From the IMG/VR virus record IMGVR_UViG_3300023174_000071, positions 62,001 through 126,000 of that record: a DNA stretch of 64,000 nucleotides. One strand, 5' to 3'. The notes beneath the pieces are model-generated. The model was not told the origin of the DNA. It ran no database searches and saw only the letters and a program-made list of their open reading frames with translations. Of this stretch, positions 1 to 64,000 are shown in pieces. Each line of letters opens with the position of its first letter. The first letter of the stretch is position 1. Both the position numbers and the translations under genes were made by a program. Source of the DNA: a virus.

Positions 1-5
1 AGTAA

Positions 6-278
6 ATGAGAATTTACCCAGAAGAGCAGAAGAGTTTTTGTAAACTTTATCTTCCAAAGGATAAGGTTGCGGGACTTTTCTGCTTTCATCTTTATTTAAA
101 AGAATTTGCTGAAACTGACTTTTCGTTTCATCTTTTTCCAAGAAAAAATTTTAGATTTTTTGGTTACCAAAAAAGTTGGTACGACGGACCAATTTATGAA
201 TTCGGCCTTGGGCCGCTTTTTCTTTTTGTGATTATTTCAGGCAAAGGCTTTAAGATTTTTGGAAAGAGTTTCTTATGA
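6..278 (+). CDS. Hypothetical protein, Phe-rich, 90 aa
   Basis: I do not recognise this protein. It is rich in Phe and Tyr and ends in a hydrophobic stretch (around residues 68-80, GPLFLFVIIS), so weak membrane association is possible. Its stop overlaps the ATG of the next gene by 4 bases, which suggests translational coupling. The ribosome binding site would lie off the window edge, so a longer N-terminus cannot be excluded. Confidence 0.5.
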   Translation: MRIYPEEQKSFCKLYLPKDKVAGLFCFHLYLKEFAETDFSFHLFPRKNFRFFGYQKSWYDGPIYEFGLGPLFLFVIISGKGFKIFGKSFL

Positions 279-499
279 AACTGTTTCAAATTTTTCTTAT
301 TCTCTTTGCATTTATTTCTTGTGAAAGCGAGCCTTATGTTTCACAAGATTGCGCTTCTCGATGCAGACCTCATCCTTATGTTTTAAGAAGCATAATATTC
401 AAAAGTGGTAGACAGTTGGAAGTCTGTCTTTGCAGAGATGCTTCTGGTAAGTTAGACTTCCCAAGTGAGTTCGTCTCTGGTAAGCAAATACCAAAATAG
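275..499 (+). CDS. Small predicted lipoprotein with CxxxC...CxC motif
   Basis: The 74-aa product starts with a short signal peptide (MKLFQIFLILFAF) and a lipobox-like ISC, so it is probably cleaved and lipidated at Cys16. The mature part has a CxxxC pair, a Pro-containing middle and a CLC motif. The protein from 6746-6973 has the same cysteine layout behind a membrane anchor, so the two look like distant paralogues. A lipoprotein points to an envelope function such as superinfection exclusion, but that is inference. Confidence 0.6.
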   Translation: MKLFQIFLILFAFISCESEPYVSQDCASRCRPHPYVLRSIIFKSGRQLEVCLCRDASGKLDFPSEFVSGKQIPK

Positions 500-510
500 A
501 ATGAGAAAAT

Positions 511-1101
511 ATGCAATTTAAATCAGAAGATATTTTTATATCAGAACTAGATAGGCTTTGGGGCAAAACAGAGCCTTGGATTGTTATCCATCAAAAGTCT
601 AGAAATGAAAATATTGTATTATCCCCAATGCAAGTTGATTTCTTAAATCAAACGCTTCAGAAGATTATTGCCTCATCTGATGAAGCAGCAAATGAGGAGG
701 TAACTTGTCTTTTAAGCTCTACAAATTGGCCTCCATTAGATAGGCCTAGCGATAAATATAGAGATACAGAGGCTTTATCTTTTTTGATTGCTTCGGAGTT
801 TGTCATACCCAACCATGTAAGTAACGAAGGAGTTGTTGGGTTATACATTCAATGTTCAGGGGTTTTTCGTCACGGTCCTGATTTTGAACCTATGCCTGCT
901 ATTAGTTTTTCGGACGAAGGCGACGATCCATTTTGGGAGTTTTATCACCTCTGTCAAAAGTATAATTTTGATGGTTTAGTAAAGTGGTGTTCTTTAAAAA
1001 GAAATAAACTGCCATTAGATTATTACAAACACATGTTGAAGAAAAACGCTTGGTGTGATAGGCTTCAGAAAATAGAAGATTTAGAAAACCAAAAGGATTG
1101 A
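511..1101 (+). CDS. Hypothetical protein, 196 aa
   Basis: This is a soluble, mixed-charge protein with no motif I recognise. It has an aromatic, acidic segment around residues 137-150 (DEGDDPFWEFYHLC) and a Lys-rich C-terminus. It sits in a row of small same-strand genes with short gaps, so it is probably part of one early accessory operon. Function unknown. Confidence 0.6.
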   Translation: MQFKSEDIFISELDRLWGKTEPWIVIHQKSRNENIVLSPMQVDFLNQTLQKIIASSDEAANEEVTCLLSSTNWPPLDRPSDKYRDTEALSFLIASEFVIPNHVSNEGVVGLYIQCSGVFRHGPDFEPMPAISFSDEGDDPFWEFYHLCQKYNFDGLVKWCSLKRNKLPLDYYKHMLKKNAWCDRLQKIEDLENQKD

Positions 1102-1104
1102 ACA

Positions 1105-1407
1105 ATGAGCACTAAATGTACAATTGGATATGGTAAAAAATATCATCTCTTTGAAGAGATTTTTGATTCAGAGAAGGTTTGGATTCAGCTTGACTCTAAT
1201 TCTTTTAATGCTCAACTTACAAGTTATCATAACGAACCTAGTTTGGTGGTAGGTATCGATATCGCTACTTGGAGAGATATTGTAAATGCTTGGAATAATT
1301 CTTCTTGGGCAAAAGATTTAACGAGAGATTATTCTAAGTCAGATGTTGAAGAGTTTTTTAGCATTTTTGATAAAATTAAAAAAGACAAACCATCTGGAGA
1401 AGAATAA
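1105..1407 (+). CDS. Hypothetical protein, 100 aa
   Basis: This is a small soluble protein that starts three bases after the preceding stop and abuts the next gene directly (stop ends 1407, next ATG 1408). The N-terminus (CTIGYGKKYHLFEE) reads like a small beta-sheet domain, and the C-terminus is charged and helical. No known family is recognised. Confidence 0.6.
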   Translation: MSTKCTIGYGKKYHLFEEIFDSEKVWIQLDSNSFNAQLTSYHNEPSLVVGIDIATWRDIVNAWNNSSWAKDLTRDYSKSDVEEFFSIFDKIKKDKPSGEE

Positions 1408-1662
1408 ATGTCAAGCCCATTTTGGTTATCTTGGACTGTTGCCTTTTTGTTTTACTTTATGATTTCACTGTCGGCAGCGATTGCTTCAGTTCTGATTAAT
1501 CAAAAAAGAAATACAGAAGCAACAATACTTCTTCTCTTTATTGTTGCAGATATTATTATTGCATTTTATCGATCTCCAGATTTGTGGATCCCGCTTCTTT
1601 GTGGGTATGGCTTCATTTACCTCCTAAGCGTTATCCTTCCAGCAGGTAAAAATGATGAGTGA
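1408..1662 (+). CDS. Small membrane protein, about three TM segments
   Basis: The 84-aa product is almost entirely hydrophobic. Three candidate membrane helices can be read at about residues 5-27, 35-50 and 56-78, with a short charged connector (NQKRNTEA). It abuts the upstream gene and overlaps the downstream start. Its role is unknown; small phage membrane proteins of this kind are often holin-like or envelope-modifying, but nothing here decides that. Confidence 0.55.
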   Translation: MSSPFWLSWTVAFLFYFMISLSAAIASVLINQKRNTEATILLLFIVADIIIAFYRSPDLWIPLLCGYGFIYLLSVILPAGKNDE

Positions 1663-1861
1663 AAAAATTCCAGGATTAATTTCGATTACCGAAACCCCTA
1701 GCGGCTTCATTTTTGAGATTGATGACGATAAGATTTCCGAATTCTATTCCGCATTTGGATTGGAGGTCGGGGATTCCGCTGGGTTTCAAGAGGTTTTAAA
1801 CCAAGCGATTGAAAACTTCCTAAAAAGCTATGAGGAGAATAAAAATGAACGAGAAGAATGA
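1652..1861 (+). CDS. Hypothetical acidic protein, 69 aa
   Basis: The start lies inside the end of the membrane-protein gene (tandem ATGs at 1652 and 1655), which suggests coupled translation. The product is short, acidic and probably helical at the C-terminus (NFLKSYEENKNEREE). It overlaps the next gene by 17 bases. No family recognised. Confidence 0.5.
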   Translation: MMSEKIPGLISITETPSGFIFEIDDDKISEFYSAFGLEVGDSAGFQEVLNQAIENFLKSYEENKNEREE

Positions 1862-2249
1862 TAAATATCTTTGTGAAAAATATCCTTTAATTTTTAAAGA
1901 TAGAACGCTTGCCGATGATCGTCAGACGTTGATGTGCTACGGATTTTGTCATGGCGATGGTTGGTTAAATATTCTTGATACGCTTTGTGATGGAATCCAG
2001 AAATATTGCGATCAGAAGAAGGCAGAAGGTTATCATAATTTCCAAGTTGTGGCGGTTCAAGTTAAGGAAAAGATGGGAGGCCTCCGATTTTACATAAACG
2101 GTGGAGATAATTATATCTATAAATTAATCTCCGAGGCCGAAGGTAAATCTATGGAAACTTGCGAAGGTTGTGGGGCTCCGGGTAAGCTAGATACTTCTGG
2201 TTGGTGGACCACGATTTGTGAGGCTTGTTCTAGCAAAAAATCCAGTTGA
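1845..2249 (+). CDS. Zinc-ribbon protein of a common phage hypothetical family
   Basis: The 134-aa product has a conserved-looking core KEKMGGLRFY and a C-terminal CxxC...CxxC ribbon (CEGC and CEAC), which probably binds one zinc. The ATG at 1845 is preferred to one at 1830 because a GAGGAG ribosome binding site lies at 1831-1836. The GGLRFY plus ribbon layout is familiar from small hypothetical proteins in phages and bacteria, but no function is known to me. Confidence 0.65.
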   Translation: MNEKNDKYLCEKYPLIFKDRTLADDRQTLMCYGFCHGDGWLNILDTLCDGIQKYCDQKKAEGYHNFQVVAVQVKEKMGGLRFYINGGDNYIYKLISEAEGKSMETCEGCGAPGKLDTSGWWTTICEACSSKKSS

Positions 2250-2293
2250 TTTTATATATTTTAATCGATTTGTTGAAAGTTGAAAATTAGTTG

Positions 2294-2322
2294 TTGCCGA
2301 TGAAGATGAAGTTGGTTAAATA
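2294..2322 (+). promoter_or_regulatory. Sigma-70-type promoter upstream of lipoprotein gene
   Basis: TTGCCG (2294-2299), a 17-base spacer and TAAATA (2317-2322) fit a bacterial sigma-70 promoter. It lies in the 124-base gap before the 2374 gene and would start transcription near 2329, just at a small hairpin. Confidence 0.45.
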
Positions 2323-2328
2323 GATGGG

Positions 2329-2344
2329 GCGCAAGAAAATGCGC
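2329..2344 (+). promoter_or_regulatory. 5'-leader hairpin of the 2374 gene
   Basis: GCGCA pairs with TGCGC around the 6-base loop AGAAAA. It lies at the predicted 5' end of the lipoprotein transcript and has no following T-run, so mRNA-end stabilisation is likelier than termination. Confidence 0.35.
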
Positions 2345-2373
2345 TATAACAAAAAACAAAAGGAGATTCCAAA

Positions 2374-2649
2374 ATGCGTACTGTAATTGCTGCCGCTGCA
2401 CTTCTCACCCTCGCCGCTTGTCACTCAGCCGAACCTGCTCCAGAGGTTCCAGCGGCTCCAGCCGAAACTGATGCGGCTCCGGCTCCTGCCGCTCCCGCTG
2501 CCGAAGCTGCTCCGGAAGCTGCTGCGGCTCCAACCGGTCTCACCGAAGGCACCCTTGGCGCCGGTACGGTTCAAGTAACCGTTGTCGGTGGCGGTACTGC
2601 CGGTACGGCAACCACGACCACGACTGATTCAACCTCATCCGGTCACTGA
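2374..2649 (+). CDS. Ala/Pro/Thr-rich lipoprotein, foreign base composition
   Basis: The 91-aa product has a clear signal peptide and lipobox (MRTVIAAAALLTLAAC, lipidated Cys16). A low-complexity Ala-Pro-Glu linker follows, then a Gly/Thr-rich tail. The gene is visibly GC-rich compared with the AT-rich neighbours and uses GCC, GCT, ACC and GGT heavily. It has its own promoter, a strong AAAGGAG ribosome binding site and its own terminator, so it looks like a moron (an independently expressed, acquired gene). The lipobox implies a Gram-negative host envelope. Superinfection exclusion is a reasonable guess, unproven. Confidence 0.7.
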   Translation: MRTVIAAAALLTLAACHSAEPAPEVPAAPAETDAAPAPAAPAAEAAPEAAAAPTGLTEGTLGAGTVQVTVVGGGTAGTATTTTTDSTSSGH

Positions 2650-2671
2650 AAACTTTTTAAGTTTTAAAGCA

Positions 2672-2706
2672 GCGCTCAAGGTTAACGCCTTGGGCGTTTC
2701 TTTTTT
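2672..2706 (+). terminator. Intrinsic terminator after the 2374 gene
   Basis: CGCTCAAGG (2673-2681) pairs with CCTTGGGCG (2688-2696) around a 6-base loop, followed by TTTCTTTTTT. Confidence 0.85.
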
Positions 2707-2707
2707 G

Positions 2708-2736
2708 TTGCACAGAGTCGAAGAACGAAGTAAATA
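2708..2736 (+). promoter_or_regulatory. Sigma-70-type promoter upstream of uvsE
   Basis: TTGCAC (2708-2713), a 17-base spacer and TAAATA (2731-2736) follow the terminator directly and precede the uvsE start by about 30 bases. Confidence 0.5.
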
Positions 2737-2764
2737 GTGTGTGCCATTCAACATGGAGTTGGCA

Positions 2765-3670
2765 ATGAATTCGGAATGTAATGTCGGCTACGCTTGTATT
2801 AACACTCAACTCTCCGATAAGGGAATTACAACAAACCGGGGAATGATTAAGCGTACATTCCAAGAACGAGGTGTACGTTATGCCTCAGAACTTGCGCTGC
2901 AAAATGTTACAGACCTAATTGAAATTCTTCTTTGGAACTCAAAGAATGGATATAAGTTCTTTCGTCTGTCGTCCGATATCTTTCCGTGGAACTCGGAATA
3001 TCAATTCGAAGAGCTTCCCGATTTTTCAAAGATTTCCGAAGTCCTCCAAACCTGCGGCAAAATTGCGCTGAGGACAGGTCAGCGTCTAACTACTCACCCC
3101 GGACCCTTCAATAAGCTCTGCTCTCCGGATGAGAGTGTTGTTCGAAATACGGTTAAAGATCTTGAGGCTCATTCTAAACTTTTTGATCTTATGGGTTTTA
3201 TCCCAAGTCCATTTAACAAAATCAATATCCATGTTGGCGCCACCTATGGAGATAAGGAGAAAGCTGCGGCTACGTTCTGTCAGAATTTTGAATCCCTATC
3301 TGATGGCTGCAAGGCACGACTGACGGTAGAAAATGACGACAAGGCTTCTATGTTTTCTACGCTTGATATTTACAATATGGTTTACAAAAATATTGGAACA
3401 CCAATTGTCCACGACATTCATCATCATGGATTCTGTACAGGCGGAATCGAGCAACAAGAAGCTTTGGCTATTGCAGCATCCACATGGGGTAGTGTGCGAC
3501 CGGTAATTCATTATTCCGAATCTCGTAGCCGTGATGAGGAAGGCGTTAAGCCTCAGGCTCATTCTGATTATATTATTAATGTTCCAAATGTTTATGGAAA
3601 TGTTGTCGATATCATGGTCGAAGCCAAGATGAAGGAAAAAGCGTCGGCATTTCTTCTGGAAAAACTATAG
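2765..3670 (+). CDS. uvsE: UV damage endonuclease, UvsE/UVDE family
   Basis: UVDE enzymes are TIM-barrel, metal-dependent endonucleases that nick DNA 5' of UV photoproducts and start excision repair. The 301-aa product has the family N-terminus (VGYACIN, then TTNR), the segment FFRLSSDIFPWNS, metal-binding His/Glu segments (TTHPG, NIHVGA, TVENDD, VHDIHHH) and a C-terminal HYSES. The length matches bacterial UvsE. ATG 2765 is chosen because GGAG lies 6 bases upstream; an earlier GTG at 2741 has no good site. It follows its own promoter. Repair of sunlight damage in virion or host DNA is the expected role. Confidence 0.93.
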   Translation: MNSECNVGYACINTQLSDKGITTNRGMIKRTFQERGVRYASELALQNVTDLIEILLWNSKNGYKFFRLSSDIFPWNSEYQFEELPDFSKISEVLQTCGKIALRTGQRLTTHPGPFNKLCSPDESVVRNTVKDLEAHSKLFDLMGFIPSPFNKINIHVGATYGDKEKAAATFCQNFESLSDGCKARLTVENDDKASMFSTLDIYNMVYKNIGTPIVHDIHHHGFCTGGIEQQEALAIAASTWGSVRPVIHYSESRSRDEEGVKPQAHSDYIINVPNVYGNVVDIMVEAKMKEKASAFLLEKL

Positions 3671-3673
3671 AAG

Positions 3674-4243
3674 ATGAAGCGAGAAGTAATCCGAGAGAAT
3701 ATTGAAAAATGGCTAAATCAATATCTTCCGGATTTTGAAAATAAAATTGTCGCAGTTCAAATGTCAAAAAATAATGTCAAAATTTACTTTGAAGCGGTAC
3801 CTGTTATCGAAGTGGACACTCAATGTAGGTATTGGGAATTTTCAATGCCGACCCTGTCTCAAAATGATTATTATGTCTTTGAGGGGCGGGGTTGGTTGCT
3901 CAGAATGGTTCAAGATATCGTTCAGCAATTGAATTCTCAAACCATTAATGGTGTTAGCTATCTTGAATATGTTTTGCAAATTAAGAAATTTATGAAAGAA
4001 TTAAATCTTATTCGCAATAAAGCAAAATTTGCGGGAAATACGTTTAGGCTACTCGGAAAAGATGGCAAACATTACAATGTTTATTTTGCGATAGCTAGAG
4101 TGTTTGTTTCCGATTGCTCTTTTATTTTTTCTTTCTTTGATGGGTTTGAAAGTTCAGAATTGGTTGATGAAATAAAGCAGCTTTTGGTTTTCAATATTAA
4201 CATCATCCCGGCTATATCTTTTTCTTATTTGTTGGTTGATTAG
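3674..4243 (+). CDS. Hypothetical protein, 189 aa
   Basis: The start lies 3 bases after the uvsE stop, so the two genes are probably cotranscribed. The product appears mixed alpha/beta. One segment (GRGWLLRMVQDIVQQLN) resembles an amphipathic helix, and the C-terminus is hydrophobic (NINIIPAISFSYLLV). No family recognised. Confidence 0.6.
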   Translation: MKREVIRENIEKWLNQYLPDFENKIVAVQMSKNNVKIYFEAVPVIEVDTQCRYWEFSMPTLSQNDYYVFEGRGWLLRMVQDIVQQLNSQTINGVSYLEYVLQIKKFMKELNLIRNKAKFAGNTFRLLGKDGKHYNVYFAIARVFVSDCSFIFSFFDGFESSELVDEIKQLLVFNINIIPAISFSYLLVD

Positions 4244-4248
4244 GCTGC

Positions 4249-4277
4249 TTGACACAACCGATGGGTATGATTAGAAT
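4249..4277 (+). promoter_or_regulatory. Strong sigma-70-type promoter (TTGACA-N17-TAGAAT)
   Basis: A perfect -35 TTGACA (4249-4254), an optimal 17-base spacer and -10 TAGAAT (4272-4277). The same -35/-10 pair recurs at 29573-29601. Transcription would start near 4284. Confidence 0.75.
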
Positions 4278-4287
4278 GAATGTGTGA

Positions 4288-4329
4288 GCGGTAAGAACAA
4301 GCCGCAAGATAAAACTCCGAAAGGGGTTT
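4288..4329 (+). promoter_or_regulatory. Two-hairpin 5' leader before the deaminase gene
   Basis: The leader carries GCGG (4288-4291) paired with CCGC (4302-4305), then AAACTCC (4312-4318) paired with GGGGTTT (4323-4329) around a GAAA tetraloop of the stable GNRA type. The second stem ends beside the GAGGAG ribosome binding site, so the structure may tune translation. No riboswitch family is recognised. Confidence 0.45.
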
Positions 4330-4350
4330 GAGGAGATGAAATGACCGAAG

Positions 4351-4704
4351 GTGTATTACAAGGCTAGGCAACTAGCTTTAAATAATGAGATGCCGTTTCA
4401 TGTTGTAGCGATCCTATATCGTGGAAAAACCATTGTACAGATGGGCTCGAACACTTCAAAGACTCATCCCTTTTTTAAAAGGAGTTATAAATCTGGTGAA
4501 TGTTCTTACCATATGCACGCAGAGCAAAATGTTCTGAGGTTTTCTAAGCCGGGAGATAAGCTTCAGGTTTTGAGGTTTAGCGCAAAGGGTGAGTTGACAA
4601 TGGCGAAACCCTGCCCGGTTTGTCAAAAGTTTATCAAGCAGTATGGAATTCGTGATGTTGAGTATTCCGATTGGGAAGGCAACATGTGTCAAATGAAAGA
4701 CTAA
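4351..4704 (+). CDS. Deaminase-fold protein (cytidine/deoxycytidylate deaminase-like)
   Basis: The 117-aa product has the zinc-deaminase signature: HAE (His56, Glu58) and PCPVC (Cys88, Cys91), which bind the catalytic zinc, plus a THP motif after the second strand. It could act on free nucleotides, nucleic acid or tRNA; the sequence does not decide. The start is problematic. This frame opens with GTG at 4351, about 15 bases from the strong GAGGAG site, while an ideally spaced ATG at 4341 lies one frame away and stops after 8 codons. Deleting one base near 4349-4351 would join them to read MTEVYYKARQ. Confidence 0.7.
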   Translation: MYYKARQLALNNEMPFHVVAILYRGKTIVQMGSNTSKTHPFFKRSYKSGECSYHMHAEQNVLRFSKPGDKLQVLRFSAKGELTMAKPCPVCQKFIKQYGIRDVEYSDWEGNMCQMKD

Positions 4705-4730
4705 ACTATATAATTAGTTGGAGATGAAAA

Positions 4731-5018
4731 TTGTCTGAAGAAGTTAAGTACGTCGTTCTCCCCAAGGGAATTATGGATGAAGTTGGAGCCTATAACGCTA
4801 ATACTGAGTTTCAGTACGGATTCAGCATTATTTATCGAAGCCTAGACTTCGAAAATCTTCATTCAAAATATGGCGTCTACTCAGATGAAGTTCTAGTTCA
4901 AGTTGCGGATCCTAAGCGATTTGATCGATTCATGTATAACAATCGTCAAGCTATTCGCCGTCATGAAACGCAACGTGACGTTCCGCCTCAAAATACGTAT
5001 TCGTCAAATAATTGGTGA
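4731..5018 (+). CDS. Hypothetical protein, 95 aa
   Basis: A TTG start at 4731 sits about 8 bases after a GGAG site. A nearer ATG at 4724 opens only a 4-codon frame. The product (MSEEVKYVVLPKG...) is soluble, with a positively charged stretch around RRHETQR and a polar tail. No family recognised. Confidence 0.55.
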   Translation: MSEEVKYVVLPKGIMDEVGAYNANTEFQYGFSIIYRSLDFENLHSKYGVYSDEVLVQVADPKRFDRFMYNNRQAIRRHETQRDVPPQNTYSSNNW

Positions 5019-5030
5019 GCTTTAAGCTTG

Positions 5031-5080
5031 AATAAATTATTATTACTAATAATCTAATTTATTATAGCACATAACGTGCT
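5031..5080 (+). promoter_or_regulatory. Two inverted repeats upstream of the zinc-finger gene
   Basis: An AT-only inverted repeat, AATAAATTA (5031-5039) with TAATTTATT (5055-5063), is followed directly by AGCAC-N5-GTGCT (5066-5080). They precede the GGAAGGTGGGGA ribosome binding site of the 5100 gene. They may be a leader structure or an operator; no T-run follows. Confidence 0.3.
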
Positions 5081-5099
5081 GACGATAGGAAGGTGGGGA

Positions 5100-5399
5100 A
5101 TGCACCTAGACATTAAAGCTTCCGAACCAGCCGAAAAAGACTTAGTCTATAAGACAAAATTTATGGCAGATACCTTGTCAGCAAATGGCAAGGTAACAAC
5201 CTGCACGGCAACAAAGAAACCCTTGTACAAAATTCTTGCTGATGGTCAAAATGTTGCTTTGAATAGTCACGGAAACTGTGCAGAATGCGGTCATGCATTT
5301 GCTGAAGAATATTTAAAGTTCCCAGAAGGAACAGATAAATCTTCTTGGATTGTTGTTCACATTGGACGTAACTGCAAAGATTGTTGGAATAAAGATTGA
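5100..5399 (+). CDS. Small zinc-finger-like protein, 99 aa
   Basis: The product has CAEC (about residues 60-63) and CKDC near the C-terminus, which could bind one zinc. The ATG at 5100 is chosen because a strong purine-rich site (GGAAGGTGGGGA) precedes it; the frame extends up to a GTG at 5076, but that start has no site. Function unknown. Confidence 0.6.
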   Translation: MHLDIKASEPAEKDLVYKTKFMADTLSANGKVTTCTATKKPLYKILADGQNVALNSHGNCAECGHAFAEEYLKFPEGTDKSSWIVVHIGRNCKDCWNKD

Positions 5400-5443
5400 T
5401 TATTGTTTTTCTGTTGATTATTCCGTTGGTTTATTTTAGGTTC

Positions 5444-5473
5444 TTGGCGAATTCATTAAGTTCAATTCGTCAA
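5444..5473 (+). promoter_or_regulatory. Leader hairpin before the cREC gene
   Basis: TTGGCGAATT (5444-5453) pairs fully with AATTCGTCAA (5464-5473), including one G-U pair, around a 10-base loop. No T-run follows. It lies about 20 bases upstream of the next start codon. Confidence 0.35.
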
Positions 5474-5496
5474 GAGCTTTCCAATTTGGAGAAATA

Positions 5497-5787
5497 ATGT
5501 TGAAACTTTGGGTGGATGATGTTCGACCCGCTCCTGAAGGTTGGATTTGGGCTAAAGATTATTCTGAAGCAATGATCTATATCCGAACAGGAAATGTATC
5601 TCAAATTTCTCTAGATCATGATTTGGGAGAATCAAGCGAAAAGACAGGCTATGATATAGCTTGTCAGATTGAAGCTTTATCTCATTCTGGACAAATTCCG
5701 CCTATGGCTTGGTCGGTTCACTCTGCGAATCCGATTGGCAAGAAAAGAATCATTTCAGCGCTAACATCAGCAGAAAAATTTTGGTAA
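5497..5787 (+). CDS. Cyclic-phosphate processing receiver-like domain (cREC)
   Basis: The 96-aa product matches a stand-alone receiver-like family seen in phages and bacteria: an N-terminal acidic pair (LWVDDVRP, Asp7-Asp8), a central LDHDLG (Asp40-His41-Asp42) and HSANP (His75-Pro79). This family has been proposed, from comparative genomics, to process cyclic phosphates at RNA ends or in nucleotides. The gene lies a few kilobases upstream of an ATP-grasp protein, an RlaP-like nucleotidyltransferase and a lysyl-tRNA synthetase, which fits an RNA-repair setting. The biochemical role here is inference. Confidence 0.75.
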   Translation: MLKLWVDDVRPAPEGWIWAKDYSEAMIYIRTGNVSQISLDHDLGESSEKTGYDIACQIEALSHSGQIPPMAWSVHSANPIGKKRIISALTSAEKFW

Positions 5788-5809
5788 GATGAATTTAGCC
5801 GGAGAAGTG

Positions 5810-6022
5810 ATGACCAAAGAAGAAGCTGAAGAACATTATCAATATTCGCTAGAAACTCTAAGGAATATTGAAAAGATTGTTGTTGATCAAAAGGAAACCT
5901 TTCCTGTTCATTTGGAAAGGATTAATGGCTTGAGATTTATTGCATCGCAACTTCAAAAGCTGCGAGATCTACAGATGGCAAATTTAGAAGTGCCAACTAA
6001 CGAAACTCCAAGCGAAGAATAA
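5810..6022 (+). CDS. Hypothetical acidic helical protein, 70 aa
   Basis: The start at 5810 is chosen because GGAG (5801-5804) lies 5 bases upstream; an in-frame ATG at 5789 has only a weak site. The product is mostly helical and acidic (MTKEEAEEHYQYS... ETPSEE). No family recognised. Confidence 0.5.
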   Translation: MTKEEAEEHYQYSLETLRNIEKIVVDQKETFPVHLERINGLRFIASQLQKLRDLQMANLEVPTNETPSEE

Positions 6023-6045
6023 ATTAACAGCAGGATTAAATCCAT

Positions 6046-6399
6046 ATGTTCTCCAAAGAGCTTTATTCGAACTCTTGTTTCAAGATTCGTTCTAATGATG
6101 TTTTGATTGCGGTTTCTGAGCTTAAATCAAAATGGGAAAAAGTTATTTCCGATTGTGAAGCTTCTTTTGATGAAGGTCGAGATGTTTCGGACTATCGAAA
6201 GCTATTCTGCAAAACGCATATGGATTTAATTCAAAATCTATCATCAATAGATTCGAAGGAAAAGCTTTCTGATTTTTCTGAGAAGTTAAATCAAAAGCTT
6301 TCGGATTCTTCTTTGGAAAAGACAGAATTAGCAAAGTATGACGCTTATTGCTATGCGAGTCTTGAGGTAGCTTCTCTTCTGGAATCAAGAGATGGATAG
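6046..6399 (+). CDS. Hypothetical helical protein, 117 aa
   Basis: The product is charged and predicted helical by composition (many Lys, Glu and Ser, few aromatics). It overlaps the next gene by 8 bases. No motif recognised. Confidence 0.55.
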   Translation: MFSKELYSNSCFKIRSNDVLIAVSELKSKWEKVISDCEASFDEGRDVSDYRKLFCKTHMDLIQNLSSIDSKEKLSDFSEKLNQKLSDSSLEKTELAKYDAYCYASLEVASLLESRDG

Positions 6400-6736
6400 G
6401 GAAGAATTAGAAACAAAAGTTTTATCATTTGCCGATGCTTTTAATAAGAAAAGAGAGCATCAGCAGAATTTGGAATCTATGGAAAAGATTCTAAATCAAG
6501 AGCAAGATGAAGCTTCAAAAAATCCGTCTGAAGATATTTTGGATGAAAAAGTTCAAGCAGAGTTTAAACGAAGAACTTTGCAGATGCAGATTTTTAGAGA
6601 AATATCCAATCAGATGCTCTATATGGAAGCGGAAATTTCTGCGCTTAGAGCCCGTCAATATTTACATATGTCATTTTTAATCGGGATGTTTGTTGTTATT
6701 TTATTTTTAGTTGGATATATAGCAGCAGTAAGCTAA
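6392..6736 (+). CDS. Coiled-coil protein with C-terminal TM anchor
   Basis: The first 85 or so residues of this 114-aa protein look like a long charged helix or coiled coil. Residues about 90-112 form one hydrophobic segment (YLHMSFLIGMFVVILFLVGY). This is the layout of a tail-anchored membrane protein. It lies between two other small, partly membrane-associated genes and is probably cotranscribed with them. Function unknown. Confidence 0.6.
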   Translation: MDREELETKVLSFADAFNKKREHQQNLESMEKILNQEQDEASKNPSEDILDEKVQAEFKRRTLQMQIFREISNQMLYMEAEISALRARQYLHMSFLIGMFVVILFLVGYIAAVS

Positions 6737-6745
6737 AGGATGTTA

Positions 6746-6973
6746 ATGAAGACTCTGGCTATAGATATTTTTCTTATCATTGCTTTTGTTTTTGCTATGC
6801 TGTTTCTTGTTCGGCATCAGAAGATTGAACAACAAATATCTTGCCAGCACAAATGCGGTGTTAATCCTTTTTATATGAAAATGGTACAAAATAAATATCT
6901 TTTGTGCGTGTGTGAAAATAAAACACCAGGAAATTACAAAATTTTTTATTCAAATGAGAATGAGGAGAAGTAA
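6746..6973 (+). CDS. Membrane-anchored small protein with CxxxC...CxC motif
   Basis: ATG 6746 is preferred to 6740 because AAAGG lies at a suitable distance. One N-terminal membrane segment (about residues 4-22) is followed by a short outer domain with CQHKC, NP and CVC. The cysteine arrangement matches the predicted lipoprotein at 275-499 (CASRC, HP, CLC), so they look like paralogues with different anchors. The cysteines could form disulfides in the periplasm. Confidence 0.6.
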   Translation: MKTLAIDIFLIIAFVFAMLFLVRHQKIEQQISCQHKCGVNPFYMKMVQNKYLLCVCENKTPGNYKIFYSNENEEK

Positions 6974-7653
6974 TGCTTAACCGAGTTAAAAATAAAATCA
7001 CATCTTTTCTTGAGCAGGATCGCTTAAAGGAACAGCTTGCTGAATTAAGCAAGGAATGTCTAGATTTGCAATCTACAATGTTTAGGTCTCAAACAGCCAT
7101 CAACATGGCTTACACTAAGGGTATTAAACTGCTCACCCCAATTGATATTGGAAATGGTAGGCTTTTATCTTCAATTGGAGATTTGAAGTTTACAGAGCAG
7201 ATTACAGAATTATCCCGTCTGCTAAGCTTCGTTTTAGAACAAAAGTTAAAGGCGCTTTCGGAGCAGGTTCAGGAAAACGCAAATGCGGCGGAAGATTTAA
7301 AGCTACTTGAGTCTCAACTATCACAAGCGTATCTAAGAATTTCGGTTCTAGAAGAATCTGTAAAAAATACAGAAGCTCAATATCAGGCTCAAGCGAATCG
7401 AAGCCTGCAGTTAGAAGATATGATTAAGCGTCAAAATGAAACGGTAAAGAAAGCTCATGCGGAATGGCAGGCTCAGTATTCAGCAGTTTCATCAAAGCTT
7501 CATGATTGCGAAGAAAAATTAATTACAGAAGTTGCATCTTGGTTAAAGACCGGCCCGAAGAGTTCTGTTTATGGATATGAATCTATTTACGAACGAGAGA
7601 TGAGTTTAAAGGAAGCCGCTACCGCTTTAGAGAGGGGCAAATGGCGGAAATAA
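6973..7653 (+). CDS. Coiled-coil protein, 226 aa
   Basis: The product is dominated by long Gln/Glu/Ala/Leu-rich helices with heptad character (about residues 70-190). The start overlaps the upstream stop by one base. The C-terminus (EAATALERGKWRK) overlaps the start of a 46-aa gene. It may be a scaffold or structural accessory protein, but nothing defines the role. Confidence 0.55.
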   Translation: MLNRVKNKITSFLEQDRLKEQLAELSKECLDLQSTMFRSQTAINMAYTKGIKLLTPIDIGNGRLLSSIGDLKFTEQITELSRLLSFVLEQKLKALSEQVQENANAAEDLKLLESQLSQAYLRISVLEESVKNTEAQYQAQANRSLQLEDMIKRQNETVKKAHAEWQAQYSAVSSKLHDCEEKLITEVASWLKTGPKSSVYGYESIYEREMSLKEAATALERGKWRK

Positions 7654-7781
7654 TTTCAAGGATTGTGCGAGTGCCAACGGTCAGCGAATTGATCGCATCT
7701 TGGATTCGAAAGAATTACAATTCAGAGCAAGCCCTTGAGATTGCCGATAAAATTGAAAAAGGCGAATGGCACAATAATTAG
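7641..7781 (+). CDS. Small hypothetical protein, 46 aa
   Basis: ATG 7641 lies 6 bases after GAGAGGGG and overlaps the end of the coiled-coil gene by 13 bases. The short product begins MAEIISRIVRVPTVSEL and ends EQALEIADKIEKGEWHNN. Its C-terminus resembles that of the 55-aa protein at 9817-9984 (QIAEKIKTGKLN), so both may belong to one small-helix family. Good spacing and full use of the gap between two genes support it as real. Confidence 0.5.
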   Translation: MAEIISRIVRVPTVSELIASWIRKNYNSEQALEIADKIEKGEWHNN

Positions 7782-7789
7782 AGGTTATT

Positions 7790-8671
7790 TTGAGCAAGAA
7801 ACCTGTTGTCTTATTTCGACGCTCCCTTTCTGAGGAAGGGGAGTTCGAAGCTTGTTCTAGATATTTTGAAACTAAAACAAGCAGAATGGATATCCCAAAA
7901 GATACTACGGTCATTGGTCGTTATTCTGTTTTGCCATACTATAATGAGTTGCAAGAAGATTTATCTAAAGTAAATTCTAAGCTTATCAACTCTTATGGCC
8001 AGCATAAATGGATTGCTGATATTTGGGAATGGGCATCTCCGGGCACCCTACTGGAAGCCTATACGCCCAAAACTTGGAATAATTGGGCTAATCTTCCTGT
8101 CGGCAAATCTTTCGTTCTCAAGGGCAGAACGAATAGCCGAAAGCATATGTGGAAAACTCATATGTTTGCTAAAACAAATAAAGATGTTTCCGATGTCGCT
8201 ATTCGTCTGCTTGAAGATCCTCTAATTTCAGAGCAGGGCGTTATTATTCGAGAATATGTGCCGCTAAAAGAGTTGGCTATTTCAATCTCAGGAATGCCTG
8301 TAACTAATGAATGGAGAACTTTCTGGATTGTAATTAACTCCAAGGCAATTTGTGTTGCTGAAGGTTTTTACTGGGAGAAAAGTTTTCCAGATGTCAAAGG
8401 TTGCTTTGAGAGCAAAGGAAAACAATTAGCGGAAGAGGTTGCTCAAAAGATTGCTGAATCTGGAATGGCAAACTTTTTCGTTCTTGATGTTGCTCAAAAA
8501 ATGGCGAGTGATGATTGGATTTTAATTGAAGTTAATGATGGTCAGATGAGCGGCATTTGCGGATGCGATGAAAATACGCTATATGAAAACTTAGTTTCGG
8601 CAATCGGGTTGCATGCTCCAGATTGTGGGTGGCATCAAGATTGGCACGCATGTTCTTGTGGAACATTTTGA
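7790..8671 (+). CDS. ATP-grasp domain protein, 293 aa
   Basis: ATP-grasp enzymes join a carboxylate to an amine or thiol through an acyl-phosphate. Visible features are a nucleotide-binding Lys strand (FVLKGRTNSRKHMW, about residues 107-120), GVIIREYVPL, EWRTFWIV and the metal-binding end FFVLDVA...ILIEVNDGQMSG. It resembles the stand-alone R2K-type ATP-grasp proteins found in phages. The start is TTG, 6 bases after AGAGG. The C-terminus is Cys/His-rich (DCGWHQDWHACSCG), perhaps a metal site. The substrate is unknown; it lies beside an RlaP-like nucleotidyltransferase. Confidence 0.75.
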   Translation: MSKKPVVLFRRSLSEEGEFEACSRYFETKTSRMDIPKDTTVIGRYSVLPYYNELQEDLSKVNSKLINSYGQHKWIADIWEWASPGTLLEAYTPKTWNNWANLPVGKSFVLKGRTNSRKHMWKTHMFAKTNKDVSDVAIRLLEDPLISEQGVIIREYVPLKELAISISGMPVTNEWRTFWIVINSKAICVAEGFYWEKSFPDVKGCFESKGKQLAEEVAQKIAESGMANFFVLDVAQKMASDDWILIEVNDGQMSGICGCDENTLYENLVSAIGLHAPDCGWHQDWHACSCGTF

Positions 8672-8678
8672 GGAAAGA

Positions 8679-9815
8679 ATGAATTTCTCATTGAAAGATC
8701 GAACGATTCTTTTGACTGTCGCTGGTTCAAGGGCTTACGGAACACACACTCCCGAAAGCGATGTTGATATGAAAGGAGTAGCTGTTCCAACGAGAGAATA
8801 TTTCATAGGGTTCTCCAACCACTTTGAGCAAGCTGAAGGCTCGCATGTTTCTCAGTTTTTATTTCTTCTAAATGATGTTGAAAAAGAAATTGTCAAAAAC
8901 TCAAAGATGGAAGGAGTAATTTACGACATTCGAAAGTTTATAAAATTAGCCGCAGAAGCTAATCCTAATATTTTGGATGTTCTTTTTTGTCGAGAAGAAG
9001 AAGTTCGTTTAACCACTTCGGTTGGTAAAAAGCTGAGAGATTCGGCGCAAGAGTTTGTTTCTGCAAAATGTCATTTTTCTTATTCCGGATACGCCTTCTC
9101 TCAATTGAAAAGAATTAAAAATCATCGTCAATATCTTCTTAATCCACCAAAAAAGATGCCGGCAAGAAGCGATTTTGGATTGCCAGAAAAGACGCTTATT
9201 CCTGCGGATCAGTTGGCCTCAGCAAATGCTTGTGTAAAAGAATTGATGGACAGTTGGTCGATTGATTTTACAGGAGTTGAACCTTCAACGACGATTCAGA
9301 TTCAACAAAAGATTGAAGATTACTTATCTGTCATTGAAAGTTATAAGAACTCAGATATTGATCCTAAATTTTACGCTGCAGCAAAAGAACTTGGTGTCAG
9401 CGACAATTTAATTTGGGTAATGCAGCGGGAGCGTGAATATGAAAGTGCAAAACGTTCTTGGACTCAATATCAAAACTGGAAAGAAAATCGAAATAAAGAA
9501 CGAGCAAAACTTGAAGCGGAATCTGGATTTGATCGAAAGCATGCTATGCATTTGATTCGATTGCTTCATATGGGAAAAGAGATTTTAACGGAAGGTAAAG
9601 TTAATGTTTGGCGAGGCGGAATTGATGCAGATATCTTGAATGATATCCGAAATGGCGGTTGGACATACGAACAAGTAGTTGAATATTCTGAGAGATTGAA
9701 CGAAGAACTTTCTAGCATTTATCAATCCGGTTCATATGTTATTCCCAAAGCTCCAAATAAGCAAAAATTAGATAATCTTTGCCAAGAGATTGTTCAAGAA
9801 ATGTTGGATTTATGA
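8679..9815 (+). CDS. RlaP-like nucleotidyltransferase (DNA pol beta superfamily)
   Basis: The product (378 aa) begins with a nucleotidyltransferase core: GSRAYGTHTPESDVD with Gly16-Ser17 and the metal-binding Asp28 and Asp30, then MKGVAVP. This matches the stand-alone predicted nucleotidyltransferases linked by genome context to RNA repair (RlaP type). ATG 8679 is used because GAGGAAAG precedes it; upstream codons in frame lie inside the ATP-grasp gene. A 7-base gap separates it from the ATP-grasp gene. It probably adds a nucleotide to an RNA end or a protein; the target cannot be read. Confidence 0.8.
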   Translation: MNFSLKDRTILLTVAGSRAYGTHTPESDVDMKGVAVPTREYFIGFSNHFEQAEGSHVSQFLFLLNDVEKEIVKNSKMEGVIYDIRKFIKLAAEANPNILDVLFCREEEVRLTTSVGKKLRDSAQEFVSAKCHFSYSGYAFSQLKRIKNHRQYLLNPPKKMPARSDFGLPEKTLIPADQLASANACVKELMDSWSIDFTGVEPSTTIQIQQKIEDYLSVIESYKNSDIDPKFYAAAKELGVSDNLIWVMQREREYESAKRSWTQYQNWKENRNKERAKLEAESGFDRKHAMHLIRLLHMGKEILTEGKVNVWRGGIDADILNDIRNGGWTYEQVVEYSERLNEELSSIYQSGSYVIPKAPNKQKLDNLCQEIVQEMLDL

Positions 9816-9816
9816 T

Positions 9817-9984
9817 ATGCCCGATGTGAATAACAAAGAAAAAGATTGTTGCGAAAAAGCAAAAGAAGAAGAGCGGATTCGAATTTGGAGTTGGATTTTA
9901 TCTCAAATAGATGGCAAAGATCCAAAAGCGGCTTTGTTACTTATACAAATTGCTGAAAAGATTAAAACAGGAAAATTAAACTAG
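9817..9984 (+). CDS. Small charged protein, 55 aa
   Basis: ATG 9817 follows the nucleotidyltransferase stop by one base. The product is short and charged with a CC pair (KEKDCCEKAKEEERIRIW) and a helical C-terminus resembling that of the 7641-7781 protein. Function unknown. Confidence 0.45.
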   Translation: MPDVNNKEKDCCEKAKEEERIRIWSWILSQIDGKDPKAALLLIQIAEKIKTGKLN

Positions 9985-10031
9985 CATGTAACCCAAAAGC
10001 ATGTTAATAGGAAGTATGCGGAGATTTTAAA

Positions 10032-11501
10032 ATGAATCAAGATGATATTGAAGCGAAGCTCTCATCTTTGAGAAATAATGGAATCGATCCTTATCCGTCT
10101 GGAACAGGAGAGCGGTCTTATTCCATCAAAAATCTTTATGTATTTGATAATTTCTCTCTATCTCAACTTTCCGAAATAGAGGGTATGTTTTCAATCTCCG
10201 GCAGAATTCGATTTAAAAACGAAATTGGTTCTATCGGTTTCGCTCGAATGCAAGACCATTCCGGAAAGATTCAAGTTTACATTTCAAAGAAGAATATGGA
10301 TGCACAATCTGTATCTCATTGGAAGGCCACTACTCTTGGCGATTGGGTTTCCGTCTCCGGTGTTCTCTGGAGAACAAGGACGGGCGAACTAACCCTGAAG
10401 GTTTATAATTACAAAATTACATCTAAGTGCGTTCACCCTTTGCCTGATAAGCATAATGGCTTTACGGACCAAGAAGGTTGCTATCGTCAGCGTTATTTAG
10501 ATCTAATTTTTAATGAAGAATCTTTCTCTAGAATCAAAACTCGCTCACATATTGTAGCGAAGATTCGTGATATTCTAGGCGGCAAATCTTTTCTCGAAGT
10601 GGAAACCCCTATTCTTCAGCCAATTCCCGGTGGAGCAAATGCGAAACCTTTTATCACTCATTACAATGCTTTGGGTGAAGATTTCTATATAAGAATTGCG
10701 CCAGAATTGTATTTGAAAAAGTTACTGGTCGGCGGATTCCCTGCTGTATATGAAATTGGGAAAAATTTCCGAAACGAAGGTCGTTCAACGAAGCATAATC
10801 CAGAATTTACAGCGGTTGAATTTTATAAGGCAAATGAAAACTATCTTTCATTTATGCAGCTAACCGAGTTTTTGATTTCCGAATGTGCAAAGATTGTTAA
10901 CAAGGAAATGTTGTTTGAACGAGATGGCGTTCGGTTTTCTTTACATCCAGATAATTGGTCATCAATGACGATGAGTTATTCTGTGGAAATTTACACAGGC
11001 ATTAAGAACGCTTGGGACCGAGAAGAGATTGAATCTTATCTGCTTCAATATCACCTTTCTCAAAAAGAAACCTGGAATGGATTATCTTTGGGCGCAAGGA
11101 TTGAATTTTTATTCTCCAAGCACGTTGAGCCTAATCTGATTAATCCTACATTTATTACTCGCCATCCTGTAGATATTTCGCCCCTTGCCAAAACTAGCGA
11201 TATTAATCCAAACGAAACAGACCGATTTGAATTATTTATTGCTGGAATGGAAGTTGCCAATGGATTTTCCGAATTGAATGATCCGGTGGAGCAGGCAAAG
11301 AGATTCCGAAATCAAGCGCAAAACAAAGCTTCGGGAGATGATGAGGCAATGTTCTTTGATGAAGATTTCGTTTCAGCATTAGAGTATGGAATGCCTCCAG
11401 CGGCGGGTGCAGGAATTGGAATTGATCGTTTGGTTATGCTGTTAACCGGCGCTCCATCTATCAAAGATGTAATTGCATTTCCAACTATGAAGAAAAACTG
11501 A
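10032..11501 (+). CDS. lysS: Lysyl-tRNA synthetase, class II
   Basis: LysRS charges tRNA-Lys with lysine using ATP. The 489-aa product has the N-terminal anticodon-binding OB fold (SISGRIRF, IGFARMQDHSGKIQVY) and the class II core: the motif 2 segment FRNEGRSTKHNPEFTAVEFY and the motif 3 segment GAGIGIDRLVMLLT, ending in the LysRS-type tail SIKDVIAFPTMK. Length and domain order match full bacterial LysRS, so it looks functional. No tRNA gene is seen in the window. A phage LysRS could support late translation or protect against host attack on tRNA-Lys. Confidence 0.96.
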   Translation: MNQDDIEAKLSSLRNNGIDPYPSGTGERSYSIKNLYVFDNFSLSQLSEIEGMFSISGRIRFKNEIGSIGFARMQDHSGKIQVYISKKNMDAQSVSHWKATTLGDWVSVSGVLWRTRTGELTLKVYNYKITSKCVHPLPDKHNGFTDQEGCYRQRYLDLIFNEESFSRIKTRSHIVAKIRDILGGKSFLEVETPILQPIPGGANAKPFITHYNALGEDFYIRIAPELYLKKLLVGGFPAVYEIGKNFRNEGRSTKHNPEFTAVEFYKANENYLSFMQLTEFLISECAKIVNKEMLFERDGVRFSLHPDNWSSMTMSYSVEIYTGIKNAWDREEIESYLLQYHLSQKETWNGLSLGARIEFLFSKHVEPNLINPTFITRHPVDISPLAKTSDINPNETDRFELFIAGMEVANGFSELNDPVEQAKRFRNQAQNKASGDDEAMFFDEDFVSALEYGMPPAAGAGIGIDRLVMLLTGAPSIKDVIAFPTMKKN

Positions 11502-11623
11502 ACATCAAAAATTCATTGACAAACAATTGATTTCGCCTGTTCTTCCAGCCGAATCGATCTTTTACAATCTCTTTAAAATGCTAATATTCCCCAGAATAAA
11601 TAAGAGGGGGATAGGTAGAGGAA

Positions 11624-11893
11624 ATGTATATCGAGCTAACAAAGATTGCGAGAAAGCTTTCAAAAATGGGGAAGGTTAAAGAGGCTGAGCAACTTTTTGA
11701 CATAGCTGAAGAAGTGGGTTATACTGTAGCCACGAAAGATGATGACTTTGACCAAGACTCAAAGCAAGAAATCGATTTGTATGAAGTGATTAACAATTCA
11801 ACCTTGGAGGATATAGCTGAAATATTGCTAGATAATCTCGATGAAGAGCAGTTATTTAATTTGATAAAGATGATAAAAGATAACATATATTAA
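11624..11893 (+). CDS. Hypothetical acidic helical protein, 89 aa
   Basis: The start follows AGAGG about 6 bases upstream. The N-terminal helix (IARKLSKMGKVKEAEQLFDIAEE) reads like a TPR- or HAT-like helical hairpin, followed by an acidic linker and an acidic C-terminal helix. The 122 bases upstream hold AT-rich sequence with a possible but weak promoter (TTTACA at 11561, TAATAT at 11582, 15-base spacing). Confidence 0.5.
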   Translation: MYIELTKIARKLSKMGKVKEAEQLFDIAEEVGYTVATKDDDFDQDSKQEIDLYEVINNSTLEDIAEILLDNLDEEQLFNLIKMIKDNIY

Positions 11894-11907
11894 CAAGGAG
11901 AGTTCTA

Positions 11908-12153
11908 ATGGCTGTTGAATTGATTGCTCGTAAAAATACAGATTCAGATGGTTGCTTTGCAATTCAGGATTTTCAACCGGGAGATTGTATTATTGTAAAT
12001 CTTTCTGGCGGAGAACGTGTTCGTGGTGTAGTTGATCGTGCGGATTATCGTATTAATCAGATTACGTACCATACCAGTTCAGGCAAGAACTATCGAACCT
12101 CTATTGAGAGTATTGTTATGCTTCAAGGGCCGAATCGACGTTGGCTTGAATAA
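11908..12153 (+). CDS. Hypothetical small beta-rich protein, 81 aa
   Basis: A strong AAGGAG site precedes the ATG. The product reads as a small beta barrel (FQPGDCIIVNLSGGERVRGVV, NQITYHTSSGKNYRT), reminiscent of SH3-like or ferrous-transport-A-like folds, but no family is certain. Confidence 0.55.
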   Translation: MAVELIARKNTDSDGCFAIQDFQPGDCIIVNLSGGERVRGVVDRADYRINQITYHTSSGKNYRTSIESIVMLQGPNRRWLE

Positions 12154-12203
12154 TATTTTGAAATATTGAATTTTCTGATAGTTTAATTTCAAAAGAGGTG
12201 AAT

Positions 12204-12410
12204 ATGCAAAAGAAGCCAGTTGTAAAAACTCGTAAGTTGAAGAATTTTTCTTTTTCGTTGATTAAGCAAAATCCTTCGCATGCCCGTTATAGTAACAATC
12301 TATCCATTATGGTTAATAATGGAGAGAAAGAACAACGTGTGACGTTTAATCCACGAGAAGCACGAGCGTTGCAGCGATTCTTGGAAGAGAATCTTCAGAA
12401 CCAAGATTGA
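12204..12410 (+). CDS. Hypothetical basic protein, 68 aa
   Basis: ATG 12204 is preferred to GTG 12198 because AAAAGAGG lies at the proper distance. The product is Lys/Arg-rich in its first half (KKPVVKTRKLKNF) with a helical C-terminus (REARALQRFLEENL). It is followed by a clear terminator, so it ends its operon. A nucleic-acid-binding role is possible. Confidence 0.55.
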   Translation: MQKKPVVKTRKLKNFSFSLIKQNPSHARYSNNLSIMVNNGEKEQRVTFNPREARALQRFLEENLQNQD

Positions 12411-12417
12411 TAAAAGC

Positions 12418-12443
12418 GGGGCGAGTTATTCTCGCCCCTTTTT
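12418..12443 (+). terminator. Intrinsic terminator
   Basis: GGGGCGAG (12418-12425), loop TTATT, CTCGCCCC (12431-12438), then TTTTT. It ends the operon before the 12462 gene. Confidence 0.9.
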
Positions 12444-12461
12444 ACTTCCAAACGTGAAAAA

Positions 12462-13586
12462 ATGAAAGCCACCCAACATTATAAAAGCGCAAAAGTTGGA
12501 AATTTTCTCTTATATATTCTTAAGTCATTAAATCATGACCAGATTATATCGGGATTAGTTCACAAAAACATTTCTATGGACTACATTCGAAATCAATTTT
12601 TGTTGGACGGGATAAATTATAATCATCTTATTATTGCGGCGAACTATCGTTACCTTCAACTTTTTGAAGAATATCAATTTGACAGCTATCTCTGCAGAAC
12701 TGAAGGCGTAGGTGAACAGACAACTTTCGCCATGTTTGATGAGGCAGAAGGTCACTTTAAAGAAAGCTATAAAGATTTCTTCTCTGATGAATTCATTCAA
12801 TGTATTTATAAGAATAAAAATTCAAGAATGGGTTATAGGAGTATTTACTATTTCTTTAATTTGATTTCAAATATATTAATTGAGCCTGCTTGTTTTTCTC
12901 TACCTGCTCAGCTTTCAATGTCTCAAATAGCTGATTATAGTTCAAACTTGTTTTTGATGACGCCTCTTAAGAAAGTTAAGAATTCTAATCCATTAAAATA
13001 TGAAAAAGTTGAAACGCCAATCTATCTAAGAAAGAAAGATATGGCTCTAGATATGTATGCGGCAAGTTGTGGTAAAAGCCCAACTCTAAGTGCAGAAGAT
13101 ATTGGAACATTAAATTCGTCTGTATTTAAAACCACAAAGATGAATAGCAATTTTTATTACATACCCGCAACTTCATATATCTCTTGTAACAATTTTTTTA
13201 AATCAAATCCAAGTGAATTTAATAAGCAAATCGATTTTGTTTTGGGCAACTATAAGAAGCTAACTCCTGAGCAGAGGTTTGCCCTTGTTTCTATTTTAAG
13301 CGTTATTGGTGCGGTAAATAAGGATTCTGCCGAACTCTTCCGACGAGATCGTTCAACCCTTGTTCAAGAGCATTTTTTGAAAATGATGTGCATCAACAGC
13401 CATCTTTATCCAAATATTAATTCTTTGCTTCAATCATATTTGGATCTAAAGAACAGTTACCTTTCAGATAACTTTAGAATAATTTTAGCTTATCATGGTT
13501 CGTTTGAATGGTTGCCATTTTTGCTTGGAACGAATAGAATGCGGGTGTCGGATATTGTTAACGAACGGATAGAGAGGGGATTTTGA
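12462..13586 (+). CDS. Hypothetical protein, 374 aa; paralogue of 18990 and 26610 genes
   Basis: I recognise no domain. The C-terminus (FEWLPFLLGTNR...IVNERIERGF) matches in pattern the ends of two other proteins in the window: PLKYLTRIIGQ...ISQRFEAGK at 18990-20360 and KVPFLLGSR...IEKRLERGV at 26610-27353. The gene starts 18 bases after a terminator with little ribosome binding site, and its stop overlaps the methyltransferase start. Confidence 0.6.
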   Translation: MKATQHYKSAKVGNFLLYILKSLNHDQIISGLVHKNISMDYIRNQFLLDGINYNHLIIAANYRYLQLFEEYQFDSYLCRTEGVGEQTTFAMFDEAEGHFKESYKDFFSDEFIQCIYKNKNSRMGYRSIYYFFNLISNILIEPACFSLPAQLSMSQIADYSSNLFLMTPLKKVKNSNPLKYEKVETPIYLRKKDMALDMYAASCGKSPTLSAEDIGTLNSSVFKTTKMNSNFYYIPATSYISCNNFFKSNPSEFNKQIDFVLGNYKKLTPEQRFALVSILSVIGAVNKDSAELFRRDRSTLVQEHFLKMMCINSHLYPNINSLLQSYLDLKNSYLSDNFRIILAYHGSFEWLPFLLGTNRMRVSDIVNERIERGF

Positions 13587-14104
13587 AATTCCGAGAAGAA
13601 ACTAGGCGTCAACGTTATTTGGCGAAAGCTTCAAGGGCGAAAGTTCTGCCATTCTATTTGGCTGCAGTTAACTTTGGTTTAGATGAAAATCTAGCGCTAC
13701 TTATTCGTTCCGCATCTTGTTTTGGTGCGGCAGGAATATTTGTAATTGGAGGCGTTCCGAGTCCTTCCTTTTTAAGGGGCCGCTCCGGAACAACGCTTGA
13801 TTTCGCAAATATTAAATCATTTTCTAACCCATCGCATTTTCTTGCACATTGCAGAGAAGAAGGTTTTAAGGTTGTCTCAGCGGAGATTTGTGATGGTGCA
13901 ACAAGTTTATATGATTATTCTTTTGATTTTTCAGCGCCAAATGTAATTGTAGTTGGAAATGAAACAACGGGGGTTCCGGGAGAAATTATTCTGCATAGCG
14001 ACAATGTGTTTATTGAAATGCCCGGAGTTGGAGCGTTTCTCAACACATCTCAAACTGCAACTGTTTTTGCTAATGAGTTTGTTCGCCAGCTAAAATATTC
14101 ATAA
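13583..14104 (+). CDS. SpoU-type (TrmH/TrmL-like) RNA 2'-O-methyltransferase
   Basis: SPOUT enzymes with this layout methylate ribose 2'-OH in tRNA or rRNA using S-adenosylmethionine through a trefoil knot. The 173-aa product has motif 1 (DENLALLIRSASCFGA, with Asn36 and Arg42), motif 2 (VVGNETTGVP, residues 123-132) and motif 3 (IEMPGVGAFLNTSQTAT, residues 144-160). It lacks an extra N-terminal domain, like compact TrmL enzymes. The start is TTG overlapping the upstream stop, after GAGAGGGGA. The target RNA is unknown; tRNA is likely given neighbouring tRNA-related genes. Confidence 0.88.
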   Translation: MKFREETRRQRYLAKASRAKVLPFYLAAVNFGLDENLALLIRSASCFGAAGIFVIGGVPSPSFLRGRSGTTLDFANIKSFSNPSHFLAHCREEGFKVVSAEICDGATSLYDYSFDFSAPNVIVVGNETTGVPGEIILHSDNVFIEMPGVGAFLNTSQTATVFANEFVRQLKYS

Positions 14105-14105
14105 G

Positions 14106-15197
14106 TTATGCTGCGATCTTGGCGGCAGCTCCGGCAGCATTATCGGTTTCATCTATTAGTTTGCTTAAATCTCGAATAGACTTTTTAAACGCCTCTGGAT
14201 CGAATTCTTTGACCGATGCGTCCGGCTTATCTTCCTGTTTAGTGGTTAGAACTTTGTCACCCTTTGCTTCTTCTTCTTTGATTTTCTTATTTAGATAATC
14301 AAGATGTTGATTTATAATTTCTTGGGCGCTATCAAATGTTGCGCCGAACCACATCTCTACTGCTTTTGGTCCCGCATATATTTGAAGAATATTGTTGATT
14401 GTATTTGCAATCTGAAGAAAAGTTGCCGCACCAGCAGATAGACCAAATGTTGCGGGAGTCGCTATCGCTCCAGCTATAGTGAGAATGTCAACAATTAAAT
14501 CTAAAAACCCGCCGCCAGCATCTAAAAATGCCAGTATCCAATGGCGAGTGTAGCTGGCCAACTTTACAAGATCCATAACTGCATCAGGATCATCTTTGTG
14601 TTTTAAGAGAATATTTTTGATTTTTTCTGGATGCGTAATTGGCTCAAAATGTCCAAAACCATATTTGTCACACAATACATTGGACTCATTTCGATATCCT
14701 GAAAAAATATTATAGAGTCCATAGATAACTTGAGTTAGACCTAGCGCCTTGGTAAATACACCAAAAACCTTTGGACGCATTTTAAATTTTCCAAAGTTAT
14801 CAAAAAAACTATCTTTAATTGCTTTAAACTCAATAGCTTCTTTGGTAAACCCAGAATCGTCGCAAAATAATCCTTCAGAAATTAAATATTCTTCAAATAT
14901 TTTTGCGCTCTTTACTGCTTCAGCTTCCGTTCCATCTTCGCTTACTAAATAATCTCTAATTTTTTTTAATTGATCCCCGCTAAACCCAGCAACTGTTGCG
15001 GCAAATTCTTTCATCTGAGAAATTGGTCTCCCAGATAGAAGCTCTTCTTTTAGGACCTTATTAGCTTCCAACCATTTTTGCTGTTGAGCATAAAGAGATT
15101 CTACGCTATTATCAGATGAATATTTTTTCATACCGCCTTGCTTTTCCAGCAAAAGTTGATACATAGCAGAACGAAGTGTAATTAGACGTTGATTCAT
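14106..15197 (-). CDS. Minus-strand protein with internal hydrophobic region, 363 aa
   Basis: This is the only convincing minus-strand gene in the window. It converges tail-to-tail with the methyltransferase gene (2-base gap) and diverges from the 15242 gene. ATG 15197 is chosen because AGAGAG precedes it on this strand; an upstream TTG at 15224 is weaker. The product has charged helices at both ends and a long hydrophobic, Gly/Ala-rich middle (about residues 215-265, FLDLIVDILTIAGAIATPA), reminiscent of membrane-inserting or pore-like helical hairpins. It could be a moron or a virion protein; function unknown. Confidence 0.65.
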   Translation of the reverse strand: MNQRLITLRSAMYQLLLEKQGGMKKYSSDNSVESLYAQQQKWLEANKVLKEELLSGRPISQMKEFAATVAGFSGDQLKKIRDYLVSEDGTEAEAVKSAKIFEEYLISEGLFCDDSGFTKEAIEFKAIKDSFFDNFGKFKMRPKVFGVFTKALGLTQVIYGLYNIFSGYRNESNVLCDKYGFGHFEPITHPEKIKNILLKHKDDPDAVMDLVKLASYTRHWILAFLDAGGGFLDLIVDILTIAGAIATPATFGLSAGAATFLQIANTINNILQIYAGPKAVEMWFGATFDSAQEIINQHLDYLNKKIKEEEAKGDKVLTTKQEDKPDASVKEFDPEAFKKSIRDLSKLIDETDNAAGAAAKIAA

Positions 15198-15241
15198 AAG
15201 ATTACTCTCTAAAAAGTTTCGCAAAAATAGTAGGTGAAAAA

Positions 15242-16372
15242 ATGAGAATCGTAAAAGACAAACTACTTAATGATGTAGTAAAGTTTCTTTTGCCAAAATA
15301 CATTCTTGATCAAAAACCAATTATTGCAGGCGGAAGTATTCTTTCATTATACCGACATATTATTCTTAATAAAAAACATAAAGATTTACCGGTAGAGTTC
15401 GGCGACGTAGATTGCTGGTTTTTAAAAGAAAATCCAATTCATGACTCTTTTGAGTTTGATTTTTTATTTGAAAACATTGAATGTACTCCTGAAAATCGAG
15501 AAATCTTTAAAAGAAAAGTTCAACAATATGGTTACACTCAGACCTTTTTTAAGAGCTCACGTTGGGCTAACACCTTTTGCTTTGAACCTGATTTTGATTA
15601 TGTATCTTATTTTGAACAATATCGAACCATAGAATATCAAATTGTAAAAACAAAACCGGAATCAATCGAACAGCTGTTAAGTAGTTTTGATATTAACATT
15701 GTTTCTATTGCTTGGCATGACGACAACGTCTATATTTCTGAAAGAGCGGACAGGGCTCTAGCGGAAGATGGAGAGATTGAAATTAGGAATGAGATTATCT
15801 CTGGAGGATCCGTTCTTCAGAAGATCTACTCTGTAAATCGGGCCTTTAAGCATAACGCTAGAACAGGAAAGCACTTCTCCAAACAAACAACAGATGATGT
15901 GTTTAACATCTTTCTTGAATATACAAATTTGGACAACAGAGAGTCTTTTGGATTGGAAGTTGTTAACGAAAAGCAGAACCTGCCAATTACAATGATCGAT
16001 CCAAAAACAAATAAATATTCCGCATTAACCATTTCTGAAGATGTAAAAAAAGTTGTCTCAGATATTGGCTATTTAGACTACGATCTAAATCTAGAAGTGA
16101 TAGAGCGTGAATGTCTCAATACATCAAGTGCGTTAGTCAAAGACATATTGAGCAATTACGAGTTGGATGATAAGATTGATTTAGAGTTCGTAAGGACGAT
16201 ATATCTAAGTTTTGTACAAAACTTTGGATACTTAATTAACATGAAACATTTTGATAAGATGAAGTTGCTTTATTTTGTAAACAACAAAGAGCCTTATATC
16301 CAATCTTTAACTAAAATTACAGTTGATGTAGAAAATCAAAATCACTTTGAAGATTTGCATATCCCATTTTAA
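15242..16372 (+). CDS. Nucleotidyltransferase-fold protein, 376 aa
   Basis: The N-terminus has the Pol-beta/poly(A)-polymerase pattern: IIAGGSILSLY (Gly30-Gly31-Ser32) and, after a loop, FGDVDCWF with the metal-binding Asp55 and Asp57. A helical C-terminal half follows. It may add nucleotides to RNA ends or be a minimal nucleotidyltransferase of toxin or antitoxin type. It is the second of three nucleotidyltransferase-fold genes in the window (with 8679 and 58937). The start follows AGGTG at 9 bases and diverges from the minus-strand gene. Confidence 0.65.
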   Translation: MRIVKDKLLNDVVKFLLPKYILDQKPIIAGGSILSLYRHIILNKKHKDLPVEFGDVDCWFLKENPIHDSFEFDFLFENIECTPENREIFKRKVQQYGYTQTFFKSSRWANTFCFEPDFDYVSYFEQYRTIEYQIVKTKPESIEQLLSSFDINIVSIAWHDDNVYISERADRALAEDGEIEIRNEIISGGSVLQKIYSVNRAFKHNARTGKHFSKQTTDDVFNIFLEYTNLDNRESFGLEVVNEKQNLPITMIDPKTNKYSALTISEDVKKVVSDIGYLDYDLNLEVIERECLNTSSALVKDILSNYELDDKIDLEFVRTIYLSFVQNFGYLINMKHFDKMKLLYFVNNKEPYIQSLTKITVDVENQNHFEDLHIPF

Positions 16373-16386
16373 AAAGAGAGAAAGCC

Positions 16387-17151
16387 ATGCCGTATATGAC
16401 TGTTGAAAAAGATCCTCTTGATACTTTCTGCCGCTTTGTTGAAAGTTGCTCTGATGAGCAAGAATTGAGTGTTCTTGACAATATCCTTAATGATATGTTG
16501 GAGATTAACAATCATCAGAAGCAAATAGAAAGCCTTGATGAAAATCTTTACTCAAACGAACGGGCTCAATACGCAATCTATGTTATGAATTTCGATATGG
16601 ATCGAGTTCGTTTTGCTTCGGAAAAAGTTTCTTCAAAAATCGCATATATGAATGAAATGAAACTCCGAGAGTTGGAACTAAAGCACGCATCTGAGCCTAA
16701 TTCAGAAGATGAGAGCTTGGAAGAAGATCCTCTTACTGACGAAGAGCGAAAAGAACAGCAGGAATATGAGCAAGACCTCCCCGCCTCATCCGCTTCTCTT
16801 TCTGAGATGGCTCAGCAAATTTGCAAAATGCCAGAATTTAGCTGGCAAGAAGGAATGCAAGCTATTTCTGCAGATAAGAAGATTCGGGTCTCAGAATCTA
16901 ATATTAACAATCTTCCTTCGGATGCATATGTATCTCTTTCAGATCCGGCAACAAAAGGTATTCTCTTGGATCTCGCAAGGAAGCTGTTGAAGCGTGATAC
17001 GTTGTTTATCTCGCCTCCGGGGGCTTTTTCGGTTGGTTGGGGTTATGGTTTTGTAAATACAAGTCTTTCTTCTCCAAAAAATTCATTTAAATCATCCGAA
17101 GAAGAAGTTCTTGCGACGCTTATTTTGAACCACAAAAACTACTTGTACTAA
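16387..17151 (+). CDS. Hypothetical acidic protein, 254 aa
   Basis: The product is acidic and helical, with a Glu/Asp-rich middle (DESLEEDPLTDEERKEQQEY) and a more globular C-terminus (SPPGAFSVGWGYGFVN). No family recognised. A promoter for the downstream groEL overlaps its last codons. Confidence 0.55.
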   Translation: MPYMTVEKDPLDTFCRFVESCSDEQELSVLDNILNDMLEINNHQKQIESLDENLYSNERAQYAIYVMNFDMDRVRFASEKVSSKIAYMNEMKLRELELKHASEPNSEDESLEEDPLTDEERKEQQEYEQDLPASSASLSEMAQQICKMPEFSWQEGMQAISADKKIRVSESNINNLPSDAYVSLSDPATKGILLDLARKLLKRDTLFISPPGAFSVGWGYGFVNTSLSSPKNSFKSSEEEVLATLILNHKNYLY

Positions 17152-17171
17152 GCGAACAAAACGAGTAGAAT
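17143..17171 (+). promoter_or_regulatory. Sigma-70-type promoter of groEL copy 1
   Basis: TTGTAC (17143-17148), a 17-base spacer and TAGAAT (17166-17171). The -10 box is identical to those at 4272 and 29596. Transcription would start near 17178, immediately before a hairpin. Confidence 0.65.
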
Positions 17172-17180
17172 AGAGGGAAA

Positions 17181-17201
17181 GCCGACCAGTTTTTGGTCGG
17201 C
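17181..17201 (+). promoter_or_regulatory. Hairpin at the 5' end of the groEL leader
   Basis: GCCGACCA (17181-17188), loop GTTTT, TGGTCGGC (17194-17201). Without a T-run it is unlikely to terminate. It would cap the groEL mRNA 5' end and may stabilise it or act as a thermosensitive or regulatory element. It does not match the CIRCE sequence. Confidence 0.5.
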
Positions 17202-17225
17202 ATATTTAGCTGAAAAGGAGTGTAA

Positions 17226-18839
17226 ATGAATCCGAAAGAAGTTGTATTTGGTGGTCAGGCTCGTGCGGAAATGCAAAAGGGAGTGGATACTTTAGCGAAC
17301 GCAGTTAAGGCAACCCTCGGCCCACGAGGACGCCATGTTGCGATTGAACGTCAATATGGCCCTCCTCTTATTACAAAGGACGGCGTTACGGTTGCTCGTA
17401 ATATTTTGTTGTTTAATCCTCTTCAGAATATGGGCGCTCAACTTGTAAAGTCAGTTGCCTCTGCGGCAAATGCAATCGCAGGAGACGGCACAACCACAGC
17501 GACAGTCTTAGCGCAAGCGATTTATAATGAAGGCGCAAAGATGGTTGCAGTTGGACACAATCCTGTTCTAGTTAAAAAGGGAATCGATCTCGGCGTTCAA
17601 GCTGTTGTTGATGCTCTAAAAGAAAATAGTGTTCAGGTTATCGATCCAGAAACCGTAAAGCATGTTGCATCAATTTCTGCAAATAATGATGTCTCTATCG
17701 GTCAATTAATTTCAGAAGCTGTAGCTGCAGTTGGTAATGATGGCGTAATTTCTGTCGAAGAAGCTACCGGGCTAAAGACGCACCTTGAATATACCGATGG
17801 TTTCGAGGTAGACCGTGGATATGTTTCGCCAGCATTTATTACAAATGAACAGCGACAATCCGTTGAACTAAAGAATCCATTTATTCTTTTTTATGATGAC
17901 CGCCTTTCGCAGACCAGTGATTTCATTAACATCATTAGTCAGATTCCTGAAACAAGTCGTCCTATTCTAGTTGTTGCAAAAGATATCGATGGCGATGCTT
18001 TGGCTACCTTGGTTTACAACAAAGGCAAGGGCGCTCTAAATTGCTGTGCGATTAAATCTCCAGGTTTTGGCGATTTTCGACGTGAATTTATGTCGGATCT
18101 TTCGACCCTCTGTGGCGGAAAGTTGTTTACGAATGAAGACGGGAAGTCTGTTCGTGAAGCTCAATTATCTGATCTTGGCTCCGCTGCTTCCGTTACGATC
18201 AATCGTAATAGCACAGTTATTATTGGCCCCAAGGGAAATCCTGCGCTTATCGAAGGTCGAATTGGAATGCTACGAGAGCAAATGAGAAATCCAAATCTTT
18301 ACGACCTTCAACGTGAAAATATTAAAAATCGCCTAGCGAAGCTTTCAGGCGGCGTTGCGGTAATTAAGGTTGGTGGCTCCACAGAGAGTGAGATGCGTGA
18401 GCGAAAGGACCGAGTTGAAGACGCCATTAATGCTGTAAAGTCAGCCATTCAAGAAGGTATCGTTCCGGGTGGTGGTTCAGCACTTCTTCACTGCACAAAG
18501 GCTCTTGATTCAATTTCTACAGATAATCTTCTTCCAGAAGAAGTGATTGGAATTGATATCGTTCGACGCTCTATTCGTGCTCCATTCCAGCAAATTTTAA
18601 CAAATGCTGGCGTCGAATATCATCAGTTTATGCACATGATTGTTGATGGTAGCGCCCGATGCGGATATGACGCTTTGCGTGGAAAATTTGTTGAAGATAT
18701 GGTTTCTGCGGGAATTATTGATCCTACAAAGGTTGTTCGCTCAGCGCTCGAACATGCAGCTTCTGCCAGTGGAACGCTTCTTACTACGGAAGTAACAATC
18801 TTTGATTTACTAGAAGAACCTACAGCTAAGCAGAATTAA
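17226..18839 (+). CDS. groEL: GroEL-type chaperonin, copy 1
   Basis: GroEL forms a double-ring ATPase that folds proteins. The 537-aa product aligns from the N-terminus with bacterial GroEL: LGPRGRHV (31-38), KDGVTVA with the catalytic Asp52, and GDGTTTATVLA (86-96). It also has the intermediate-domain segment RKDRVEDAINAVKSAIQEGIVPGGG. The flexible Gly-Gly-Met tail is absent. It has its own promoter, leader hairpin and terminator, so it is an independent unit. No groES is visible. Likely clients are virion proteins. Confidence 0.96.
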   Translation: MNPKEVVFGGQARAEMQKGVDTLANAVKATLGPRGRHVAIERQYGPPLITKDGVTVARNILLFNPLQNMGAQLVKSVASAANAIAGDGTTTATVLAQAIYNEGAKMVAVGHNPVLVKKGIDLGVQAVVDALKENSVQVIDPETVKHVASISANNDVSIGQLISEAVAAVGNDGVISVEEATGLKTHLEYTDGFEVDRGYVSPAFITNEQRQSVELKNPFILFYDDRLSQTSDFINIISQIPETSRPILVVAKDIDGDALATLVYNKGKGALNCCAIKSPGFGDFRREFMSDLSTLCGGKLFTNEDGKSVREAQLSDLGSAASVTINRNSTVIIGPKGNPALIEGRIGMLREQMRNPNLYDLQRENIKNRLAKLSGGVAVIKVGGSTESEMRERKDRVEDAINAVKSAIQEGIVPGGGSALLHCTKALDSISTDNLLPEEVIGIDIVRRSIRAPFQQILTNAGVEYHQFMHMIVDGSARCGYDALRGKFVEDMVSAGIIDPTKVVRSALEHAASASGTLLTTEVTIFDLLEEPTAKQN

Positions 18840-18864
18840 TTCCAAACAGCTGCACCAAAACTTC

Positions 18865-18900
18865 AAATAGCGCAAGGGCAAAATCCTTTGCGCTATTTAT
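18865..18900 (+). terminator. Terminator-like hairpin after groEL copy 1
   Basis: AAATAGCGCAAGG (18865-18877) pairs with CCTTTGCGCTATTT (18885-18898). The T-run is poor (TATGTCTT), so termination may be partial. Confidence 0.65.
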
Positions 18901-18912
18901 GTCTTGAGTCAT

Positions 18913-18923
18913 GATAAAATAAG
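18913..18923 (+). promoter_or_regulatory. GATAAAATAAG motif, candidate late promoter element
   Basis: The same 11-mer occurs in the gap before the virion block (53699-53709). It lacks a -35 box at the proper spacing. It may be a -10-like element for a phage sigma factor; alternatively it is chance in AT-rich DNA. Confidence 0.25.
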
Positions 18924-18989
18924 AAGCGACTTGACTCTTGCATTCAGATAAGTTAAGCTTTGATGAGCCACCGAATTGGAGATTCTATC

Positions 18990-20360
18990 ATGTCTAAAGA
19001 TAGGTATTTAGATTGCTTTTTGTTTTGCTCTATGCTTGAGGATGAAGAGCCTTCGATAGAGAAAGAAAGAGCCTACCGAAAATATTTGGGCGAAGCATTT
19101 AATGATACCAATTTGGTACTTCAAGTCACATCTTCTTATACTTTACAAGAAGAGTGGTTTAGTCTTACATTGAAAGCGATTCTATCTAATTATTCTGAAT
19201 CTATTTATTCAAGTTTTTTTAATTCAAATAGACAGCTTTTCTTGGATTCTCTTTTTGGAGAATTCCCTGATTTACAAGTTGAAACATATCAGCCAAATCA
19301 ACAAGAGAAAAATTTAATTCAGAAAATGTTTAGCGGTTCACTTCATGCTTTTTCTTGGCCCCGAAATACGGGGAGATATAACCAGCACAAAGACGTTAAA
19401 CATCATCAAAATCTTTTATTTAATCTTTTTTATTTATCTCCAAAGTTTATGCAGCAAACGATTGAGGAAAGTCAGTTCACAGAAGACCAAAGGCAGCAGA
19501 TCATTTATTCTGTCTTGTTCAAAGATAATTTCTCTTTTGATGAAAAGCAAAGGCATTCGTATTATTATGAGGATTGCATTTTCCCCGCACAATTTGTTCA
19601 TGATTTGATTTCATTTAATTCATCTTCAAATAAATCATCATTCTTAAGCTATAAGAATTCATTTCCGGGAAAGGATGACGAGACAATACTTAAATGGGCA
19701 GAAGATGTTTCATATGTATTAAACAATGAGAGTTTCCAAAATTTAGTTTTCTCAACTTTATCATCATTGGCTGTCAATATTTCTGAGTATTCACTTCTTA
19801 AAAGTATAGGATTTCGCAGACTCTCCAGCCTTTTGAAGAATGAAAAATATACATCAGAGGTTTATGATAACATTTCAAATTCTCTTGAGAAAATTTTATT
19901 TTCAAATTATCATACACCTATTGGCGCAAATCATTCTTTAATTGAAATCGCATTCAAAAACCGAAGAGAACGATTTGATGAAATGATTAACTTAGCGCTA
20001 ATTAAACGAGGATATGATAATCCTGTGCGTGCTATGTTGTACACTTTTTGTATCCATAATAATTTATTTACAACTGCATTAGCAAAAGCATTAACAAGAG
20101 AAACCAGTTCGTCGGTAGTTGAGAAAGTTTATGATGATCTATTCTTTAAGAATAAGAATGCCGATGGAATAAAGAAAGTTCAGAAGAATTCTTCCGAAGT
20201 CGAGTTTGAACAGATCTTATCTCATCTATCAGAAACAAAGCATAGTACGGCTTTGAGGATTTTTGCAAAAGGAGCACCCTTGAAATATTTGACTCGAATT
20301 ATCGGGCAAGACAAATATGCAGATGAAACCATCAGCCAACGATTTGAGGCGGGAAAATGA
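18990..20360 (+). CDS. Hypothetical helical protein, 456 aa; paralogue family member
   Basis: ATG 18990 is chosen because GGAG (18978-18981) lies 8 bases upstream; the frame also extends to TTG 18960. The product is Phe/Ser/Leu-rich and looks all-helical, perhaps HEAT-like. The C-terminus (PLKYLTRIIGQ...ISQRFEAGK) shares a pattern with the 12462 and 26610 proteins. It overlaps the next gene by 4 bases. Function unknown. Confidence 0.6.
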   Translation: MSKDRYLDCFLFCSMLEDEEPSIEKERAYRKYLGEAFNDTNLVLQVTSSYTLQEEWFSLTLKAILSNYSESIYSSFFNSNRQLFLDSLFGEFPDLQVETYQPNQQEKNLIQKMFSGSLHAFSWPRNTGRYNQHKDVKHHQNLLFNLFYLSPKFMQQTIEESQFTEDQRQQIIYSVLFKDNFSFDEKQRHSYYYEDCIFPAQFVHDLISFNSSSNKSSFLSYKNSFPGKDDETILKWAEDVSYVLNNESFQNLVFSTLSSLAVNISEYSLLKSIGFRRLSSLLKNEKYTSEVYDNISNSLEKILFSNYHTPIGANHSLIEIAFKNRRERFDEMINLALIKRGYDNPVRAMLYTFCIHNNLFTTALAKALTRETSSSVVEKVYDDLFFKNKNADGIKKVQKNSSEVEFEQILSHLSETKHSTALRIFAKGAPLKYLTRIIGQDKYADETISQRFEAGK

Positions 20361-20638
20361 ATTACCTATATCTCTCACGACCAATGCATATCCGTCAATT
20401 CGATCTTTACTTGAACTATCCAATTCAAGGAAAGCCTGAACTTCTGAAATACTTTGATGTTCTTCCGGATGGGAATGTTATGGCGGTAGCGGAAGAGTGT
20501 GTAGAAAAATTTCTAAAAGAAGACCTAATTAAAGAAATTAGAATGGGCAGGAAGAGTTTTGACAAGAGGGACTTTGAGGTAAAGGATGATGAGACTTTGT
20601 TTCGTTATTTGGCCATAATGGTTGAAGAGGATAGTTGA
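20357..20638 (+). CDS. Hypothetical protein, 93 aa
   Basis: This is a small soluble protein coupled to the upstream gene by an ATGA overlap, after GAGGCGGG. The middle is acidic and helical (VAEECVEKFLKEDLIKEI). No motif recognised. Confidence 0.55.
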   Translation: MNYLYLSRPMHIRQFDLYLNYPIQGKPELLKYFDVLPDGNVMAVAEECVEKFLKEDLIKEIRMGRKSFDKRDFEVKDDETLFRYLAIMVEEDS

Positions 20639-20693
20639 TATCTAAAACATGCGCCTTGCTATTAATATTTTTTAATTTTCTAGAGGCTGTTTT

Positions 20694-21410
20694 ATGATTG
20701 AGAAAAAGGCGCAATATACTACAATGGAAGATTCTGGCTTATCAGAAAGTGGCGCCAGAATCTTCGTGTCTGCGAAGATGAGAGATTATTGGCGCAAAGT
20801 ATTTGGTGATAAAAAAGCTCCCGGAAGAGATGATATTAATTATTCAGAAATGCGCAATGATGATTTGAATAAAATAATTGCGAAAGAGTTTTTGGATAGT
20901 TCAGGGAAAGTTGTAAGAAGATTTCCTTTAAAAAATCCTCAATCTCCTGATTCATATGCGGAGTTGCGTCAACTAAAAGGCACTGCAATGTTTTTTGTTT
21001 CCGGATTTGACTCGGGAACAATTAATCTTTTTTCATTGCAAAGCGGCTATAAGAGGCAAAAGAAAGAGGATCGCTCACCCGGAATAGAATCCGCATTAGA
21101 GAGGGATTCGGTTACGGGTTTTGATATTTATATATCAATAACTACAAGAAAGAAATGGAGAGAAGAATTCTTGCAATCCGATTCTCCAATTCGAAATGCA
21201 GAGCTTAATAAAGTTATAGCAAAAGAATTTTCTTCATCAACAGTTGTTAGAAAGTTTCCTCTAAAAGGTTCCAGTTCTAAGACTTTAGAAAGCGAATATG
21301 CTGAAATAAGAAAGATGGCAAATTTTCCTCAGTATTTTATTTCAGGAATAAAAAGAGGTAAAATTATTATATTTACTATTCAAAGCACGATAAAGTCTGG
21401 AAAGAAATAA
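20694..21410 (+). CDS. Protein with tandem duplication, probable virion protein, 238 aa
   Basis: The product has two copies of a roughly 90-residue unit: ARIFVSAKMRDYWR...LNKIIAKEF...RRFPLK...YAELR...FFVSGF and IYISITTRKKWR...LNKVIAKEF...RKFPLK...YAEIR...YFISGI. Each unit ends in a strand with a QS pair. The N-terminus is MIEKKAQ, which carries the K-x-A-Q motif seen in other virion candidates. The gene abuts the large modular protein that follows, so both may be virion or injected proteins. Confidence 0.6.
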   Translation: MIEKKAQYTTMEDSGLSESGARIFVSAKMRDYWRKVFGDKKAPGRDDINYSEMRNDDLNKIIAKEFLDSSGKVVRRFPLKNPQSPDSYAELRQLKGTAMFFVSGFDSGTINLFSLQSGYKRQKKEDRSPGIESALERDSVTGFDIYISITTRKKWREEFLQSDSPIRNAELNKVIAKEFSSSTVVRKFPLKGSSSKTLESEYAEIRKMANFPQYFISGIKRGKIIIFTIQSTIKSGKK

Positions 21411-24400
21411 ATGTTACAATCTTTATGGCCTCAAATTTTAAATAAATTGCGCTCTCCGCCTTCTGGTGTTCAGTTGGGCTCTTTGCCCTCGATCCTTAAT
21501 GGCTTTGATAAAATTATTTTTGAAAACACGACCCCTTCCGGTAATCCGAATGCTCTCGGTTTTGTTTCAAATGAGGATGCAAACCAGAATGGTAAAATTG
21601 ACTCCATTCACTTTGTTGTTCCAAATATTGAAAAAGCCTTAAGAGAGCAGGGCGTTAAGCTTTCAAGTTCTTCGGATCTGGAAGGGGAAAATTTAGTTAA
21701 ATTGTTTTATTTTTTTGGGCAGCTTTTAGCTCACGAACTCGCTCATATTCGAGATTACCAACATAACTCGAAATCTCCTTTTCCGGGAGGAGAAAGTCCG
21801 GCGGAGCAAGAAGCTCAAAAATTTGAATCACAATTTTCGGTTACTGCTAATATACGAAAATCCAATGATACTGTTTATAGGGGATCTAATATGAACTCAA
21901 AATTTTCTGGAAAATCAATTGCTAATAGCTCCAAGTTGGCTGCGTCAAATAAAAAATTTATCAGCAAGACAGCGAAACTTCTAAAGAACGCCGAAGCTGA
22001 CTTTGGACAAAGTTTCCCTGATGAACTTCCACCTTTCAACGAAACAGATCCTGCTTCACTTCCAGATGATGTTAGCCCAACTCTTCCAGAAGAAAAGTCT
22101 GCACCTTATCATATTCCCGCGAAGCCATCTCATCGACCGGCGGCAAAATCTCACACCCCAAAGCCAAATGAATTTATACGAGAAATTCAAAAAAGATTAG
22201 ATATGCCAAAGCAAACTGGCATTTGGGAAGATGCAGATAACGCTTATTGGCGTCATTTTATTGAAGAAAACTATAAGGGCAAACTTGATATGGTCATTAA
22301 GGCGAACTGGGCTGCTGGCGCCCGTGGTCTTGGTTATTCACCAGATCCGGAAGGGATGCTTAATTTTATCAAGAATATTGAATTGAAGCAGATCGCTCAA
22401 CCCGGACCTGTTACCGTTGCTGGGCTCAATAAAAAGTTTATTAGCAAGAAAGCGCAGATTGCTACCGAAAATCTTCGCATGATGGAAGATAAGAGGATGA
22501 AAGAAAATTCTCTCCCCTCCGCTCCACCATCTGTTTCTGAACGCTTATATTCTCAAATTGATTCTGCTGTTAAAAATAAAAAACCATCTACAAATATGCC
22601 GTCTGATGATTCCTCCGAAGAAATCTTTAAAACATATAATGAGTTTGAGGGAGTACCTCAATATGATATGTCCAAAGATTTAGACGTACCAAGTCAGTCA
22701 AATTTCGTAGAGAAAGATTCGGTAGTTCGTATTTCTCCAAATTTACCTCAACAGCTTATCCCCCTTTCTCTTCGTGATGGTGTTTTAAATCAAAAAGGTG
22801 AATTGGCGAGATGTTTAAAAGAAAAAAACAACTATAAGACATTCAAAGAATTATCACATCTTTTAGACGCCGGTTTTATTGAGCTTAGCGAAAGACTTAA
22901 GGTTAATGGAACTCTTTCTCCAAGAGTACCTTCTATGTTGAAAGGTTTTATGGTTAACGGTGAGATTACAAAAATCTTAGAATTTATAAATGCAAATAAT
23001 TCATTAACTGCAAAATATCTTCCAAAAGCTAATGTTAATGACTTTACTCTTGATGCGAAACTTCTTTCTATACTAAAAGAAATGAGATCAAATGCTATTC
23101 GCTTAGGTCAAATGCTTTCTGAATGTTCGGAAAGTTTAGCAAAGCGGACATTTGATGATTCCTCTGTTCCGCAAGTAAAACCATCACAAGTTAATCCGAA
23201 GCCAAAAGCATCTTCTTCAAACTCTCTTTTGGTTCAATTTCAAGAGTTAATTGGCGCTCCAAAGCCACTTGAATCAAGTTGGGGTTCTATGACGGATAGA
23301 GCGTGGAAGAACTTTATTAATGTAAATGTTCATGACGAGGTTGCGAAAGGCAAATTAAAACAACCTTGGAGTGAAGCCTCTAAATATGCATCCGGTGTTG
23401 CCGGAAAGCAATATGCGCCAACTCTCACTGGTGTTTTTGAATTCGCAAAGGATCTTAAGAGCAACAGCAATATCCGTAATCTTTTTGATAAATCAGATGA
23501 GCTTATCGATACCGCTGATTCAAATCAGTCAAAACAATCTATCGCATCTTCAAAGAAAATGATTAGCAAAAGGGCTATAACGAGGGATGTCGAGGGTGGC
23601 GCTTACATGTCTCCAGTTGAAAAAGCCAATTTAGATAAGTTAAAACTAGAAGAACAGCAGCAGAAAGAAAAAGCGCAACTTGAAGAAAGAAATAAAGCGC
23701 TTTTAACTGATCCCAATTACAGAGCTCAAGTTTTAATTCCAAAATTAAAGCTATACTCTTTGCAGCCCATAAAAACATATAAAACTAATGATGGAAAGGT
23801 TTATTATTATGTAACTGATGGTAAACTTCTTCATTTTTACCAACAGGTCGGTAACGCTTCAAAAGAAATAGAACAAATTTTAGATATTCAAAAGATTGTA
23901 GACCAGATTCACCTAGAATCTTCTAAAAAACCATCTATAGCCAAAAAACCATCTCATGAAACACTTGATAAAATCCAAAAAGAACTTGGTGTCCAAACTT
24001 CTGGAAAGTGGGACGCTCAAACTCAAGCGGCTTGGGTTAAATTGGTTGCTGAAAAATATTCAGGATCAGAAGATATAAAGAAATCATTATCAGAAAGCTG
24101 GGTAAAGGCTGCTCCGGGGTTAAAGCTTGAGCCGACCGCTGCTGGTGCGTTAAAGTTCATTCAAGATTTAAAGGCTGATAAATATTCTGCTAAAACTTCT
24201 GAATCTAAACCAGCTGAAGCTGCTTCAACTGAAACTGCTCCAGCGACTCAACCAGCCGCACCTGAGGCTCAGAAAGAACAACAGTTTACACAAGAAAATT
24301 TGGTAGGTATTCTTCAGGATTTAGCCTCTGGAAGCTTGCCATTTCAAACTGCAGGCGGAACAAATATTCTTTCTGCGGAAAGAGTCGGAGCGCAAGCCAG

Positions 24401-24635
24401 TAGATTCATTAAAAGATTAGGTGGTCTTGAGGCTGCTGCAAAAGCGATTATGCCAAATATAAATGCAAATACATTTAAGACAATGAATAAAGATAATCAA
24501 CGATATAGCGTATTCGTTCAGCTTGAAAAGCTTGGAGAGTCTGGTTTTGGTCGATTCTTCACAAGAGAAGCTCCGGGTAGATTAGAAAGAGCACTAAAGA
24601 GAGAAGAACGAAGAGCAAAGCGACGACAAGGCTAA
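21411..24635 (+). CDS. Large modular protein: HExxH domain and peptidoglycan-binding-like repeats
   Basis: The 1074-aa product begins with a metallopeptidase-like domain (QLLAHELAHIRDYQH, HExxH at 108-112, with Glu-rich AEQEAQ downstream). Three similar modules follow at about 254-323, 604-685 and 849-924; each has a (V/I)Q.ELG or IQKRL start, a Trp, and a distal F(I/A)K(N/D)(I/L), resembling peptidoglycan-binding domains. Three near-identical linker motifs, KKFISKTA (181), KKFISKKA (341) and KKMISKRA (715), separate the parts. The C-terminus is strongly basic. It is probably a virion or lysis-related polyprotein. A terminator follows. Confidence 0.6.
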   Translation: MLQSLWPQILNKLRSPPSGVQLGSLPSILNGFDKIIFENTTPSGNPNALGFVSNEDANQNGKIDSIHFVVPNIEKALREQGVKLSSSSDLEGENLVKLFYFFGQLLAHELAHIRDYQHNSKSPFPGGESPAEQEAQKFESQFSVTANIRKSNDTVYRGSNMNSKFSGKSIANSSKLAASNKKFISKTAKLLKNAEADFGQSFPDELPPFNETDPASLPDDVSPTLPEEKSAPYHIPAKPSHRPAAKSHTPKPNEFIREIQKRLDMPKQTGIWEDADNAYWRHFIEENYKGKLDMVIKANWAAGARGLGYSPDPEGMLNFIKNIELKQIAQPGPVTVAGLNKKFISKKAQIATENLRMMEDKRMKENSLPSAPPSVSERLYSQIDSAVKNKKPSTNMPSDDSSEEIFKTYNEFEGVPQYDMSKDLDVPSQSNFVEKDSVVRISPNLPQQLIPLSLRDGVLNQKGELARCLKEKNNYKTFKELSHLLDAGFIELSERLKVNGTLSPRVPSMLKGFMVNGEITKILEFINANNSLTAKYLPKANVNDFTLDAKLLSILKEMRSNAIRLGQMLSECSESLAKRTFDDSSVPQVKPSQVNPKPKASSSNSLLVQFQELIGAPKPLESSWGSMTDRAWKNFINVNVHDEVAKGKLKQPWSEASKYASGVAGKQYAPTLTGVFEFAKDLKSNSNIRNLFDKSDELIDTADSNQSKQSIASSKKMISKRAITRDVEGGAYMSPVEKANLDKLKLEEQQQKEKAQLEERNKALLTDPNYRAQVLIPKLKLYSLQPIKTYKTNDGKVYYYVTDGKLLHFYQQVGNASKEIEQILDIQKIVDQIHLESSKKPSIAKKPSHETLDKIQKELGVQTSGKWDAQTQAAWVKLVAEKYSGSEDIKKSLSESWVKAAPGLKLEPTAAGALKFIQDLKADKYSAKTSESKPAEAASTETAPATQPAAPEAQKEQQFTQENLVGILQDLASGSLPFQTAGGTNILSAERVGAQASRFIKRLGGLEAAAKAIMPNINANTFKTMNKDNQRYSVFVQLEKLGESGFGRFFTREAPGRLERALKREERRAKRRQG
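22170..24182 (+). repeat. Three diverged coding modules within the 1074-aa protein
   Basis: The coding modules lie at about 22170-22379, 23220-23465 and 23955-24182. They share protein patterns rather than DNA identity, including NAYW/RAWK/AAWV followed about 30 residues later by W..A...A.G. This points to old domain duplication. Confidence 0.5.
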
Positions 24636-24654
24636 AAACTTAGCGTCCAATCGA

Positions 24655-24680
24655 AACCCCCGATAACCTCGGGGGTTTTT
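24655..24680 (+). terminator. Intrinsic terminator after the modular protein gene
   Basis: AACCCCCGA (24655-24663), loop TAACC, TCGGGGGTT (24669-24677), continuing into TTTTTCTTTTT. Confidence 0.92.
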
Positions 24681-24699
24681 CTTTTTATCAAATCAAACC

Positions 24700-24728
24700 T
24701 TGAACTATAATCAAAATCTGCTTAGAGT
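24700..24728 (+). promoter_or_regulatory. Sigma-70-type promoter upstream of the purA/purZ-like gene
   Basis: TTGAAC (24700-24705), a 17-base spacer and TAGAGT (24723-24728). The palindrome GAGTTAAACTC (24735-24745) lies just downstream at the expected start site and could be an operator. Confidence 0.5.
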
Positions 24729-24757
24729 TATCATGAGTTAAACTCTGAGGAGCAATT

Positions 24758-25774
24758 ATGATTAATTACGCAGATGTTGTTGTCGATCTTGCATTTGGAG
24801 ATTCTGGAAAAGGTAAGGTATCTTCACATTTAGCAAAAAATGGTGAATATACCCATGTGGTTCGCTTCTCGGGCTCTAATAACGCAGGCCACACCATCTA
24901 TGTTGATGGCAAAAAACTTGTAACTCACGCTATCCCGGTAGGCGTTCTTCATGGAGTTAAGAGCGTTATCGGCCCAGGTTGCGTTTTAAATCCTGAACAT
25001 TTTTTCAACGAACTTAAAGAAATTCAAGATGCAGGCGTTAACACTGAAGGCTTAATTTGGATTTCAAAAAATGTTCACCTTATCACTCCAAGCCATCTAG
25101 AAGAAGATGGTAAGGATACGGCTATTGGAACCACTCGTAGGGGTAATGGTCCAGCATATCGAGATAAATATGGTCGAAAAGGTGTTCGTGCAGAAGCTCA
25201 TGAGAGTCTAACTCCTTATCTGACCGATATTTACGACGAATTCTTCAAACCAAATGAGGCTGCAAATATCTTGTTTGAAGGCGCTCAAGGCTTTTACTTG
25301 GACGTTGATTGGGGTGATTATCCATATGTAACCAGTGGTCATTGCACGGTAGGCTCAGCGGTTATGAATGGTGTTCCACCTCAGAATATCCGAAAAGTCT
25401 TTGGTGTAGTTAAAGCTTATGAAACATATGTTGGCGCCAAAAAGTTTGAACCCCAAGATCCTATTTTCTCAAAAATCAGAGAACTTGGAGCGGAATACGG
25501 AGCGACAACCGGACGACCAAGGCAATGTAATTGGCTAAATCTTGATAATCTAATCCGTGCTGCAAATGTAAATGGAGTTACAGAACTCTGCGTAAACAAG
25601 ACGGATATTCTCCGAAGTCTTGAAGCTTGGAATCTGTATAGTCAAAACGAACTTGTAAGTTTTTCTTCCGAAGATAGTTTCCAAGATTATATTGTTTCAA
25701 AATTGCCAAAGACAATTACAACGTTATATTGGTCAGATAATCCTAATGACATGGGAGAGGCTAAAGCCCTATGA
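24758..25774 (+). CDS. Adenylosuccinate synthetase family enzyme (short PurA, PurZ candidate)
   Basis: PurA joins aspartate to IMP using GTP; phage PurZ does the same with dGMP on the way to 2-aminoadenine. The 338-aa product has GDSGKGK (14-20; catalytic Asp15, but Ser16 where bacterial PurA has Glu), NAGH with His45, IGTTRRGNGPAY, FEGAQG, YPYVTSG, GATTGRPR and NKTD (GTP base motif). It is about 90 residues shorter than bacterial PurA, matching archaeal PurA and PurZ. The usual C-terminal GPxR is replaced by DNPND. It heads an operon with a DHH protein and an IMPDH/GMP-reductase-like enzyme. Family membership is sure; PurA versus PurZ is open. Confidence 0.9.
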   Translation: MINYADVVVDLAFGDSGKGKVSSHLAKNGEYTHVVRFSGSNNAGHTIYVDGKKLVTHAIPVGVLHGVKSVIGPGCVLNPEHFFNELKEIQDAGVNTEGLIWISKNVHLITPSHLEEDGKDTAIGTTRRGNGPAYRDKYGRKGVRAEAHESLTPYLTDIYDEFFKPNEAANILFEGAQGFYLDVDWGDYPYVTSGHCTVGSAVMNGVPPQNIRKVFGVVKAYETYVGAKKFEPQDPIFSKIRELGAEYGATTGRPRQCNWLNLDNLIRAANVNGVTELCVNKTDILRSLEAWNLYSQNELVSFSSEDSFQDYIVSKLPKTITTLYWSDNPNDMGEAKAL

Positions 25775-26601
25775 GTAAATTTATGAAGCCAATGTATGAT
25801 TTTATTATCTACCATGATAATTGTTTCGATGGTTTTGGAGCAAGGTTTGCGGCAGAACTTGCTTACGGAAAATCCGCAGAATATTATCCGGCGCAACATG
25901 ACCGAGAACCACCCAATGTAACGGGCAAAAATGTTTTAATTGCAGACTTTTCTTACCCAAGAGATACTTTGCTTAAAATGAAAGAGCAGGCAAATACTCT
26001 ACAGGTGGTCGATCATCATGTTTCCGCCCAAGATTCTCTAAAAGGTTTAGACTTTTGCCATTTTGATATGGAAAAAAGCGGAGCAGTTTTGGCTTGGGAA
26101 CATATTCATGGAGATGATCCCGTTCCCCAACTTCTTCTCTATATTCAAGATCGGGATCTCTGGAAGTTCAATCTAAAAGGGTCAAAGGAAGTTCTCACCG
26201 CAATTGCTTCTTATGAAAAAGATTTCAAGACTTGGTGCGAATTTGCCGAACAGCTAGAAACTTACGACGGATTTGGCCGACTCTTTACTGAGGGAAGTTC
26301 GATTCTTAAGTATAAAGATTCCACAATTTCATCAATTTTAAAGAAGAAGTTTAATATTAACATCGCAGGGTTTGAAGTTCCATGCGTTAACTCTTCAGTT
26401 TTTCAATCTGAAATTGGAAATATTCTTTCATATGGCTCCCCATTTGCAGCGATTTATTATTACGATGGAGCACAGTTCATCTTTTCTCTTCGAAGCAGCG
26501 ATCAAGGCGTTGATGTTTCGAAAATCGCAAAAAGATTCGGAGGCGGAGGTCATCGTAACGCATCTGGATTTTCTATTAAAAGTTTAAATCAACTTTCCTA
26601 A
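25771..26601 (+). CDS. DHH family phosphoesterase
   Basis: DHH/DHHA1 enzymes are Mn-dependent phosphoesterases such as nanoRNases and cyclic-dinucleotide hydrolases. The 276-aa product has the N-terminal metal site HDNCFDG (15-21), VLIADFS, the DHH motif VVDHH (79-83) and the C-terminal substrate motif GGGGHRNASGF. It has no extra domains, consistent with a short-oligonucleotide or cyclic-dinucleotide hydrolase. The start overlaps the purA-like stop (ATGA), so the two are coupled. It may recycle short RNA or degrade signalling nucleotides. Confidence 0.87.
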   Translation: MSKFMKPMYDFIIYHDNCFDGFGARFAAELAYGKSAEYYPAQHDREPPNVTGKNVLIADFSYPRDTLLKMKEQANTLQVVDHHVSAQDSLKGLDFCHFDMEKSGAVLAWEHIHGDDPVPQLLLYIQDRDLWKFNLKGSKEVLTAIASYEKDFKTWCEFAEQLETYDGFGRLFTEGSSILKYKDSTISSILKKKFNINIAGFEVPCVNSSVFQSEIGNILSYGSPFAAIYYYDGAQFIFSLRSSDQGVDVSKIAKRFGGGGHRNASGFSIKSLNQLS

Positions 26602-26609
26602 GGAGGATT

Positions 26610-27353
26610 ATGTCATTCGATTCAGTGGCTTTAAAAGTCAAAAAATACATTTCAAATAAGAATAACGCACCTTCTTGGTCCAGAAATAGAAATATAATTT
26701 TTCCAAAAATTGTAGAGGAAATGGGGCTTAACGAAAAAGATTTCGAAATAATTTATAATGAGCACAACGCTCTTGATAAGTTGACGCAAATAATTGTGGG
26801 ATCTTTTTTTCCAATTTGGGGCGTTAGGGATATTTATTTTGTATTGCTTGAAAGATTTCCGCATCACGGAGAGCGGATTTTAACATCAAATAATAGTCCT
26901 TTCTTTTTGAAATCGTGGGTTGTAAGCAAAGGGTATTACGAAAATATCTCCTCTATCGATTTTCTTATTTTAGAAAAAGAAAAAAATATCAGGGCCTTAG
27001 GCGCAAAGATATGTGATATTGAAAAATGTAAGAATCTTATTTTTGATAAAGAAGCAGCAGTTCGAAAGATTGCCTACATCAGATTAGGTCCGGTAAATTA
27101 TTTAGATTTTATGTTAAAAGATAAGCATGCAGTAATCCGCTCTATGGGTGTAGGTTTTGCGCCAATGCATTATGCAAAATTAAACGACTTACTTGACGAC
27201 TCATCTCAAATGGTGTTAAATTTACTTATTGACAAAGTTCAATATGAAAAAGTTCCATTTTTGCTAGGTAGTAGGTCGCTCTTGAAACAAAGCGACAGAA
27301 CCCAGCTTTATCTTAAGAGCAAAATTGAAAAGAGACTTGAACGAGGAGTGTAG
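26610..27353 (+). CDS. Hypothetical protein, 247 aa; paralogue family member
   Basis: A strong AAGGAGG site precedes the ATG. The product is helical and may contain HEAT-like repeats (AVRKIAYIRLG...AVIRSMGVGFAP). Its C-terminus (VPFLLGSR...IEKRLERGV) resembles those of the 12462 and 18990 proteins. It sits between two purine-metabolism-related genes. Function unknown. Confidence 0.6.
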   Translation: MSFDSVALKVKKYISNKNNAPSWSRNRNIIFPKIVEEMGLNEKDFEIIYNEHNALDKLTQIIVGSFFPIWGVRDIYFVLLERFPHHGERILTSNNSPFFLKSWVVSKGYYENISSIDFLILEKEKNIRALGAKICDIEKCKNLIFDKEAAVRKIAYIRLGPVNYLDFMLKDKHAVIRSMGVGFAPMHYAKLNDLLDDSSQMVLNLLIDKVQYEKVPFLLGSRSLLKQSDRTQLYLKSKIEKRLERGV

Positions 27354-27356
27354 TTA

Positions 27357-28454
27357 ATGCATAGTAAAAACAAAATTATTTCTGAATCATTATCGTTTGA
27401 TGATGTTTTAATCGTTCCTCAACTATCTAATGTTCGCTCTCGTAACTCTGTGGATACTTCCACAGTAGTTGGCGGATATAAATTGCAGGTTCCGATTATA
27501 TCTTCGCCAATGGATACGGTAACAGAATCAGAAATGGCTATCGCTATGGGTAAAGCTGGTGGGATGGGAATCGTTCATCGCTTTATGTCAATCGAACAAC
27601 AGGCGGAGCAAATTTCCAAAGTTATTTCCGCTCGTTCTTTATCTGGACAAACTTTCCCTGTAGCTTATGCTATCGGAGTTGGTGAGGCGGAATTTGAACG
27701 CTTTCTTTTTATGAAAGATAAATTTGGAAAAGAAATCGATTTTGTGGCTATTGATATTGCAAATGGTCATTCATCTTTGATGAAAGAAATGATTTCCGCA
27801 GTGAAGGAATCTCTATCAGCAAGCGACCTTAGCAATACTAAAATTATTGCCGGGAACGTCGCAACCGGTGAGGGTTGGCTTTATTTGGCAAAAGCTGGTG
27901 CTGACTGCGTGAGAATCGGCATTGGAGGCGGATTTATCTGTAAAACTCGAATTATGACCGGAATGGGCGTGCCAACTTTTGCTTCCGTTTTGGATGCGGC
28001 ATCCTCTCGTGAAATTAATTCTGAATTTTCTCATGTATCCATTCTTGCGGATGGCGGGATTCGTTATCCAGCAGACTTGGCGAAAAGCTTGGCAGCGGGA
28101 GCGGACGCTATTATTTGCGGAAAAATTCTAGCAGGCTCAGATGAAGCACCGACTTTGCAAATTATCCAGCAAAACGGAGTAAATCACAAAGTTTATCGAG
28201 GGATGGCGAGCGAAGAAATCCAAAAAGAAAAGCGTGGAGGTCTTAAGAAGGGAACTTGCGCAGAGGGTGTTTCAACCTTTATTAAATGCACAGGTTCACT
28301 TGAAAATACACTCAATGACTTTGTCGGAGGTCTAAAATCATCATTCACTTATGTTGACGCCACAAACCTAACCGAATATAGAGAGAACACCTTCTTCACC
28401 AAAATCACCGAAGCGGGTCTTTCAGAATCCCATGCGTTTGGCACTAGACAATAA
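27357..28454 (+). CDS. IMP dehydrogenase / GMP reductase family enzyme, no CBS domain
   Basis: This family oxidises IMP to XMP (GuaB) or reduces GMP to IMP (GuaC). The 365-aa TIM-barrel product has [19 protein letters not shown], the catalytic loop with Cys195 (GGGFICKTR), ADGGIR and YRGMAS. It lacks CBS domains and has a short flap like GuaC; the segment [11 protein letters not shown] also looks GuaC-like, whereas AGLSESH looks GuaB-like. The loop is odd: bacterial enzymes read GPGS before the Ile-Cys, here GGGF, so the phosphate-contacting Ser is Phe. The direction of reaction cannot be decided from sequence. Confidence 0.88.
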
Positions 28455-28482
28455 ATAAACCTAATTATAGGAGCAAGCTGAT

Positions 28483-29565
28483 ATGAACGTCGTACAAACA
28501 AAGCAAGTCCTTAAGAATATGCCGGTAGACAAATCTGTTCTTCTCCGTGCAAAGCATGGTGTTGGAAAGTCCTCTGTCATCCGTCAAGCTTGCGAAGAAA
28601 TGGGAATTCAATATTTCGATGTTCGCCTTTCTCAATGCGAAGTTGGCGATATTAAGGGGCTTCCATTTAAGAATGAAGAAAAGAAGATTACCGAGTTCTT
28701 GAAGTGCTATTGGTGGCCTCGTGATATGAATAGTCAGGGAGTTCTTTTCTTTGACGAACTAAACCGTGCATCCAAGGATACGCTCCAAGCAGTTTTTGAA
28801 ATCTGTCTTGATCGTCGTCTTGATGGTGAACCGCTACCTAAGGGTTGGCGTGTTGTTGCAGCAATTAATGCTGATGATGATTATGATGTTGTTGAACTCG
28901 ATCCGGCGCTTCTTGATCGTTGGTTTATTATTGATTTTGATCCTTCCGTTCAAGAATGGGTTAATTGGGCTCGTTCGGCTAAGCTTCATCCTGCAGTTGT
29001 TGACTTCGTTGCTCGTAATCCAAATCTTCTTGACCCTCCGGTTGGAAGCTTGGAGGCCGGTCGAGTTTACCCCTCCCGTCGTTCTTGGGCGGCTCTTAGT
29101 GACTGCCTAAATTCTATGAATATTATTGAGCAAAATGATGTAAGCATGCTTACCATGATCGCTAAGGGTTGGGTTGGTCGTGAAACCGCTCTTCCATTTG
29201 AAAAGTTCGTAACTAGCGAGTTCTCTTATCTTCGAGCAGAAGATGTTCTAAATGACTTTGATAAGTATCGCGAAAAGATTGTCTCTGCTTGTGCTGATAT
29301 CGAAGTTATTGCTGCTCTTGCGAATTCAGTTGTATCAACGTACAATGACCGCTCTCGTGTCGATGAAAAGCACAAGAAAGCTCTTTATAATTTCTTCCTC
29401 CTTCTCCCGAAGGATGTAGCATCAAATACTTGGACTCAAATTCTAAGCGGCAAGAAGAGTCGTGAGGTTTCCAAGACTTGGCAGCAGGAGCCTGAATTTA
29501 CAGAATTCCTAATGTCGATTTACACTCAGCGTCCGAAGCCAAAGGCAGAAGCGCTTACTGCGTAA
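28483..29565 (+). CDS. MoxR-type AAA+ ATPase
   Basis: MoxR ATPases act as chaperones that load or activate partner VWA-domain proteins. The 360-aa product has Walker A AKHGVGKSS (23-31), a Walker B GVLFFDELNRA, sensor-1-like VVAAINADDD and an arginine-bearing LDPALLDRW. The gene is followed by a VWA/metallopeptidase-like gene (29634), the standard MoxR partner arrangement, although a terminator and a promoter lie between them. The role could be remodelling of a metal-dependent or replication complex; this is inference. Confidence 0.88.
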   Translation: MNVVQTKQVLKNMPVDKSVLLRAKHGVGKSSVIRQACEEMGIQYFDVRLSQCEVGDIKGLPFKNEEKKITEFLKCYWWPRDMNSQGVLFFDELNRASKDTLQAVFEICLDRRLDGEPLPKGWRVVAAINADDDYDVVELDPALLDRWFIIDFDPSVQEWVNWARSAKLHPAVVDFVARNPNLLDPPVGSLEAGRVYPSRRSWAALSDCLNSMNIIEQNDVSMLTMIAKGWVGRETALPFEKFVTSEFSYLRAEDVLNDFDKYREKIVSACADIEVIAALANSVVSTYNDRSRVDEKHKKALYNFFLLLPKDVASNTWTQILSGKKSREVSKTWQQEPEFTEFLMSIYTQRPKPKAEALTA

Positions 29566-29572
29566 AGATAAC

Positions 29573-29601
29573 TTGACAGATTGAATCCAACGGGCTAGAA
29601 T
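29573..29601 (+). promoter_or_regulatory. Strong sigma-70-type promoter (TTGACA-N17-TAGAAT)
   Basis: TTGACA (29573-29578), a 17-base spacer and TAGAAT (29596-29601). The -10 box overlaps the 5' arm of the terminator hairpin at 29589-29618. Transcription would start near 29608, inside the hairpin, so only upstream transcripts form the full stem. Confidence 0.75.
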
Positions 29602-29624
29602 TCAAACACTAGCCCGTTTCTTTT
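29589..29624 (+). terminator. Intrinsic terminator after the MoxR gene
   Basis: AACGGGCTAG (29589-29598) pairs with CTAGCCCGTT (29609-29618) around a 10-base loop, followed by TCTTTT. Confidence 0.75.
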
Positions 29625-29633
29625 GGAGAATAT

Positions 29634-30851
29634 ATGAATCCCGAACCAAGTAATGAATCGAAAATTGAGCAAAATTCGATTCTTTCAAATACTCAAATTT
29701 TAAGCGCAAAAGAAAAGCTTGATGTTGCAATTTCACGTCTAATTACATTTCAGCCGCTATATGGCGTTGTCTTTATGCATCTAAATAAGATGGAAAGCAA
29801 AACAATTCCAACGATGGCTGTAGGCGTTACTCGTCGTGTTGATCTGGTGTTTTATTATAATCTAGAGTTTGTTAGCAAGCTTGATATTCAGCAAATTACA
29901 GCCGTTCTGAAGCATGAAGCTTTGCATATTTTGCTTCATCATATTTCTCGAGCCCGACACTTTGCTTATAATCCTCGTGGATATAATATTGCAGCAGATT
30001 GCGCTATCAACTGTCATATTAAGAATCTGCCCGGAAACTGTATGCTGCCAAGCCTATTCGGTCTAAAAGATCATGAATCGGCTGAATGGTATTATGAAAA
30101 CATTAAGAATCAAGCAGAGAATGCGCAAAAAGGTCTTGAAGAATTTCTAAATTCAAAAGGTATTGATGTTGATGATATCGATGATCACTCCATGTGGGGC
30201 GATTTCGATGATGAAGTTATCCGAGAAAAAGTTCGAGGAATTGCTGATAAGGCCATTAAGGCTCAAGAGAAGCGTGGATGGGGCGATGTTGCCGGAAATC
30301 TTGCCGCTCAAATTATTGCGGCAAATAAACCGGTTATTATTTGGCAGCGTGAAGTTCGTTACTTTATTAATAAGCTGGTTTTGATGGATCGCAAGTCAAC
30401 TCGTATGCGGCCAAACCGTCGATATGGTTATAATAATCCGGGTACAAAGCGAGATTGCCGTTCAAGGATTCTTGTTGCTCTAGATACTTCCGGTTCGGTC
30501 TCCGATGATGAATTGGAATCCTTTGTAACAGAAATCAACGGCATGATTAATCATGTTTCGGTTGATGTTGTGCAATTTGATTGTGGCCCAAAGAACAAGC
30601 CGGAACCTTTCACAAAGAAGATAAAGAAAATGGATATTATCGGTCGAGGAGGAACAGATCCAAATCCGGTCTTGCTTCTTGCCGACGAAGAGGGCTATGA
30701 TGGGTTAGTCGTTCTTACTGATGGGGGATTCTCCATCACTGTAGATAAACCAAAATGCCGAGTGCTCTGGTGTGGCATGGAACGACATGAGAATTATTTC
30801 ACGCACATTAAGTTTGGAAAGAAAGTTTTCATTTCAGAAAAGAAGAAATAA
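29634..30851 (+). CDS. VWA-like protein with N-terminal putative metallopeptidase domain
   Basis: The 405-aa product matches the family that pairs a putative metallopeptidase (HEALH at 94-98) with a C-terminal VWA-like fold containing a MIDAS-type DTSGS (284-288) and TDGG further on. Members usually sit beside a MoxR ATPase, as here. The family's biochemical role is not established. The gene has its own promoter, so partner and ATPase may be expressed at different levels. Confidence 0.85.
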   Translation: MNPEPSNESKIEQNSILSNTQILSAKEKLDVAISRLITFQPLYGVVFMHLNKMESKTIPTMAVGVTRRVDLVFYYNLEFVSKLDIQQITAVLKHEALHILLHHISRARHFAYNPRGYNIAADCAINCHIKNLPGNCMLPSLFGLKDHESAEWYYENIKNQAENAQKGLEEFLNSKGIDVDDIDDHSMWGDFDDEVIREKVRGIADKAIKAQEKRGWGDVAGNLAAQIIAANKPVIIWQREVRYFINKLVLMDRKSTRMRPNRRYGYNNPGTKRDCRSRILVALDTSGSVSDDELESFVTEINGMINHVSVDVVQFDCGPKNKPEPFTKKIKKMDIIGRGGTDPNPVLLLADEEGYDGLVVLTDGGFSITVDKPKCRVLWCGMERHENYFTHIKFGKKVFISEKKK

Positions 30852-30860
30852 GGAGAATTA

Positions 30861-32072
30861 ATGTATCAAATTCATCGACAGACTCCGAGCAAGATTTCTA
30901 CAATTATGGTAGTTTTGGATGCCGGGGCACGGGCGGAATGGGGAGAATTTAATCCCGGAATTGCGCATATGCTTGAACACTGTCTTTTCAAGGGAACTGA
31001 AAAGCGCAATTGGGAAGAGATTCAGCGTGAACTTGGCTTTATCGGAGGAAATAGCAACGCATTTACATCAAATGAAATGGTTTGTTATTATATCTCAACC
31101 CCATTTGAAAATGTAGAGGCGGCAGCAGATATTATCTCTGACATTACATTTAACTCAACAATTCCTGAAGAAGAATTTCTAAAAGAAGTTGAAGTGGTTA
31201 AGGAAGAGGAGTTGATGTATAAGGAGGATCCTGATTCCGTAATGTGGGATCGATTCTGTGAGGAATTCTTCTCTAATTATCTGGCTACACCGGTTATTGG
31301 AACAGGCGAAACTATCGCTAAGTTTACACGGGATGAAGTGTACGCTTTCTATAAGAAGTTTTATAATCGAGATGGCATGCTTGTTGTTTTGACGAGCCCT
31401 TATTCGCAGGAAGAAGGTGAAGCTATTCTTGAGAAATACTTTGGTCCAAACGATAAGGTCTTTACCCGAGATGTTAAGTTTGAACAAAATGTGTATCCTC
31501 CATCCAAGCGAATCAATATGAAGAAGCCCGGTCTTGAACAGGCTCACGTTCAAATTGCATACCCCGGACTCAATGTTGGCGATCAAGATTTGCAATCTTT
31601 ACAAATTCTTAGCTGCATTCTCGGTGCAGGTATGGATAGCCGACTCTTTACGGAAGTTCGAGAAAAGAATGGCCTTTGCTACAATATTGGTTGCGGTTCT
31701 CAGCAGTTTCGTGATGCAGGAGCTTTTTTGATTAGTTCTTCGACTCGTGAAGAAAATATCGAAAAGCTAATTGGCCTAGTTAATGTTGAATTGGAAAAGC
31801 TAAAAAATCATCCTGTTACAGAAGAAGAATTGATGCGAGCGAAGAATAAGTTTCGAGCCAACTTCTATTCTTCCTGTGAATCGAGTTATGGCGTTGCGAA
31901 AGATCTTTTAGTTCAAGTTTTCAATAACCGAGCACCCATTGAAGCAATCATGGAACGATTGATGGCTGTAACAGCAGAAGATGTTATGAAGATTGCTAAT
32001 CGAATCTTTAATCATGACTTTAGCACAACAGTTGTCTGTGTAAATGAACGAGCAGAATCATCTCAGGCTTAG
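30861..32072 (+). CDS. M16 family zinc metallopeptidase
   Basis: M16 peptidases (pitrilysin and processing-peptidase type) cleave peptides in a clam-shell chamber. The 403-aa product has the inverted zinc motif HMLEH (36-40) and the downstream acidic ligand region VKEEEL (about 113-118), then the typical second half with LSCILGAGMDSRLFTEVRE and GLCYNIG. The length fits single-subunit bacterial processing-peptidase homologues that act as dimers. There is no signal peptide, so it should be cytoplasmic or virion-borne. It lies 9 bases after the VWA gene. Maturation of virion proteins is one possible role. Confidence 0.93.
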   Translation: MYQIHRQTPSKISTIMVVLDAGARAEWGEFNPGIAHMLEHCLFKGTEKRNWEEIQRELGFIGGNSNAFTSNEMVCYYISTPFENVEAAADIISDITFNSTIPEEEFLKEVEVVKEEELMYKEDPDSVMWDRFCEEFFSNYLATPVIGTGETIAKFTRDEVYAFYKKFYNRDGMLVVLTSPYSQEEGEAILEKYFGPNDKVFTRDVKFEQNVYPPSKRINMKKPGLEQAHVQIAYPGLNVGDQDLQSLQILSCILGAGMDSRLFTEVREKNGLCYNIGCGSQQFRDAGAFLISSSTREENIEKLIGLVNVELEKLKNHPVTEEELMRAKNKFRANFYSSCESSYGVAKDLLVQVFNNRAPIEAIMERLMAVTAEDVMKIANRIFNHDFSTTVVCVNERAESSQA

Positions 32073-32115
32073 TCTAGGCTAAGCTATAAGATGATGTAAA
32101 TCTGGATACGGAAAG

Positions 32116-32163
32116 TTGCTCAAAGTATATTTTGTTTGATAAAAGCAAAGCTGCTTTGAGCAA
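32116..32163 (+). repeat. Inverted repeat in the 198-base gap 32073-32270
   Basis: TTGCTCAAAG (32116-32125) and CTTTGAGCAA (32154-32163) are perfect arms separated by 28 bases. The gap contains no convincing gene. A following T-run is absent (AAATTTCG). It may be a weak terminator, an operator pair or an RNA structure. Confidence 0.45.
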
Positions 32164-32210
32164 AATTTCGTCAAAATAGGATACTGCAAGAAAAGTTGTA
32201 AAATCTATTA

Positions 32211-32263
32211 CAGCCTCGCAATAAAGAAGGTAAAATTAAGCATACCGCTGATTATCGAGGCTG
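32211..32263 (+). repeat. Inverted repeat just upstream of the 32271 gene
   Basis: CAGCCTCG (32211-32218) and CGAGGCTG (32256-32263) are perfect 8-base arms, 37 bases apart, ending 7 bases before the ATG. In the mRNA this would hold the ribosome binding region near the base of a stem. The loop contains GGTAAAATTAAG, similar to other gap sequences. Confidence 0.4.
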
Positions 32264-32270
32264 AAACAAG

Positions 32271-32585
32271 ATGAATTTAATTTTCCTAATAGTATTCTCA
32301 ATTGGTGCGACAAACCTAGTTGTTAACGCATCAATATTAGAGGGGTTACGAAATGCAGTTTCTTCAAAGCATCAATTGTTAGAAAAGCTGCTATCCTGTA
32401 TGATGTGTGCGGGTTTCTGGGTTGGTATGTTATCGTCTTTATTTTTCGGAATCAATCCGATTTTTGCGGCGGTAATTTCCAGCCTTTTTTCACATCTATT
32501 TGGCGTACTAGTAGGGTGCGTCGAATCTGTAACTTATGCAAACTATCAAATTCCACAAGCTGTAGAGGTTGAATATGAAGAATAA
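32271..32585 (+). CDS. Small membrane protein with CMMC motif (DUF1360-like)
   Basis: The 104-aa product has about three hydrophobic segments (residues 2-22, 43-62, 65-85) and a conserved-looking LLSCMMCAGFWVG, familiar from phage proteins of the DUF1360 type. The C-terminus is acidic. It has no obvious ribosome binding site (AAACAAG only) and lies below an 8-base inverted repeat, so its translation may be regulated. Function unknown. Confidence 0.65.
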   Translation: MNLIFLIVFSIGATNLVVNASILEGLRNAVSSKHQLLEKLLSCMMCAGFWVGMLSSLFFGINPIFAAVISSLFSHLFGVLVGCVESVTYANYQIPQAVEVEYEE

Positions 32586-33063
32586 GAATAGTCGTTTGTC
32601 TATCCCAGGAAAAATTATTGATCTTCTTTGGTACGATGATGAGTTTTTCCGAGAAGTAACCAATATTAAGAAGGCGTCAGATGTAAAGTTTCCGAAATAC
32701 GATCATTGGTTAGAATCGAATAATTTTTTCATGGAATTTGCTTTGGCGGGATACTCCGCTGAAGATATCTCCATTATCGTTCAAGATAATGAATTAGTTT
32801 TAAGAAGCACACGCTCATCTAAGACGGATGATTTGACGGAAGTGGATGTTGCTGCATCCGATTTGACTGCAAATACTCAACTAAAGATTCAGAAGGGCGT
32901 AGTTGTACGAGGCATTGCTCGCAGAAATTTTGAAGTTAAATTCCTAATTAGTTCAGAATTTGATCTTGAGCAAGCAACTGCTTCTATGAAAAATGGTCTA
33001 CTTCAGGTAATTGTTCCAACTAAGAAAGACCGAATTATTAAAAATATACTTATTCAAGAATAA
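32575..33063 (+). CDS. Hsp20-like small heat shock protein
   Basis: Small heat shock proteins hold unfolding proteins. The 162-aa product carries an alpha-crystallin domain: FFMEFALAGYSAEDISIIVQ, ELVLRS, GIARRNFEVKFLI and the closing MKNGLLQVIVP. It ends IIKNILIQE, near the usual I-x-I tail. ATG 32575 has AGAGG upstream and overlaps the membrane-protein gene by 11 bases. It resembles the hsp20 proteins of T4-like cyanophages, where it is thought to help virion assembly. Confidence 0.88.
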   Translation: MKNKNSRLSIPGKIIDLLWYDDEFFREVTNIKKASDVKFPKYDHWLESNNFFMEFALAGYSAEDISIIVQDNELVLRSTRSSKTDDLTEVDVAASDLTANTQLKIQKGVVVRGIARRNFEVKFLISSEFDLEQATASMKNGLLQVIVPTKKDRIIKNILIQE

Positions 33064-33081
33064 TATACAGAGAGGTTTAAA

Positions 33082-33360
33082 ATGGTTGATCATGTCAATG
33101 ATTATGCGGAATTAAAGAATCTGCTTCATACAATGGTATGTTCCATTGTTGATGAAGTAGAACGAGTTGAGATTGAAGCTTCTGATACTCAGAATGGATA
33201 CCTATTCCAAATTGCTGTATCAAAAGGCGATGTTGCGAAGCTTATTGGTAAAAAAGGTCGAGTAGCTACAGCCATTCGTTCGGTTGTTAAGGCTGCTGGT
33301 GCGAAGCGAGGCGTCCGCATTCTCGTTAACGTGCTAAATACCCCACTAGCCGCAGAATAA
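33082..33360 (+). CDS. KH-domain RNA-binding protein, KhpA-like
   Basis: Bacterial KhpA (YlqC) is a roughly 80-residue single-KH RNA chaperone that binds many mRNAs. The 92-aa product has the family layout: an N-terminal helix, FQIAVSKGDVAKLIGKKGRVATAIRSVVKAA with the GKKG loop (56-59), and a last strand VRILVNVL. It is cotranscribed with hsp20 and followed by a terminator. A phage-borne KhpA could redirect host or phage mRNAs, but this is inference. Confidence 0.88.
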   Translation: MVDHVNDYAELKNLLHTMVCSIVDEVERVEIEASDTQNGYLFQIAVSKGDVAKLIGKKGRVATAIRSVVKAAGAKRGVRILVNVLNTPLAAE

Positions 33361-33381
33361 GTTATTTTATCTTTTTTCTCC

Positions 33382-33408
33382 AACGCGCCCATCGTGGCGC
33401 GTTTTTTT
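33382..33408 (+). terminator. Intrinsic terminator after the KH gene
   Basis: AACGCGCC (33382-33389), a short loop, GGCGCGTT (33396-33403) and a run of T to 33408. Confidence 0.9.
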
Positions 33409-33488
33409 ATTGTTTATCAATGAAAATTTGTTAAAATTAAGTAAAATCAAATTAAGGCGCATGAAGCGTAAATCATAAGAGAGAAAAA

Positions 33489-33695
33489 ATGTCTGGAAAG
33501 AAAAAACTAAAACCCGCCGAAATCAAAAAGAAGATTTACCAGCTATACGAGAACTACGGAGTTGATTGCGGCGATATGGAAGAGGACGAATTGGAGCGCC
33601 TAATAAAAGAATATTCTGAATCCGGCGATATAGAAGCGGATCTAGAATTATCAAAACAAATCCTAAACATGTTTTCTTCTGGCTCAGAGGAATAA
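33489..33695 (+). CDS. Hypothetical charged protein, 68 aa
   Basis: The N-terminus is basic (MSGKKKLKPAEIKKKIYQLY) and the rest acidic and helical. It overlaps the HU-like gene by one base. The 128-base gap upstream holds the terminator and then AT-rich sequence without a convincing promoter. Confidence 0.55.
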   Translation: MSGKKKLKPAEIKKKIYQLYENYGVDCGDMEEDELERLIKEYSESGDIEADLELSKQILNMFSSGSEE

Positions 33696-34081
33696 TGTGT
33701 GCTATGCTCAACAGAAGAGGACTAGCCAGAAGGCTGTCCAAGAGGGCTCTCTTTAGTATTAGGGAGGCTGACCTCGTTATCGATGAATTGGCAAAGGTTA
33801 TTGCTGAGGAGTTGTATAATGGCAACGATGTTTGCATCGTTGGTTTTGGTAAATTCTTTCTATATGAACATTCCGCTCGTCCCGTTAGAAATCCAAAAAC
33901 AAAAGAAGAGATGACGCTTAAACCCTATAAGTCAGTCAAGTTTAGGCCCAGCACTAGATTGAAGGAAATTCTAAAGGAAAAGCATGACGGCTCAAAACCA
34001 ACTTCCGCATTTGAATTTCCCGAAGAGTTGGAGGAGTTTCCAGAGGATTATGATTCTGGAGACTATGACTCTGAAGAATAA
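33695..34081 (+). CDS. HU/IHF-type DNA-binding protein
   Basis: HU proteins bend and compact DNA as dimers. The 128-aa product has the HU pattern: helical N-terminus (READLVIDELAKVIAEELYNG), VGFGKFFLYEHSARPVRNPKTKEEM with the DNA-contacting RNP arm, and KFRPSTRLKEIL at the end of the core. An acidic tail of about 35 residues follows, which is unusual for bacterial HU. It is coupled to the upstream gene. It probably organises phage DNA or aids replication initiation. Confidence 0.88.
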   Translation: MCAMLNRRGLARRLSKRALFSIREADLVIDELAKVIAEELYNGNDVCIVGFGKFFLYEHSARPVRNPKTKEEMTLKPYKSVKFRPSTRLKEILKEKHDGSKPTSAFEFPEELEEFPEDYDSGDYDSEE

Positions 34082-34087
34082 TGCGCC

Positions 34088-34417
34088 GTGAATATCTTAT
34101 TGATTTTGGGATGCAATGGGTTTACCGGCTCCGATAATTTTTGTTATTGTCACGGAGTCAATAACCCTGTTTTAAAGCTATCTGAATGCGACAAAGAGTT
34201 GTCAGAAAAAATGATAAATTTTTTCGATAATGCATGCGGCTTATTTGAGATGCCGATAAATGATTATAATAAATGCATGAACACCTTGTCAATTTTATAT
34301 CGTGATTATAAAGTAATATCTCCAGAGATGCTTCACAACATTCAAGCGTTTGCTCGACAACATAAAAGTTGTGGGTTATACTTATCTCTCATATTATCGG
34401 AGGATTATTATGGATGA
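34088..34417 (+). CDS. Hypothetical Cys-containing protein, 109 aa
   Basis: The frame opens with GTG at 34088 and no clear ribosome binding site. The product has six scattered Cys (CNGF, CYCHG, CDK, CGLF, CMN, CGLY) and reads as a small folded domain. It overlaps the next gene by 8 bases. It fills the gap between HU and the next gene, which supports it as real, but the start is uncertain. Confidence 0.45.
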   Translation: MNILLILGCNGFTGSDNFCYCHGVNNPVLKLSECDKELSEKMINFFDNACGLFEMPINDYNKCMNTLSILYRDYKVISPEMLHNIQAFARQHKSCGLYLSLILSEDYYG

Positions 34418-34742
34418 CATTAAAATTCCAGACCGCCACGCTAGAGTTAGCGAGCAAGAGGCAAAGAGGCGTCTAGAACTCTGTATGCAAGATTTTAAAA
34501 ATCTGCTATCCGACAAAACTCATCCGGATAATCAAACGGCAGCAATGAAGAAAAATACATCTTCTATTGTTAACCGACTTCTAGTTGCCGCAGATGAAAT
34601 GGATTCTATTAAGCCAGCAGAAGGTACGTTCGCTCTTATTGTTCTTAATATGATGTCTCTTCTAAAGCTACGAGATGAAAATATCAAATTGGAAGTAGAG
34701 ATTAAGGAATTGCGAAAGGAACAAAAGAAGAAATTACAATGA
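34410..34742 (+). CDS. Hypothetical helical protein, 110 aa
   Basis: ATG 34410 follows a strong CGGAGG site. The product is charged and helical and ends in a probable coiled coil (LRDENIKLEVEIKELRKEQKKK). It overlaps the primase zinc-finger gene by 4 bases, so it may act in the same complex. No family recognised. Confidence 0.6.
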   Translation: MDDIKIPDRHARVSEQEAKRRLELCMQDFKNLLSDKTHPDNQTAAMKKNTSSIVNRLLVAADEMDSIKPAEGTFALIVLNMMSLLKLRDENIKLEVEIKELRKEQKKKLQ

Positions 34743-35278
34743 TTGAGGGCGGCATTATCCAGCATATCTCTCAGAGTATCAAGATTACAGATCTTGCTGA
34801 AGAATTTGGAATCTCTCTCGAAGAAACTTCTGGTAAATTTGATTATAGGTGCCGCTGTCCGTTTCATTCTAATGGAAGAGAAAACACCCCTTCTCTTTAC
34901 ATTAGTTCGGAACAGAACAGCTTCTTTTGCTTTGGATGCTCAAAAGGTTCAAATCCAATTGATTTCTATATCCTCATTAATCAAGTTACATTTACAGAAG
35001 CATTGCAAGAATTAAGACAGCGACTAAAAGATCCCCAAAATTTAGTTCAAGCGCCAAAGAAAGAAAGTAACTTTGGCTTGCTGTTAAGCTTATCCAGTTT
35101 CTTTCGAGAAAATCTAATCCAACACCCGCAGCAACGACAATGGATATTGTCAATGATGAAGCGGACGGATATGTATATTGAACAAATTCCTCCTGAAGAT
35201 ATAGCTGCAACAAAGAAATTGATTTCAAAAATTAAAAAATCCTTTAAGGATAAGGTTGGAGAATCATGCGAATTGTAA
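34739..35278 (+). CDS. DnaG-type primase zinc-binding (CHC2) protein
   Basis: In DnaG this N-terminal domain reads the template for primer start sites. The 179-aa product has CPFH (Cys40, His43) and FCFGC (Cys64, Cys67) with PSLYI between them, the full CHC2 zinc ribbon. No catalytic TOPRIM domain follows; instead there is a helical C-terminus. The TOPRIM part is encoded separately at 52389-53147, so the primase appears split into two proteins. It overlaps the SbcD gene by 13 bases. Confidence 0.9.
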   Translation: MIEGGIIQHISQSIKITDLAEEFGISLEETSGKFDYRCRCPFHSNGRENTPSLYISSEQNSFFCFGCSKGSNPIDFYILINQVTFTEALQELRQRLKDPQNLVQAPKKESNFGLLLSLSSFFRENLIQHPQQRQWILSMMKRTDMYIEQIPPEDIAATKKLISKIKKSFKDKVGESCEL

Positions 35279-36420
35279 TCTGTGGAGATACACATATTGG
35301 CGCAATTTTCGGTCTAGGTCGTTCTAATCAAACGGGCGGAAACACTCGAATTGATGATTACGCATCTACATTTAATTACATTGTTGATTATTGTATCCTA
35401 AACAAAGTAGATGCATTTGTTCAGACAGGAGACCTGTTTGAGCATCGAGCGCCGTCAACAGAGCATATGGAAATCGCTAACGCATGCATTAAGCGGTTGT
35501 CTATTGCGAATATTGCTACGTTTATTCTTATGGGCAATCACGATTTTAAGAAAACAGGCGACACCTTCACTAGTGCAATTACCAGTCTTTCCGCTAAAGA
35601 TTTCCCAAATGTAAGAATGGTTTTGGAGCCTCAGGTCGCTTCTATTCAAAATGAAGATGGAGATAGTGCAAATCTACTCCTTCTTCCTTTCCGGGATAAG
35701 AAAATGTATCCAGGAAATTCAACGCAAGAATGTTCGGAGAAATATGAGGAGCATATCCAAGAACTTATCGGTTTTTCAAAGTCTCCACTGGTTGCTATTG
35801 GTCATAATTTTTATTATGAGGGTTCTTATTCCGATTATTCGGGCAAGGAGCTTCTACCTAAGGTTGAGGCTTTTGCTGGATGCGATCTGGTTGCCATGGG
35901 GCATCTTCATCAGTTCCGACCCATGCGAAAAGAAAATCCAACAGCGATTTACACAGGTTCTATGGAAAAGACGAACTTTGCGGATGCCGATGTTGATAAG
36001 TTTATCTTTGATTACGAAACAAAGTCAAAGAAACTAAAGACAGTTAAACTTCCAGTTCGAGACCTTATTGATCCCGAAATTGATGCAACAGGTTGTGATC
36101 CTACGGATGTTATTCAATTTGTTTCCGATGAACTCACCAAGCTTGACGTGAAGAATAAGATTGTTCGTGTAAATGTCTTAATTAAAGAAGCTTTGGCTCC
36201 TCAGTTGAAGAAGCGAGAGTTGGAAAAAGTTTTGTATGATAATGGGGCGTTCTTTGTCTCAAAAGTAAATACAAAACCGGTAAAAGAGAAGACAGTAAAA
36301 GATCTTACCATCTTAAGCCTGAAGAGTGATCATGAGATTTTTAAAGCATTCATCATGCAGCAATCTATGGATGATGACTTTAGAAACAAAATCATCGAAG
36401 AGCTTTCCAATATTTTCTGA
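35266..36420 (+). CDS. sbcD: SbcD/Mre11-type nuclease (T4 gp47-like)
   Basis: This is the nuclease subunit of the SbcCD (gp46/47) complex, which resects DNA ends and feeds recombination-dependent replication. The 384-aa product has the metallophosphatase motifs in order: GDTHIG, VQTGDLFEHR, MGNHDF, GHNFYYE and MGHLHQF. Length matches the family. The SbcC gene follows after 9 bases. ATG 35266 has GGAG upstream within the end of the zinc-finger gene. Confidence 0.95.
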   Translation: MRIVICGDTHIGAIFGLGRSNQTGGNTRIDDYASTFNYIVDYCILNKVDAFVQTGDLFEHRAPSTEHMEIANACIKRLSIANIATFILMGNHDFKKTGDTFTSAITSLSAKDFPNVRMVLEPQVASIQNEDGDSANLLLLPFRDKKMYPGNSTQECSEKYEEHIQELIGFSKSPLVAIGHNFYYEGSYSDYSGKELLPKVEAFAGCDLVAMGHLHQFRPMRKENPTAIYTGSMEKTNFADADVDKFIFDYETKSKKLKTVKLPVRDLIDPEIDATGCDPTDVIQFVSDELTKLDVKNKIVRVNVLIKEALAPQLKKRELEKVLYDNGAFFVSKVNTKPVKEKTVKDLTILSLKSDHEIFKAFIMQQSMDDDFRNKIIEELSNIF

Positions 36421-36429
36421 GAGGTTTTA

Positions 36430-38544
36430 ATGCTCCCGCTGAAATTAACTTTAGATAAATTCTTTTCGCATCGTTATAGCGAAATTGACTTTGAACAATT
36501 CAACTCTGTTCTTCTTATTGGAAACACAGAGGGTGATTATGATAAGAGTAATGGTTGCGGTAAATCTGCAATCAACGAATCTATTCTTTGGTGCTTATTT
36601 GGTAAGGCAAGAGTAGATAAGTCTAACGATGTTATTTTATGGGGTGAAGATGAGTGCTCTGTTATTTTTGAATTTCAGCATGCATCAAAAACTTATAAGA
36701 TTAAACGAAGCCGCAGCCGACGCTCCTCTACCGCAAATGTTGAGTTTTGGGTAAAGAATGATGACGATGAATGGGTTGAACTAACCGGCTCTACTTCAAG
36801 CTTAACCGATCAGAAGATTGAAGAAGTAATTAAAATCACCGAGAAAACCTTTACGAACTCTGTCTACTTCCGACAGAATGATATCTCGGAGTTTGCTGAG
36901 GCAGTTCCTTCTAAGCGAAAGGAAATCCTAAAGAATATTGTTGATATCTCTCGTTGGGATTCCTACGAAAAGAAAGCGAAAGAAGAATCCAAAGCACTTT
37001 CTGGAAAGTGCCAAGTTATTTCTACTTCTATTGCTAACCTTGGGGAACCGGAAGTCGTCATTGCTTCATCTAAGCTAAATATCATTCAGCATAACAAGCT
37101 TATTGAAGAAAAAGAAAAAGAAAGAGACGAACTAGATCTAGAATTAGAAAAGCTTGTAGAGCAACATTTTCAAATCAAAAGCACTTTGGATACAGGCGCA
37201 TTTGAAGCCGTTTCTCTTCGTATTGATAACTTAAAAGTTTTGGGACAAGAAAAGAAATCTGTTTATGATTCTGCGGAAAAGCAAATCCAAACCTTGGAGA
37301 CTTCTTTTGCGTCTTATCAAAAGCAAATCGAAGAGGCTGAAAGTCTTATTGTAACATTATCTGAAGGCTTAATTGAAAATCTTGAAGACAAGATCGATCT
37401 TCAGAATAATCAAGAAATCTATCATACGACAATTGTAAATACCAGTTCAATTCAGCTTAGTGAGATTTCAGATGTTTCCATTGAAGAGGGCGCTTGTCCA
37501 ACTTGCGGACAGGATGTTTCGGAAGATCTCTGCAAAAAGTTTGAGGCGCAACGATTAGCTAAGAAGCTTGAATTAACAAAGAATCTTGAGGCATCCAAGA
37601 AAGAATTAGAGCAGATTAAAAAGCAAAAGCGATTGCTAAAAGAAGCTCAAGATAATATTAAGAAGATTGAATCGAATCAAACAAAAGTTGAAAAGCTAAA
37701 ACATTCTTTGGCCGTAACTGAAGAGCAGCTAACTACGTATAAGGCGACGAAGCGAGATCTAACTACAGAGCTTAAGTCGTTAAAAGAAAAGTTAGAAGAA
37801 GAAAAGAAGACTCTTGAACTTCTTAAGAATAAAGACTTTTCAGAACTCGAAAGCCAAATTGAAAAAACAAAGCAAGCCAAGAGTTCTGTGGCAAAAGAAA
37901 TTGAAAATGGCAAACTAAAAGTTGGCATTGAGTTGGAAAGAATTTCCAAAGCCGAAAGCGAATTGGTTAAGCAAACAGAGTTAAAGAAGGAATTGGAAGT
38001 GGCGCAAGATAAGGCTGCTGTCTATGAAAAGATTTCGAAATCATTAGGCAAGCAGGGCATTCAGGCACTTCTTCTTGACTCTTTAATTACAGATTTGGAA
38101 GAAACATCTAATCAGATTCTTTCTTCTATTTGTCACGAACCATTTGTAATCAGTTTGGAAACAACGAAAGAGCGAGTGGCAGATTCATCAATCACAGAAA
38201 CTTTAGATATTAAGATTCGTAAAGATGGTGTGTTTCAGCATTTTAAATCATTAAGCGGAGGAGAGCAGTTCCGCATCTCTTTGGCTTTAAGAATTGCAAT
38301 GTCAGAAATTGCGGCACAACATGGCGGATCATCATTAGAGTTTTTGCTTTTGGACGAAATCAATTCTCCGCTAGATAGAAGCGGAACAGAGAGTCTATTC
38401 ACTAATGTAATTAAATCTCTAGAGAATAAGTATAAAATTGTTGTAATCACTCACAATGAATTCTTAAAAGAGAAGTTTGATCACATTATTGATGTAACAA
38501 AAGTAAATGGGGAAAGTACAGCGATTTATACTTCAAAAGTTTAA
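36430..38544 (+). CDS. sbcC: SbcC/Rad50-type ATPase (T4 gp46-like)
   Basis: This SMC-like subunit bridges DNA and drives the SbcD nuclease. The 704-aa product has an N-terminal Walker A region (SNGCGKSAINE), long coiled coils on both sides of a zinc hook CPTC (Cys356, Cys359), the signature LSGGEQFRISLAL and Walker B FLLLDEINSPLD. It is shorter than E. coli SbcC and close to phage gp46 proteins. It is cotranscribed with sbcD. Confidence 0.95.
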   Translation: MLPLKLTLDKFFSHRYSEIDFEQFNSVLLIGNTEGDYDKSNGCGKSAINESILWCLFGKARVDKSNDVILWGEDECSVIFEFQHASKTYKIKRSRSRRSSTANVEFWVKNDDDEWVELTGSTSSLTDQKIEEVIKITEKTFTNSVYFRQNDISEFAEAVPSKRKEILKNIVDISRWDSYEKKAKEESKALSGKCQVISTSIANLGEPEVVIASSKLNIIQHNKLIEEKEKERDELDLELEKLVEQHFQIKSTLDTGAFEAVSLRIDNLKVLGQEKKSVYDSAEKQIQTLETSFASYQKQIEEAESLIVTLSEGLIENLEDKIDLQNNQEIYHTTIVNTSSIQLSEISDVSIEEGACPTCGQDVSEDLCKKFEAQRLAKKLELTKNLEASKKELEQIKKQKRLLKEAQDNIKKIESNQTKVEKLKHSLAVTEEQLTTYKATKRDLTTELKSLKEKLEEEKKTLELLKNKDFSELESQIEKTKQAKSSVAKEIENGKLKVGIELERISKAESELVKQTELKKELEVAQDKAAVYEKISKSLGKQGIQALLLDSLITDLEETSNQILSSICHEPFVISLETTKERVADSSITETLDIKIRKDGVFQHFKSLSGGEQFRISLALRIAMSEIAAQHGGSSLEFLLLDEINSPLDRSGTESLFTNVIKSLENKYKIVVITHNEFLKEKFDHIIDVTKVNGESTAIYTSKV

Positions 38545-38582
38545 TTTCTGCTATTTTTCCGCCTGTTTATTGAGGTAGGAAC

Positions 38583-39461
38583 ATGAGAGTTATTGTTTTA
38601 ACAGCGGTTGAAAGCAAATCTAAAATTATTGCAGGGTTTCCTGAATATGTTGTCTTTTCAACAAATGTTCCTTCTACAATTTTCTATACATTAGATGGTA
38701 CGGAGCCGGATCAGGATTCAGCTATTGCAACCGGCCCCGTATATCTTCCCACTACAGAGCGTCATGTAACTCTTAAAGTTTTCGCAATATCAGGCAATGT
38801 TTATTCTGAAACATTAGAGTTTAAATATTGCAATGAGTTTCAGGACATAGACCGAACAAGGCGTGTGGATGAAGAAGGCATTAATATTCTTCCTCCATGC
38901 GATCCTGTTGTTGATAATTTATCTACGGATATTTACGGAAATCAGACTCAGGAAACATCCATACCGTTTTCTGAGTTAGATATGGTTGCGTCAACAACGG
39001 ATAGTATCGGTCAAGAGTTAGAAGGCGGAACCTCCCTATCTTTCGTTAATTTTCCAAATAAAAAACTAGCATCAAATACAACTCATCATGGAAAGGTATC
39101 CTCAACGAGCGATGGTTACTTTGATCCTTATGCCGGTTTGATTTTGATTAATGGTTCTTCTCAAGAAGAATTATCAGCACAAGTGGTTAAGATTATAAAT
39201 CGTCCGTATGCCAGCATGGATCTAACCTCAAAAGCGTATAATGATATCTATCAGAAGAATGAGTTGGTTACGGCCAACTTAGTGAAGCCGATATATAATC
39301 CCGCTACAGGATTGACAGTATTTTATTATTTTGATAGTAGAGAATGTCGTTGGATATTCTCCACGCAAAAAACAGAACCAAAATCGTTTGTGTTAGATTG
39401 GGGTAAAAATAATTTTTCTTTCCAATGGATTCATGAACCTTCTGGTACGAGATTATTCTAA
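38583..39461 (+). CDS. Probable virion protein with chitobiase-C-like Ig domain, 292 aa
   Basis: Residues about 10-75 read like a chitobiase/beta-hexosaminidase C-terminal domain: FSTNVPSTIFYTLDGTEPD, TGPVYLP and VTLKVFAISG. Such Ig-like folds decorate phage virions and bind surfaces. The remaining 200 residues are Ser/Thr-rich and unrecognised. It is out of place among DNA-processing genes, so either it is a virion protein in the middle region or it was inserted. Confidence 0.65.
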   Translation: MRVIVLTAVESKSKIIAGFPEYVVFSTNVPSTIFYTLDGTEPDQDSAIATGPVYLPTTERHVTLKVFAISGNVYSETLEFKYCNEFQDIDRTRRVDEEGINILPPCDPVVDNLSTDIYGNQTQETSIPFSELDMVASTTDSIGQELEGGTSLSFVNFPNKKLASNTTHHGKVSSTSDGYFDPYAGLILINGSSQEELSAQVVKIINRPYASMDLTSKAYNDIYQKNELVTANLVKPIYNPATGLTVFYYFDSRECRWIFSTQKTEPKSFVLDWGKNNFSFQWIHEPSGTRLF

Positions 39462-39475
39462 AAAAAGAGGTCATT

Positions 39476-40207
39476 TTGATTAAACTTTCTGCATCTTCTA
39501 TTGGTACTTATGAAAAATGTCCGAGACAATATAGCTATCGTTATATTGAAAAGCCTGAGATTGAAGTAAAAGAATGGCCGCACTTAGAGTTAGGTTCCTG
39601 CGCCCACAGGGTTCTTGAACTTTTCCATCTTAAAATGATTGAGGCGCCAGTTCCTCCTGATCAGTTTTCCAAGTTAATGTCGGAATGCTTTATGGAAGCT
39701 CTTAAAGAATTTAAGATGCATCTCATTAAGCCAAATCTTCCCGAACTAAAGGAAATGATTCAGGGATACCTCAATACAATTCGTTTAAATGGAATGCCTC
39801 CTACTGTTGCCGTAGAAATGCCATTTAATTTTAATGTCGGCAAATATGCTCTAAAAGGCTTCATCGACCGACTAGATCGAATCAGCGAAAAAGAATTCAG
39901 AATTGTTGACTATAAAACATCAAAGAATCCAAATTATCTAACCGACTTCCAGCTTCTTGTTTACGCAGCGGCTGTAAGAAGGGAGCATCCAGAGGCTGAC
40001 ACCTTTTCTGGTGCTTACGTCCTACTTAAGCATGGTAGTAAAACAAAAGATTTCAAGTTCTCCTTGTCAGATATCGATAAGTGCTTAAATAAGATTGAGA
40101 AGACAGGAACGCTTATTGAAACGGACACCGTCTTTGAAAAGAAACCAACTAGACTGTGTGATTGGTGTGACTTCAAAAACATCTGCCAAAACTCATGGGA
40201 TCGATAA
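39476..40207 (+). CDS. Cas4/RecB-like PD-(D/E)XK exonuclease
   Basis: The 243-aa product has the layout of Cas4-like nucleases: LSASSIGTYEKCPRQYSYRY at the N-terminus, LGSCAHRVLELFH, GFIDRLDRI...FRIVDYKTSK with the catalytic D-x-K, QLLVYAAAV, and a C-terminal CDWCDFKNIC. The N-terminal Cys and C-terminal cysteines would hold an iron-sulfur cluster. The start is TTG after AAAGAGG. It probably resects DNA ends with the neighbouring SbcCD; no CRISPR genes are present. Confidence 0.9.
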   Translation: MIKLSASSIGTYEKCPRQYSYRYIEKPEIEVKEWPHLELGSCAHRVLELFHLKMIEAPVPPDQFSKLMSECFMEALKEFKMHLIKPNLPELKEMIQGYLNTIRLNGMPPTVAVEMPFNFNVGKYALKGFIDRLDRISEKEFRIVDYKTSKNPNYLTDFQLLVYAAAVRREHPEADTFSGAYVLLKHGSKTKDFKFSLSDIDKCLNKIEKTGTLIETDTVFEKKPTRLCDWCDFKNICQNSWDR

Positions 40208-40219
40208 AATGGAGAATTT

Positions 40220-40915
40220 ATGCAAAACAAAAAGTCTAAAAGAGGAGAAAAGAATTTCGAAGGAATGGTGAAGGTTTATAATGACGAAATTTTTATCTCC
40301 ACAAAGACTGGTGTTGGTGTAGATTTCGTACTAAAAAAAATGGATCCTCTTCTTTCAAAGATGGCATCCCGAACTTATCTTCCCGGTTATCGCTTCGAAG
40401 ACATAAAGCAAGAGCTTAGCATTATCGCTATTGAGGGGATTAAAAATTATGACAACTCAAAGGGTGTTAAGCTAAGCACATTTCTTCATGTTCACTTAAG
40501 GAACAAGATCATTTCAAAGGTTCTCAGTAAGAATCGGTTATCTGCAGATGCAGTATTTTCAGACCATGTTGAGACTGAAGAAAGTTCATTGAAAACGAAT
40601 AAGGTGCGAGAAGAAATTCTTTTCTCTAGCATTCGATATAATAAACTTGAAGACTCTGATAATGTCAGGTTTGATGATAAAATTGATTCTTCAAATTCGT
40701 TATATAAGTCGGGCGATAATTCTGATTTTGATGCCGTATTTAATTCTGCTCTAAAAACATTAGATGAAGAAACTCAAAATATTTTAAAGAAAGCATATCT
40801 AGAAGAAAAGAATATTGTTGAAATTGCTCAAGACTTTAATCTTCAACCTTGGATGGTTTCTAAGAAGTTAAAGTCAAAACAAGTAAAAGAATTGTTTGGA
40901 ATGTTTCAGAAATAA
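40220..40915 (+). CDS. Sigma-70 family factor, gp55-like late sigma candidate
   Basis: Phage sigma factors redirect host RNA polymerase to late genes. The 231-aa product has a region-2-like core (YRFEDIKQELSIIAIEGIKNYD...LSTFLHVHLRNKI) and a region-4-like HTH (LDEETQNILKKAYLEEKN...IAQDFNLQPWMVSKKLK). Regions 1.1 and 3 are missing and the linker is acidic. Length and layout suit a T4 gp55-type factor. Its target promoter is unknown; GATAAAATAAG in the gaps at 18913 and 53699 is one candidate. Confidence 0.8.
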   Translation: MQNKKSKRGEKNFEGMVKVYNDEIFISTKTGVGVDFVLKKMDPLLSKMASRTYLPGYRFEDIKQELSIIAIEGIKNYDNSKGVKLSTFLHVHLRNKIISKVLSKNRLSADAVFSDHVETEESSLKTNKVREEILFSSIRYNKLEDSDNVRFDDKIDSSNSLYKSGDNSDFDAVFNSALKTLDEETQNILKKAYLEEKNIVEIAQDFNLQPWMVSKKLKSKQVKELFGMFQK

Positions 40916-40921
40916 TCCTGA

Positions 40922-42100
40922 ATGCAAAGCAATAAAGAAGAAATTTTAAAGTATATCGAAAACGAGAAGAGTATATCTAGATATAAAATTATCTCGATTA
41001 ACGCTTCTCGTTTCGTTGCGCCGTCGAGCAAAAGAATTCTACAAATCGAAGAAGAGTTTTTAAATTTTCCATTTGAAAATATTATCTTTGATTCGGTTTC
41101 TGATGTTGCGGCGGCTATTTCTTTATATCGATCCTCTAGACACATCTTCTACAGAACCTATGGCTTTGAAGATAATCCATCTCAAACCGAACCTGTTGCT
41201 CTTGCCAGAATTGTAAATATATCCATTTTCTTTTCAAAGTTAAATGAATTAAAAGATATTCTGGCAAAATTAGATTTTGCAATCAAAAATCTTCAAAGCA
41301 AAGATTTTGAACAACAACTTGATGAGAAAGACCTTCAATATTTTATTGAGAACAAAGTTCGAATATCAAAAAGAATGACAACAAGTCTTTGTTGCGCAAA
41401 ACAATATTTGCAAGATGGATTGTCTGAGATAAATAAAGATATCACGGAAGAAGGGTTTATCAATCTTGAATCTAAAAAGATATCCAAACGGGCTCCGAAT
41501 AATTATCTTGAAACTACTTTCGAAAGGCTATGCGAACTGCAAGGTTCTATCTTAAAGCGAAGCCTGACTTTATATGATGATATTGCGGGCCGAGATAAAT
41601 CTATATTAAAAAACTTCCTGCCTCAGCGGAGTGTTGTTCAGCGATTATCTCAAAATCCACCTATAAAGTTTTCTATAGAAAAAGATAGACATAAAAAAAG
41701 AGAAACAAAAACTTGCGGCATTAATCTTCAATTAGAAAGAACGGGTTTAGAGAAGCTGATACCTATTGCTGCATCCATAAAAGTAAACTCAATTGATATA
41801 ACAAATCTATTTTGTTTTAAGTTTTCAAATTTTAAAATTGATGGGACCTATAAAAGAACCCTAATGATTAAGCCTGTTGCTAAATTTGATGATAATGATT
41901 TCAAAATTTTGCAACAACTTTTTCCCGAGGTGAGCGTTCAAAAAAGCAGCAAAGAGGACCTTGTCAATCAACTCAATCGTGTTACACTGGATGTGGACAA
42001 AAATAGTTTCCTGATCGCTCCATCTTCTAGGAGAGAGAATGAATACTTTAATTTTGTCTACCGTTGGTTCATTCTTGAATTAAAAAATCTCAACCTGTAA
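40922..42100 (+). CDS. Hypothetical protein with KKISKRA motif, 392 aa
   Basis: I recognise no domain. The N-terminal half is helical. Residues 185-191 are KKISKRA, almost identical to the linker motif KKMISKRA of the 1074-aa modular protein, and the following part begins a new helical region. If the motif is a maturation-protease site this may be a virion protein. It starts 6 bases after the sigma gene. Confidence 0.55.
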   Translation: MQSNKEEILKYIENEKSISRYKIISINASRFVAPSSKRILQIEEEFLNFPFENIIFDSVSDVAAAISLYRSSRHIFYRTYGFEDNPSQTEPVALARIVNISIFFSKLNELKDILAKLDFAIKNLQSKDFEQQLDEKDLQYFIENKVRISKRMTTSLCCAKQYLQDGLSEINKDITEEGFINLESKKISKRAPNNYLETTFERLCELQGSILKRSLTLYDDIAGRDKSILKNFLPQRSVVQRLSQNPPIKFSIEKDRHKKRETKTCGINLQLERTGLEKLIPIAASIKVNSIDITNLFCFKFSNFKIDGTYKRTLMIKPVAKFDDNDFKILQQLFPEVSVQKSSKEDLVNQLNRVTLDVDKNSFLIAPSSRRENEYFNFVYRWFILELKNLNL

Positions 42101-42120
42101 AAGTTGAAAAAGGAGAAAGT

Positions 42121-42393
42121 ATGTCAAACGTTCATGTTCTTTCAAATGAAGAAGCTTCAAATGCAACCACGTTCAGCATGGATCAGGTTCGTGCAATGGT
42201 AAAGCAACTCAACGAAATTGATGATCAGGTTAAGGATCTCAAGGAACAGCGCAAGCAGATTGTTTCGGATTTCGTTGAAGAATACGGCGTGCCAAAAAAG
42301 GAAGTAACCGCCGCAATTCGTATGCTTAAGTCTGGAACGGATCCAGAAATCGTTTCGGAAGTTTATGCGCATATTGCCGATCTCGTAAAGTAA
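42121..42393 (+). CDS. Hypothetical small helical protein, 90 aa
   Basis: A strong AAAGGAG site precedes the gene and a terminator follows. The product has a coiled-coil middle (MVKQLNEIDDQVKDLKEQRKQIV) and EYGVPKKEVTAAIRML, vaguely similar to small GapR-like DNA-associated proteins. The match is too weak to name. Confidence 0.6.
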   Translation: MSNVHVLSNEEASNATTFSMDQVRAMVKQLNEIDDQVKDLKEQRKQIVSDFVEEYGVPKKEVTAAIRMLKSGTDPEIVSEVYAHIADLVK

Positions 42394-42401
42394 ATCTTTT
42401 C

Positions 42402-42435
42402 AAGGTGCCGTGTAGTTTTCTATGCGGCACCTTTT
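42402..42435 (+). terminator. Intrinsic terminator
   Basis: AAGGTGCCG (42402-42410) pairs with CGGCACCTT (42425-42433) around a 14-base loop, then TT. The T-run is short. Confidence 0.75.
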
Positions 42436-42444
42436 GAGGTTTTC

Positions 42445-42936
42445 ATGGCTCTAGCTTTATCGTCTGACCGAAATATTCCTTGGTGCAAAGGTGATGCGTT
42501 TGAAATCTCTGTTATTTCGAATTTCTATGCAACATTAGGTCTTATGCATCCAGAAGATTTTTATAGAAATTCTTTCAAAGAAAATATTAAAACCAACAAT
42601 TTCTATGAAGTGTTTTTTGAAAGCAGAGATGTTATTCCAAATGTAAAGCAAACCAAAGTACAACTTTCCCGTAGAACTGGAAAGACAACAAGAGCGGTGC
42701 TTCACTTTATTTATCATCGCTTCTTTATGAATCAAGAGTGCTTTATTGTTGACTTTGCCGACACAGAAGCCTCAAGGCGCTATCTTCGATTAACTACTTT
42801 GGATTATTGTGAATCGCTTAAACGCGCTGGTTTAATCTCAGATTACAAACCGAGCGATATTATAATTTTTAAATCGAGCGATGTTGGCTGGTGGCCAAAT
42901 AAAAGCGGTAAGATTGTATATCACGGCAATAACTAA
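42445..42936 (+). CDS. Short P-loop-like protein, 163 aa (possible remnant)
   Basis: The middle reads LSRRTGKTTRAVLHFIYHRF, a Walker A variant like those of terminases and helicases, followed by ECFIVDFADTEASRRYL. No later ATPase motifs are present and the protein ends soon after. It may be a truncated NTPase, a small stand-alone P-loop protein, or a decoy. A 10-base gap separates it from the DNA polymerase gene. Confidence 0.55.
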   Translation: MALALSSDRNIPWCKGDAFEISVISNFYATLGLMHPEDFYRNSFKENIKTNNFYEVFFESRDVIPNVKQTKVQLSRRTGKTTRAVLHFIYHRFFMNQECFIVDFADTEASRRYLRLTTLDYCESLKRAGLISDYKPSDIIIFKSSDVGWWPNKSGKIVYHGNN

Positions 42937-42946
42937 GGAGTTTAAG

Positions 42947-45900
42947 GTGGGAAAGTTCGTATCACTTCATAATCATACACAACTTGGCTCTCCGCTAGAT
43001 GGTATGAATGACGTAAACCAGCTATTTGAGCAGGCCAAAAAAATTGGGCATCAAGCCATTGCCATTACGGACCACGGCACAATGGCTGCGCACTTCGACT
43101 CATGGAAGGCTTCCAAGAAAACTGGAGTTAAGCTTATTCCAGGAGTTGAAGCTTATATTTCAACAGATTTTTCGAGCAAGAAGCTAAATCACGTTGTCCT
43201 ATTCCCAAAGAATGAGATTGGATACAAAAATATCCTAAGGCTAAATTACGAGTCATACAAAAATCAGCATTCAGGCTATATGGGCAAAAAGACTCCTCGT
43301 GTTTCTTTTGAGCTTCTTCAGGCTTATAATGAAGGTGTCTTTTGCCTTACTGCTTGTTCCAATGGATTGCTCGCAAAAGCTATTATGTCTGATGAAGAAG
43401 ATAAGGCTATTGAATATCTTCATAAGTACAAGCAAATCTTTGGCGATCGATTCTTCTTGGAACTTCAACCGCATCATCTCAAAACGGATGATGGTAAGGT
43501 TGACCAAGTTCGTGTAAATGAAACTTTGCTAAAATATTCTAGGGATTACGGCGTCGAGTACACCATTACTTGTGACGCCCACTATCTAGATAAGGATCAT
43601 GCAAAGTATCACGATTTGATGCTCGCTATTAAAGAGCAGAAGCCTCTAAACGATCCTCATCGCTTTCGTTATGGCGTTCAGGATATGTATCTAAAATCCG
43701 ATGATGAAATTGTTAAATTCTTCGGTCGAGAAGTTGCCGAACGAGGAATGCTTAACTCTGTGCGAATTGCGGAAGCCTGTGAGCCTCCAGCTTATTTGGA
43801 AGCCCGAGGTCCAATTCTTCCAACGTTCCCCGTAGAAAAGGAACCTGATTATCAAGACTTTTTAAGTTGGCGAGAAACCTCCAGCAAAGATGCGAGGGAG
43901 GATTTCGCATATCTTCGTTATAAGTGCGTTCAAGGTTTCAAAGAAAAGATTAAAGACAAGAAGAAGCATAAACAATATTGGGAACGAGCAAAGTATGAAC
44001 TCTCCGTTATCGAAGAGCGAGGCTTCTCTTCCTATATGTTGATTGTTTCTGACTTTATTAACTGGGCAAAGGATAATGGATATTCCACAGGTCCGGCCCG
44101 AGGTAGCGCCGCAGGAAGTTTGGTTTCCTATTTGACGGGCATTACTGCGGTTGATCCGATTCAGTACAACCTACTGTTTGAGCGATTCCACAACCGACAA
44201 AAGAAAAGCTTCCCAGATATTGATTCAGACTTCGGAAATCCGGATGCTGTAAAGAATTATCTTCTGCAGAAGTATGGAGCAGATCGGGTTGCAGGTATCA
44301 GCAACTGGTCAACTCTTACGCCAAAGGTTCTAGTCAAAGATATTGCTAGAACATTAGAGATTGGCGGTGATAGGTCGTCTGCATTTAAAGTTGCAAATCA
44401 TATCACATCAAGCATCCCTGATATCACTAAGACGATCGAGGAAGCCATTGATGCAAGCCCAGAGTTTGCTGCCTACATGCAAGAATATCCTCAGATTTGC
44501 ATTGGAGCGAAAAAGCTTCAAGGTTTAACGAAAAACTGGGGTATCCATGCGGCGGGCGTTGTAATTTCTGACCGACCAATTTATGAAATCGCTCCGGTTC
44601 GAATTGACGAAGAAACCGGAATGATGGTTATGCAATGGGAAAAGACTCGTTGCGAAGAGTTTGGTTTCGTAAAGATGGATTTGCTTGGACTAAATACTCT
44701 CAATGTAATCAATCTATCTTTTGATTATATTTACAAAACTACGGGCAAGCGAATCACCGAAGCGGATATTCCTATTGATGATAAGGAAACTTTCTCTATG
44801 ATTGGTCGAGGGGAAACCGCTGGGGTATTCCAGTTAGAATCATCCCTAACTCCTTTGTGTGTCAGAATTAAGCCTAATGATATTTCAATGATTTCTGACA
44901 TTAACGCATTAGGTCGTCCTTCATGTAGTCCAGAGCAGCGCAATAATTATATTGAAGCTCGTTTCGATCCAACGACGATTGAATTAGAACATGAAAATCT
45001 AACCAATGCATTAATGAAAACAAATGGCGTTTCTCTTTACGAGGAAGGCATGATGGCAATTGTTAAAGATTGCGCCGGATGGGATCTGAACGAAGCGGAC
45101 GCTCTTCGTAAAATTACAAAACTAAAGGGTAAAGACCCGGAACTCGTCCTAAAGACTGAGGCCAAGTTTATTCAAGATTGCATGAAGCATTCGGGAATGA
45201 AATATGAAATCGCAAAGAAGATTTGGGATGAACGTATCGAAGTCTTCGGCGCTTATGGTTTCAATAAGTCTCACTCGGTAGCTTATTCTTATATCAGTTA
45301 CTATACGGCTTGGTTGCGTTGTCATTATCCAACAGAATTTATGTGCGCTCTTCTAAATTCTGAAAATCCAAACTCCGATAAGGTTCAAGAATACATCAAC
45401 GAATGCTCAAATATGGGAATTCAGATTACACCACCAGATGTAAACAAAAGCGGAGAAGGTTATACAATCATTGGTCCAAAGAAAATCTCAGCAGGTCTTT
45501 GCTCAATCCGAGGTCTTGGAGATGCGGTTATTCCTGAGTTAATTCAGAAGCAACCTTATCGTAATCTTGCAGATTATTATTATCGCTCAAGTTCAAGAGG
45601 TATTTCCAAGACTACGGTTCAATCGTTGGCGAAAGCTGGTGCGTTTGATTGCTTTGAGCGAAGCCGAAGGGATATTTACGAAACATATGATAAGCAGCGA
45701 GAAGCGGTTAAAAAGTTTCAGAGAAAGAAGCAAAAGATGCTTGATGAGTTAGAATTTGGCCCCGCACCAAAGAAACCTCGAGCCAAAAAGGCATCCAAGA
45801 ATGATGTTCAACCGGAAGAAGTTTTTGAAGTTACCGAACAACTAGAGGATACTTTAGCTGCAGAATCTTTAACCATTGAGGATTCTGCTGAGCCCGAAAA

Positions 45901-46411
45901 GAAGCCAAAGGATACTCGCCCACCGCCATCTTTAACCGATGAAGAGGTTGATGAGATTAATCAAAGTTATCCTGAAGCTCTACCGGAGTGGGAGAATAAA
46001 GATTTCCTCATGGGTGAACTTGAAGTTTTAGGTAGAACCATCTCAGGATCTTTGCACTCTATCTTTGGTGGATTCTTCAGAAAGGGAAGCTCACTGGTTA
46101 CTCCGCTATCTGATGTTCCAAATGTAAAGACGGGCCAGAAGATTAAAATTGAAGCTATCATCAATTCTAAAAAGAAAGAATTCACCATTAAACGAGGCGA
46201 AAGGACTGGTAAGAAGTTTGCAAAATTTATCATTGAAGATGTCTATGGAACGAAGTCTGAATTGACTGTCTGGACAGATGATTATGAGAAGTACAAACTC
46301 TTATTGAAGGATGGAGCCCCAATTCGCGCCATCTGTAAAGTTGGCGAGTATATGGAACAAAAAGATTTGTCGGTACAGATATTCGAGTCCATTTCAGGTA
46401 AAATGTTGTAG
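42947..46411 (+). CDS. dnaE: DNA polymerase III alpha subunit (DnaE-type)
   Basis: This is the replicative C-family polymerase. The 1154-aa product starts at GTG 42947, 6 bases after AAGGAG. It has an N-terminal PHP domain (SLHNHTQLGSPLDG, AITDHGTM), the polymerase core with GPARGSAAGSLVSY and catalytic PDIDSDF (Asp424, Asp426, Asp428), and GFNKSHSVAYSYISYYTAWL. HhH and OB regions lie at the C-terminus. An acidic/basic low-complexity insert (KKPRAKKASKND through EKKPKDTRPPP) separates the last two. No beta-clamp or DnaB helicase gene is visible here. Confidence 0.96.
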   Translation: MGKFVSLHNHTQLGSPLDGMNDVNQLFEQAKKIGHQAIAITDHGTMAAHFDSWKASKKTGVKLIPGVEAYISTDFSSKKLNHVVLFPKNEIGYKNILRLNYESYKNQHSGYMGKKTPRVSFELLQAYNEGVFCLTACSNGLLAKAIMSDEEDKAIEYLHKYKQIFGDRFFLELQPHHLKTDDGKVDQVRVNETLLKYSRDYGVEYTITCDAHYLDKDHAKYHDLMLAIKEQKPLNDPHRFRYGVQDMYLKSDDEIVKFFGREVAERGMLNSVRIAEACEPPAYLEARGPILPTFPVEKEPDYQDFLSWRETSSKDAREDFAYLRYKCVQGFKEKIKDKKKHKQYWERAKYELSVIEERGFSSYMLIVSDFINWAKDNGYSTGPARGSAAGSLVSYLTGITAVDPIQYNLLFERFHNRQKKSFPDIDSDFGNPDAVKNYLLQKYGADRVAGISNWSTLTPKVLVKDIARTLEIGGDRSSAFKVANHITSSIPDITKTIEEAIDASPEFAAYMQEYPQICIGAKKLQGLTKNWGIHAAGVVISDRPIYEIAPVRIDEETGMMVMQWEKTRCEEFGFVKMDLLGLNTLNVINLSFDYIYKTTGKRITEADIPIDDKETFSMIGRGETAGVFQLESSLTPLCVRIKPNDISMISDINALGRPSCSPEQRNNYIEARFDPTTIELEHENLTNALMKTNGVSLYEEGMMAIVKDCAGWDLNEADALRKITKLKGKDPELVLKTEAKFIQDCMKHSGMKYEIAKKIWDERIEVFGAYGFNKSHSVAYSYISYYTAWLRCHYPTEFMCALLNSENPNSDKVQEYINECSNMGIQITPPDVNKSGEGYTIIGPKKISAGLCSIRGLGDAVIPELIQKQPYRNLADYYYRSSSRGISKTTVQSLAKAGAFDCFERSRRDIYETYDKQREAVKKFQRKKQKMLDELEFGPAPKKPRAKKASKNDVQPEEVFEVTEQLEDTLAAESLTIEDSAEPEKKPKDTRPPPSLTDEEVDEINQSYPEALPEWENKDFLMGELEVLGRTISGSLHSIFGGFFRKGSSLVTPLSDVPNVKTGQKIKIEAIINSKKKEFTIKRGERTGKKFAKFIIEDVYGTKSELTVWTDDYEKYKLLLKDGAPIRAICKVGEYMEQKDLSVQIFESISGKML

Positions 46412-46416
46412 AGGTA

Positions 46417-46941
46417 ATGATGATTAATTGTAACAATTGTGGTTTCCGAGTGGGCAACAATATGAAGTTTGCCCTAATGAAAAACCAATGTCCCTCTTGC
46501 GGTGGAAGACTTTTTTCAGAAAAAGAATCAAATTCCATCTCTCAAATTCAGAATCTACTTCACAGTCAACATTTCAGTTCAAAATTAAACGAACAGCTTG
46601 TTTATGATTTATCATTATTTTTCCATAATGAACTTCATAATGGGATCGGAAAGAAAATCCTAATGGATTTAAAATCTGAGGTTACGACAAGTTTACCCGA
46701 GCCAACTGTCGAAAAAAGCGGCGATGATTTGAAGAAGATTAGAGATGAAGTTCGAAACTCTGTTCTTGCTGAATATTCAGAAGATGATGATGAAGATAGC
46801 GATTTAGATCAGCCATCTGCCGATGAAGTTGACCTTTCTCATCTTGATCCGAAGGTTGCGAGATTAAAACGTCTTGCGAATACCAATCCGATCCTAAAAA
46901 AGGGAGCCGGCGGCTTTCGTAGAGTAGGCAGTAATGATTAA
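46417..46941 (+). CDS. Zinc-ribbon protein, 174 aa
   Basis: The N-terminus has a two-pair zinc ribbon (CNNCGF and CPSCGG). The middle is helical and the C-terminal half acidic (EDDDEDSDLDQPSADE) with a basic end. It lies 5 bases after the polymerase gene and may be a replication accessory factor. No family recognised. Confidence 0.6.
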   Translation: MMINCNNCGFRVGNNMKFALMKNQCPSCGGRLFSEKESNSISQIQNLLHSQHFSSKLNEQLVYDLSLFFHNELHNGIGKKILMDLKSEVTTSLPEPTVEKSGDDLKKIRDEVRNSVLAEYSEDDDEDSDLDQPSADEVDLSHLDPKVARLKRLANTNPILKKGAGGFRRVGSND

Positions 46942-47227
46942 TGTTTTCGGCAAAAAGTTAGACCTGACCGATTCCGAACATAAATATCTTCTTCAAATTA
47001 AGAGTACATTTGGAGATGACGCAATCAATGATCTTTTCGAGTCTGATAATGATGGAAAGATCCTACTTGTGAAGCCTCCGACAGACAAGCCCACTTCAAT
47101 GCTTACTGTTTTTTTTCTTTTAAATGTTATGTTGAATCAGCGCTTGCGCTCTATTGATGCGGGTGTTACGAAGATTTCGGAACTCGAACGTAGAGTAAAA
47201 AAGATAGAAGCAAAACTATCAAAATAA
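46934..47227 (+). CDS. Hypothetical protein, 97 aa
   Basis: The product is small, with a hydrophobic middle (MLTVFFLLNVMLNQRL) and a C-terminal coiled coil (ISELERRVKKIEAKLSK). It overlaps the zinc-ribbon gene by 8 bases. Function unknown. Confidence 0.55.
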   Translation: MINVFGKKLDLTDSEHKYLLQIKSTFGDDAINDLFESDNDGKILLVKPPTDKPTSMLTVFFLLNVMLNQRLRSIDAGVTKISELERRVKKIEAKLSK

Positions 47228-47236
47228 GAGGAAATT

Positions 47237-47779
47237 ATGAAGCTAAAGCATGTTGCAGACATCTCTCAGTTAGATGTTAACGAGATTGATATTTCCGATA
47301 TTAAAAGGATTCACTCCCAACTTCCTAGCGGAGAGCATTCTTATATAGATATCAATATTGCTGAGCGTGGGATGCGTTTGACGCTTGATGGTGTTTATGC
47401 TTGCCAGGAAAAGATTGTAAAAATCGATCGATGGATTGGCGTAAAGGAGTCGGAAAAAAATCGAGCGTGGTCACGGGCAGCACTTGACGGCGCAGCAAAT
47501 GCGGGTTACAAGACAGCGAAAGATAGAGAAAATTATGCGATGGGGGACGATGATTACATTCAAAAGCATAATGAACTTCTTGCCGGAAAAGCATTTAAAA
47601 AATATCTAGAAAACGCTATGGACTTATTTAAGCTATGGCACTTTACTTTCAAAGAATTCCTTCGTAGGGATATTCCTGTTGAGCGGATGAGTGTTGCTCA
47701 ACCTGTCATTACTGGTGGCCGCGACCTTGATGACCGAGAAGAAGAAAATATGTGCGGCGAGGTTGACTGGGCAGAGTGA
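47237..47779 (+). CDS. Hypothetical protein upstream of ssb, 180 aa
   Basis: The product is helical and charged. Its last residues (CGEVDWAE) resemble the first residues of the downstream SSB (YGEIDWNAG). Position directly before an SSB gene and in a polymerase/RecA region suggests a recombination-mediator or replication accessory role, as for T4 UvsY, but I see no firm family match. The ssb promoter overlaps its end. Confidence 0.55.
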   Translation: MKLKHVADISQLDVNEIDISDIKRIHSQLPSGEHSYIDINIAERGMRLTLDGVYACQEKIVKIDRWIGVKESEKNRAWSRAALDGAANAGYKTAKDRENYAMGDDDYIQKHNELLAGKAFKKYLENAMDLFKLWHFTFKEFLRRDIPVERMSVAQPVITGGRDLDDREEENMCGEVDWAE

Positions 47780-47791
47780 GTGAGTTAAACT
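47763..47791 (+). promoter_or_regulatory. Sigma-70-type promoter of the ssb gene
   Basis: TTGACT (47763-47768), a 17-base spacer and TAAACT (47786-47791). It overlaps the end of the upstream gene and starts transcription about 40 bases before the SSB ATG. Confidence 0.6.
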
Positions 47792-47836
47792 GAAAACGCG
47801 ACTTGAAGAAGTTGCTCTAACCAAAGAGGTGTGTGA

Positions 47837-48487
47837 ATGTCTAAGACTGTATATGGTGAAATTGATTGGAATGCTGGCGACGTTGGTGGTAACCGTACCA
47901 AGTATCTTCAGATGAAGAATCCCGGTGCGTACACCATCCGAGTTATGGGTAACCCCATTCAGTTTTACTGTCACTGGCTTGATACTGTAGACGGCAAGAA
48001 GAAGAAGGTTAATTCTCCTTCGGAAACTCCGGCGCTTGTTGCCAAGCTTGAAGCTGCTGGTTTCAAACGTCAGACCGGTTGGATGGTTCGTGTTCTTGAC
48101 CGTTCGGATGGTGAATTCAAGCTTATGGAAATTGGTCAGCAGGTTTATAACGGAATCCGTGACCTCTACAACAACAAGGCTTGGGGTAAGGTTACCAATT
48201 ACGATCTTACTATCACCCGTCGTCCAAAGGGCTCTCAGCCTCTCTACACGGTTACTCCAAATCCAAAGGAACCACTTGAAGCTAAGTTCAAGGATTCTTT
48301 CATGGAATTCGAAAAGAACCTCGATGTAGATAAGCTTGTTGCTCCAACTGCGGTTCCAAAGATTTGTGAACTTCTTGGTTGGAAGGCTTCGGAATTCCTT
48401 GGCGCAGCGGAAGAGGAAGAAGATGATGCGTTTGGTGCCAACTCCGAAGAAGAAAGCTCTGATGATGTCGATTTCAGTTTCGACTAG
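47837..48487 (+). CDS. ssb: Single-stranded DNA-binding protein, gp32-like
   Basis: Phage SSBs coat single strands and recruit replication proteins by an acidic tail. The 216-aa product has a compact, aromatic/basic core (FYCHWLDTVDGKKKKV, NYDLTITRRPKG) and a long acidic tail ending DDVDFSFD, the classic gp32-type arrangement. It has its own promoter and terminator, fitting high expression. The core does not clearly match the bacterial SSB OB fold, so the family name is inferred from layout and context. Confidence 0.75.
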   Translation: MSKTVYGEIDWNAGDVGGNRTKYLQMKNPGAYTIRVMGNPIQFYCHWLDTVDGKKKKVNSPSETPALVAKLEAAGFKRQTGWMVRVLDRSDGEFKLMEIGQQVYNGIRDLYNNKAWGKVTNYDLTITRRPKGSQPLYTVTPNPKEPLEAKFKDSFMEFEKNLDVDKLVAPTAVPKICELLGWKASEFLGAAEEEEDDAFGANSEEESSDDVDFSFD

Positions 48488-48532
48488 GGATAGGAAGGCT
48501 TCGATTTAATCGATAGCTTAAACTTCTAAAAG

Positions 48533-48568
48533 AAGCCGCCGGATTAATTTCTGGCGGCTTTCCCTTTT
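48533..48568 (+). terminator. Intrinsic terminator after ssb
   Basis: AAGCCGCC (48533-48540) pairs with GGCGGCTT (48553-48560) around a 12-base loop, followed by TCCCTTTTT. Confidence 0.85.
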
Positions 48569-48602
48569 TAAAAAGGTAAAATTGCTCTAAAGAGGTTTTC
48601 TT

Positions 48603-49157
48603 TTGAGAATTTTATCATTGGATATTAGCAGTTCATGTATAGGTTGGGCTTTGTTTGAAGAGAATGATGGTGACGCACAACTCGTTACCTATGGTCACAT
48701 TAAGCCTCCAAAAAAAGAAAAGGGAAGTCTAAGTTTTCGATTAAAGAAAACGGAAGATGAACTTAGAAAAATCATAGATAAATATGCACCCAAACAGGTT
48801 GCCATCGAAGACTATGCAAAAAGATTTTCTATGGGTAGAAGTACGGCGAATACAATCATTATGCTTAGTGTATTCAATGAGGTTTTAACCCTCCTTTGTT
48901 TTAAGGAGATTGGCTCAGATCCTTACCGCTATCCTGTTGTAACAATTCGTTCGTGTGTGGGTAAACATTTCGGGCAAAAAATTGTTTCAAAAGACGACAT
49001 CTTTCCTGCGATATCATCGAAGGCAAATATTTTCTTGACAAGACAAAATAAAAAAGGTAATCTTGCCAAGGAGTGTTTTGACGAAGGTGATGCTATTGCC
49101 GTAGGCATGACTCATCTTTTAAAGACAAATCAGAATTTAAAAAGTTTATCAATCTAG
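48603..49157 (+). CDS. RuvC-like Holliday junction resolvase
   Basis: The 184-aa product has the RNase-H-like fold of RuvC: LSLDISSSCIGWAL with the catalytic Asp7, VAIEDYAKRF with Glu69, and the C-terminal acidic cluster in FDEGDAIAVGMTHLL. The start is TTG after AAAGAGG. It would resolve recombination intermediates or debranch DNA before packaging, and lies among SSB, GroEL and RecA genes. Confidence 0.85.
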   Translation: MRILSLDISSSCIGWALFEENDGDAQLVTYGHIKPPKKEKGSLSFRLKKTEDELRKIIDKYAPKQVAIEDYAKRFSMGRSTANTIIMLSVFNEVLTLLCFKEIGSDPYRYPVVTIRSCVGKHFGQKIVSKDDIFPAISSKANIFLTRQNKKGNLAKECFDEGDAIAVGMTHLLKTNQNLKSLSI

Positions 49158-49166
49158 GAGAGGATT

Positions 49167-50825
49167 ATGAGCAAAACTATTTTGCATAATGCTGACGCTC
49201 GTGAAAGAATCTTGGCGGGAGTAAAGACTCTTGCTGATGTTGTTGCAGTAACCATGGGACCAAAAGGTCGAAATGTTATTGTTGGAAAAACATTTGGAAA
49301 CCCAACCATTACAAAAGATGGCGTTTCGGTGGCCAGAGAAGTTGTTCTTGATGACCATGTTGAAAATATGGGTGCCCAGCTTGTAAAAGAGGTGGCAGGA
49401 CGCACAGCAGATGTTGCTGGGGATGGAACTACCACCTCAACCGTTCTCGCTGCAGAAATTCTAAAAAATGGCATGGATTTGATGGCTACCGGTTACAGTC
49501 CTCTCGACTTCCGAGATGCTATGGATATCATTTCAAAGCAAATTGTCAGTCAGCTATCCTTTATCTCTACGCCGATTAAAAGCGTCCAGGATTTGGAAAA
49601 TATTGCAACGATTTCTGCAAATAACGATCGCACACTAGGTTTGAGTATTGCAGAAGCGTTTGATTCAGTTGGTTGGACGGGTACAGTTACAGCAGAAGCT
49701 GTTCCGGGTGTTGAGACTTCTGTTCGTCATATTGATGGCTTGGAATTAAAATCTGGCTTTATTACTTCTGCGTTCTTGGCCGGAGAGCAATCTTCTGTTT
49801 GTATTTATGATAATTGCAAAATCTTGATTTGCGATAGAGAAATTACGCACCTTGAAGATTTTCTTCCTGTTCTAACTTCTCTTCATACTTCCAATCAGGC
49901 TATCTTGATTATCGCTCGTTCTGTTAAGCAGGAAGCTCTAAAGGTTCTTGTTGAGAATAAAAAGCTTGGTCGCTTGAAGTCTGTAGCTATTGAAACTCCT
50001 TCATTCTCAGGAAAGAAGCGGGAGTGGCTTGAAGATTTAGCATCACTTGTTGGAACCTATGTTGTCAGCGAAGATGAAGGAAATCCTTTGTCTAAAATGA
50101 AAGTTGAGGACCTTGGTTCCGCTGATCGAGTTATTGTCGATAAATATTCAACAAAAATTCTTGGAGGTAATAAGGATGTCAAACGAATCGAATCCAGAGA
50201 AAAGGTCTATTATCGTGATTTGCAAAAGCTTATTGGAGAAAACGAACGTTTGGATATCAAAGAACGATTGGCTTTTCTATCTAGTCGTGCGGCTGTTCTA
50301 AGCGTAGGCTACTCTACGGAATTAGAACTTCGAGAAAAGGGTGATCGAGTGGATGATGCTTTGTCCGCAACTCGAGCCGCAATTGAAGAAGGAATTGTTC
50401 CCGGTGGAGGTGTTTCGATTCTAAAAGCTGCTCAGGCGGTATTGGAAGAGCAAGCTTTTGATTTGAAGTATCTACCTGCTGTGAATTGTATTTTTCAATC
50501 TAGCAAAAAGCCTCTGCGACAGATGCTGTATAACGCCGGAAAATCTGATTCTGAAATTGAGCAAATTATCGCTGAAACCTTAAATTCAACAAAGCTTGGA
50601 TTTGGTTATGATATCGCAAAAGGTTCTTATTGTAACCTGTTAGAAGCGGGTATCATTGATCCCAAGAAAGTGACCCGAACGGCTTTTCAAAATGCAGTGA
50701 GCATTGCGTCTCTTATTATTACAACAGAAGCTCTTATTGCAGATCGTCCGGATAATCCTTCTGGATATCAACCTCCAGCAGATTATCGTCTACCTGATAA
50801 CAAAAACCTAAACCACAAACGCTGA
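49167..50825 (+). CDS. groEL: GroEL-type chaperonin, copy 2 (diverged)
   Basis: The 552-aa product has the GroEL core: MGPKGRNVIVG (30-40), KDGVSVA with Asp51, AGDGTTTSTVLA (84-95) and IEEGIVPGGGVSIL. It differs widely from copy 1 (17226-18839), especially in the apical domain, and carries a Pro/Asn-rich C-terminal tail (PDNPSGYQPPADYRLPDNK) instead of Gly-Gly-Met. It lies in an operon with RuvC-like and RecA-like genes. Either each copy has its own clients or they form mixed rings. Confidence 0.95.
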   Translation: MSKTILHNADARERILAGVKTLADVVAVTMGPKGRNVIVGKTFGNPTITKDGVSVAREVVLDDHVENMGAQLVKEVAGRTADVAGDGTTTSTVLAAEILKNGMDLMATGYSPLDFRDAMDIISKQIVSQLSFISTPIKSVQDLENIATISANNDRTLGLSIAEAFDSVGWTGTVTAEAVPGVETSVRHIDGLELKSGFITSAFLAGEQSSVCIYDNCKILICDREITHLEDFLPVLTSLHTSNQAILIIARSVKQEALKVLVENKKLGRLKSVAIETPSFSGKKREWLEDLASLVGTYVVSEDEGNPLSKMKVEDLGSADRVIVDKYSTKILGGNKDVKRIESREKVYYRDLQKLIGENERLDIKERLAFLSSRAAVLSVGYSTELELREKGDRVDDALSATRAAIEEGIVPGGGVSILKAAQAVLEEQAFDLKYLPAVNCIFQSSKKPLRQMLYNAGKSDSEIEQIIAETLNSTKLGFGYDIAKGSYCNLLEAGIIDPKKVTRTAFQNAVSIASLIITTEALIADRPDNPSGYQPPADYRLPDNKNLNHKR

Positions 50826-50842
50826 ACAACACTGAGGTTAAA

Positions 50843-52036
50843 ATGGCTAAGAAGATTAAGACTGAGAGTGAAGCAGAATCTGATTTTATGAAGTCTTTTG
50901 GAACGGATCTATTCCTTTCCGAAGATATGCTTCAAGATAAGGTTGATTATATTCCAACGGGTAGTCCCGCCCTAGACTTTGCTCTAGGGATCGGAGGTCT
51001 TCCACGGGGTAGAATTATTCAGATTGCCGGAAAGGAAAGTTCTGGAAAAACCCTTACCAGCTTTCTTGCTATTGCGGAATATCAGCGTCAACATCCAAAG
51101 AATAATGCTTTATTTATTGATGCTGAATTTACCTACAATGCGGATTGGGTTCGTAAGCTTGGTGCTGATCCAACTCGAATTCGAGTTCTACGCTCAAATG
51201 ATGCTAAGGATATTTTTACAAAGCTTCTTGGGCGAAATAAGATCAACAAGCTTACGGGCGTAGCGAAGCATGAAGCCGGCATTCTTGATCTTATCCGTGA
51301 AGATGATGGTTCAAACCAATACTTCAATAAGCATACAGGAATTATTGTATTAGATTCTGTTGCTGTTCTTCAGACACCGATTGATATGTATGCGGAAATT
51401 GGAAAGCAAAATATGGCTCCGCTTCCACGATTCCTTTCCTCAGAACTAAAGAAGCTTACGCCAGAAGTTGAGCGTGCAAATGTTTGCTTTATTGCAATCA
51501 ATCAGCTTCGCTCAGACCTTGGCGCAATTTCTCCTGTTGCGGTCGAATCTAGTCCGGGTGGTCGTGCGTTCAAGCATGCGTGTAGCGTTATGATTAGCGT
51601 TCGTAAGCTTCTAGCTAAGGATACCCTAATTCTTAACGATTATGATGAGCCTATTGGTCACACCATTAAGGCCAAGATTGAAAAAAATAAACTTGGAACT
51701 CCGGGCCGAGAAGCGCTTTATCAAATCGAGTACCTAAAGGGAAATGTAAATCAGGCGAAGGAACTTCTCGACTTAGGTTTGCGACTAGGAGTATTTGAGG
51801 CGGCATCTACTGTTAGCACAATCATTGATGGTGTAAAATACACTTCAAAGCCTGCAGCTATCGCCCAACTTAGCAAGCCAGAAGTTTATAAAACTGAATT
51901 GGAACGAGTTGTAAAATTTTATCGTGAAAATCCAGATGCAGAACTCGCTGGTCCAAGTTCACTCGTTGAGTCATCTGACAATGATGATGATTATGTAGAC
52001 GAGGATGCGTATGTAAACGAAGAAGAAGGTGAGTGA
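50843..52036 (+). CDS. recA: RecA-family recombinase
   Basis: This strand-exchange ATPase supports recombination-dependent replication and repair. The 397-aa product has Walker A GKESSGKT (63-70), the segment LFIDAEFTYNADWVRKLGAD, Walker B GIIVLDSVA, the L1/L2 regions (RFLSSELKKL, INQLRSDLGA) and PGGRAFKH. It lacks the bacterial RecA N-terminal helix length and ends in an acidic tail (DNDDDYVDEDAYVNEEEGE). UvsX-like use is likely. Confidence 0.95.
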   Translation: MAKKIKTESEAESDFMKSFGTDLFLSEDMLQDKVDYIPTGSPALDFALGIGGLPRGRIIQIAGKESSGKTLTSFLAIAEYQRQHPKNNALFIDAEFTYNADWVRKLGADPTRIRVLRSNDAKDIFTKLLGRNKINKLTGVAKHEAGILDLIREDDGSNQYFNKHTGIIVLDSVAVLQTPIDMYAEIGKQNMAPLPRFLSSELKKLTPEVERANVCFIAINQLRSDLGAISPVAVESSPGGRAFKHACSVMISVRKLLAKDTLILNDYDEPIGHTIKAKIEKNKLGTPGREALYQIEYLKGNVNQAKELLDLGLRLGVFEAASTVSTIIDGVKYTSKPAAIAQLSKPEVYKTELERVVKFYRENPDAELAGPSSLVESSDNDDDYVDEDAYVNEEEGE

Positions 52037-52371
52037 TGTTGTTTAATTGCAATCCCGGTTGCAAAAAAGGAACAACAACAGCTTCTTATGACAAGGAATC
52101 TGGGCAAGTCGTCTGTGACGCTTGCTCAGAAGTCCTTTCTAACATTTCATCTTTTGCTAAGACAAATATGAAGCTGTCGGGTCCATATGCAAAAAGGAAA
52201 AAGAAACCATTTGAATTTAAATGCAAAACCTGCACGAAAACGATTGAAGCAGAAGTTGTAAATGAGCAAGTCATAGGTAAAGGTTGTAGCGGTCAATGCG
52301 AGTTAAATATCTCTAGCGTAATGAAAAATACTCTGTTACAGTTGCTGCCTAAAATCCAAGAAGAAGATTAA
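52036..52371 (+). CDS. Zinc-finger protein coupled to recA, 111 aa
   Basis: The start overlaps the recA stop by one base (TGATG). The product has two Cys pairs at the N-terminus (CNPGC, CDAC) and two more later (CKTC, CSGQC), likely two zinc ribbons, with a basic middle (YAKRKKKPFEFK). It may be a recombination or transcription accessory protein. No family recognised. Confidence 0.6.
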   Translation: MLFNCNPGCKKGTTTASYDKESGQVVCDACSEVLSNISSFAKTNMKLSGPYAKRKKKPFEFKCKTCTKTIEAEVVNEQVIGKGCSGQCELNISSVMKNTLLQLLPKIQEED

Positions 52372-52388
52372 ACACAGTTGGAGATTTT

Positions 52389-53147
52389 GTGCTAGAAAAT
52401 GTTGAATTAGAAAAGTTAGTTCAAATTTGCGAATCTAATTTGAAAAACTCTCAACAGTGCATTCATTACCTACAAGATGAGCGGGGATTAACTGAAGGTG
52501 ATATCAAAAAATATCGCTTAGGTTACTTCCCGCAATCTATGAAGAAACTTCTCCAACATGTATCTAAAGATGTTTTGCGGAAAACAAACATTGTAGATAT
52601 TATTGGAGACAGTCGTTTTAAAGATCATTATTATTTAACGATCCCTATTTTTTCTGAATATGGAGATGTTATTGGAATTAGCGGTCGAACGATGCTTGGA
52701 GAGGCTGAACGCAAAGTTCTGAGTATCCCAAAGTATCTAAATAGCAGTTACAAGAAGGCTAATTTTCTATATGGACTAAATCATTCTTTGGATAGCATTT
52801 TAGATAAAAAGAATGTTTTTGTCGTAGAAGGTTATTTTGATTATATTGCAATGGATAAAAATGGAATAAAAAACACTGTTGCTATTTGCGGCACTGCTTT
52901 TTCTAAAAATCATTTGGTAAAATTAAGCCGATACACAAAGCGTATCACCTTTATTTTGGATAGCGACTCAGCGGGACAGCAATCAATGTCTTCTATTTAT
53001 AAAAAATATTCAGGCCACGGTGTAACCTTGGACTTCTTGTCTCTAAATGATGGAAGCAAGGATGTGGATGAATATTTCTCTCAGGATGGGAAGTCGGCTA
53101 AAACCTTAAAGCAAGATTTGTCAAAAATGCTTGTGGGATGGAGTTAG
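52389..53147 (+). CDS. dnaG: DnaG-type primase catalytic (TOPRIM) protein
   Basis: The 252-aa product has the DnaG N-terminal core (YLQDERGLTEGDIKKYRLGYFP), ISGRTML, and the TOPRIM motifs VVEGYFD (Glu147) and LDSDSAG (Asp192, Asp194). It lacks the zinc domain, which is encoded 17 kb upstream at 34739-35278, and the C-terminal helicase-binding domain. GTG 52389 follows GGAG. The two proteins together would make RNA primers. Confidence 0.9.
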   Translation: MLENVELEKLVQICESNLKNSQQCIHYLQDERGLTEGDIKKYRLGYFPQSMKKLLQHVSKDVLRKTNIVDIIGDSRFKDHYYLTIPIFSEYGDVIGISGRTMLGEAERKVLSIPKYLNSSYKKANFLYGLNHSLDSILDKKNVFVVEGYFDYIAMDKNGIKNTVAICGTAFSKNHLVKLSRYTKRITFILDSDSAGQQSMSSIYKKYSGHGVTLDFLSLNDGSKDVDEYFSQDGKSAKTLKQDLSKMLVGWS

Positions 53148-53166
53148 TAAAATCTGGATGCGAGGT

Positions 53167-53192
53167 AGCTTCTCTATTTAAAGAGAGAGGCT
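53167..53192 (+). promoter_or_regulatory. Hairpin upstream of the sigma-4-like gene
   Basis: AGCTTCTCT (53167-53175) pairs with AGAGAGGCT (53184-53192) around an 8-base loop. No T-run follows; the gene's GGAG lies 4 bases downstream. It may affect translation of the 53202 gene or protect the transcript end. Confidence 0.4.
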
Positions 53193-53201
53193 CACGGAGT
53201 T

Positions 53202-53642
53202 ATGATGAATAAGAGCAAGCTTTATCAGCATAAAATTGTTGAGATATCTTTTGACCAAGGAAAATTAAATAATTTCTCAAATGAACGTGGCATTGCTAAC
53301 ATTCTTGCTGAAACTGCCTGCGATGAAAGAATTATGATGCTGCGAGAACAGCTTCTTCAAGAAATTTATGATTTAATCAATAGTGATTATCTAACAGAAC
53401 ATCAGCGAAAAATTTTATACATGCGATTGATTGGTAAGACTCAAAATGAGATTGCTGAACATTTGGGCATTACTCAGTCTGCTGTTCATAAAGCAATGCA
53501 TGGTAATATTGATTATAGAAATAATAAGAAGCGATACGGCGGCATTATTAAGAAGCTAAAGAAAATCTGCGCAGCAAACTCTAGAATCATGGGAATCCTT
53601 GACGATATTGATGATGTTAGAAATAGCGAATCTGAAAATTGA
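53202..53642 (+). CDS. Sigma region 4-like HTH protein, 146 aa
   Basis: The middle (LTEHQRKILYMRLIGKTQNEIAEHLGITQSAVHKAMHGN) is a sigma-70 region 4 or LuxR-type helix-turn-helix. A region 2 is not evident; the N-terminus is a short helical domain. It may act as an anti-sigma, sigma-like or late-transcription factor. It lies directly before the virion block, as expected for a late regulator. Confidence 0.75.
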   Translation: MMNKSKLYQHKIVEISFDQGKLNNFSNERGIANILAETACDERIMMLREQLLQEIYDLINSDYLTEHQRKILYMRLIGKTQNEIAEHLGITQSAVHKAMHGNIDYRNNKKRYGGIIKKLKKICAANSRIMGILDDIDDVRNSESEN

Positions 53643-53698
53643 TTTTTCGATATGCTATTTTATCTGATTGTTTTTAAGGGCGCATTTTTGCGGTTCTA

Positions 53699-53709
53699 GA
53701 TAAAATAAG
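53699..53709 (+). promoter_or_regulatory. GATAAAATAAG motif before the virion block
   Basis: The 118-base gap before the first virion-block gene holds GATAAAATAAG, identical to 18913-18923, without a -35 box. A short CGCA-TTTT-TGCG hairpin (53681-53692) precedes it. It is a candidate late promoter element. Confidence 0.3.
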
Positions 53710-53760
53710 CGTTTTTTCTTTCTACTAATAGCAAAACAAAAAACTGGAGATATATACTTT

Positions 53761-54264
53761 ATGCCAAAAGAAAAGTATACAGCGAAAATTGATGGCATTC
53801 TCGCTGAAGTTTTAAAAGGTGCCTCAAAAACTATCGCTGATAAAGATAAGCTAGTTGTAACGGCAGAAAACACTAATTTTATCAAAAAAGTAGCGTTTGA
53901 TGTTTATCGTGTAGAGAATGATCCATATGACGGCTTATGGCTTATGGAACAAGCTGACGATGGAAAAAATTATTTAGTTAGAGCGAGCGATCCTCAGTTT
54001 GAATACAAGAAAAGCGGTGAGTGGGAAGCCATTACGGATTATGGCCAAGAAAACATCACTCTTTCATACAAGAATGTTCCTATCGCTCGTTTCTCTTCAA
54101 AAGATTATGGCTTCACTTCCGAAGATGCTTCCACATTTAAATCAGCAATCCTAGAGAAAGCTGGCTCTGATGAGGATTTTATTAAGGGCGTTCTTTCAAC
54201 TCAACCTGAAGGTAAGCGTTCGGCCATCTGTACCACTTTCCCTGAACTCAAAAAATATATCTAA
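53761..54264 (+). CDS. Hypothetical protein, first gene of virion block, 167 aa
   Basis: The product is soluble, with a mixed alpha/beta composition and a conserved-looking YRVENDPYDGLWLMEQADDGKNY segment. Position suggests a virion or assembly protein. It is followed after 8 bases by the 515-aa gene. No family recognised. Confidence 0.6.
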   Translation: MPKEKYTAKIDGILAEVLKGASKTIADKDKLVVTAENTNFIKKVAFDVYRVENDPYDGLWLMEQADDGKNYLVRASDPQFEYKKSGEWEAITDYGQENITLSYKNVPIARFSSKDYGFTSEDASTFKSAILEKAGSDEDFIKGVLSTQPEGKRSAICTTFPELKKYI

Positions 54265-54272
54265 GGTGTTTT

Positions 54273-55820
54273 ATGCAAGACATTAAAAAAATTCTAAAAC
54301 AAGCTCAATCTGCTTTGGAAGCACTTCAAAGCGGAAAGAATTACCCTTCCGTCTACGTCGTTTCTCGTCTTAACTCTGCGCTTGATAAGCATCCTCACAA
54401 CCAACTTATTGGTAATATGAGAGATGTTTTTACAAAGATTGCTTCAAAAAATGAATTTATCTCTCAAGCTCAGATTGCGGAAACTTACAATAATTTCTAC
54501 GGTTTAGCTGGAAATTCTGTAGACTTTCGTGCGGAACTTGGCGATCTTCTTCCTTCAAGCCTAAATGTTGAAAATACAGTTAAGGTTGACGCCTCTAATC
54601 TTCGCACAAACGAAGGTACTTCCGTTGAGCCACTTTTCGGCGCTTCTGATGCTTCCCGTGCTTTTGAAAAGCTTTTTCCTGTAAAAGAAATTGCGGCATC
54701 AAAATTCTCTGATGGAATATTCAAGAAGGCGGAGAAGTTTGCTCAGGCTCAACTAGAATCTATTGGTTGCAAGCCTGATGCGATTAGCATTATCGAAGCG
54801 AATGAACATTTCGCTCTATGTCTAGCTTCCTATGGAACGCCAGATATGGTTCAGATTGGCGTTAAGGTTCCTGTTCAGATTTCTGAAAATGTTGTAAAGT
54901 TTCCAGAACACCTCATCCACGGCGACGAACTACTTCCTCTAACCAAGGAAAATATCTACGTTCAGATTGCTGACGAGATGAATGTTCGTAAGGCTAACCT
55001 TAAGAATAAATTCGCTCTAGGCCGCAGCGAAACCGTTGTAACGATTGATCCGGTTGTTGTTCCAGCTAGCTTACAGCAGTTTACGGATATCGAAAATGAA
55101 TTAGTTGCAGCCGGAGCTCATTTTACACCAACTGATATTCGCTATGCTTCCAATATTGTTTCTACGGAGCTTATGGCTTGCGGTGTAAAGAGTCCTCAGC
55201 TAAAGGTTGCATCATCTACAAAGAATGTTCTAACATTCTCTGCTAGCATTCCAACTGCCTCCGGACGAAAGGATGTAACTGTTCCTGTTGAATTCCATAA
55301 CGGAAAGCCAACTCTTCCAAGCAAATTCGTATACGCTTCTGATGCTTATGATTTCGATACGGCTTCCGTTTCTCGTTTTCTAAATGAAAACCTAAATACA
55401 GAAACGGCATCATTCACACGCGACCACGATAATATGGAAAATATGTCTTTCCATGAACTATCTGATCTTGTAACCGCTGGCGCTCTTAAGAATGATTATA
55501 AGCTTTCTGAAGACGCTCTTGATGCGATTGGTTCACGCTTCCCTGACCAATTTAAGCTTGCTCTAGATAGCTTCTCCAAACTTCTAAAGAATGCTTCTGC
55601 GACCTCTAGTCGTGAAAAGCTTATCAAAGAAGCTATTAAACGTGGCGAACTAATCTCCGTCCCAACCTCTATTGAACCTTACAGTCCAAAGTTTGCGCTA
55701 CCAGTCAGCAAGCTAGATTTCGATGAAAGTGGTCGCCTAATTCCATCTCATCGCAAGAAAGCATCTGAAGTTGAAGCTGCAATCATTGCGACAAATGCTT
55801 CTCGCATCATCATGAACTGA
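54273..55820 (+). CDS. Probable virion structural protein, 515 aa
   Basis: I recognise no domain. The protein has a helical N-terminus, an FKKAEKFAQAQ segment (150-160) and a C-terminal SHRKKASEVEAA that fits the loose K-x-A pattern of other candidates. Its codons are rich in CTT, GCT and TCT compared with many neighbours, and the upstream spacing is short, which may mean high expression. Confidence 0.6.
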   Translation: MQDIKKILKQAQSALEALQSGKNYPSVYVVSRLNSALDKHPHNQLIGNMRDVFTKIASKNEFISQAQIAETYNNFYGLAGNSVDFRAELGDLLPSSLNVENTVKVDASNLRTNEGTSVEPLFGASDASRAFEKLFPVKEIAASKFSDGIFKKAEKFAQAQLESIGCKPDAISIIEANEHFALCLASYGTPDMVQIGVKVPVQISENVVKFPEHLIHGDELLPLTKENIYVQIADEMNVRKANLKNKFALGRSETVVTIDPVVVPASLQQFTDIENELVAAGAHFTPTDIRYASNIVSTELMACGVKSPQLKVASSTKNVLTFSASIPTASGRKDVTVPVEFHNGKPTLPSKFVYASDAYDFDTASVSRFLNENLNTETASFTRDHDNMENMSFHELSDLVTAGALKNDYKLSEDALDAIGSRFPDQFKLALDSFSKLLKNASATSSREKLIKEAIKRGELISVPTSIEPYSPKFALPVSKLDFDESGRLIPSHRKKASEVEAAIIATNASRIIMN

Positions 55821-55831
55821 GGTTTTTTAAA

Positions 55832-56296
55832 ATGTCAAAACTTACATCTATTCTAAAAACTGCTTCTAAAATGGAAGATCGTTCTCTCGCTAGAAAGATT
55901 CGAGTCGCTGCAATTGAAAGTTTTGGCGTAGTAAAGACCGCTCAAACTGCATCTGGAGTTTTATCTTATGATAACTCCAGAGCGACTGTTGATTATCCTA
56001 CTCGTGAAGAAGTCCTTCGCATGAGAGGCGGAAAGCCCGAAGATCGTTCAGAACTTTACCCAACAAAGAAAGAAGAAAAAGTTGACGTTGAACTACCTTA
56101 CGTTCAACCATCTCTTTCAACTCGTTATGTTCCAGGTAAACCCGGCCTTCAAGCGGCGAGAGTTCTAGACACAGAAGGTGCATACCAAGACCCTTATACA
56201 AAGAAAGTATTCAATTGGTATGAAGGATTTAAGGCGGAAAACGGTGAGGAGTTCGCTCCCGGATCGGTTGCGAATCAATCACAACTTCATTACTAA
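55832..56296 (+). CDS. Probable virion protein with KTAQ motif, 154 aa
   Basis: The first 40 residues are basic and helical and end VVKTAQTASG (residues 33-42); the rest is extended and charged. This is the expected layout of a protein with a cleaved N-terminal propeptide, if K-T-A-Q is a maturation site. A terminator follows the gene. Function unknown. Confidence 0.55.
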   Translation: MSKLTSILKTASKMEDRSLARKIRVAAIESFGVVKTAQTASGVLSYDNSRATVDYPTREEVLRMRGGKPEDRSELYPTKKEEKVDVELPYVQPSLSTRYVPGKPGLQAARVLDTEGAYQDPYTKKVFNWYEGFKAENGEEFAPGSVANQSQLHY

Positions 56297-56324
56297 GAAG
56301 CAACGAAAAATGGTAAAATAAAAT

Positions 56325-56353
56325 AGGCTCCTCCCGGAGCCTTTATTTTTTTT
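56325..56353 (+). terminator. Intrinsic terminator
   Basis: AGGCTCC (56325-56331), loop TCCC, GGAGCCT (56336-56342), then TTATTTTTTTT. Confidence 0.9.
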
Positions 56354-56361
56354 GGTGAAAC

Positions 56362-57078
56362 ATGGATAAAGATAAGCCTGATAATAGCAAGATTTTGCGG
56401 CATCCCGATAAAGAAGAAATTGTAAAAAAACTGATTAACGGTGAATCCGTAAAGCAAATTGAAGCTTGGTTAAAAAAGAAATATCCAAGAACAAAAAGGC
56501 TTCATGTTTCATATATGACTCTTCAGAAGTTTCGCTCTCAGAATTTAAATATTAAGGGCGAGCTTTTAGAAGAAGTAAAGAAAGCAAAATTAGAATTAGA
56601 GCAAGTTTCTGTCGATACTCAGCTAAGAGATTTGACGACAAATTCTAATGCCTATCAGGATAAGATTAAAGAAATCGCTAGTAAAGAATTGGATGTTACA
56701 AAGAGATTGCTTGAGATGGATAAAATCATTTCGTCTCGCATTGAATACTATTACAATATCCTTGCTGCTGGTGGCTCGATTAAGCATGATAAAATTTTCA
56801 TTGAATATATTTCGATGCTTAAGTCTATTATGCAGGATTGGAAGAAGTATGTAGAAGGTTTCGCTGATCAAAAAATTGAACACAATGTAAACGTTCAGGT
56901 TGTAAATACGCAGGTTTCTATTCTAAAAGAGGTTGTTTTTGAAACTCTTCAAGAAATGTCTCCTGAACTTGTTCCTGTTTTTATTGATCGAATCAATAGA
57001 AAATTGACCGGTCTGGATACATCTTCACCAGAATATAAATCCTATCAATTAGGGGTTATTGATGTCGAACCAGAATAA
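56362..57078 (+). CDS. Helical protein, possible terminase small subunit, 238 aa
   Basis: The N-terminus (KEEIVKKLINGESVKQIEAWLKKKYP...VSYMTLQKF) resembles a helix-turn-helix, followed by a long helical oligomerisation region. That is the general layout of terminase small subunits, and the large subunit lies about 6 kb downstream. The match is by layout only; another DNA-binding virion-assembly factor is possible. Confidence 0.45.
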   Translation: MDKDKPDNSKILRHPDKEEIVKKLINGESVKQIEAWLKKKYPRTKRLHVSYMTLQKFRSQNLNIKGELLEEVKKAKLELEQVSVDTQLRDLTTNSNAYQDKIKEIASKELDVTKRLLEMDKIISSRIEYYYNILAAGGSIKHDKIFIEYISMLKSIMQDWKKYVEGFADQKIEHNVNVQVVNTQVSILKEVVFETLQEMSPELVPVFIDRINRKLTGLDTSSPEYKSYQLGVIDVEPE

Positions 57079-57331
57079 AGAACAAAAAATGGGGAAGCTT
57101 ACACTTGAAGATTTAAGTGGTCTTAGTTTATTCGATCAATGGCTTAGAAGCAATTTGGCCATCTACAAGGATTCTGAGGTTGGAACCATATCATTTGATG
57201 AGTTGTTAATATTTCTAAATTATATTGAAGAAAAGGCGTCTGATTTTAATAATAAGTTAGATCGTAAAAAATGGAAAAAATCTGTTTCAAAATTAAAGAC
57301 GCACATTCAACATCAAATGGACGGATTATGA
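57062..57331 (+). CDS. Hypothetical protein, 89 aa
   Basis: ATG 57062 lies 7 bases after AGGGG and overlaps the upstream gene by 17 bases. The product is a small helical protein with a basic C-terminus (KKWKKSVSKLKTHIQH). It overlaps the next gene by 4 bases. Confidence 0.55.
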   Translation: MSNQNKEQKMGKLTLEDLSGLSLFDQWLRSNLAIYKDSEVGTISFDELLIFLNYIEEKASDFNNKLDRKKWKKSVSKLKTHIQHQMDGL

Positions 57332-58911
57332 TTAACAATATTCAGATTGCAAAACAGGCCTTTGGTAAAAATCGTCTAAATTCTTTTTGCTATGAAAACG
57401 CTTTAGCGAAGGGTGCTTCCTTAACTGCTGATGATGTTTCTGCTTTAATTCTTTTCTCAAAAGAAGATGTTAAAACAGAAGATGAGCTAAAGCTAGCTGC
57501 CAGTATTTATAATATTTTATCATTTTCTCATGGCAGCGTTTCTGAAGAGATATTCAAACAGGCATATGGTGACGCCTCCATCTCTGAAGTAAACACATCT
57601 GCAGATCTATATCAGATTGTTTTGGAAGCCTGCCAAAAGAAGGGTACCTTTAACAAGAAGGCTTACCCAAATGGATCTGGCGCTCTATCTCCCGAAATTG
57701 AATCTGAGTCGGATTTAGTTCGCTGGGGTAATATTGTAAAGCAAATCTATAACGCCTCTCTATCTGGTGAAATAGATGTGGATCAAGGCATTCGTATTGC
57801 TCAAGAAAAATTAAATAAAGCGAATCCTCAATCTAAAGAGGGTGATCGTTTTATGCATTGGGTTAACTATTATAAAAATGGCGAACATTTAAAGTATAGC
57901 GCTGAAAAAGGAAAAAATATGTACAAAAAAGCAAATTACCAATTTAGCCCCAAAGGAAGTCAGCAGTACACCGGCACTCCAGACTTGCGACAATCTACGG
58001 GTAATGATATTTTAGATATATTCGCAGCGAATCCTGATGTTGGAATCTTTGAGTCTAAAGTTTTAGATGCAAAGCACGAAACCGATAAGAAAAATGATTA
58101 TAAAGCTTGGAAATCAAAGCTTCACACCGCCATTCGAAGAATTGATAAATTAATTCGAAATAGCGATGGTTTAATCGAACCTGAGATTACAGAAAGACTA
58201 TCTGAAATATTGCATTCTTTCGACCTTCAGGTTGGCAGAGCTAAACTTCATACTACAGCTTCTGATTTAACCTTCAAGACCGCTCAGCAGTTTAAGAAGC
58301 TTGGATTTGATGCTGGTTCAAATATTTTAATTAAAGTTGCTCAGCAAACTCCTCCTGTAGAAGAACCTGTGGCTCCAGCTGAAATTATGCCAGAAACCGT
58401 TGAGGCTCCACAGGCGCCAGCGGCGGAAGGCCAACTTCAAGAGGCGGGAGTTCAAACAGAAGAGCCTGCCGGAGAAGAACAACCACAATCAAAACCGAAT
58501 ATGTATGGGAAAGAATTCTCTCTAGATGATGCGGTTGAGAAGCTAGACGAAGTGTCAAACATGTTGGCCGATCGTGCAGTTATTCGTATGCTTTCCGAAT
58601 TCGACATTATTCTCGATAGCATTGGTATTGCGTCAATGTTCCCAGAGTTGGCCGAAGCTCAAAGTAAATTAATTGATGGTTACTCCTACGCTCTTACTCG
58701 TGTAACAAAAATGATGGGTATGATTGGTAGCGGAAGAACTTTATCTGAACTTGCTCGTGAAAAGCAAGATTCGTTGGATGCGAAAGCTGAAGGCTTAGCT
58801 GAAAAAGAACTAGCGAGAGGTAAAGAATCATCTGAAAAAGAAGAAGAACCAAGTCCTCAGCAGAAAGAATTTGGTAATGCACCTGCAGCACCTCCCGCGC
58901 AAACTGTATAG
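57328..58911 (+). CDS. Probable virion protein with KTAQ and KVAQ motifs, 527 aa
   Basis: ATG 57328 overlaps the upstream stop (ATGA). The product has a helical N-terminal half, motifs NKKAYP (109-114), YKKANYQ (199-205), FKTAQQ (316-321) and IKVAQQ (335-340), then a Pro/Ala/Glu-rich linker (about 342-410) and a helical C-terminal domain ending in an acidic tail. The linker marks two separable domains. It is probably a virion or internal protein; no family recognised. Confidence 0.55.
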   Translation: MINNIQIAKQAFGKNRLNSFCYENALAKGASLTADDVSALILFSKEDVKTEDELKLAASIYNILSFSHGSVSEEIFKQAYGDASISEVNTSADLYQIVLEACQKKGTFNKKAYPNGSGALSPEIESESDLVRWGNIVKQIYNASLSGEIDVDQGIRIAQEKLNKANPQSKEGDRFMHWVNYYKNGEHLKYSAEKGKNMYKKANYQFSPKGSQQYTGTPDLRQSTGNDILDIFAANPDVGIFESKVLDAKHETDKKNDYKAWKSKLHTAIRRIDKLIRNSDGLIEPEITERLSEILHSFDLQVGRAKLHTTASDLTFKTAQQFKKLGFDAGSNILIKVAQQTPPVEEPVAPAEIMPETVEAPQAPAAEGQLQEAGVQTEEPAGEEQPQSKPNMYGKEFSLDDAVEKLDEVSNMLADRAVIRMLSEFDIILDSIGIASMFPELAEAQSKLIDGYSYALTRVTKMMGMIGSGRTLSELAREKQDSLDAKAEGLAEKELARGKESSEKEEEPSPQQKEFGNAPAAPPAQTV

Positions 58912-58936
58912 CCAACTTAAGGCGTAAAGTGATAAT

Positions 58937-61288
58937 ATGAAAATCAAAGAAGCGTTAAGAAAACTTTATGATATCTCCAAAGAATACGCCATCGACACTC
59001 CATATGTTGTTGGCGGTATTCCAAGAGACATTTATATTGGCGAACAAATAAAAACAAAAGATATTGATATTACGACCAATACTGCTGACGTTTTAATGTT
59101 GGCTATTTTGTTTTCTCAAAAAACGGGATTAAAATTAACGCTTCTTGAAGATGGCCATGCTATTGTTTTTTCTGATGATTTTAAATTAGATTTTTCGACG
59201 CACACCATTTACCCTGAAGTGGTTGAGCATTTGCAGCCTGTCGGTTCGGATTTAGATGTAAAAATGTATGAAGTATTTAGTCGAGACTTTACGATAAATA
59301 CTTTACACATGCATCCTTTAACCCAAGATATTCTTGATCCGACGAACAAAGGTATAGCCGATATTAAGGCGAAGATTATTAGAACCCCTGTGCCCGCTGA
59401 GATTACTTTATCAGCGGATCCTAGACGAGCCTTTCGTGCAATAAAATTCGCCGTTCAATATGGTTTCGATATCGATTCAGATATTTCATCTTTTTGTAAT
59501 GATAATTTTGAATTATTTAAGAATAGCGATATTGATTCATTTATCCTTGACACTATTGATGCTTCCATGAAGATTGATGAAGATCGAACTGTCGCTTTGC
59601 TTAAGGAGATGGGATTATTCAAAGTTGTACCTTTAGCTGGAAAGCTTAAAGATTATTTAATTAAGAATCACTCCGTATTGGATTACTTTGAAGAAAAGCG
59701 TTCTGTTGCTTCTTCAAAAATTGGATTAAAAAAGATATCCGAAGTTGTTGCTAAAAATTGGGAAGAATACGAAGCTCAAGGTCCGGATTTCAAAGAACTT
59801 GCAGATTTTTGGAAATTAAATTGGAGACAGATTCCTGGCATTTTAAGCTCTGATTATCAAAGCTGGAAGTCTTGGTATAAAAATCTTTTTAAGCAAGAGT
59901 GGTCTGAACAGCATAAAAATCCAAAAGAAGTATTGGATATGCTTCAACAATATATCTCTTCTAAATCTGGCCCATTACAATCTGTTATTGTGAAAGAATT
60001 AAAGGTCGGACCAGAAGTAGATCGAAAGCTTTTTGATGTTTCTTCTCATAGAGAAGTGAAAGGCATTCCGATTTCTGGAATCAAATGGTTCTCAAAAGAT
60101 GATCGTGGAGTAGATTTATCTCCTCAATCTTTGAACTTCTTAGAGAAGCTTTCTGATAAGATTAATTTTCCTGTAGTTATAACATCAGGAACCCGAACGC
60201 TAAAAGAACAAGCTAAGGCTATGTGGAAAAATTTAAGAAGAGATGGATTCGCCCGATTGGTTGAATTATATCCGGACGCCTTAGTTAAAGATATGCAGTT
60301 TGCCAAGAGCGAAAAAGATATCGAAAATATATTGCTTGAGAAGCAAAATGAAATGCCAATCTCCGCCCATCTTTACGGTGAAGGTTTAGACTTCAGCATA
60401 AGAAATCTTTCTTCAGAAGAAAAAGTCGCCTTAATGAATGCGGCAAAAGAAGTGGGCTCTAGAGTTATTGATGAGCACAATCATATTCACGTTCAATTTG
60501 GAAAATTTGCTTCTGTTGAAAATGGAATTGTGAAAAAAGCAATTCATAGCTTTGTTGCCAAAAATTGGGAAGAGTATGAAGCCCAAGGCGAAAATTATAA
60601 AGACTTAGCTAACTATTGGAAAAATAATTGGAATCAGATTCCGGGTGCAAAAAGTGATTCTTTTATTGATTGGAAAGATTGGTATAAAAATCAATTCCAT
60701 GAGGCTTGGTCCGGCAAGCATAAATCACCAGAGGAAGTTCTTCAGTTATTTAAAGTTCCGCAAAGTTTAGAGATGAAGCCTGAATCGACTCGAATGGAAC
60801 CTGCATCTCAAGTGGTTAAAGAAAAAGTTGTTGAGTCAATTCACAAGCAGCTTTCACCAAAAGAGAACGCAGATATCATTATGAAGATATTTACTTCAAA
60901 TGGTTTCAGCCAAAATATTGCAAAAGCGGCGATAGTAAATGCTCAAGCTGAGTCTGGTTTAAATAACCTAGCCATTGGTGACAGTGGACACTCTTTAGGT
61001 TTATTTCAATTAAATGATCGTGGCGCCGGTAGAAATATTGCCCTACCGATGGTTAACGGTGAACCTGATTTAAATGATCCAAGATTTGATCCAGAAAAAA
61101 ATACATTAGAGATCATTAAAGAAATCAACTCTCCTTATGGAAATAGATTAAAATTTGCTGACAAAAATAGGGAGCCTATTTCGGTTTTAAGTCAAATCTT
61201 CAGTGAGGATATTGAGCGACCAGCAGATAAGCGCCGTCAAGCAAGAGAGCGAAGAAATCTTTCTAGGAAACTTTTCCCCGAAGAATAA
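58937..61288 (+). CDS. Fusion: CCA-adding-type nucleotidyltransferase, M15-type peptidase and lysozyme-like domain
   Basis: This single 783-aa frame has three enzyme-like parts. Residues 1-250 match the head and neck of tRNA nucleotidyltransferases: VVGGIPRD (24-31), KDIDI (Asp42, Asp44), SRDFTINTLH (115-124) and DPRRAFRAIKFA (161-172). Residues about 375-525 read as an M15-type D-Ala-D-Ala peptidase: ITSGTRT (415-421), HLYGEGLDF (His478, Asp485) and HNHIHV (His516, His518). Residues about 640-700 read as a lysozyme or transglycosylase: NAQAESGLN (Glu672) and GDSGHSLGLFQLN. Two copies of a Trp-rich module (271-339, 540-604) flank the peptidase. Its place in the virion block suggests an injected protein. 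Confidence 0.8.
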   Translation: MKIKEALRKLYDISKEYAIDTPYVVGGIPRDIYIGEQIKTKDIDITTNTADVLMLAILFSQKTGLKLTLLEDGHAIVFSDDFKLDFSTHTIYPEVVEHLQPVGSDLDVKMYEVFSRDFTINTLHMHPLTQDILDPTNKGIADIKAKIIRTPVPAEITLSADPRRAFRAIKFAVQYGFDIDSDISSFCNDNFELFKNSDIDSFILDTIDASMKIDEDRTVALLKEMGLFKVVPLAGKLKDYLIKNHSVLDYFEEKRSVASSKIGLKKISEVVAKNWEEYEAQGPDFKELADFWKLNWRQIPGILSSDYQSWKSWYKNLFKQEWSEQHKNPKEVLDMLQQYISSKSGPLQSVIVKELKVGPEVDRKLFDVSSHREVKGIPISGIKWFSKDDRGVDLSPQSLNFLEKLSDKINFPVVITSGTRTLKEQAKAMWKNLRRDGFARLVELYPDALVKDMQFAKSEKDIENILLEKQNEMPISAHLYGEGLDFSIRNLSSEEKVALMNAAKEVGSRVIDEHNHIHVQFGKFASVENGIVKKAIHSFVAKNWEEYEAQGENYKDLANYWKNNWNQIPGAKSDSFIDWKDWYKNQFHEAWSGKHKSPEEVLQLFKVPQSLEMKPESTRMEPASQVVKEKVVESIHKQLSPKENADIIMKIFTSNGFSQNIAKAAIVNAQAESGLNNLAIGDSGHSLGLFQLNDRGAGRNIALPMVNGEPDLNDPRFDPEKNTLEIIKEINSPYGNRLKFADKNREPISVLSQIFSEDIERPADKRRQARERRNLSRKLFPEE
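59747..60748 (+). repeat. Tandem-type coding repeat flanking the M15 domain
   Basis: Two related coding segments lie at 59747-59953 and 60554-60748. Both products begin VAKNWEEYEAQG and share W..NW.QIPG, WK.WYKN.F...WS..HK.P(K/E)EVL. The unit could be a cell-wall or virion-binding module. Confidence 0.75.
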
Positions 61289-61334
61289 TATTTTCTCTGC
61301 TAAATTAGTATGATAAATTGATAGGAGTTTTATT

Positions 61335-61733
61335 TTGCTTAGAGGCGATAAAAAACCATGCCCTTTTGGTCTTAAAATTCCAAGTGATTGTGAGACTATT
61401 GGTACAAAGGTTTTGACAATGCAACCAAATGAGCCTTCATCAAATGAAATGAAGGAGCAAGCGAGGGTAAATCAATTACCTGGTTGCAATTTTTGCATTT
61501 ACGCAAAAACAATATTTGCAGAGAAAAAAGCTGTAGATTGTGCGTTTAATGATGTTCCTCAAGATGTTACGGTTGGAACTGGAAATTTTTATCCTCATAT
61601 TTTCATTGGAACGCAAACTCAGCCTACTTCTATGAATTATTCCTCATCTTTCCATAGTGATAGTGCTTATCACGACAACAATTTAGACACTCAGATGTTT
61701 CCCGGTGCAATATCTTTTTATGGGAATCACTAA
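61335..61733 (+). CDS. Cys-containing hypothetical protein, 132 aa
   Basis: The start is TTG after TAGGAG. The product has four or five Cys in a layout that could bind metal (KPCPFGLKIPSDC, GCNFCIYAK, VDCAF), then a His/Asn/Ser-rich tail. It may be a small virion or assembly protein. No family recognised. Confidence 0.55.
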   Translation: MLRGDKKPCPFGLKIPSDCETIGTKVLTMQPNEPSSNEMKEQARVNQLPGCNFCIYAKTIFAEKKAVDCAFNDVPQDVTVGTGNFYPHIFIGTQTQPTSMNYSSSFHSDSAYHDNNLDTQMFPGAISFYGNH

Positions 61734-61754
61734 TTTTGGCTTTAGGAGTCTTTT

Positions 61755-62780
61755 ATGAAAATCGCTAAAACTGCTCAACATACACTTGTACCTATGACGT
61801 CTTCTCATGTAGAACCTGTTGTAATTCAATTTTCAGAAGAAGACGAGTCTCATGAGCATCCACATGCAGAATTTCATGAAATTGAAGTTCTTGATTCTCC
61901 TGTAGAATTTGAAGAAGAAATGGATGAAGATTCTGTGGAATTTTCAGAAGAAGATCTAGAACAAACTCCAGCTGAAGTTGCGGAAGATATTGCCGAAACT
62001 GCTGACGAAATTGTTTCTGAGTATGGCGAAAGCGTTGTTGAGTTTGCGGAACAATTCTTTGATGAAGATGAGACTCTAGAAGATCTAGAGATGGATGTAA
62101 AAAGCTCCATTCCGGGTCTAGAAGGCGAACTCGAAGAAGAAGAGGAAGAAGAAAAGAAGGAAACCACTTGGGAAGATGACCGAGATGTTTCTAAATTCAT
62201 GGATTATATCCACGCCTCTTATCCTACAAAGATCCCACGCCATGATGGTAAGTCCATGATTGGTTGTGAGCGAGCCATGTTATTCTTAAATAAGATCAAC
62301 AAGGAAATCTCTGAAGCTATCCGTATGGATCATGACGGCCAGCTTGATGCAGAAGAACTAGAAGAAACCCGCATCAAGATTATGAAAGATCTTATTGTCC
62401 TAAAGAAGCACCTTAATGCTCTAAAAGAAAAAGTTCTTGAAGTTCGCGCATCAAACGAAGATGGCCTTGTTAAAGAAGCAGAATTAAACAAAACCGCCAC
62501 AACTTCAATAATTCAAGTTGTTGCAACGCCATTTGAGCGAGCCATCGTTGGCATCCTAATCAACGCTGTGGTTTCTGCTGGAAATTCCTTTGAAGATGTA
62601 TTTGATTTCCTAAAGGAAAAATACAAGCTTAATGAACGTGAAGAGCTTGCGATTTTCCAACTTGTCATGGATAGCGGATATCACATTTACAAAGACCGTG
62701 GCGCTATTTCCGAAAAGGAATCTGCTGAAGATAAAAACGGAAAAGATGGCGTAGACTTCGTTCGCAACTATCTCGCCTAA
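61755..62780 (+). CDS. Acidic probable virion protein, N-terminal KTAQ, 341 aa
   Basis: The product begins MKIAKTAQ, matching the K-x-A-Q motif, and then has a very acidic first half (about residues 25-150) followed by a helical C-terminal half with TPFERAIVGILINAVV. The acidic region may bind basic partners or act as a scaffold-like segment. A strong TAGGAG site precedes the start. Confidence 0.55.
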   Translation: MKIAKTAQHTLVPMTSSHVEPVVIQFSEEDESHEHPHAEFHEIEVLDSPVEFEEEMDEDSVEFSEEDLEQTPAEVAEDIAETADEIVSEYGESVVEFAEQFFDEDETLEDLEMDVKSSIPGLEGELEEEEEEEKKETTWEDDRDVSKFMDYIHASYPTKIPRHDGKSMIGCERAMLFLNKINKEISEAIRMDHDGQLDAEELEETRIKIMKDLIVLKKHLNALKEKVLEVRASNEDGLVKEAELNKTATTSIIQVVATPFERAIVGILINAVVSAGNSFEDVFDFLKEKYKLNEREELAIFQLVMDSGYHIYKDRGAISEKESAEDKNGKDGVDFVRNYLA

Positions 62781-62789
62781 GGAGGCCTT

Positions 62790-63392
62790 ATGTCTTTTCG
62801 ACGTATCGATCAAAAAGAATCCTATAATGTTACGGCGGATTGGCTAAAGGATTTTGCAAATAAAATGTCTAAGGAAGGTAGCTTCCTAGACAATATCGGT
62901 GGAATCATTGAGCAAACGAAGAATAAATACGGCTCAATAGAAGAAAAAATGGTTGATATTCGCCAGCGTGTCGGTTTTGACACGTTGGCTTCCATTCGCG
63001 ATTCAGAAGAAGAAAAGGTAGCAACTGCATCCGGTCCTTGTTGTGACAAATGCGTAGATGGTCATTCTTGCAAAATCTCTACTGCTGGCAATCTAGATGT
63101 AGAGCAGATGAAAGCCATCCTAAGCTATGCAAAACAAATGATTCAAAAGAATCCGGATCCAAACCTATCTTCTGTTGCCGTAATTGAAGAATGCCGCTCT
63201 CGACCAGATTTAAATTGGAATAACTTAAAGATAAACGAGCAAAAATTCAAGCAGGCTGTTCAAACCGAAATTGAAAAAACAAGACCAGTTAACGTTTCAA
63301 CGCCAGAATATGTAAGCCCCATTACTGATTCAAGTTCAGAGCATCAGGATACTACAGCGGAATACTTCAGTCACAGCGCCCCTAAACTATAA
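62790..63392 (+). CDS. Hypothetical protein with CCxxC metal motif, 200 aa
   Basis: The N-terminal half is helical; the middle has GPCCDKCVDGHSCK, a probable metal site. The C-terminal half is helical followed by a Ser/Thr-rich tail. AAGGAGG lies upstream. It immediately precedes the terminase and is likely a packaging or virion protein. Confidence 0.55.
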   Translation: MSFRRIDQKESYNVTADWLKDFANKMSKEGSFLDNIGGIIEQTKNKYGSIEEKMVDIRQRVGFDTLASIRDSEEEKVATASGPCCDKCVDGHSCKISTAGNLDVEQMKAILSYAKQMIQKNPDPNLSSVAVIEECRSRPDLNWNNLKINEQKFKQAVQTEIEKTRPVNVSTPEYVSPITDSSSEHQDTTAEYFSHSAPKL

Positions 63393-63417
63393 GTCTTGTT
63401 GATTAAAACAATGAACC

Positions 63418-64000
63418 ATGACGAAAAGCAAAAAACAACAAGAGAGTGAATTATTTGATCAAATAAAATCCGGATTCTTAGATTATGATCCGGCTTATTA
63501 TATTCAAAATAATTTAACATTAGATGGAACTGAATTTCGAATCATCGGAAATGGTTGGAAATTTATGGCTGATATCTATCGTTATATCGGCCTTCAAGCG
63601 CCTCAGAAAAATGGCAAACCGGTTGTTATAAAAAAAGGTCGTCAGGTTGGTGCAACCATGATGGCTGGCGCTTTGGATTTATATTTTACGAATAGTGCTC
63701 TATTCTCCAAGCCAGCTATTCGTGTTGCTCATCTTTTCCCTGCTCTTGCTCACGTTAAAAAGTTTTCGCAAGATAAACTAGAGGGAATGATTCGAACGGC
63801 AAAAGGCGATGTTATCAATAAAAATAAACTAAAATCGCAAAATGCTGTTGATAATTTAACCATGAAGCAATTCGAAAACGGAACTTTATGGATTGACGCT
63901 CTTGGCGCTGACGGCGACAGACTTCGTGGTATGACGATTGACGTGGCGCTTATTGACGAATTTCAAGATGCTTACCCATCTGCTGTTAATAACGTTTTGA
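63418..64000 (+). CDS. Terminase large subunit, partial (runs off the window)
   Basis: The ATG at 63418 opens a frame that is still open at the window end (at least 194 codons). It reads MTKSKKQQESELFDQ..., a deviant Walker A (KKGRQVGATMM) in which the usual Gly-Lys-Thr is Gly-Ala-Thr and the Lys sits at the start of the loop as in lambda-type terminases, then Walker B VALIDEFQDA. The terminase motor ATPase packages DNA into proheads. The ribosome binding site is weak. The nuclease domain lies beyond the edge. Confidence 0.88.
   Translation, partial: MTKSKKQQESELFDQIKSGFLDYDPAYYIQNNLTLDGTEFRIIGNGWKFMADIYRYIGLQAPQKNGKPVVIKKGRQVGATMMAGALDLYFTNSALFSKPAIRVAHLFPALAHVKKFSQDKLEGMIRTAKGDVINKNKLKSQNAVDNLTMKQFENGTLWIDALGADGDRLRGMTIDVALIDEFQDAYPSAVNNVL

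What the first reader, a model, noticed from the sequence alone, without database searches (positions are those of the whole stretch)
58937..61288. tRNA-nucleotidyltransferase head fused to two peptidoglycan-hydrolase-like domains
One uninterrupted 783-aa frame carries a CCA-adding-type catalytic head (GGIPRD, DID), an M15-type D-Ala-D-Ala peptidase (H...D...HxH) and a lysozyme-like domain (Glu672, GD..H.LGLFQ). I know of no described protein combining these. Its place between virion genes suggests a virion protein that enters the cell, digests peptidoglycan locally and delivers an RNA- or nucleotide-modifying enzyme. It could counter tRNA-cleaving defences or repair tRNA 3' ends at entry.
Basis: partly seen in the sequence, partly recalled or inferred. 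Interest (0 to 1): 0.88.

Follow-up and report, generated by a model that had tools for sequence, protein, structure and literature searches.

The report
Late phage nucleotidyltransferase fused to cell-wall hydrolases
A very large uncultured phage makes one protein that joins a tRNA-end-building-type enzyme to two cell-wall-cutting enzymes; the joining is a local gene fusion, but the nucleotide-adding part is a core gene found at the same place, beside the DNA-packaging genes, in every related phage examined.

Summary
The 783-aa frame (58937-61288) is real: a class II CCA-adding/poly(A)-polymerase head (1-250), an M15-type peptidase (346-530) and a Phage_lysozyme2 domain (641-783). Relatives change the meaning. 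In an uncultured large-phage clade (terminases 48-71% identical to this one) the head is a core gene at a fixed place 3-4 kb upstream of the large terminase: 61/61 distinct loci, catalytic residues invariant in 69 sequences. It nearly always stands alone at ~250-300 aa and lacks the tRNA-binding body/tail. REP-M15 is an extra gene of one sub-lineage, overlapping the head gene's stop in some relatives and fused to it in others (four distinct CCA-REP-M15 proteins). Only this window adds REP-lysozyme. So the three-enzyme protein is a recent fusion of neighbouring late genes, not an established delivery machine. Virion location and injection are untested. One relative carries the head plus a full-length canonical CCA enzyme elsewhere, and tRNA-gene counts range from 0 to 43 while the head is always there, so it probably does something other than routine tRNA maturation. 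New variant of known kinds.

The parts
58937..61288 (+). Complete 783-aa fused gene CCA head - REP - M15 - REP - lysozyme
58937..59704 (+). Class II nucleotidyltransferase head+neck (res 1-256); GGIPRD, DID, RDFTIN, DPRRAFR motifs
   Evidence: Pfam PF01743 1.5e-14; Foldseek 46/46 class II CCA/A-adding/poly(A) polymerases; catalytic residues invariant in 69 relatives
59720..59959 (+). REP copy 1 (res ~262-341), new ~70-aa helical aromatic-rich domain
   Evidence: self-comparison; conserved in 10 proteins; pLDDT ~90
59972..60526 (+). M15-type zinc peptidase (res ~346-530), ligands H478/D485/E513/H516/H518
   Evidence: sub-cut-off Pfam PF08291, Foldseek ChiX/VanY, invariant ligands
60536..60760 (+). 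REP copy 2 (res ~534-608)
60857..61285 (+). Phage_lysozyme2 domain (res 641-783), Glu672
   Evidence: PF18013 2.1e-9; relatives in cyanophage virion protein and Rhizobium phage tape measure
57271..58911 (+). Cluster 6 protein (546 aa), immediately upstream neighbour in 127/127 loci with flank
61335..61733 (+). Small Cys-rich protein (132 aa), conserved downstream neighbour; its remnant is fused to the head in L082
61755..62780 (+). Cluster 5 protein of the conserved operon
62790..63392 (+). Cluster 3 protein of the conserved operon
63418..63999 (+). Start of the large terminase (continues beyond the window; L006 418-2199)
   Evidence: PHROG 675 E 6e-64

Best explanation
The protein is a lineage-specific fusion of two neighbouring late genes of an uncultured large-phage clade. 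Gene 1 is a core gene of the packaging/virion operon: a head-only class II nucleotidyltransferase with an intact active site and NTP-selection motif, which should add C/A nucleotides to an RNA 3' end or transfer nucleotides to a phage partner. Gene 2 is an accessory cell-wall hydrolase of one sub-lineage: a REP domain that anchors or positions it, plus an M15 peptidase. In this phage a second REP and a lysozyme have been added. Shown: domain anatomy, conserved synteny, invariant catalytic residues, and overlapping genes in some relatives against fusion in others. Inferred: late expression (same-strand operon running into terminase and portal), local cutting of peptidoglycan by the C-terminal half during entry or release, and catalytic activity of the head. 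The fusion probably only links production of the two enzymes. The head's work is probably not just routine CCA addition to phage tRNAs.
For: Head within 6 kb upstream of the terminase in 61/61 distinct loci (113/113 loci); same neighbours in every locus with flank. Residues D42, D44, T46, D85, E112, S115, R116, D134, D142, R164 identical in 69/69 sequences; G26, G27, R30 in 68/68 that cover them. Stand-alone heads of 248-301 aa in most relatives. REP-M15 as a separate ORF right behind the head in five distinct relatives, with ATGA-type overlaps; fused in four distinct relatives plus the window. Carriers cluster on the head tree and the fused state needs 2 changes. M15 ligands invariant in 10/10. 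Relative G002 has a second, full-length enzyme with PF12627. 17/17 records have the head although tRNA genes number 0-43. A second Phage_lysozyme2 protein with a signal-like N-terminus lies elsewhere in the same genome.
Against: No expression, proteomic or enzymatic data. The 783-aa form is known from one metagenomic contig. The lysozyme fold is modelled with low confidence and the M15 call is just under Pfam's cut-off. G000 has four tRNA genes, two without an encoded CCA, so a plain tRNA-maturation role is possible in this phage. Most records are fragments, so tRNA counts of 0 may be incomplete.
Confidence: 0.72

Rival explanations
1. One reading: the whole protein is a virion component; the M15 and lysozyme domains open the wall at entry and the nucleotidyltransferase is carried into the cell to repair host tRNA ends or counter tRNA-cleaving defences.
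For: Gene lies in the structural/packaging operon; the lysozyme domain resembles virion structural and tape-measure proteins; the genome has another lysozyme that could be the lysis enzyme; proteomics of phage SU10 listed a CCA-like protein (PMC4281155).
Against: Most relatives keep head and hydrolase apart or have no such hydrolase, so the fusion is not needed. No tRNA-binding body/tail. No defence-related match. No proteomics.
Confidence: 0.2
2. Ordinary tRNA nucleotidyltransferase that completes or repairs 3' CCA ends of phage and host tRNAs late in infection; its operon position and its fusion are incidental.
For: All class II head motifs intact; two of four tRNA genes in this genome lack encoded CCA; jumbo phages are known to carry CCA-adding enzymes (PMC7824862).
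Against: Body/tail and PF12627 not detected; G002 has a full-length canonical enzyme as well and G003 a second 250-aa head; head present regardless of tRNA-gene number; strict linkage to packaging genes in 61/61 loci.
Confidence: 0.35
3. The C-terminal half is a lysis enzyme (endolysin) of this sub-lineage released late through a holin, with the head hitch-hiking by fusion.
For: Late operon; two catalytic wall-cutting domains in one chain are common in endolysins (general knowledge); no signal peptide seen by eye.
Against: A separate signal-bearing lysozyme exists in the genome; the lysozyme domain's nearest phage relatives are virion or tape-measure proteins; most relatives lack this gene.
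Confidence: 0.3
4. The fusion is a sequencing or assembly artefact joining overlapping genes.
For: In some relatives the two genes overlap by a few bases, so one indel could join them.
Against: In the window the REP frame has no ATG/GTG/TTG near the junction and no usable start in the other frames; four other distinct fused relatives, one (L056/L057) seen in two metagenomes.
Confidence: 0.05

Closest known systems
[quoted passage not shown] PDB 4wby, 1miv, 6qy6)
   Same: Head fold and motifs GGxxR, DxD, RDxTIN, DxxRxxR; best PDB matches by sequence and fold
   Different: Only head+neck (~250 aa); no body/tail or PF12627; in the virion/packaging operon; fused to hydrolases in one lineage
Short head-only phage nucleotidyltransferases (PHROG 24229; Pectobacterium phage PP2, LKD16, fHe-Kpn01 Gp22)
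   Same: Small PolyA_pol-head proteins of unknown function in phages (PMC7291057)
   Different: Only distant similarity (fold matches at 12-22% identity); none was found fused to wall hydrolases, though their operons were not examined here
Aeromonas phage 65 tRNA nucleotidyltransferase (348 aa)
   Same: About 32% identity over residues 23-182
   Different: Longer; neighbours are mostly hypothetical genes, not structural ones
Phage_lysozyme2 (PF18013) tail lysozymes and M15 peptidases (ChiX, VanY)
   Same: Domain hit over the Pfam cut-off for the lysozyme; M15 ligand pattern and weak fold match
   Different: Paired with a REP domain that has no solved relative and no significant family match, and attached to a nucleotidyltransferase

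Membership tests
Class II CCA-adding / poly(A) polymerase superfamily | Nucleotidyltransferase head with GG..R, DxD, RDxTIN and DxxRxxR motifs | tested here: met
CCA-adding tRNA nucleotidyltransferase (functional enzyme) | RNA-binding body/tail domains (PF12627 and C-terminal tail) | tested here: not met
   No PF12627 hit in the window protein or L056 while G002's second enzyme has it; stand-alone relatives end at ~250 aa
CCA-adding tRNA nucleotidyltransferase (functional enzyme) | Adds C, C, A to tRNA 3' ends | not testable with these tools
   needs an assay
Peptidase M15 | Zinc site H..D..E..HxH | tested here: met
   H478, D485, E513, H516, H518 invariant in 10 sequences
Peptidase M15 | Family profile or fold match | tested here: inconclusive
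   PF08291 22.6 vs 23.2 bits; ChiX prob 0.91 at E 0.08
Phage_lysozyme2 | Profile score over cut-off | tested here: met
   38.1 vs 28.2 bits
Phage_lysozyme2 | Lysozyme fold | tested here: inconclusive
   low pLDDT
Virion-associated peptidoglycan hydrolase | Gene in the structural cluster | tested here: met
   terminase, portal and a head-maturation-protease match downstream
Virion-associated peptidoglycan hydrolase | Protein present in virions | not testable with these tools
   needs proteomics of an uncultured phage

The most novel reading that the evidence does not exclude
In this whole phage clade a head-only nucleotidyltransferase is an obligatory part of virion assembly, packaging or entry (acting on an RNA, a DNA end or a phage protein rather than maturing tRNAs), and in one sub-lineage it is physically delivered with wall-cutting enzymes.
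Probability: 0.25. Interest if true: 0.8.

Novelty: new variant of a known kind. Interest (0 to 1): 0.52.

Why it matters
The odd fusion points to something more general: a catalytically intact CCA-type head locked into the packaging operon of a large, uncultured phage clade, with no tRNA-binding part, beside a canonical enzyme in at least one member. That makes testable whether phages use a tRNA-tail enzyme in virion assembly or entry. The clade also gives a clean series (no hydrolase, overlapping genes, fused genes, extra lysozyme) showing how multi-enzyme phage proteins arise.

Tried and rejected
Close relatives of the whole protein: none in IMG/VR or phage records. The lysozyme domain as a query found no IMG/VR relative. 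REP has no solved relative and no significant family match (only a weak PHROG 6303 hit, E 0.05). The L036 extension looked lysozyme-like by eye (ETESSKNY..GAYQI) but no library or phage record confirmed it, so a second, independent head-lysozyme fusion is not claimed. A motif h-K-x-A is enriched in virion-cluster proteins and lies near some head/REP junctions; I considered it a maturation-protease site, but the counts come from related sequences at homologous positions, so polyprotein cleavage stays a guess. Assembly artefact: judged unlikely. Counter-defence: no PADLOC match. Only one hit in bacterial genome contigs, a 13-kb MAG contig, so no host was inferred. Mixing separate REP-M15 ORFs into the head alignment misplaced them; that alignment was not used for folding.

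Full report
Observation. The frame 58937-61288 is a single 783-aa gene. Pfam gives PolyA_pol head (23-149, 1.5e-14), Phage_lysozyme2 (643-774, 2.1e-9) and a just-sub-threshold Peptidase_M15_3; PHROGs adds tRNA nucleotidyltransferase over 23-293. An internal repeat of ~70 aa, REP, was missed: it precedes M15 (266-338) and again the lysozyme (537-608) and occurs in no other protein of the window. The AlphaFold model is confident for the head (pLDDT 92-98, one loop lower) and mostly so for both REPs (about 80-94), fair for M15 (about 65-88) and poor for the lysozyme. All 46 significant PDB matches are class II CCA/A-adding/poly(A) polymerases. The best match of the C-terminal model is the M15-like endopeptidase ChiX, but at E 0.08.

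Setting. The window is 62001-126000 of a 128,325-base IMG/VR record. The gene is one of a same-strand series that runs into the large terminase (PHROG 675, 6e-64) and, by PHROG match in a relative, the portal protein and a protein with a head-maturation-protease match. The terminase finds only distant cultured relatives (about 24-26% identity in the best-listed records) but 79 IMG/VR loci at 48-71%.

What relatives show. In every terminase locus with at least 5 kb upstream the head lies within 6 kb: 113/113 loci, 61 distinct. Neighbours are fixed on both sides (127/127 and 130/130 where flank allows). In most the head stands alone, 248-301 aa. Its catalytic residues are invariant in 69 distinct sequences although overall identity to the window is only 28-50%. 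A profile scan for the family itself found 154 IMG/VR relatives and one MAG contig among bacterial genomes.

How the fusion arose. Five distinct relatives have a separate REP-M15 gene right after the head (L051, L067, L070, L094, L102); in four its start overlaps the end of the head gene by a few bases (ATGA or slightly more), while in L102 the longest frame begins further upstream. Four distinct relatives have head-REP-M15 as one 541-568-aa protein (L056/L057, L089, L091, L092), and the window adds REP-lysozyme. Within the same group L082 lacks M15 and its head is fused to a tail and the remnant of the next gene, and L107/L148 show no M15. Carriers cluster on the head tree (SH-aLRT 88, window nearby but unresolved) and the fused state needs two changes. 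The window junction has no start codon that would restore two genes, and four other distinct relatives are fused, so an assembly error is unlikely.

What the head does. It has everything needed for nucleotidyl transfer and for CTP/ATP selection (inference from class II enzymes) but ends where the tRNA-binding body and tail should begin; PF12627 is not detected. G002 carries a 470-aa canonical enzyme with PF12627 besides the operon copy, and G003 a second 250-aa head. tRNA genes in 17 records range from 0 to 43 while the operon copy is always present, with the caution that records may be fragments. This genome has four tRNA genes, two without encoded CCA, so the ordinary role cannot be excluded. 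Jumbo phages are known to carry CCA-adding enzymes (PMC7824862), a CCA-like protein was listed in the proteomics of phage SU10 (PMC4281155), and short head-only phage proteins of unknown function exist (PMC7291057). I put the ordinary tRNA role at 0.35 and a virion/packaging/entry role of the head at about 0.25.

What the C-terminal half does. M15 zinc ligands are invariant in ten proteins. The lysozyme domain's nearest phage relatives include a cyanophage virion structural protein and a tape-measure protein. The genome has another Phage_lysozyme2 protein with a signal-like N-terminus, which could be the lysis enzyme and leave this one for entry. That is inference; endolysin remains a rival.

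Verdict. Observation confirmed and extended. Interpretation partly supported: the domains and setting are right, but the combination is a young fusion of neighbouring genes and not evidence by itself for delivery of a tRNA enzyme. The larger find is the conserved head in the packaging operon. New variant of known kinds; interest 0.52.

Noticed in passing
window 53700-63400 and relatives: A motif h-K-x-A (often K-T-A) is over-represented in virion-cluster proteins (up to 9x shuffles) and not in terminase or non-virion genes; a protein of this set matches a head-maturation protease. May be a processing signal, or only homologous positions counted many times.
   Followed up: partly
L074, L075, L082, L085 (terminase ~948 aa); L020, L022, L025, L048 (portal ~940 aa): Terminase and portal genes in some relatives are ~350 aa longer than usual, as inteins or insertions would make them.
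   Followed up: no
window 17226-18839 and 49167-50825: Two GroEL-like genes in one phage genome (read by eye from the ORF translations).
   Followed up: no
window 21411-24635: 1074-aa protein with an HExxH motif and repeated KK(F/M)ISK(K/R/T)A segments and peptidoglycan-binding-like repeats by eye; no Pfam or PHROG match.
   Followed up: partly
window 61335-61733 and homologues: Small conserved Cys-rich protein (CPFGL..C..C..C) always after the head; shortened without the cysteines in the REP-M15 sub-lineage (L051, L056, L067, L070).
   Followed up: partly
L165 890-1642; L168 369-1781 (-): Second nucleotidyltransferase genes in two large relatives: a 250-aa head and a 470-aa canonical enzyme.
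   Followed up: yes
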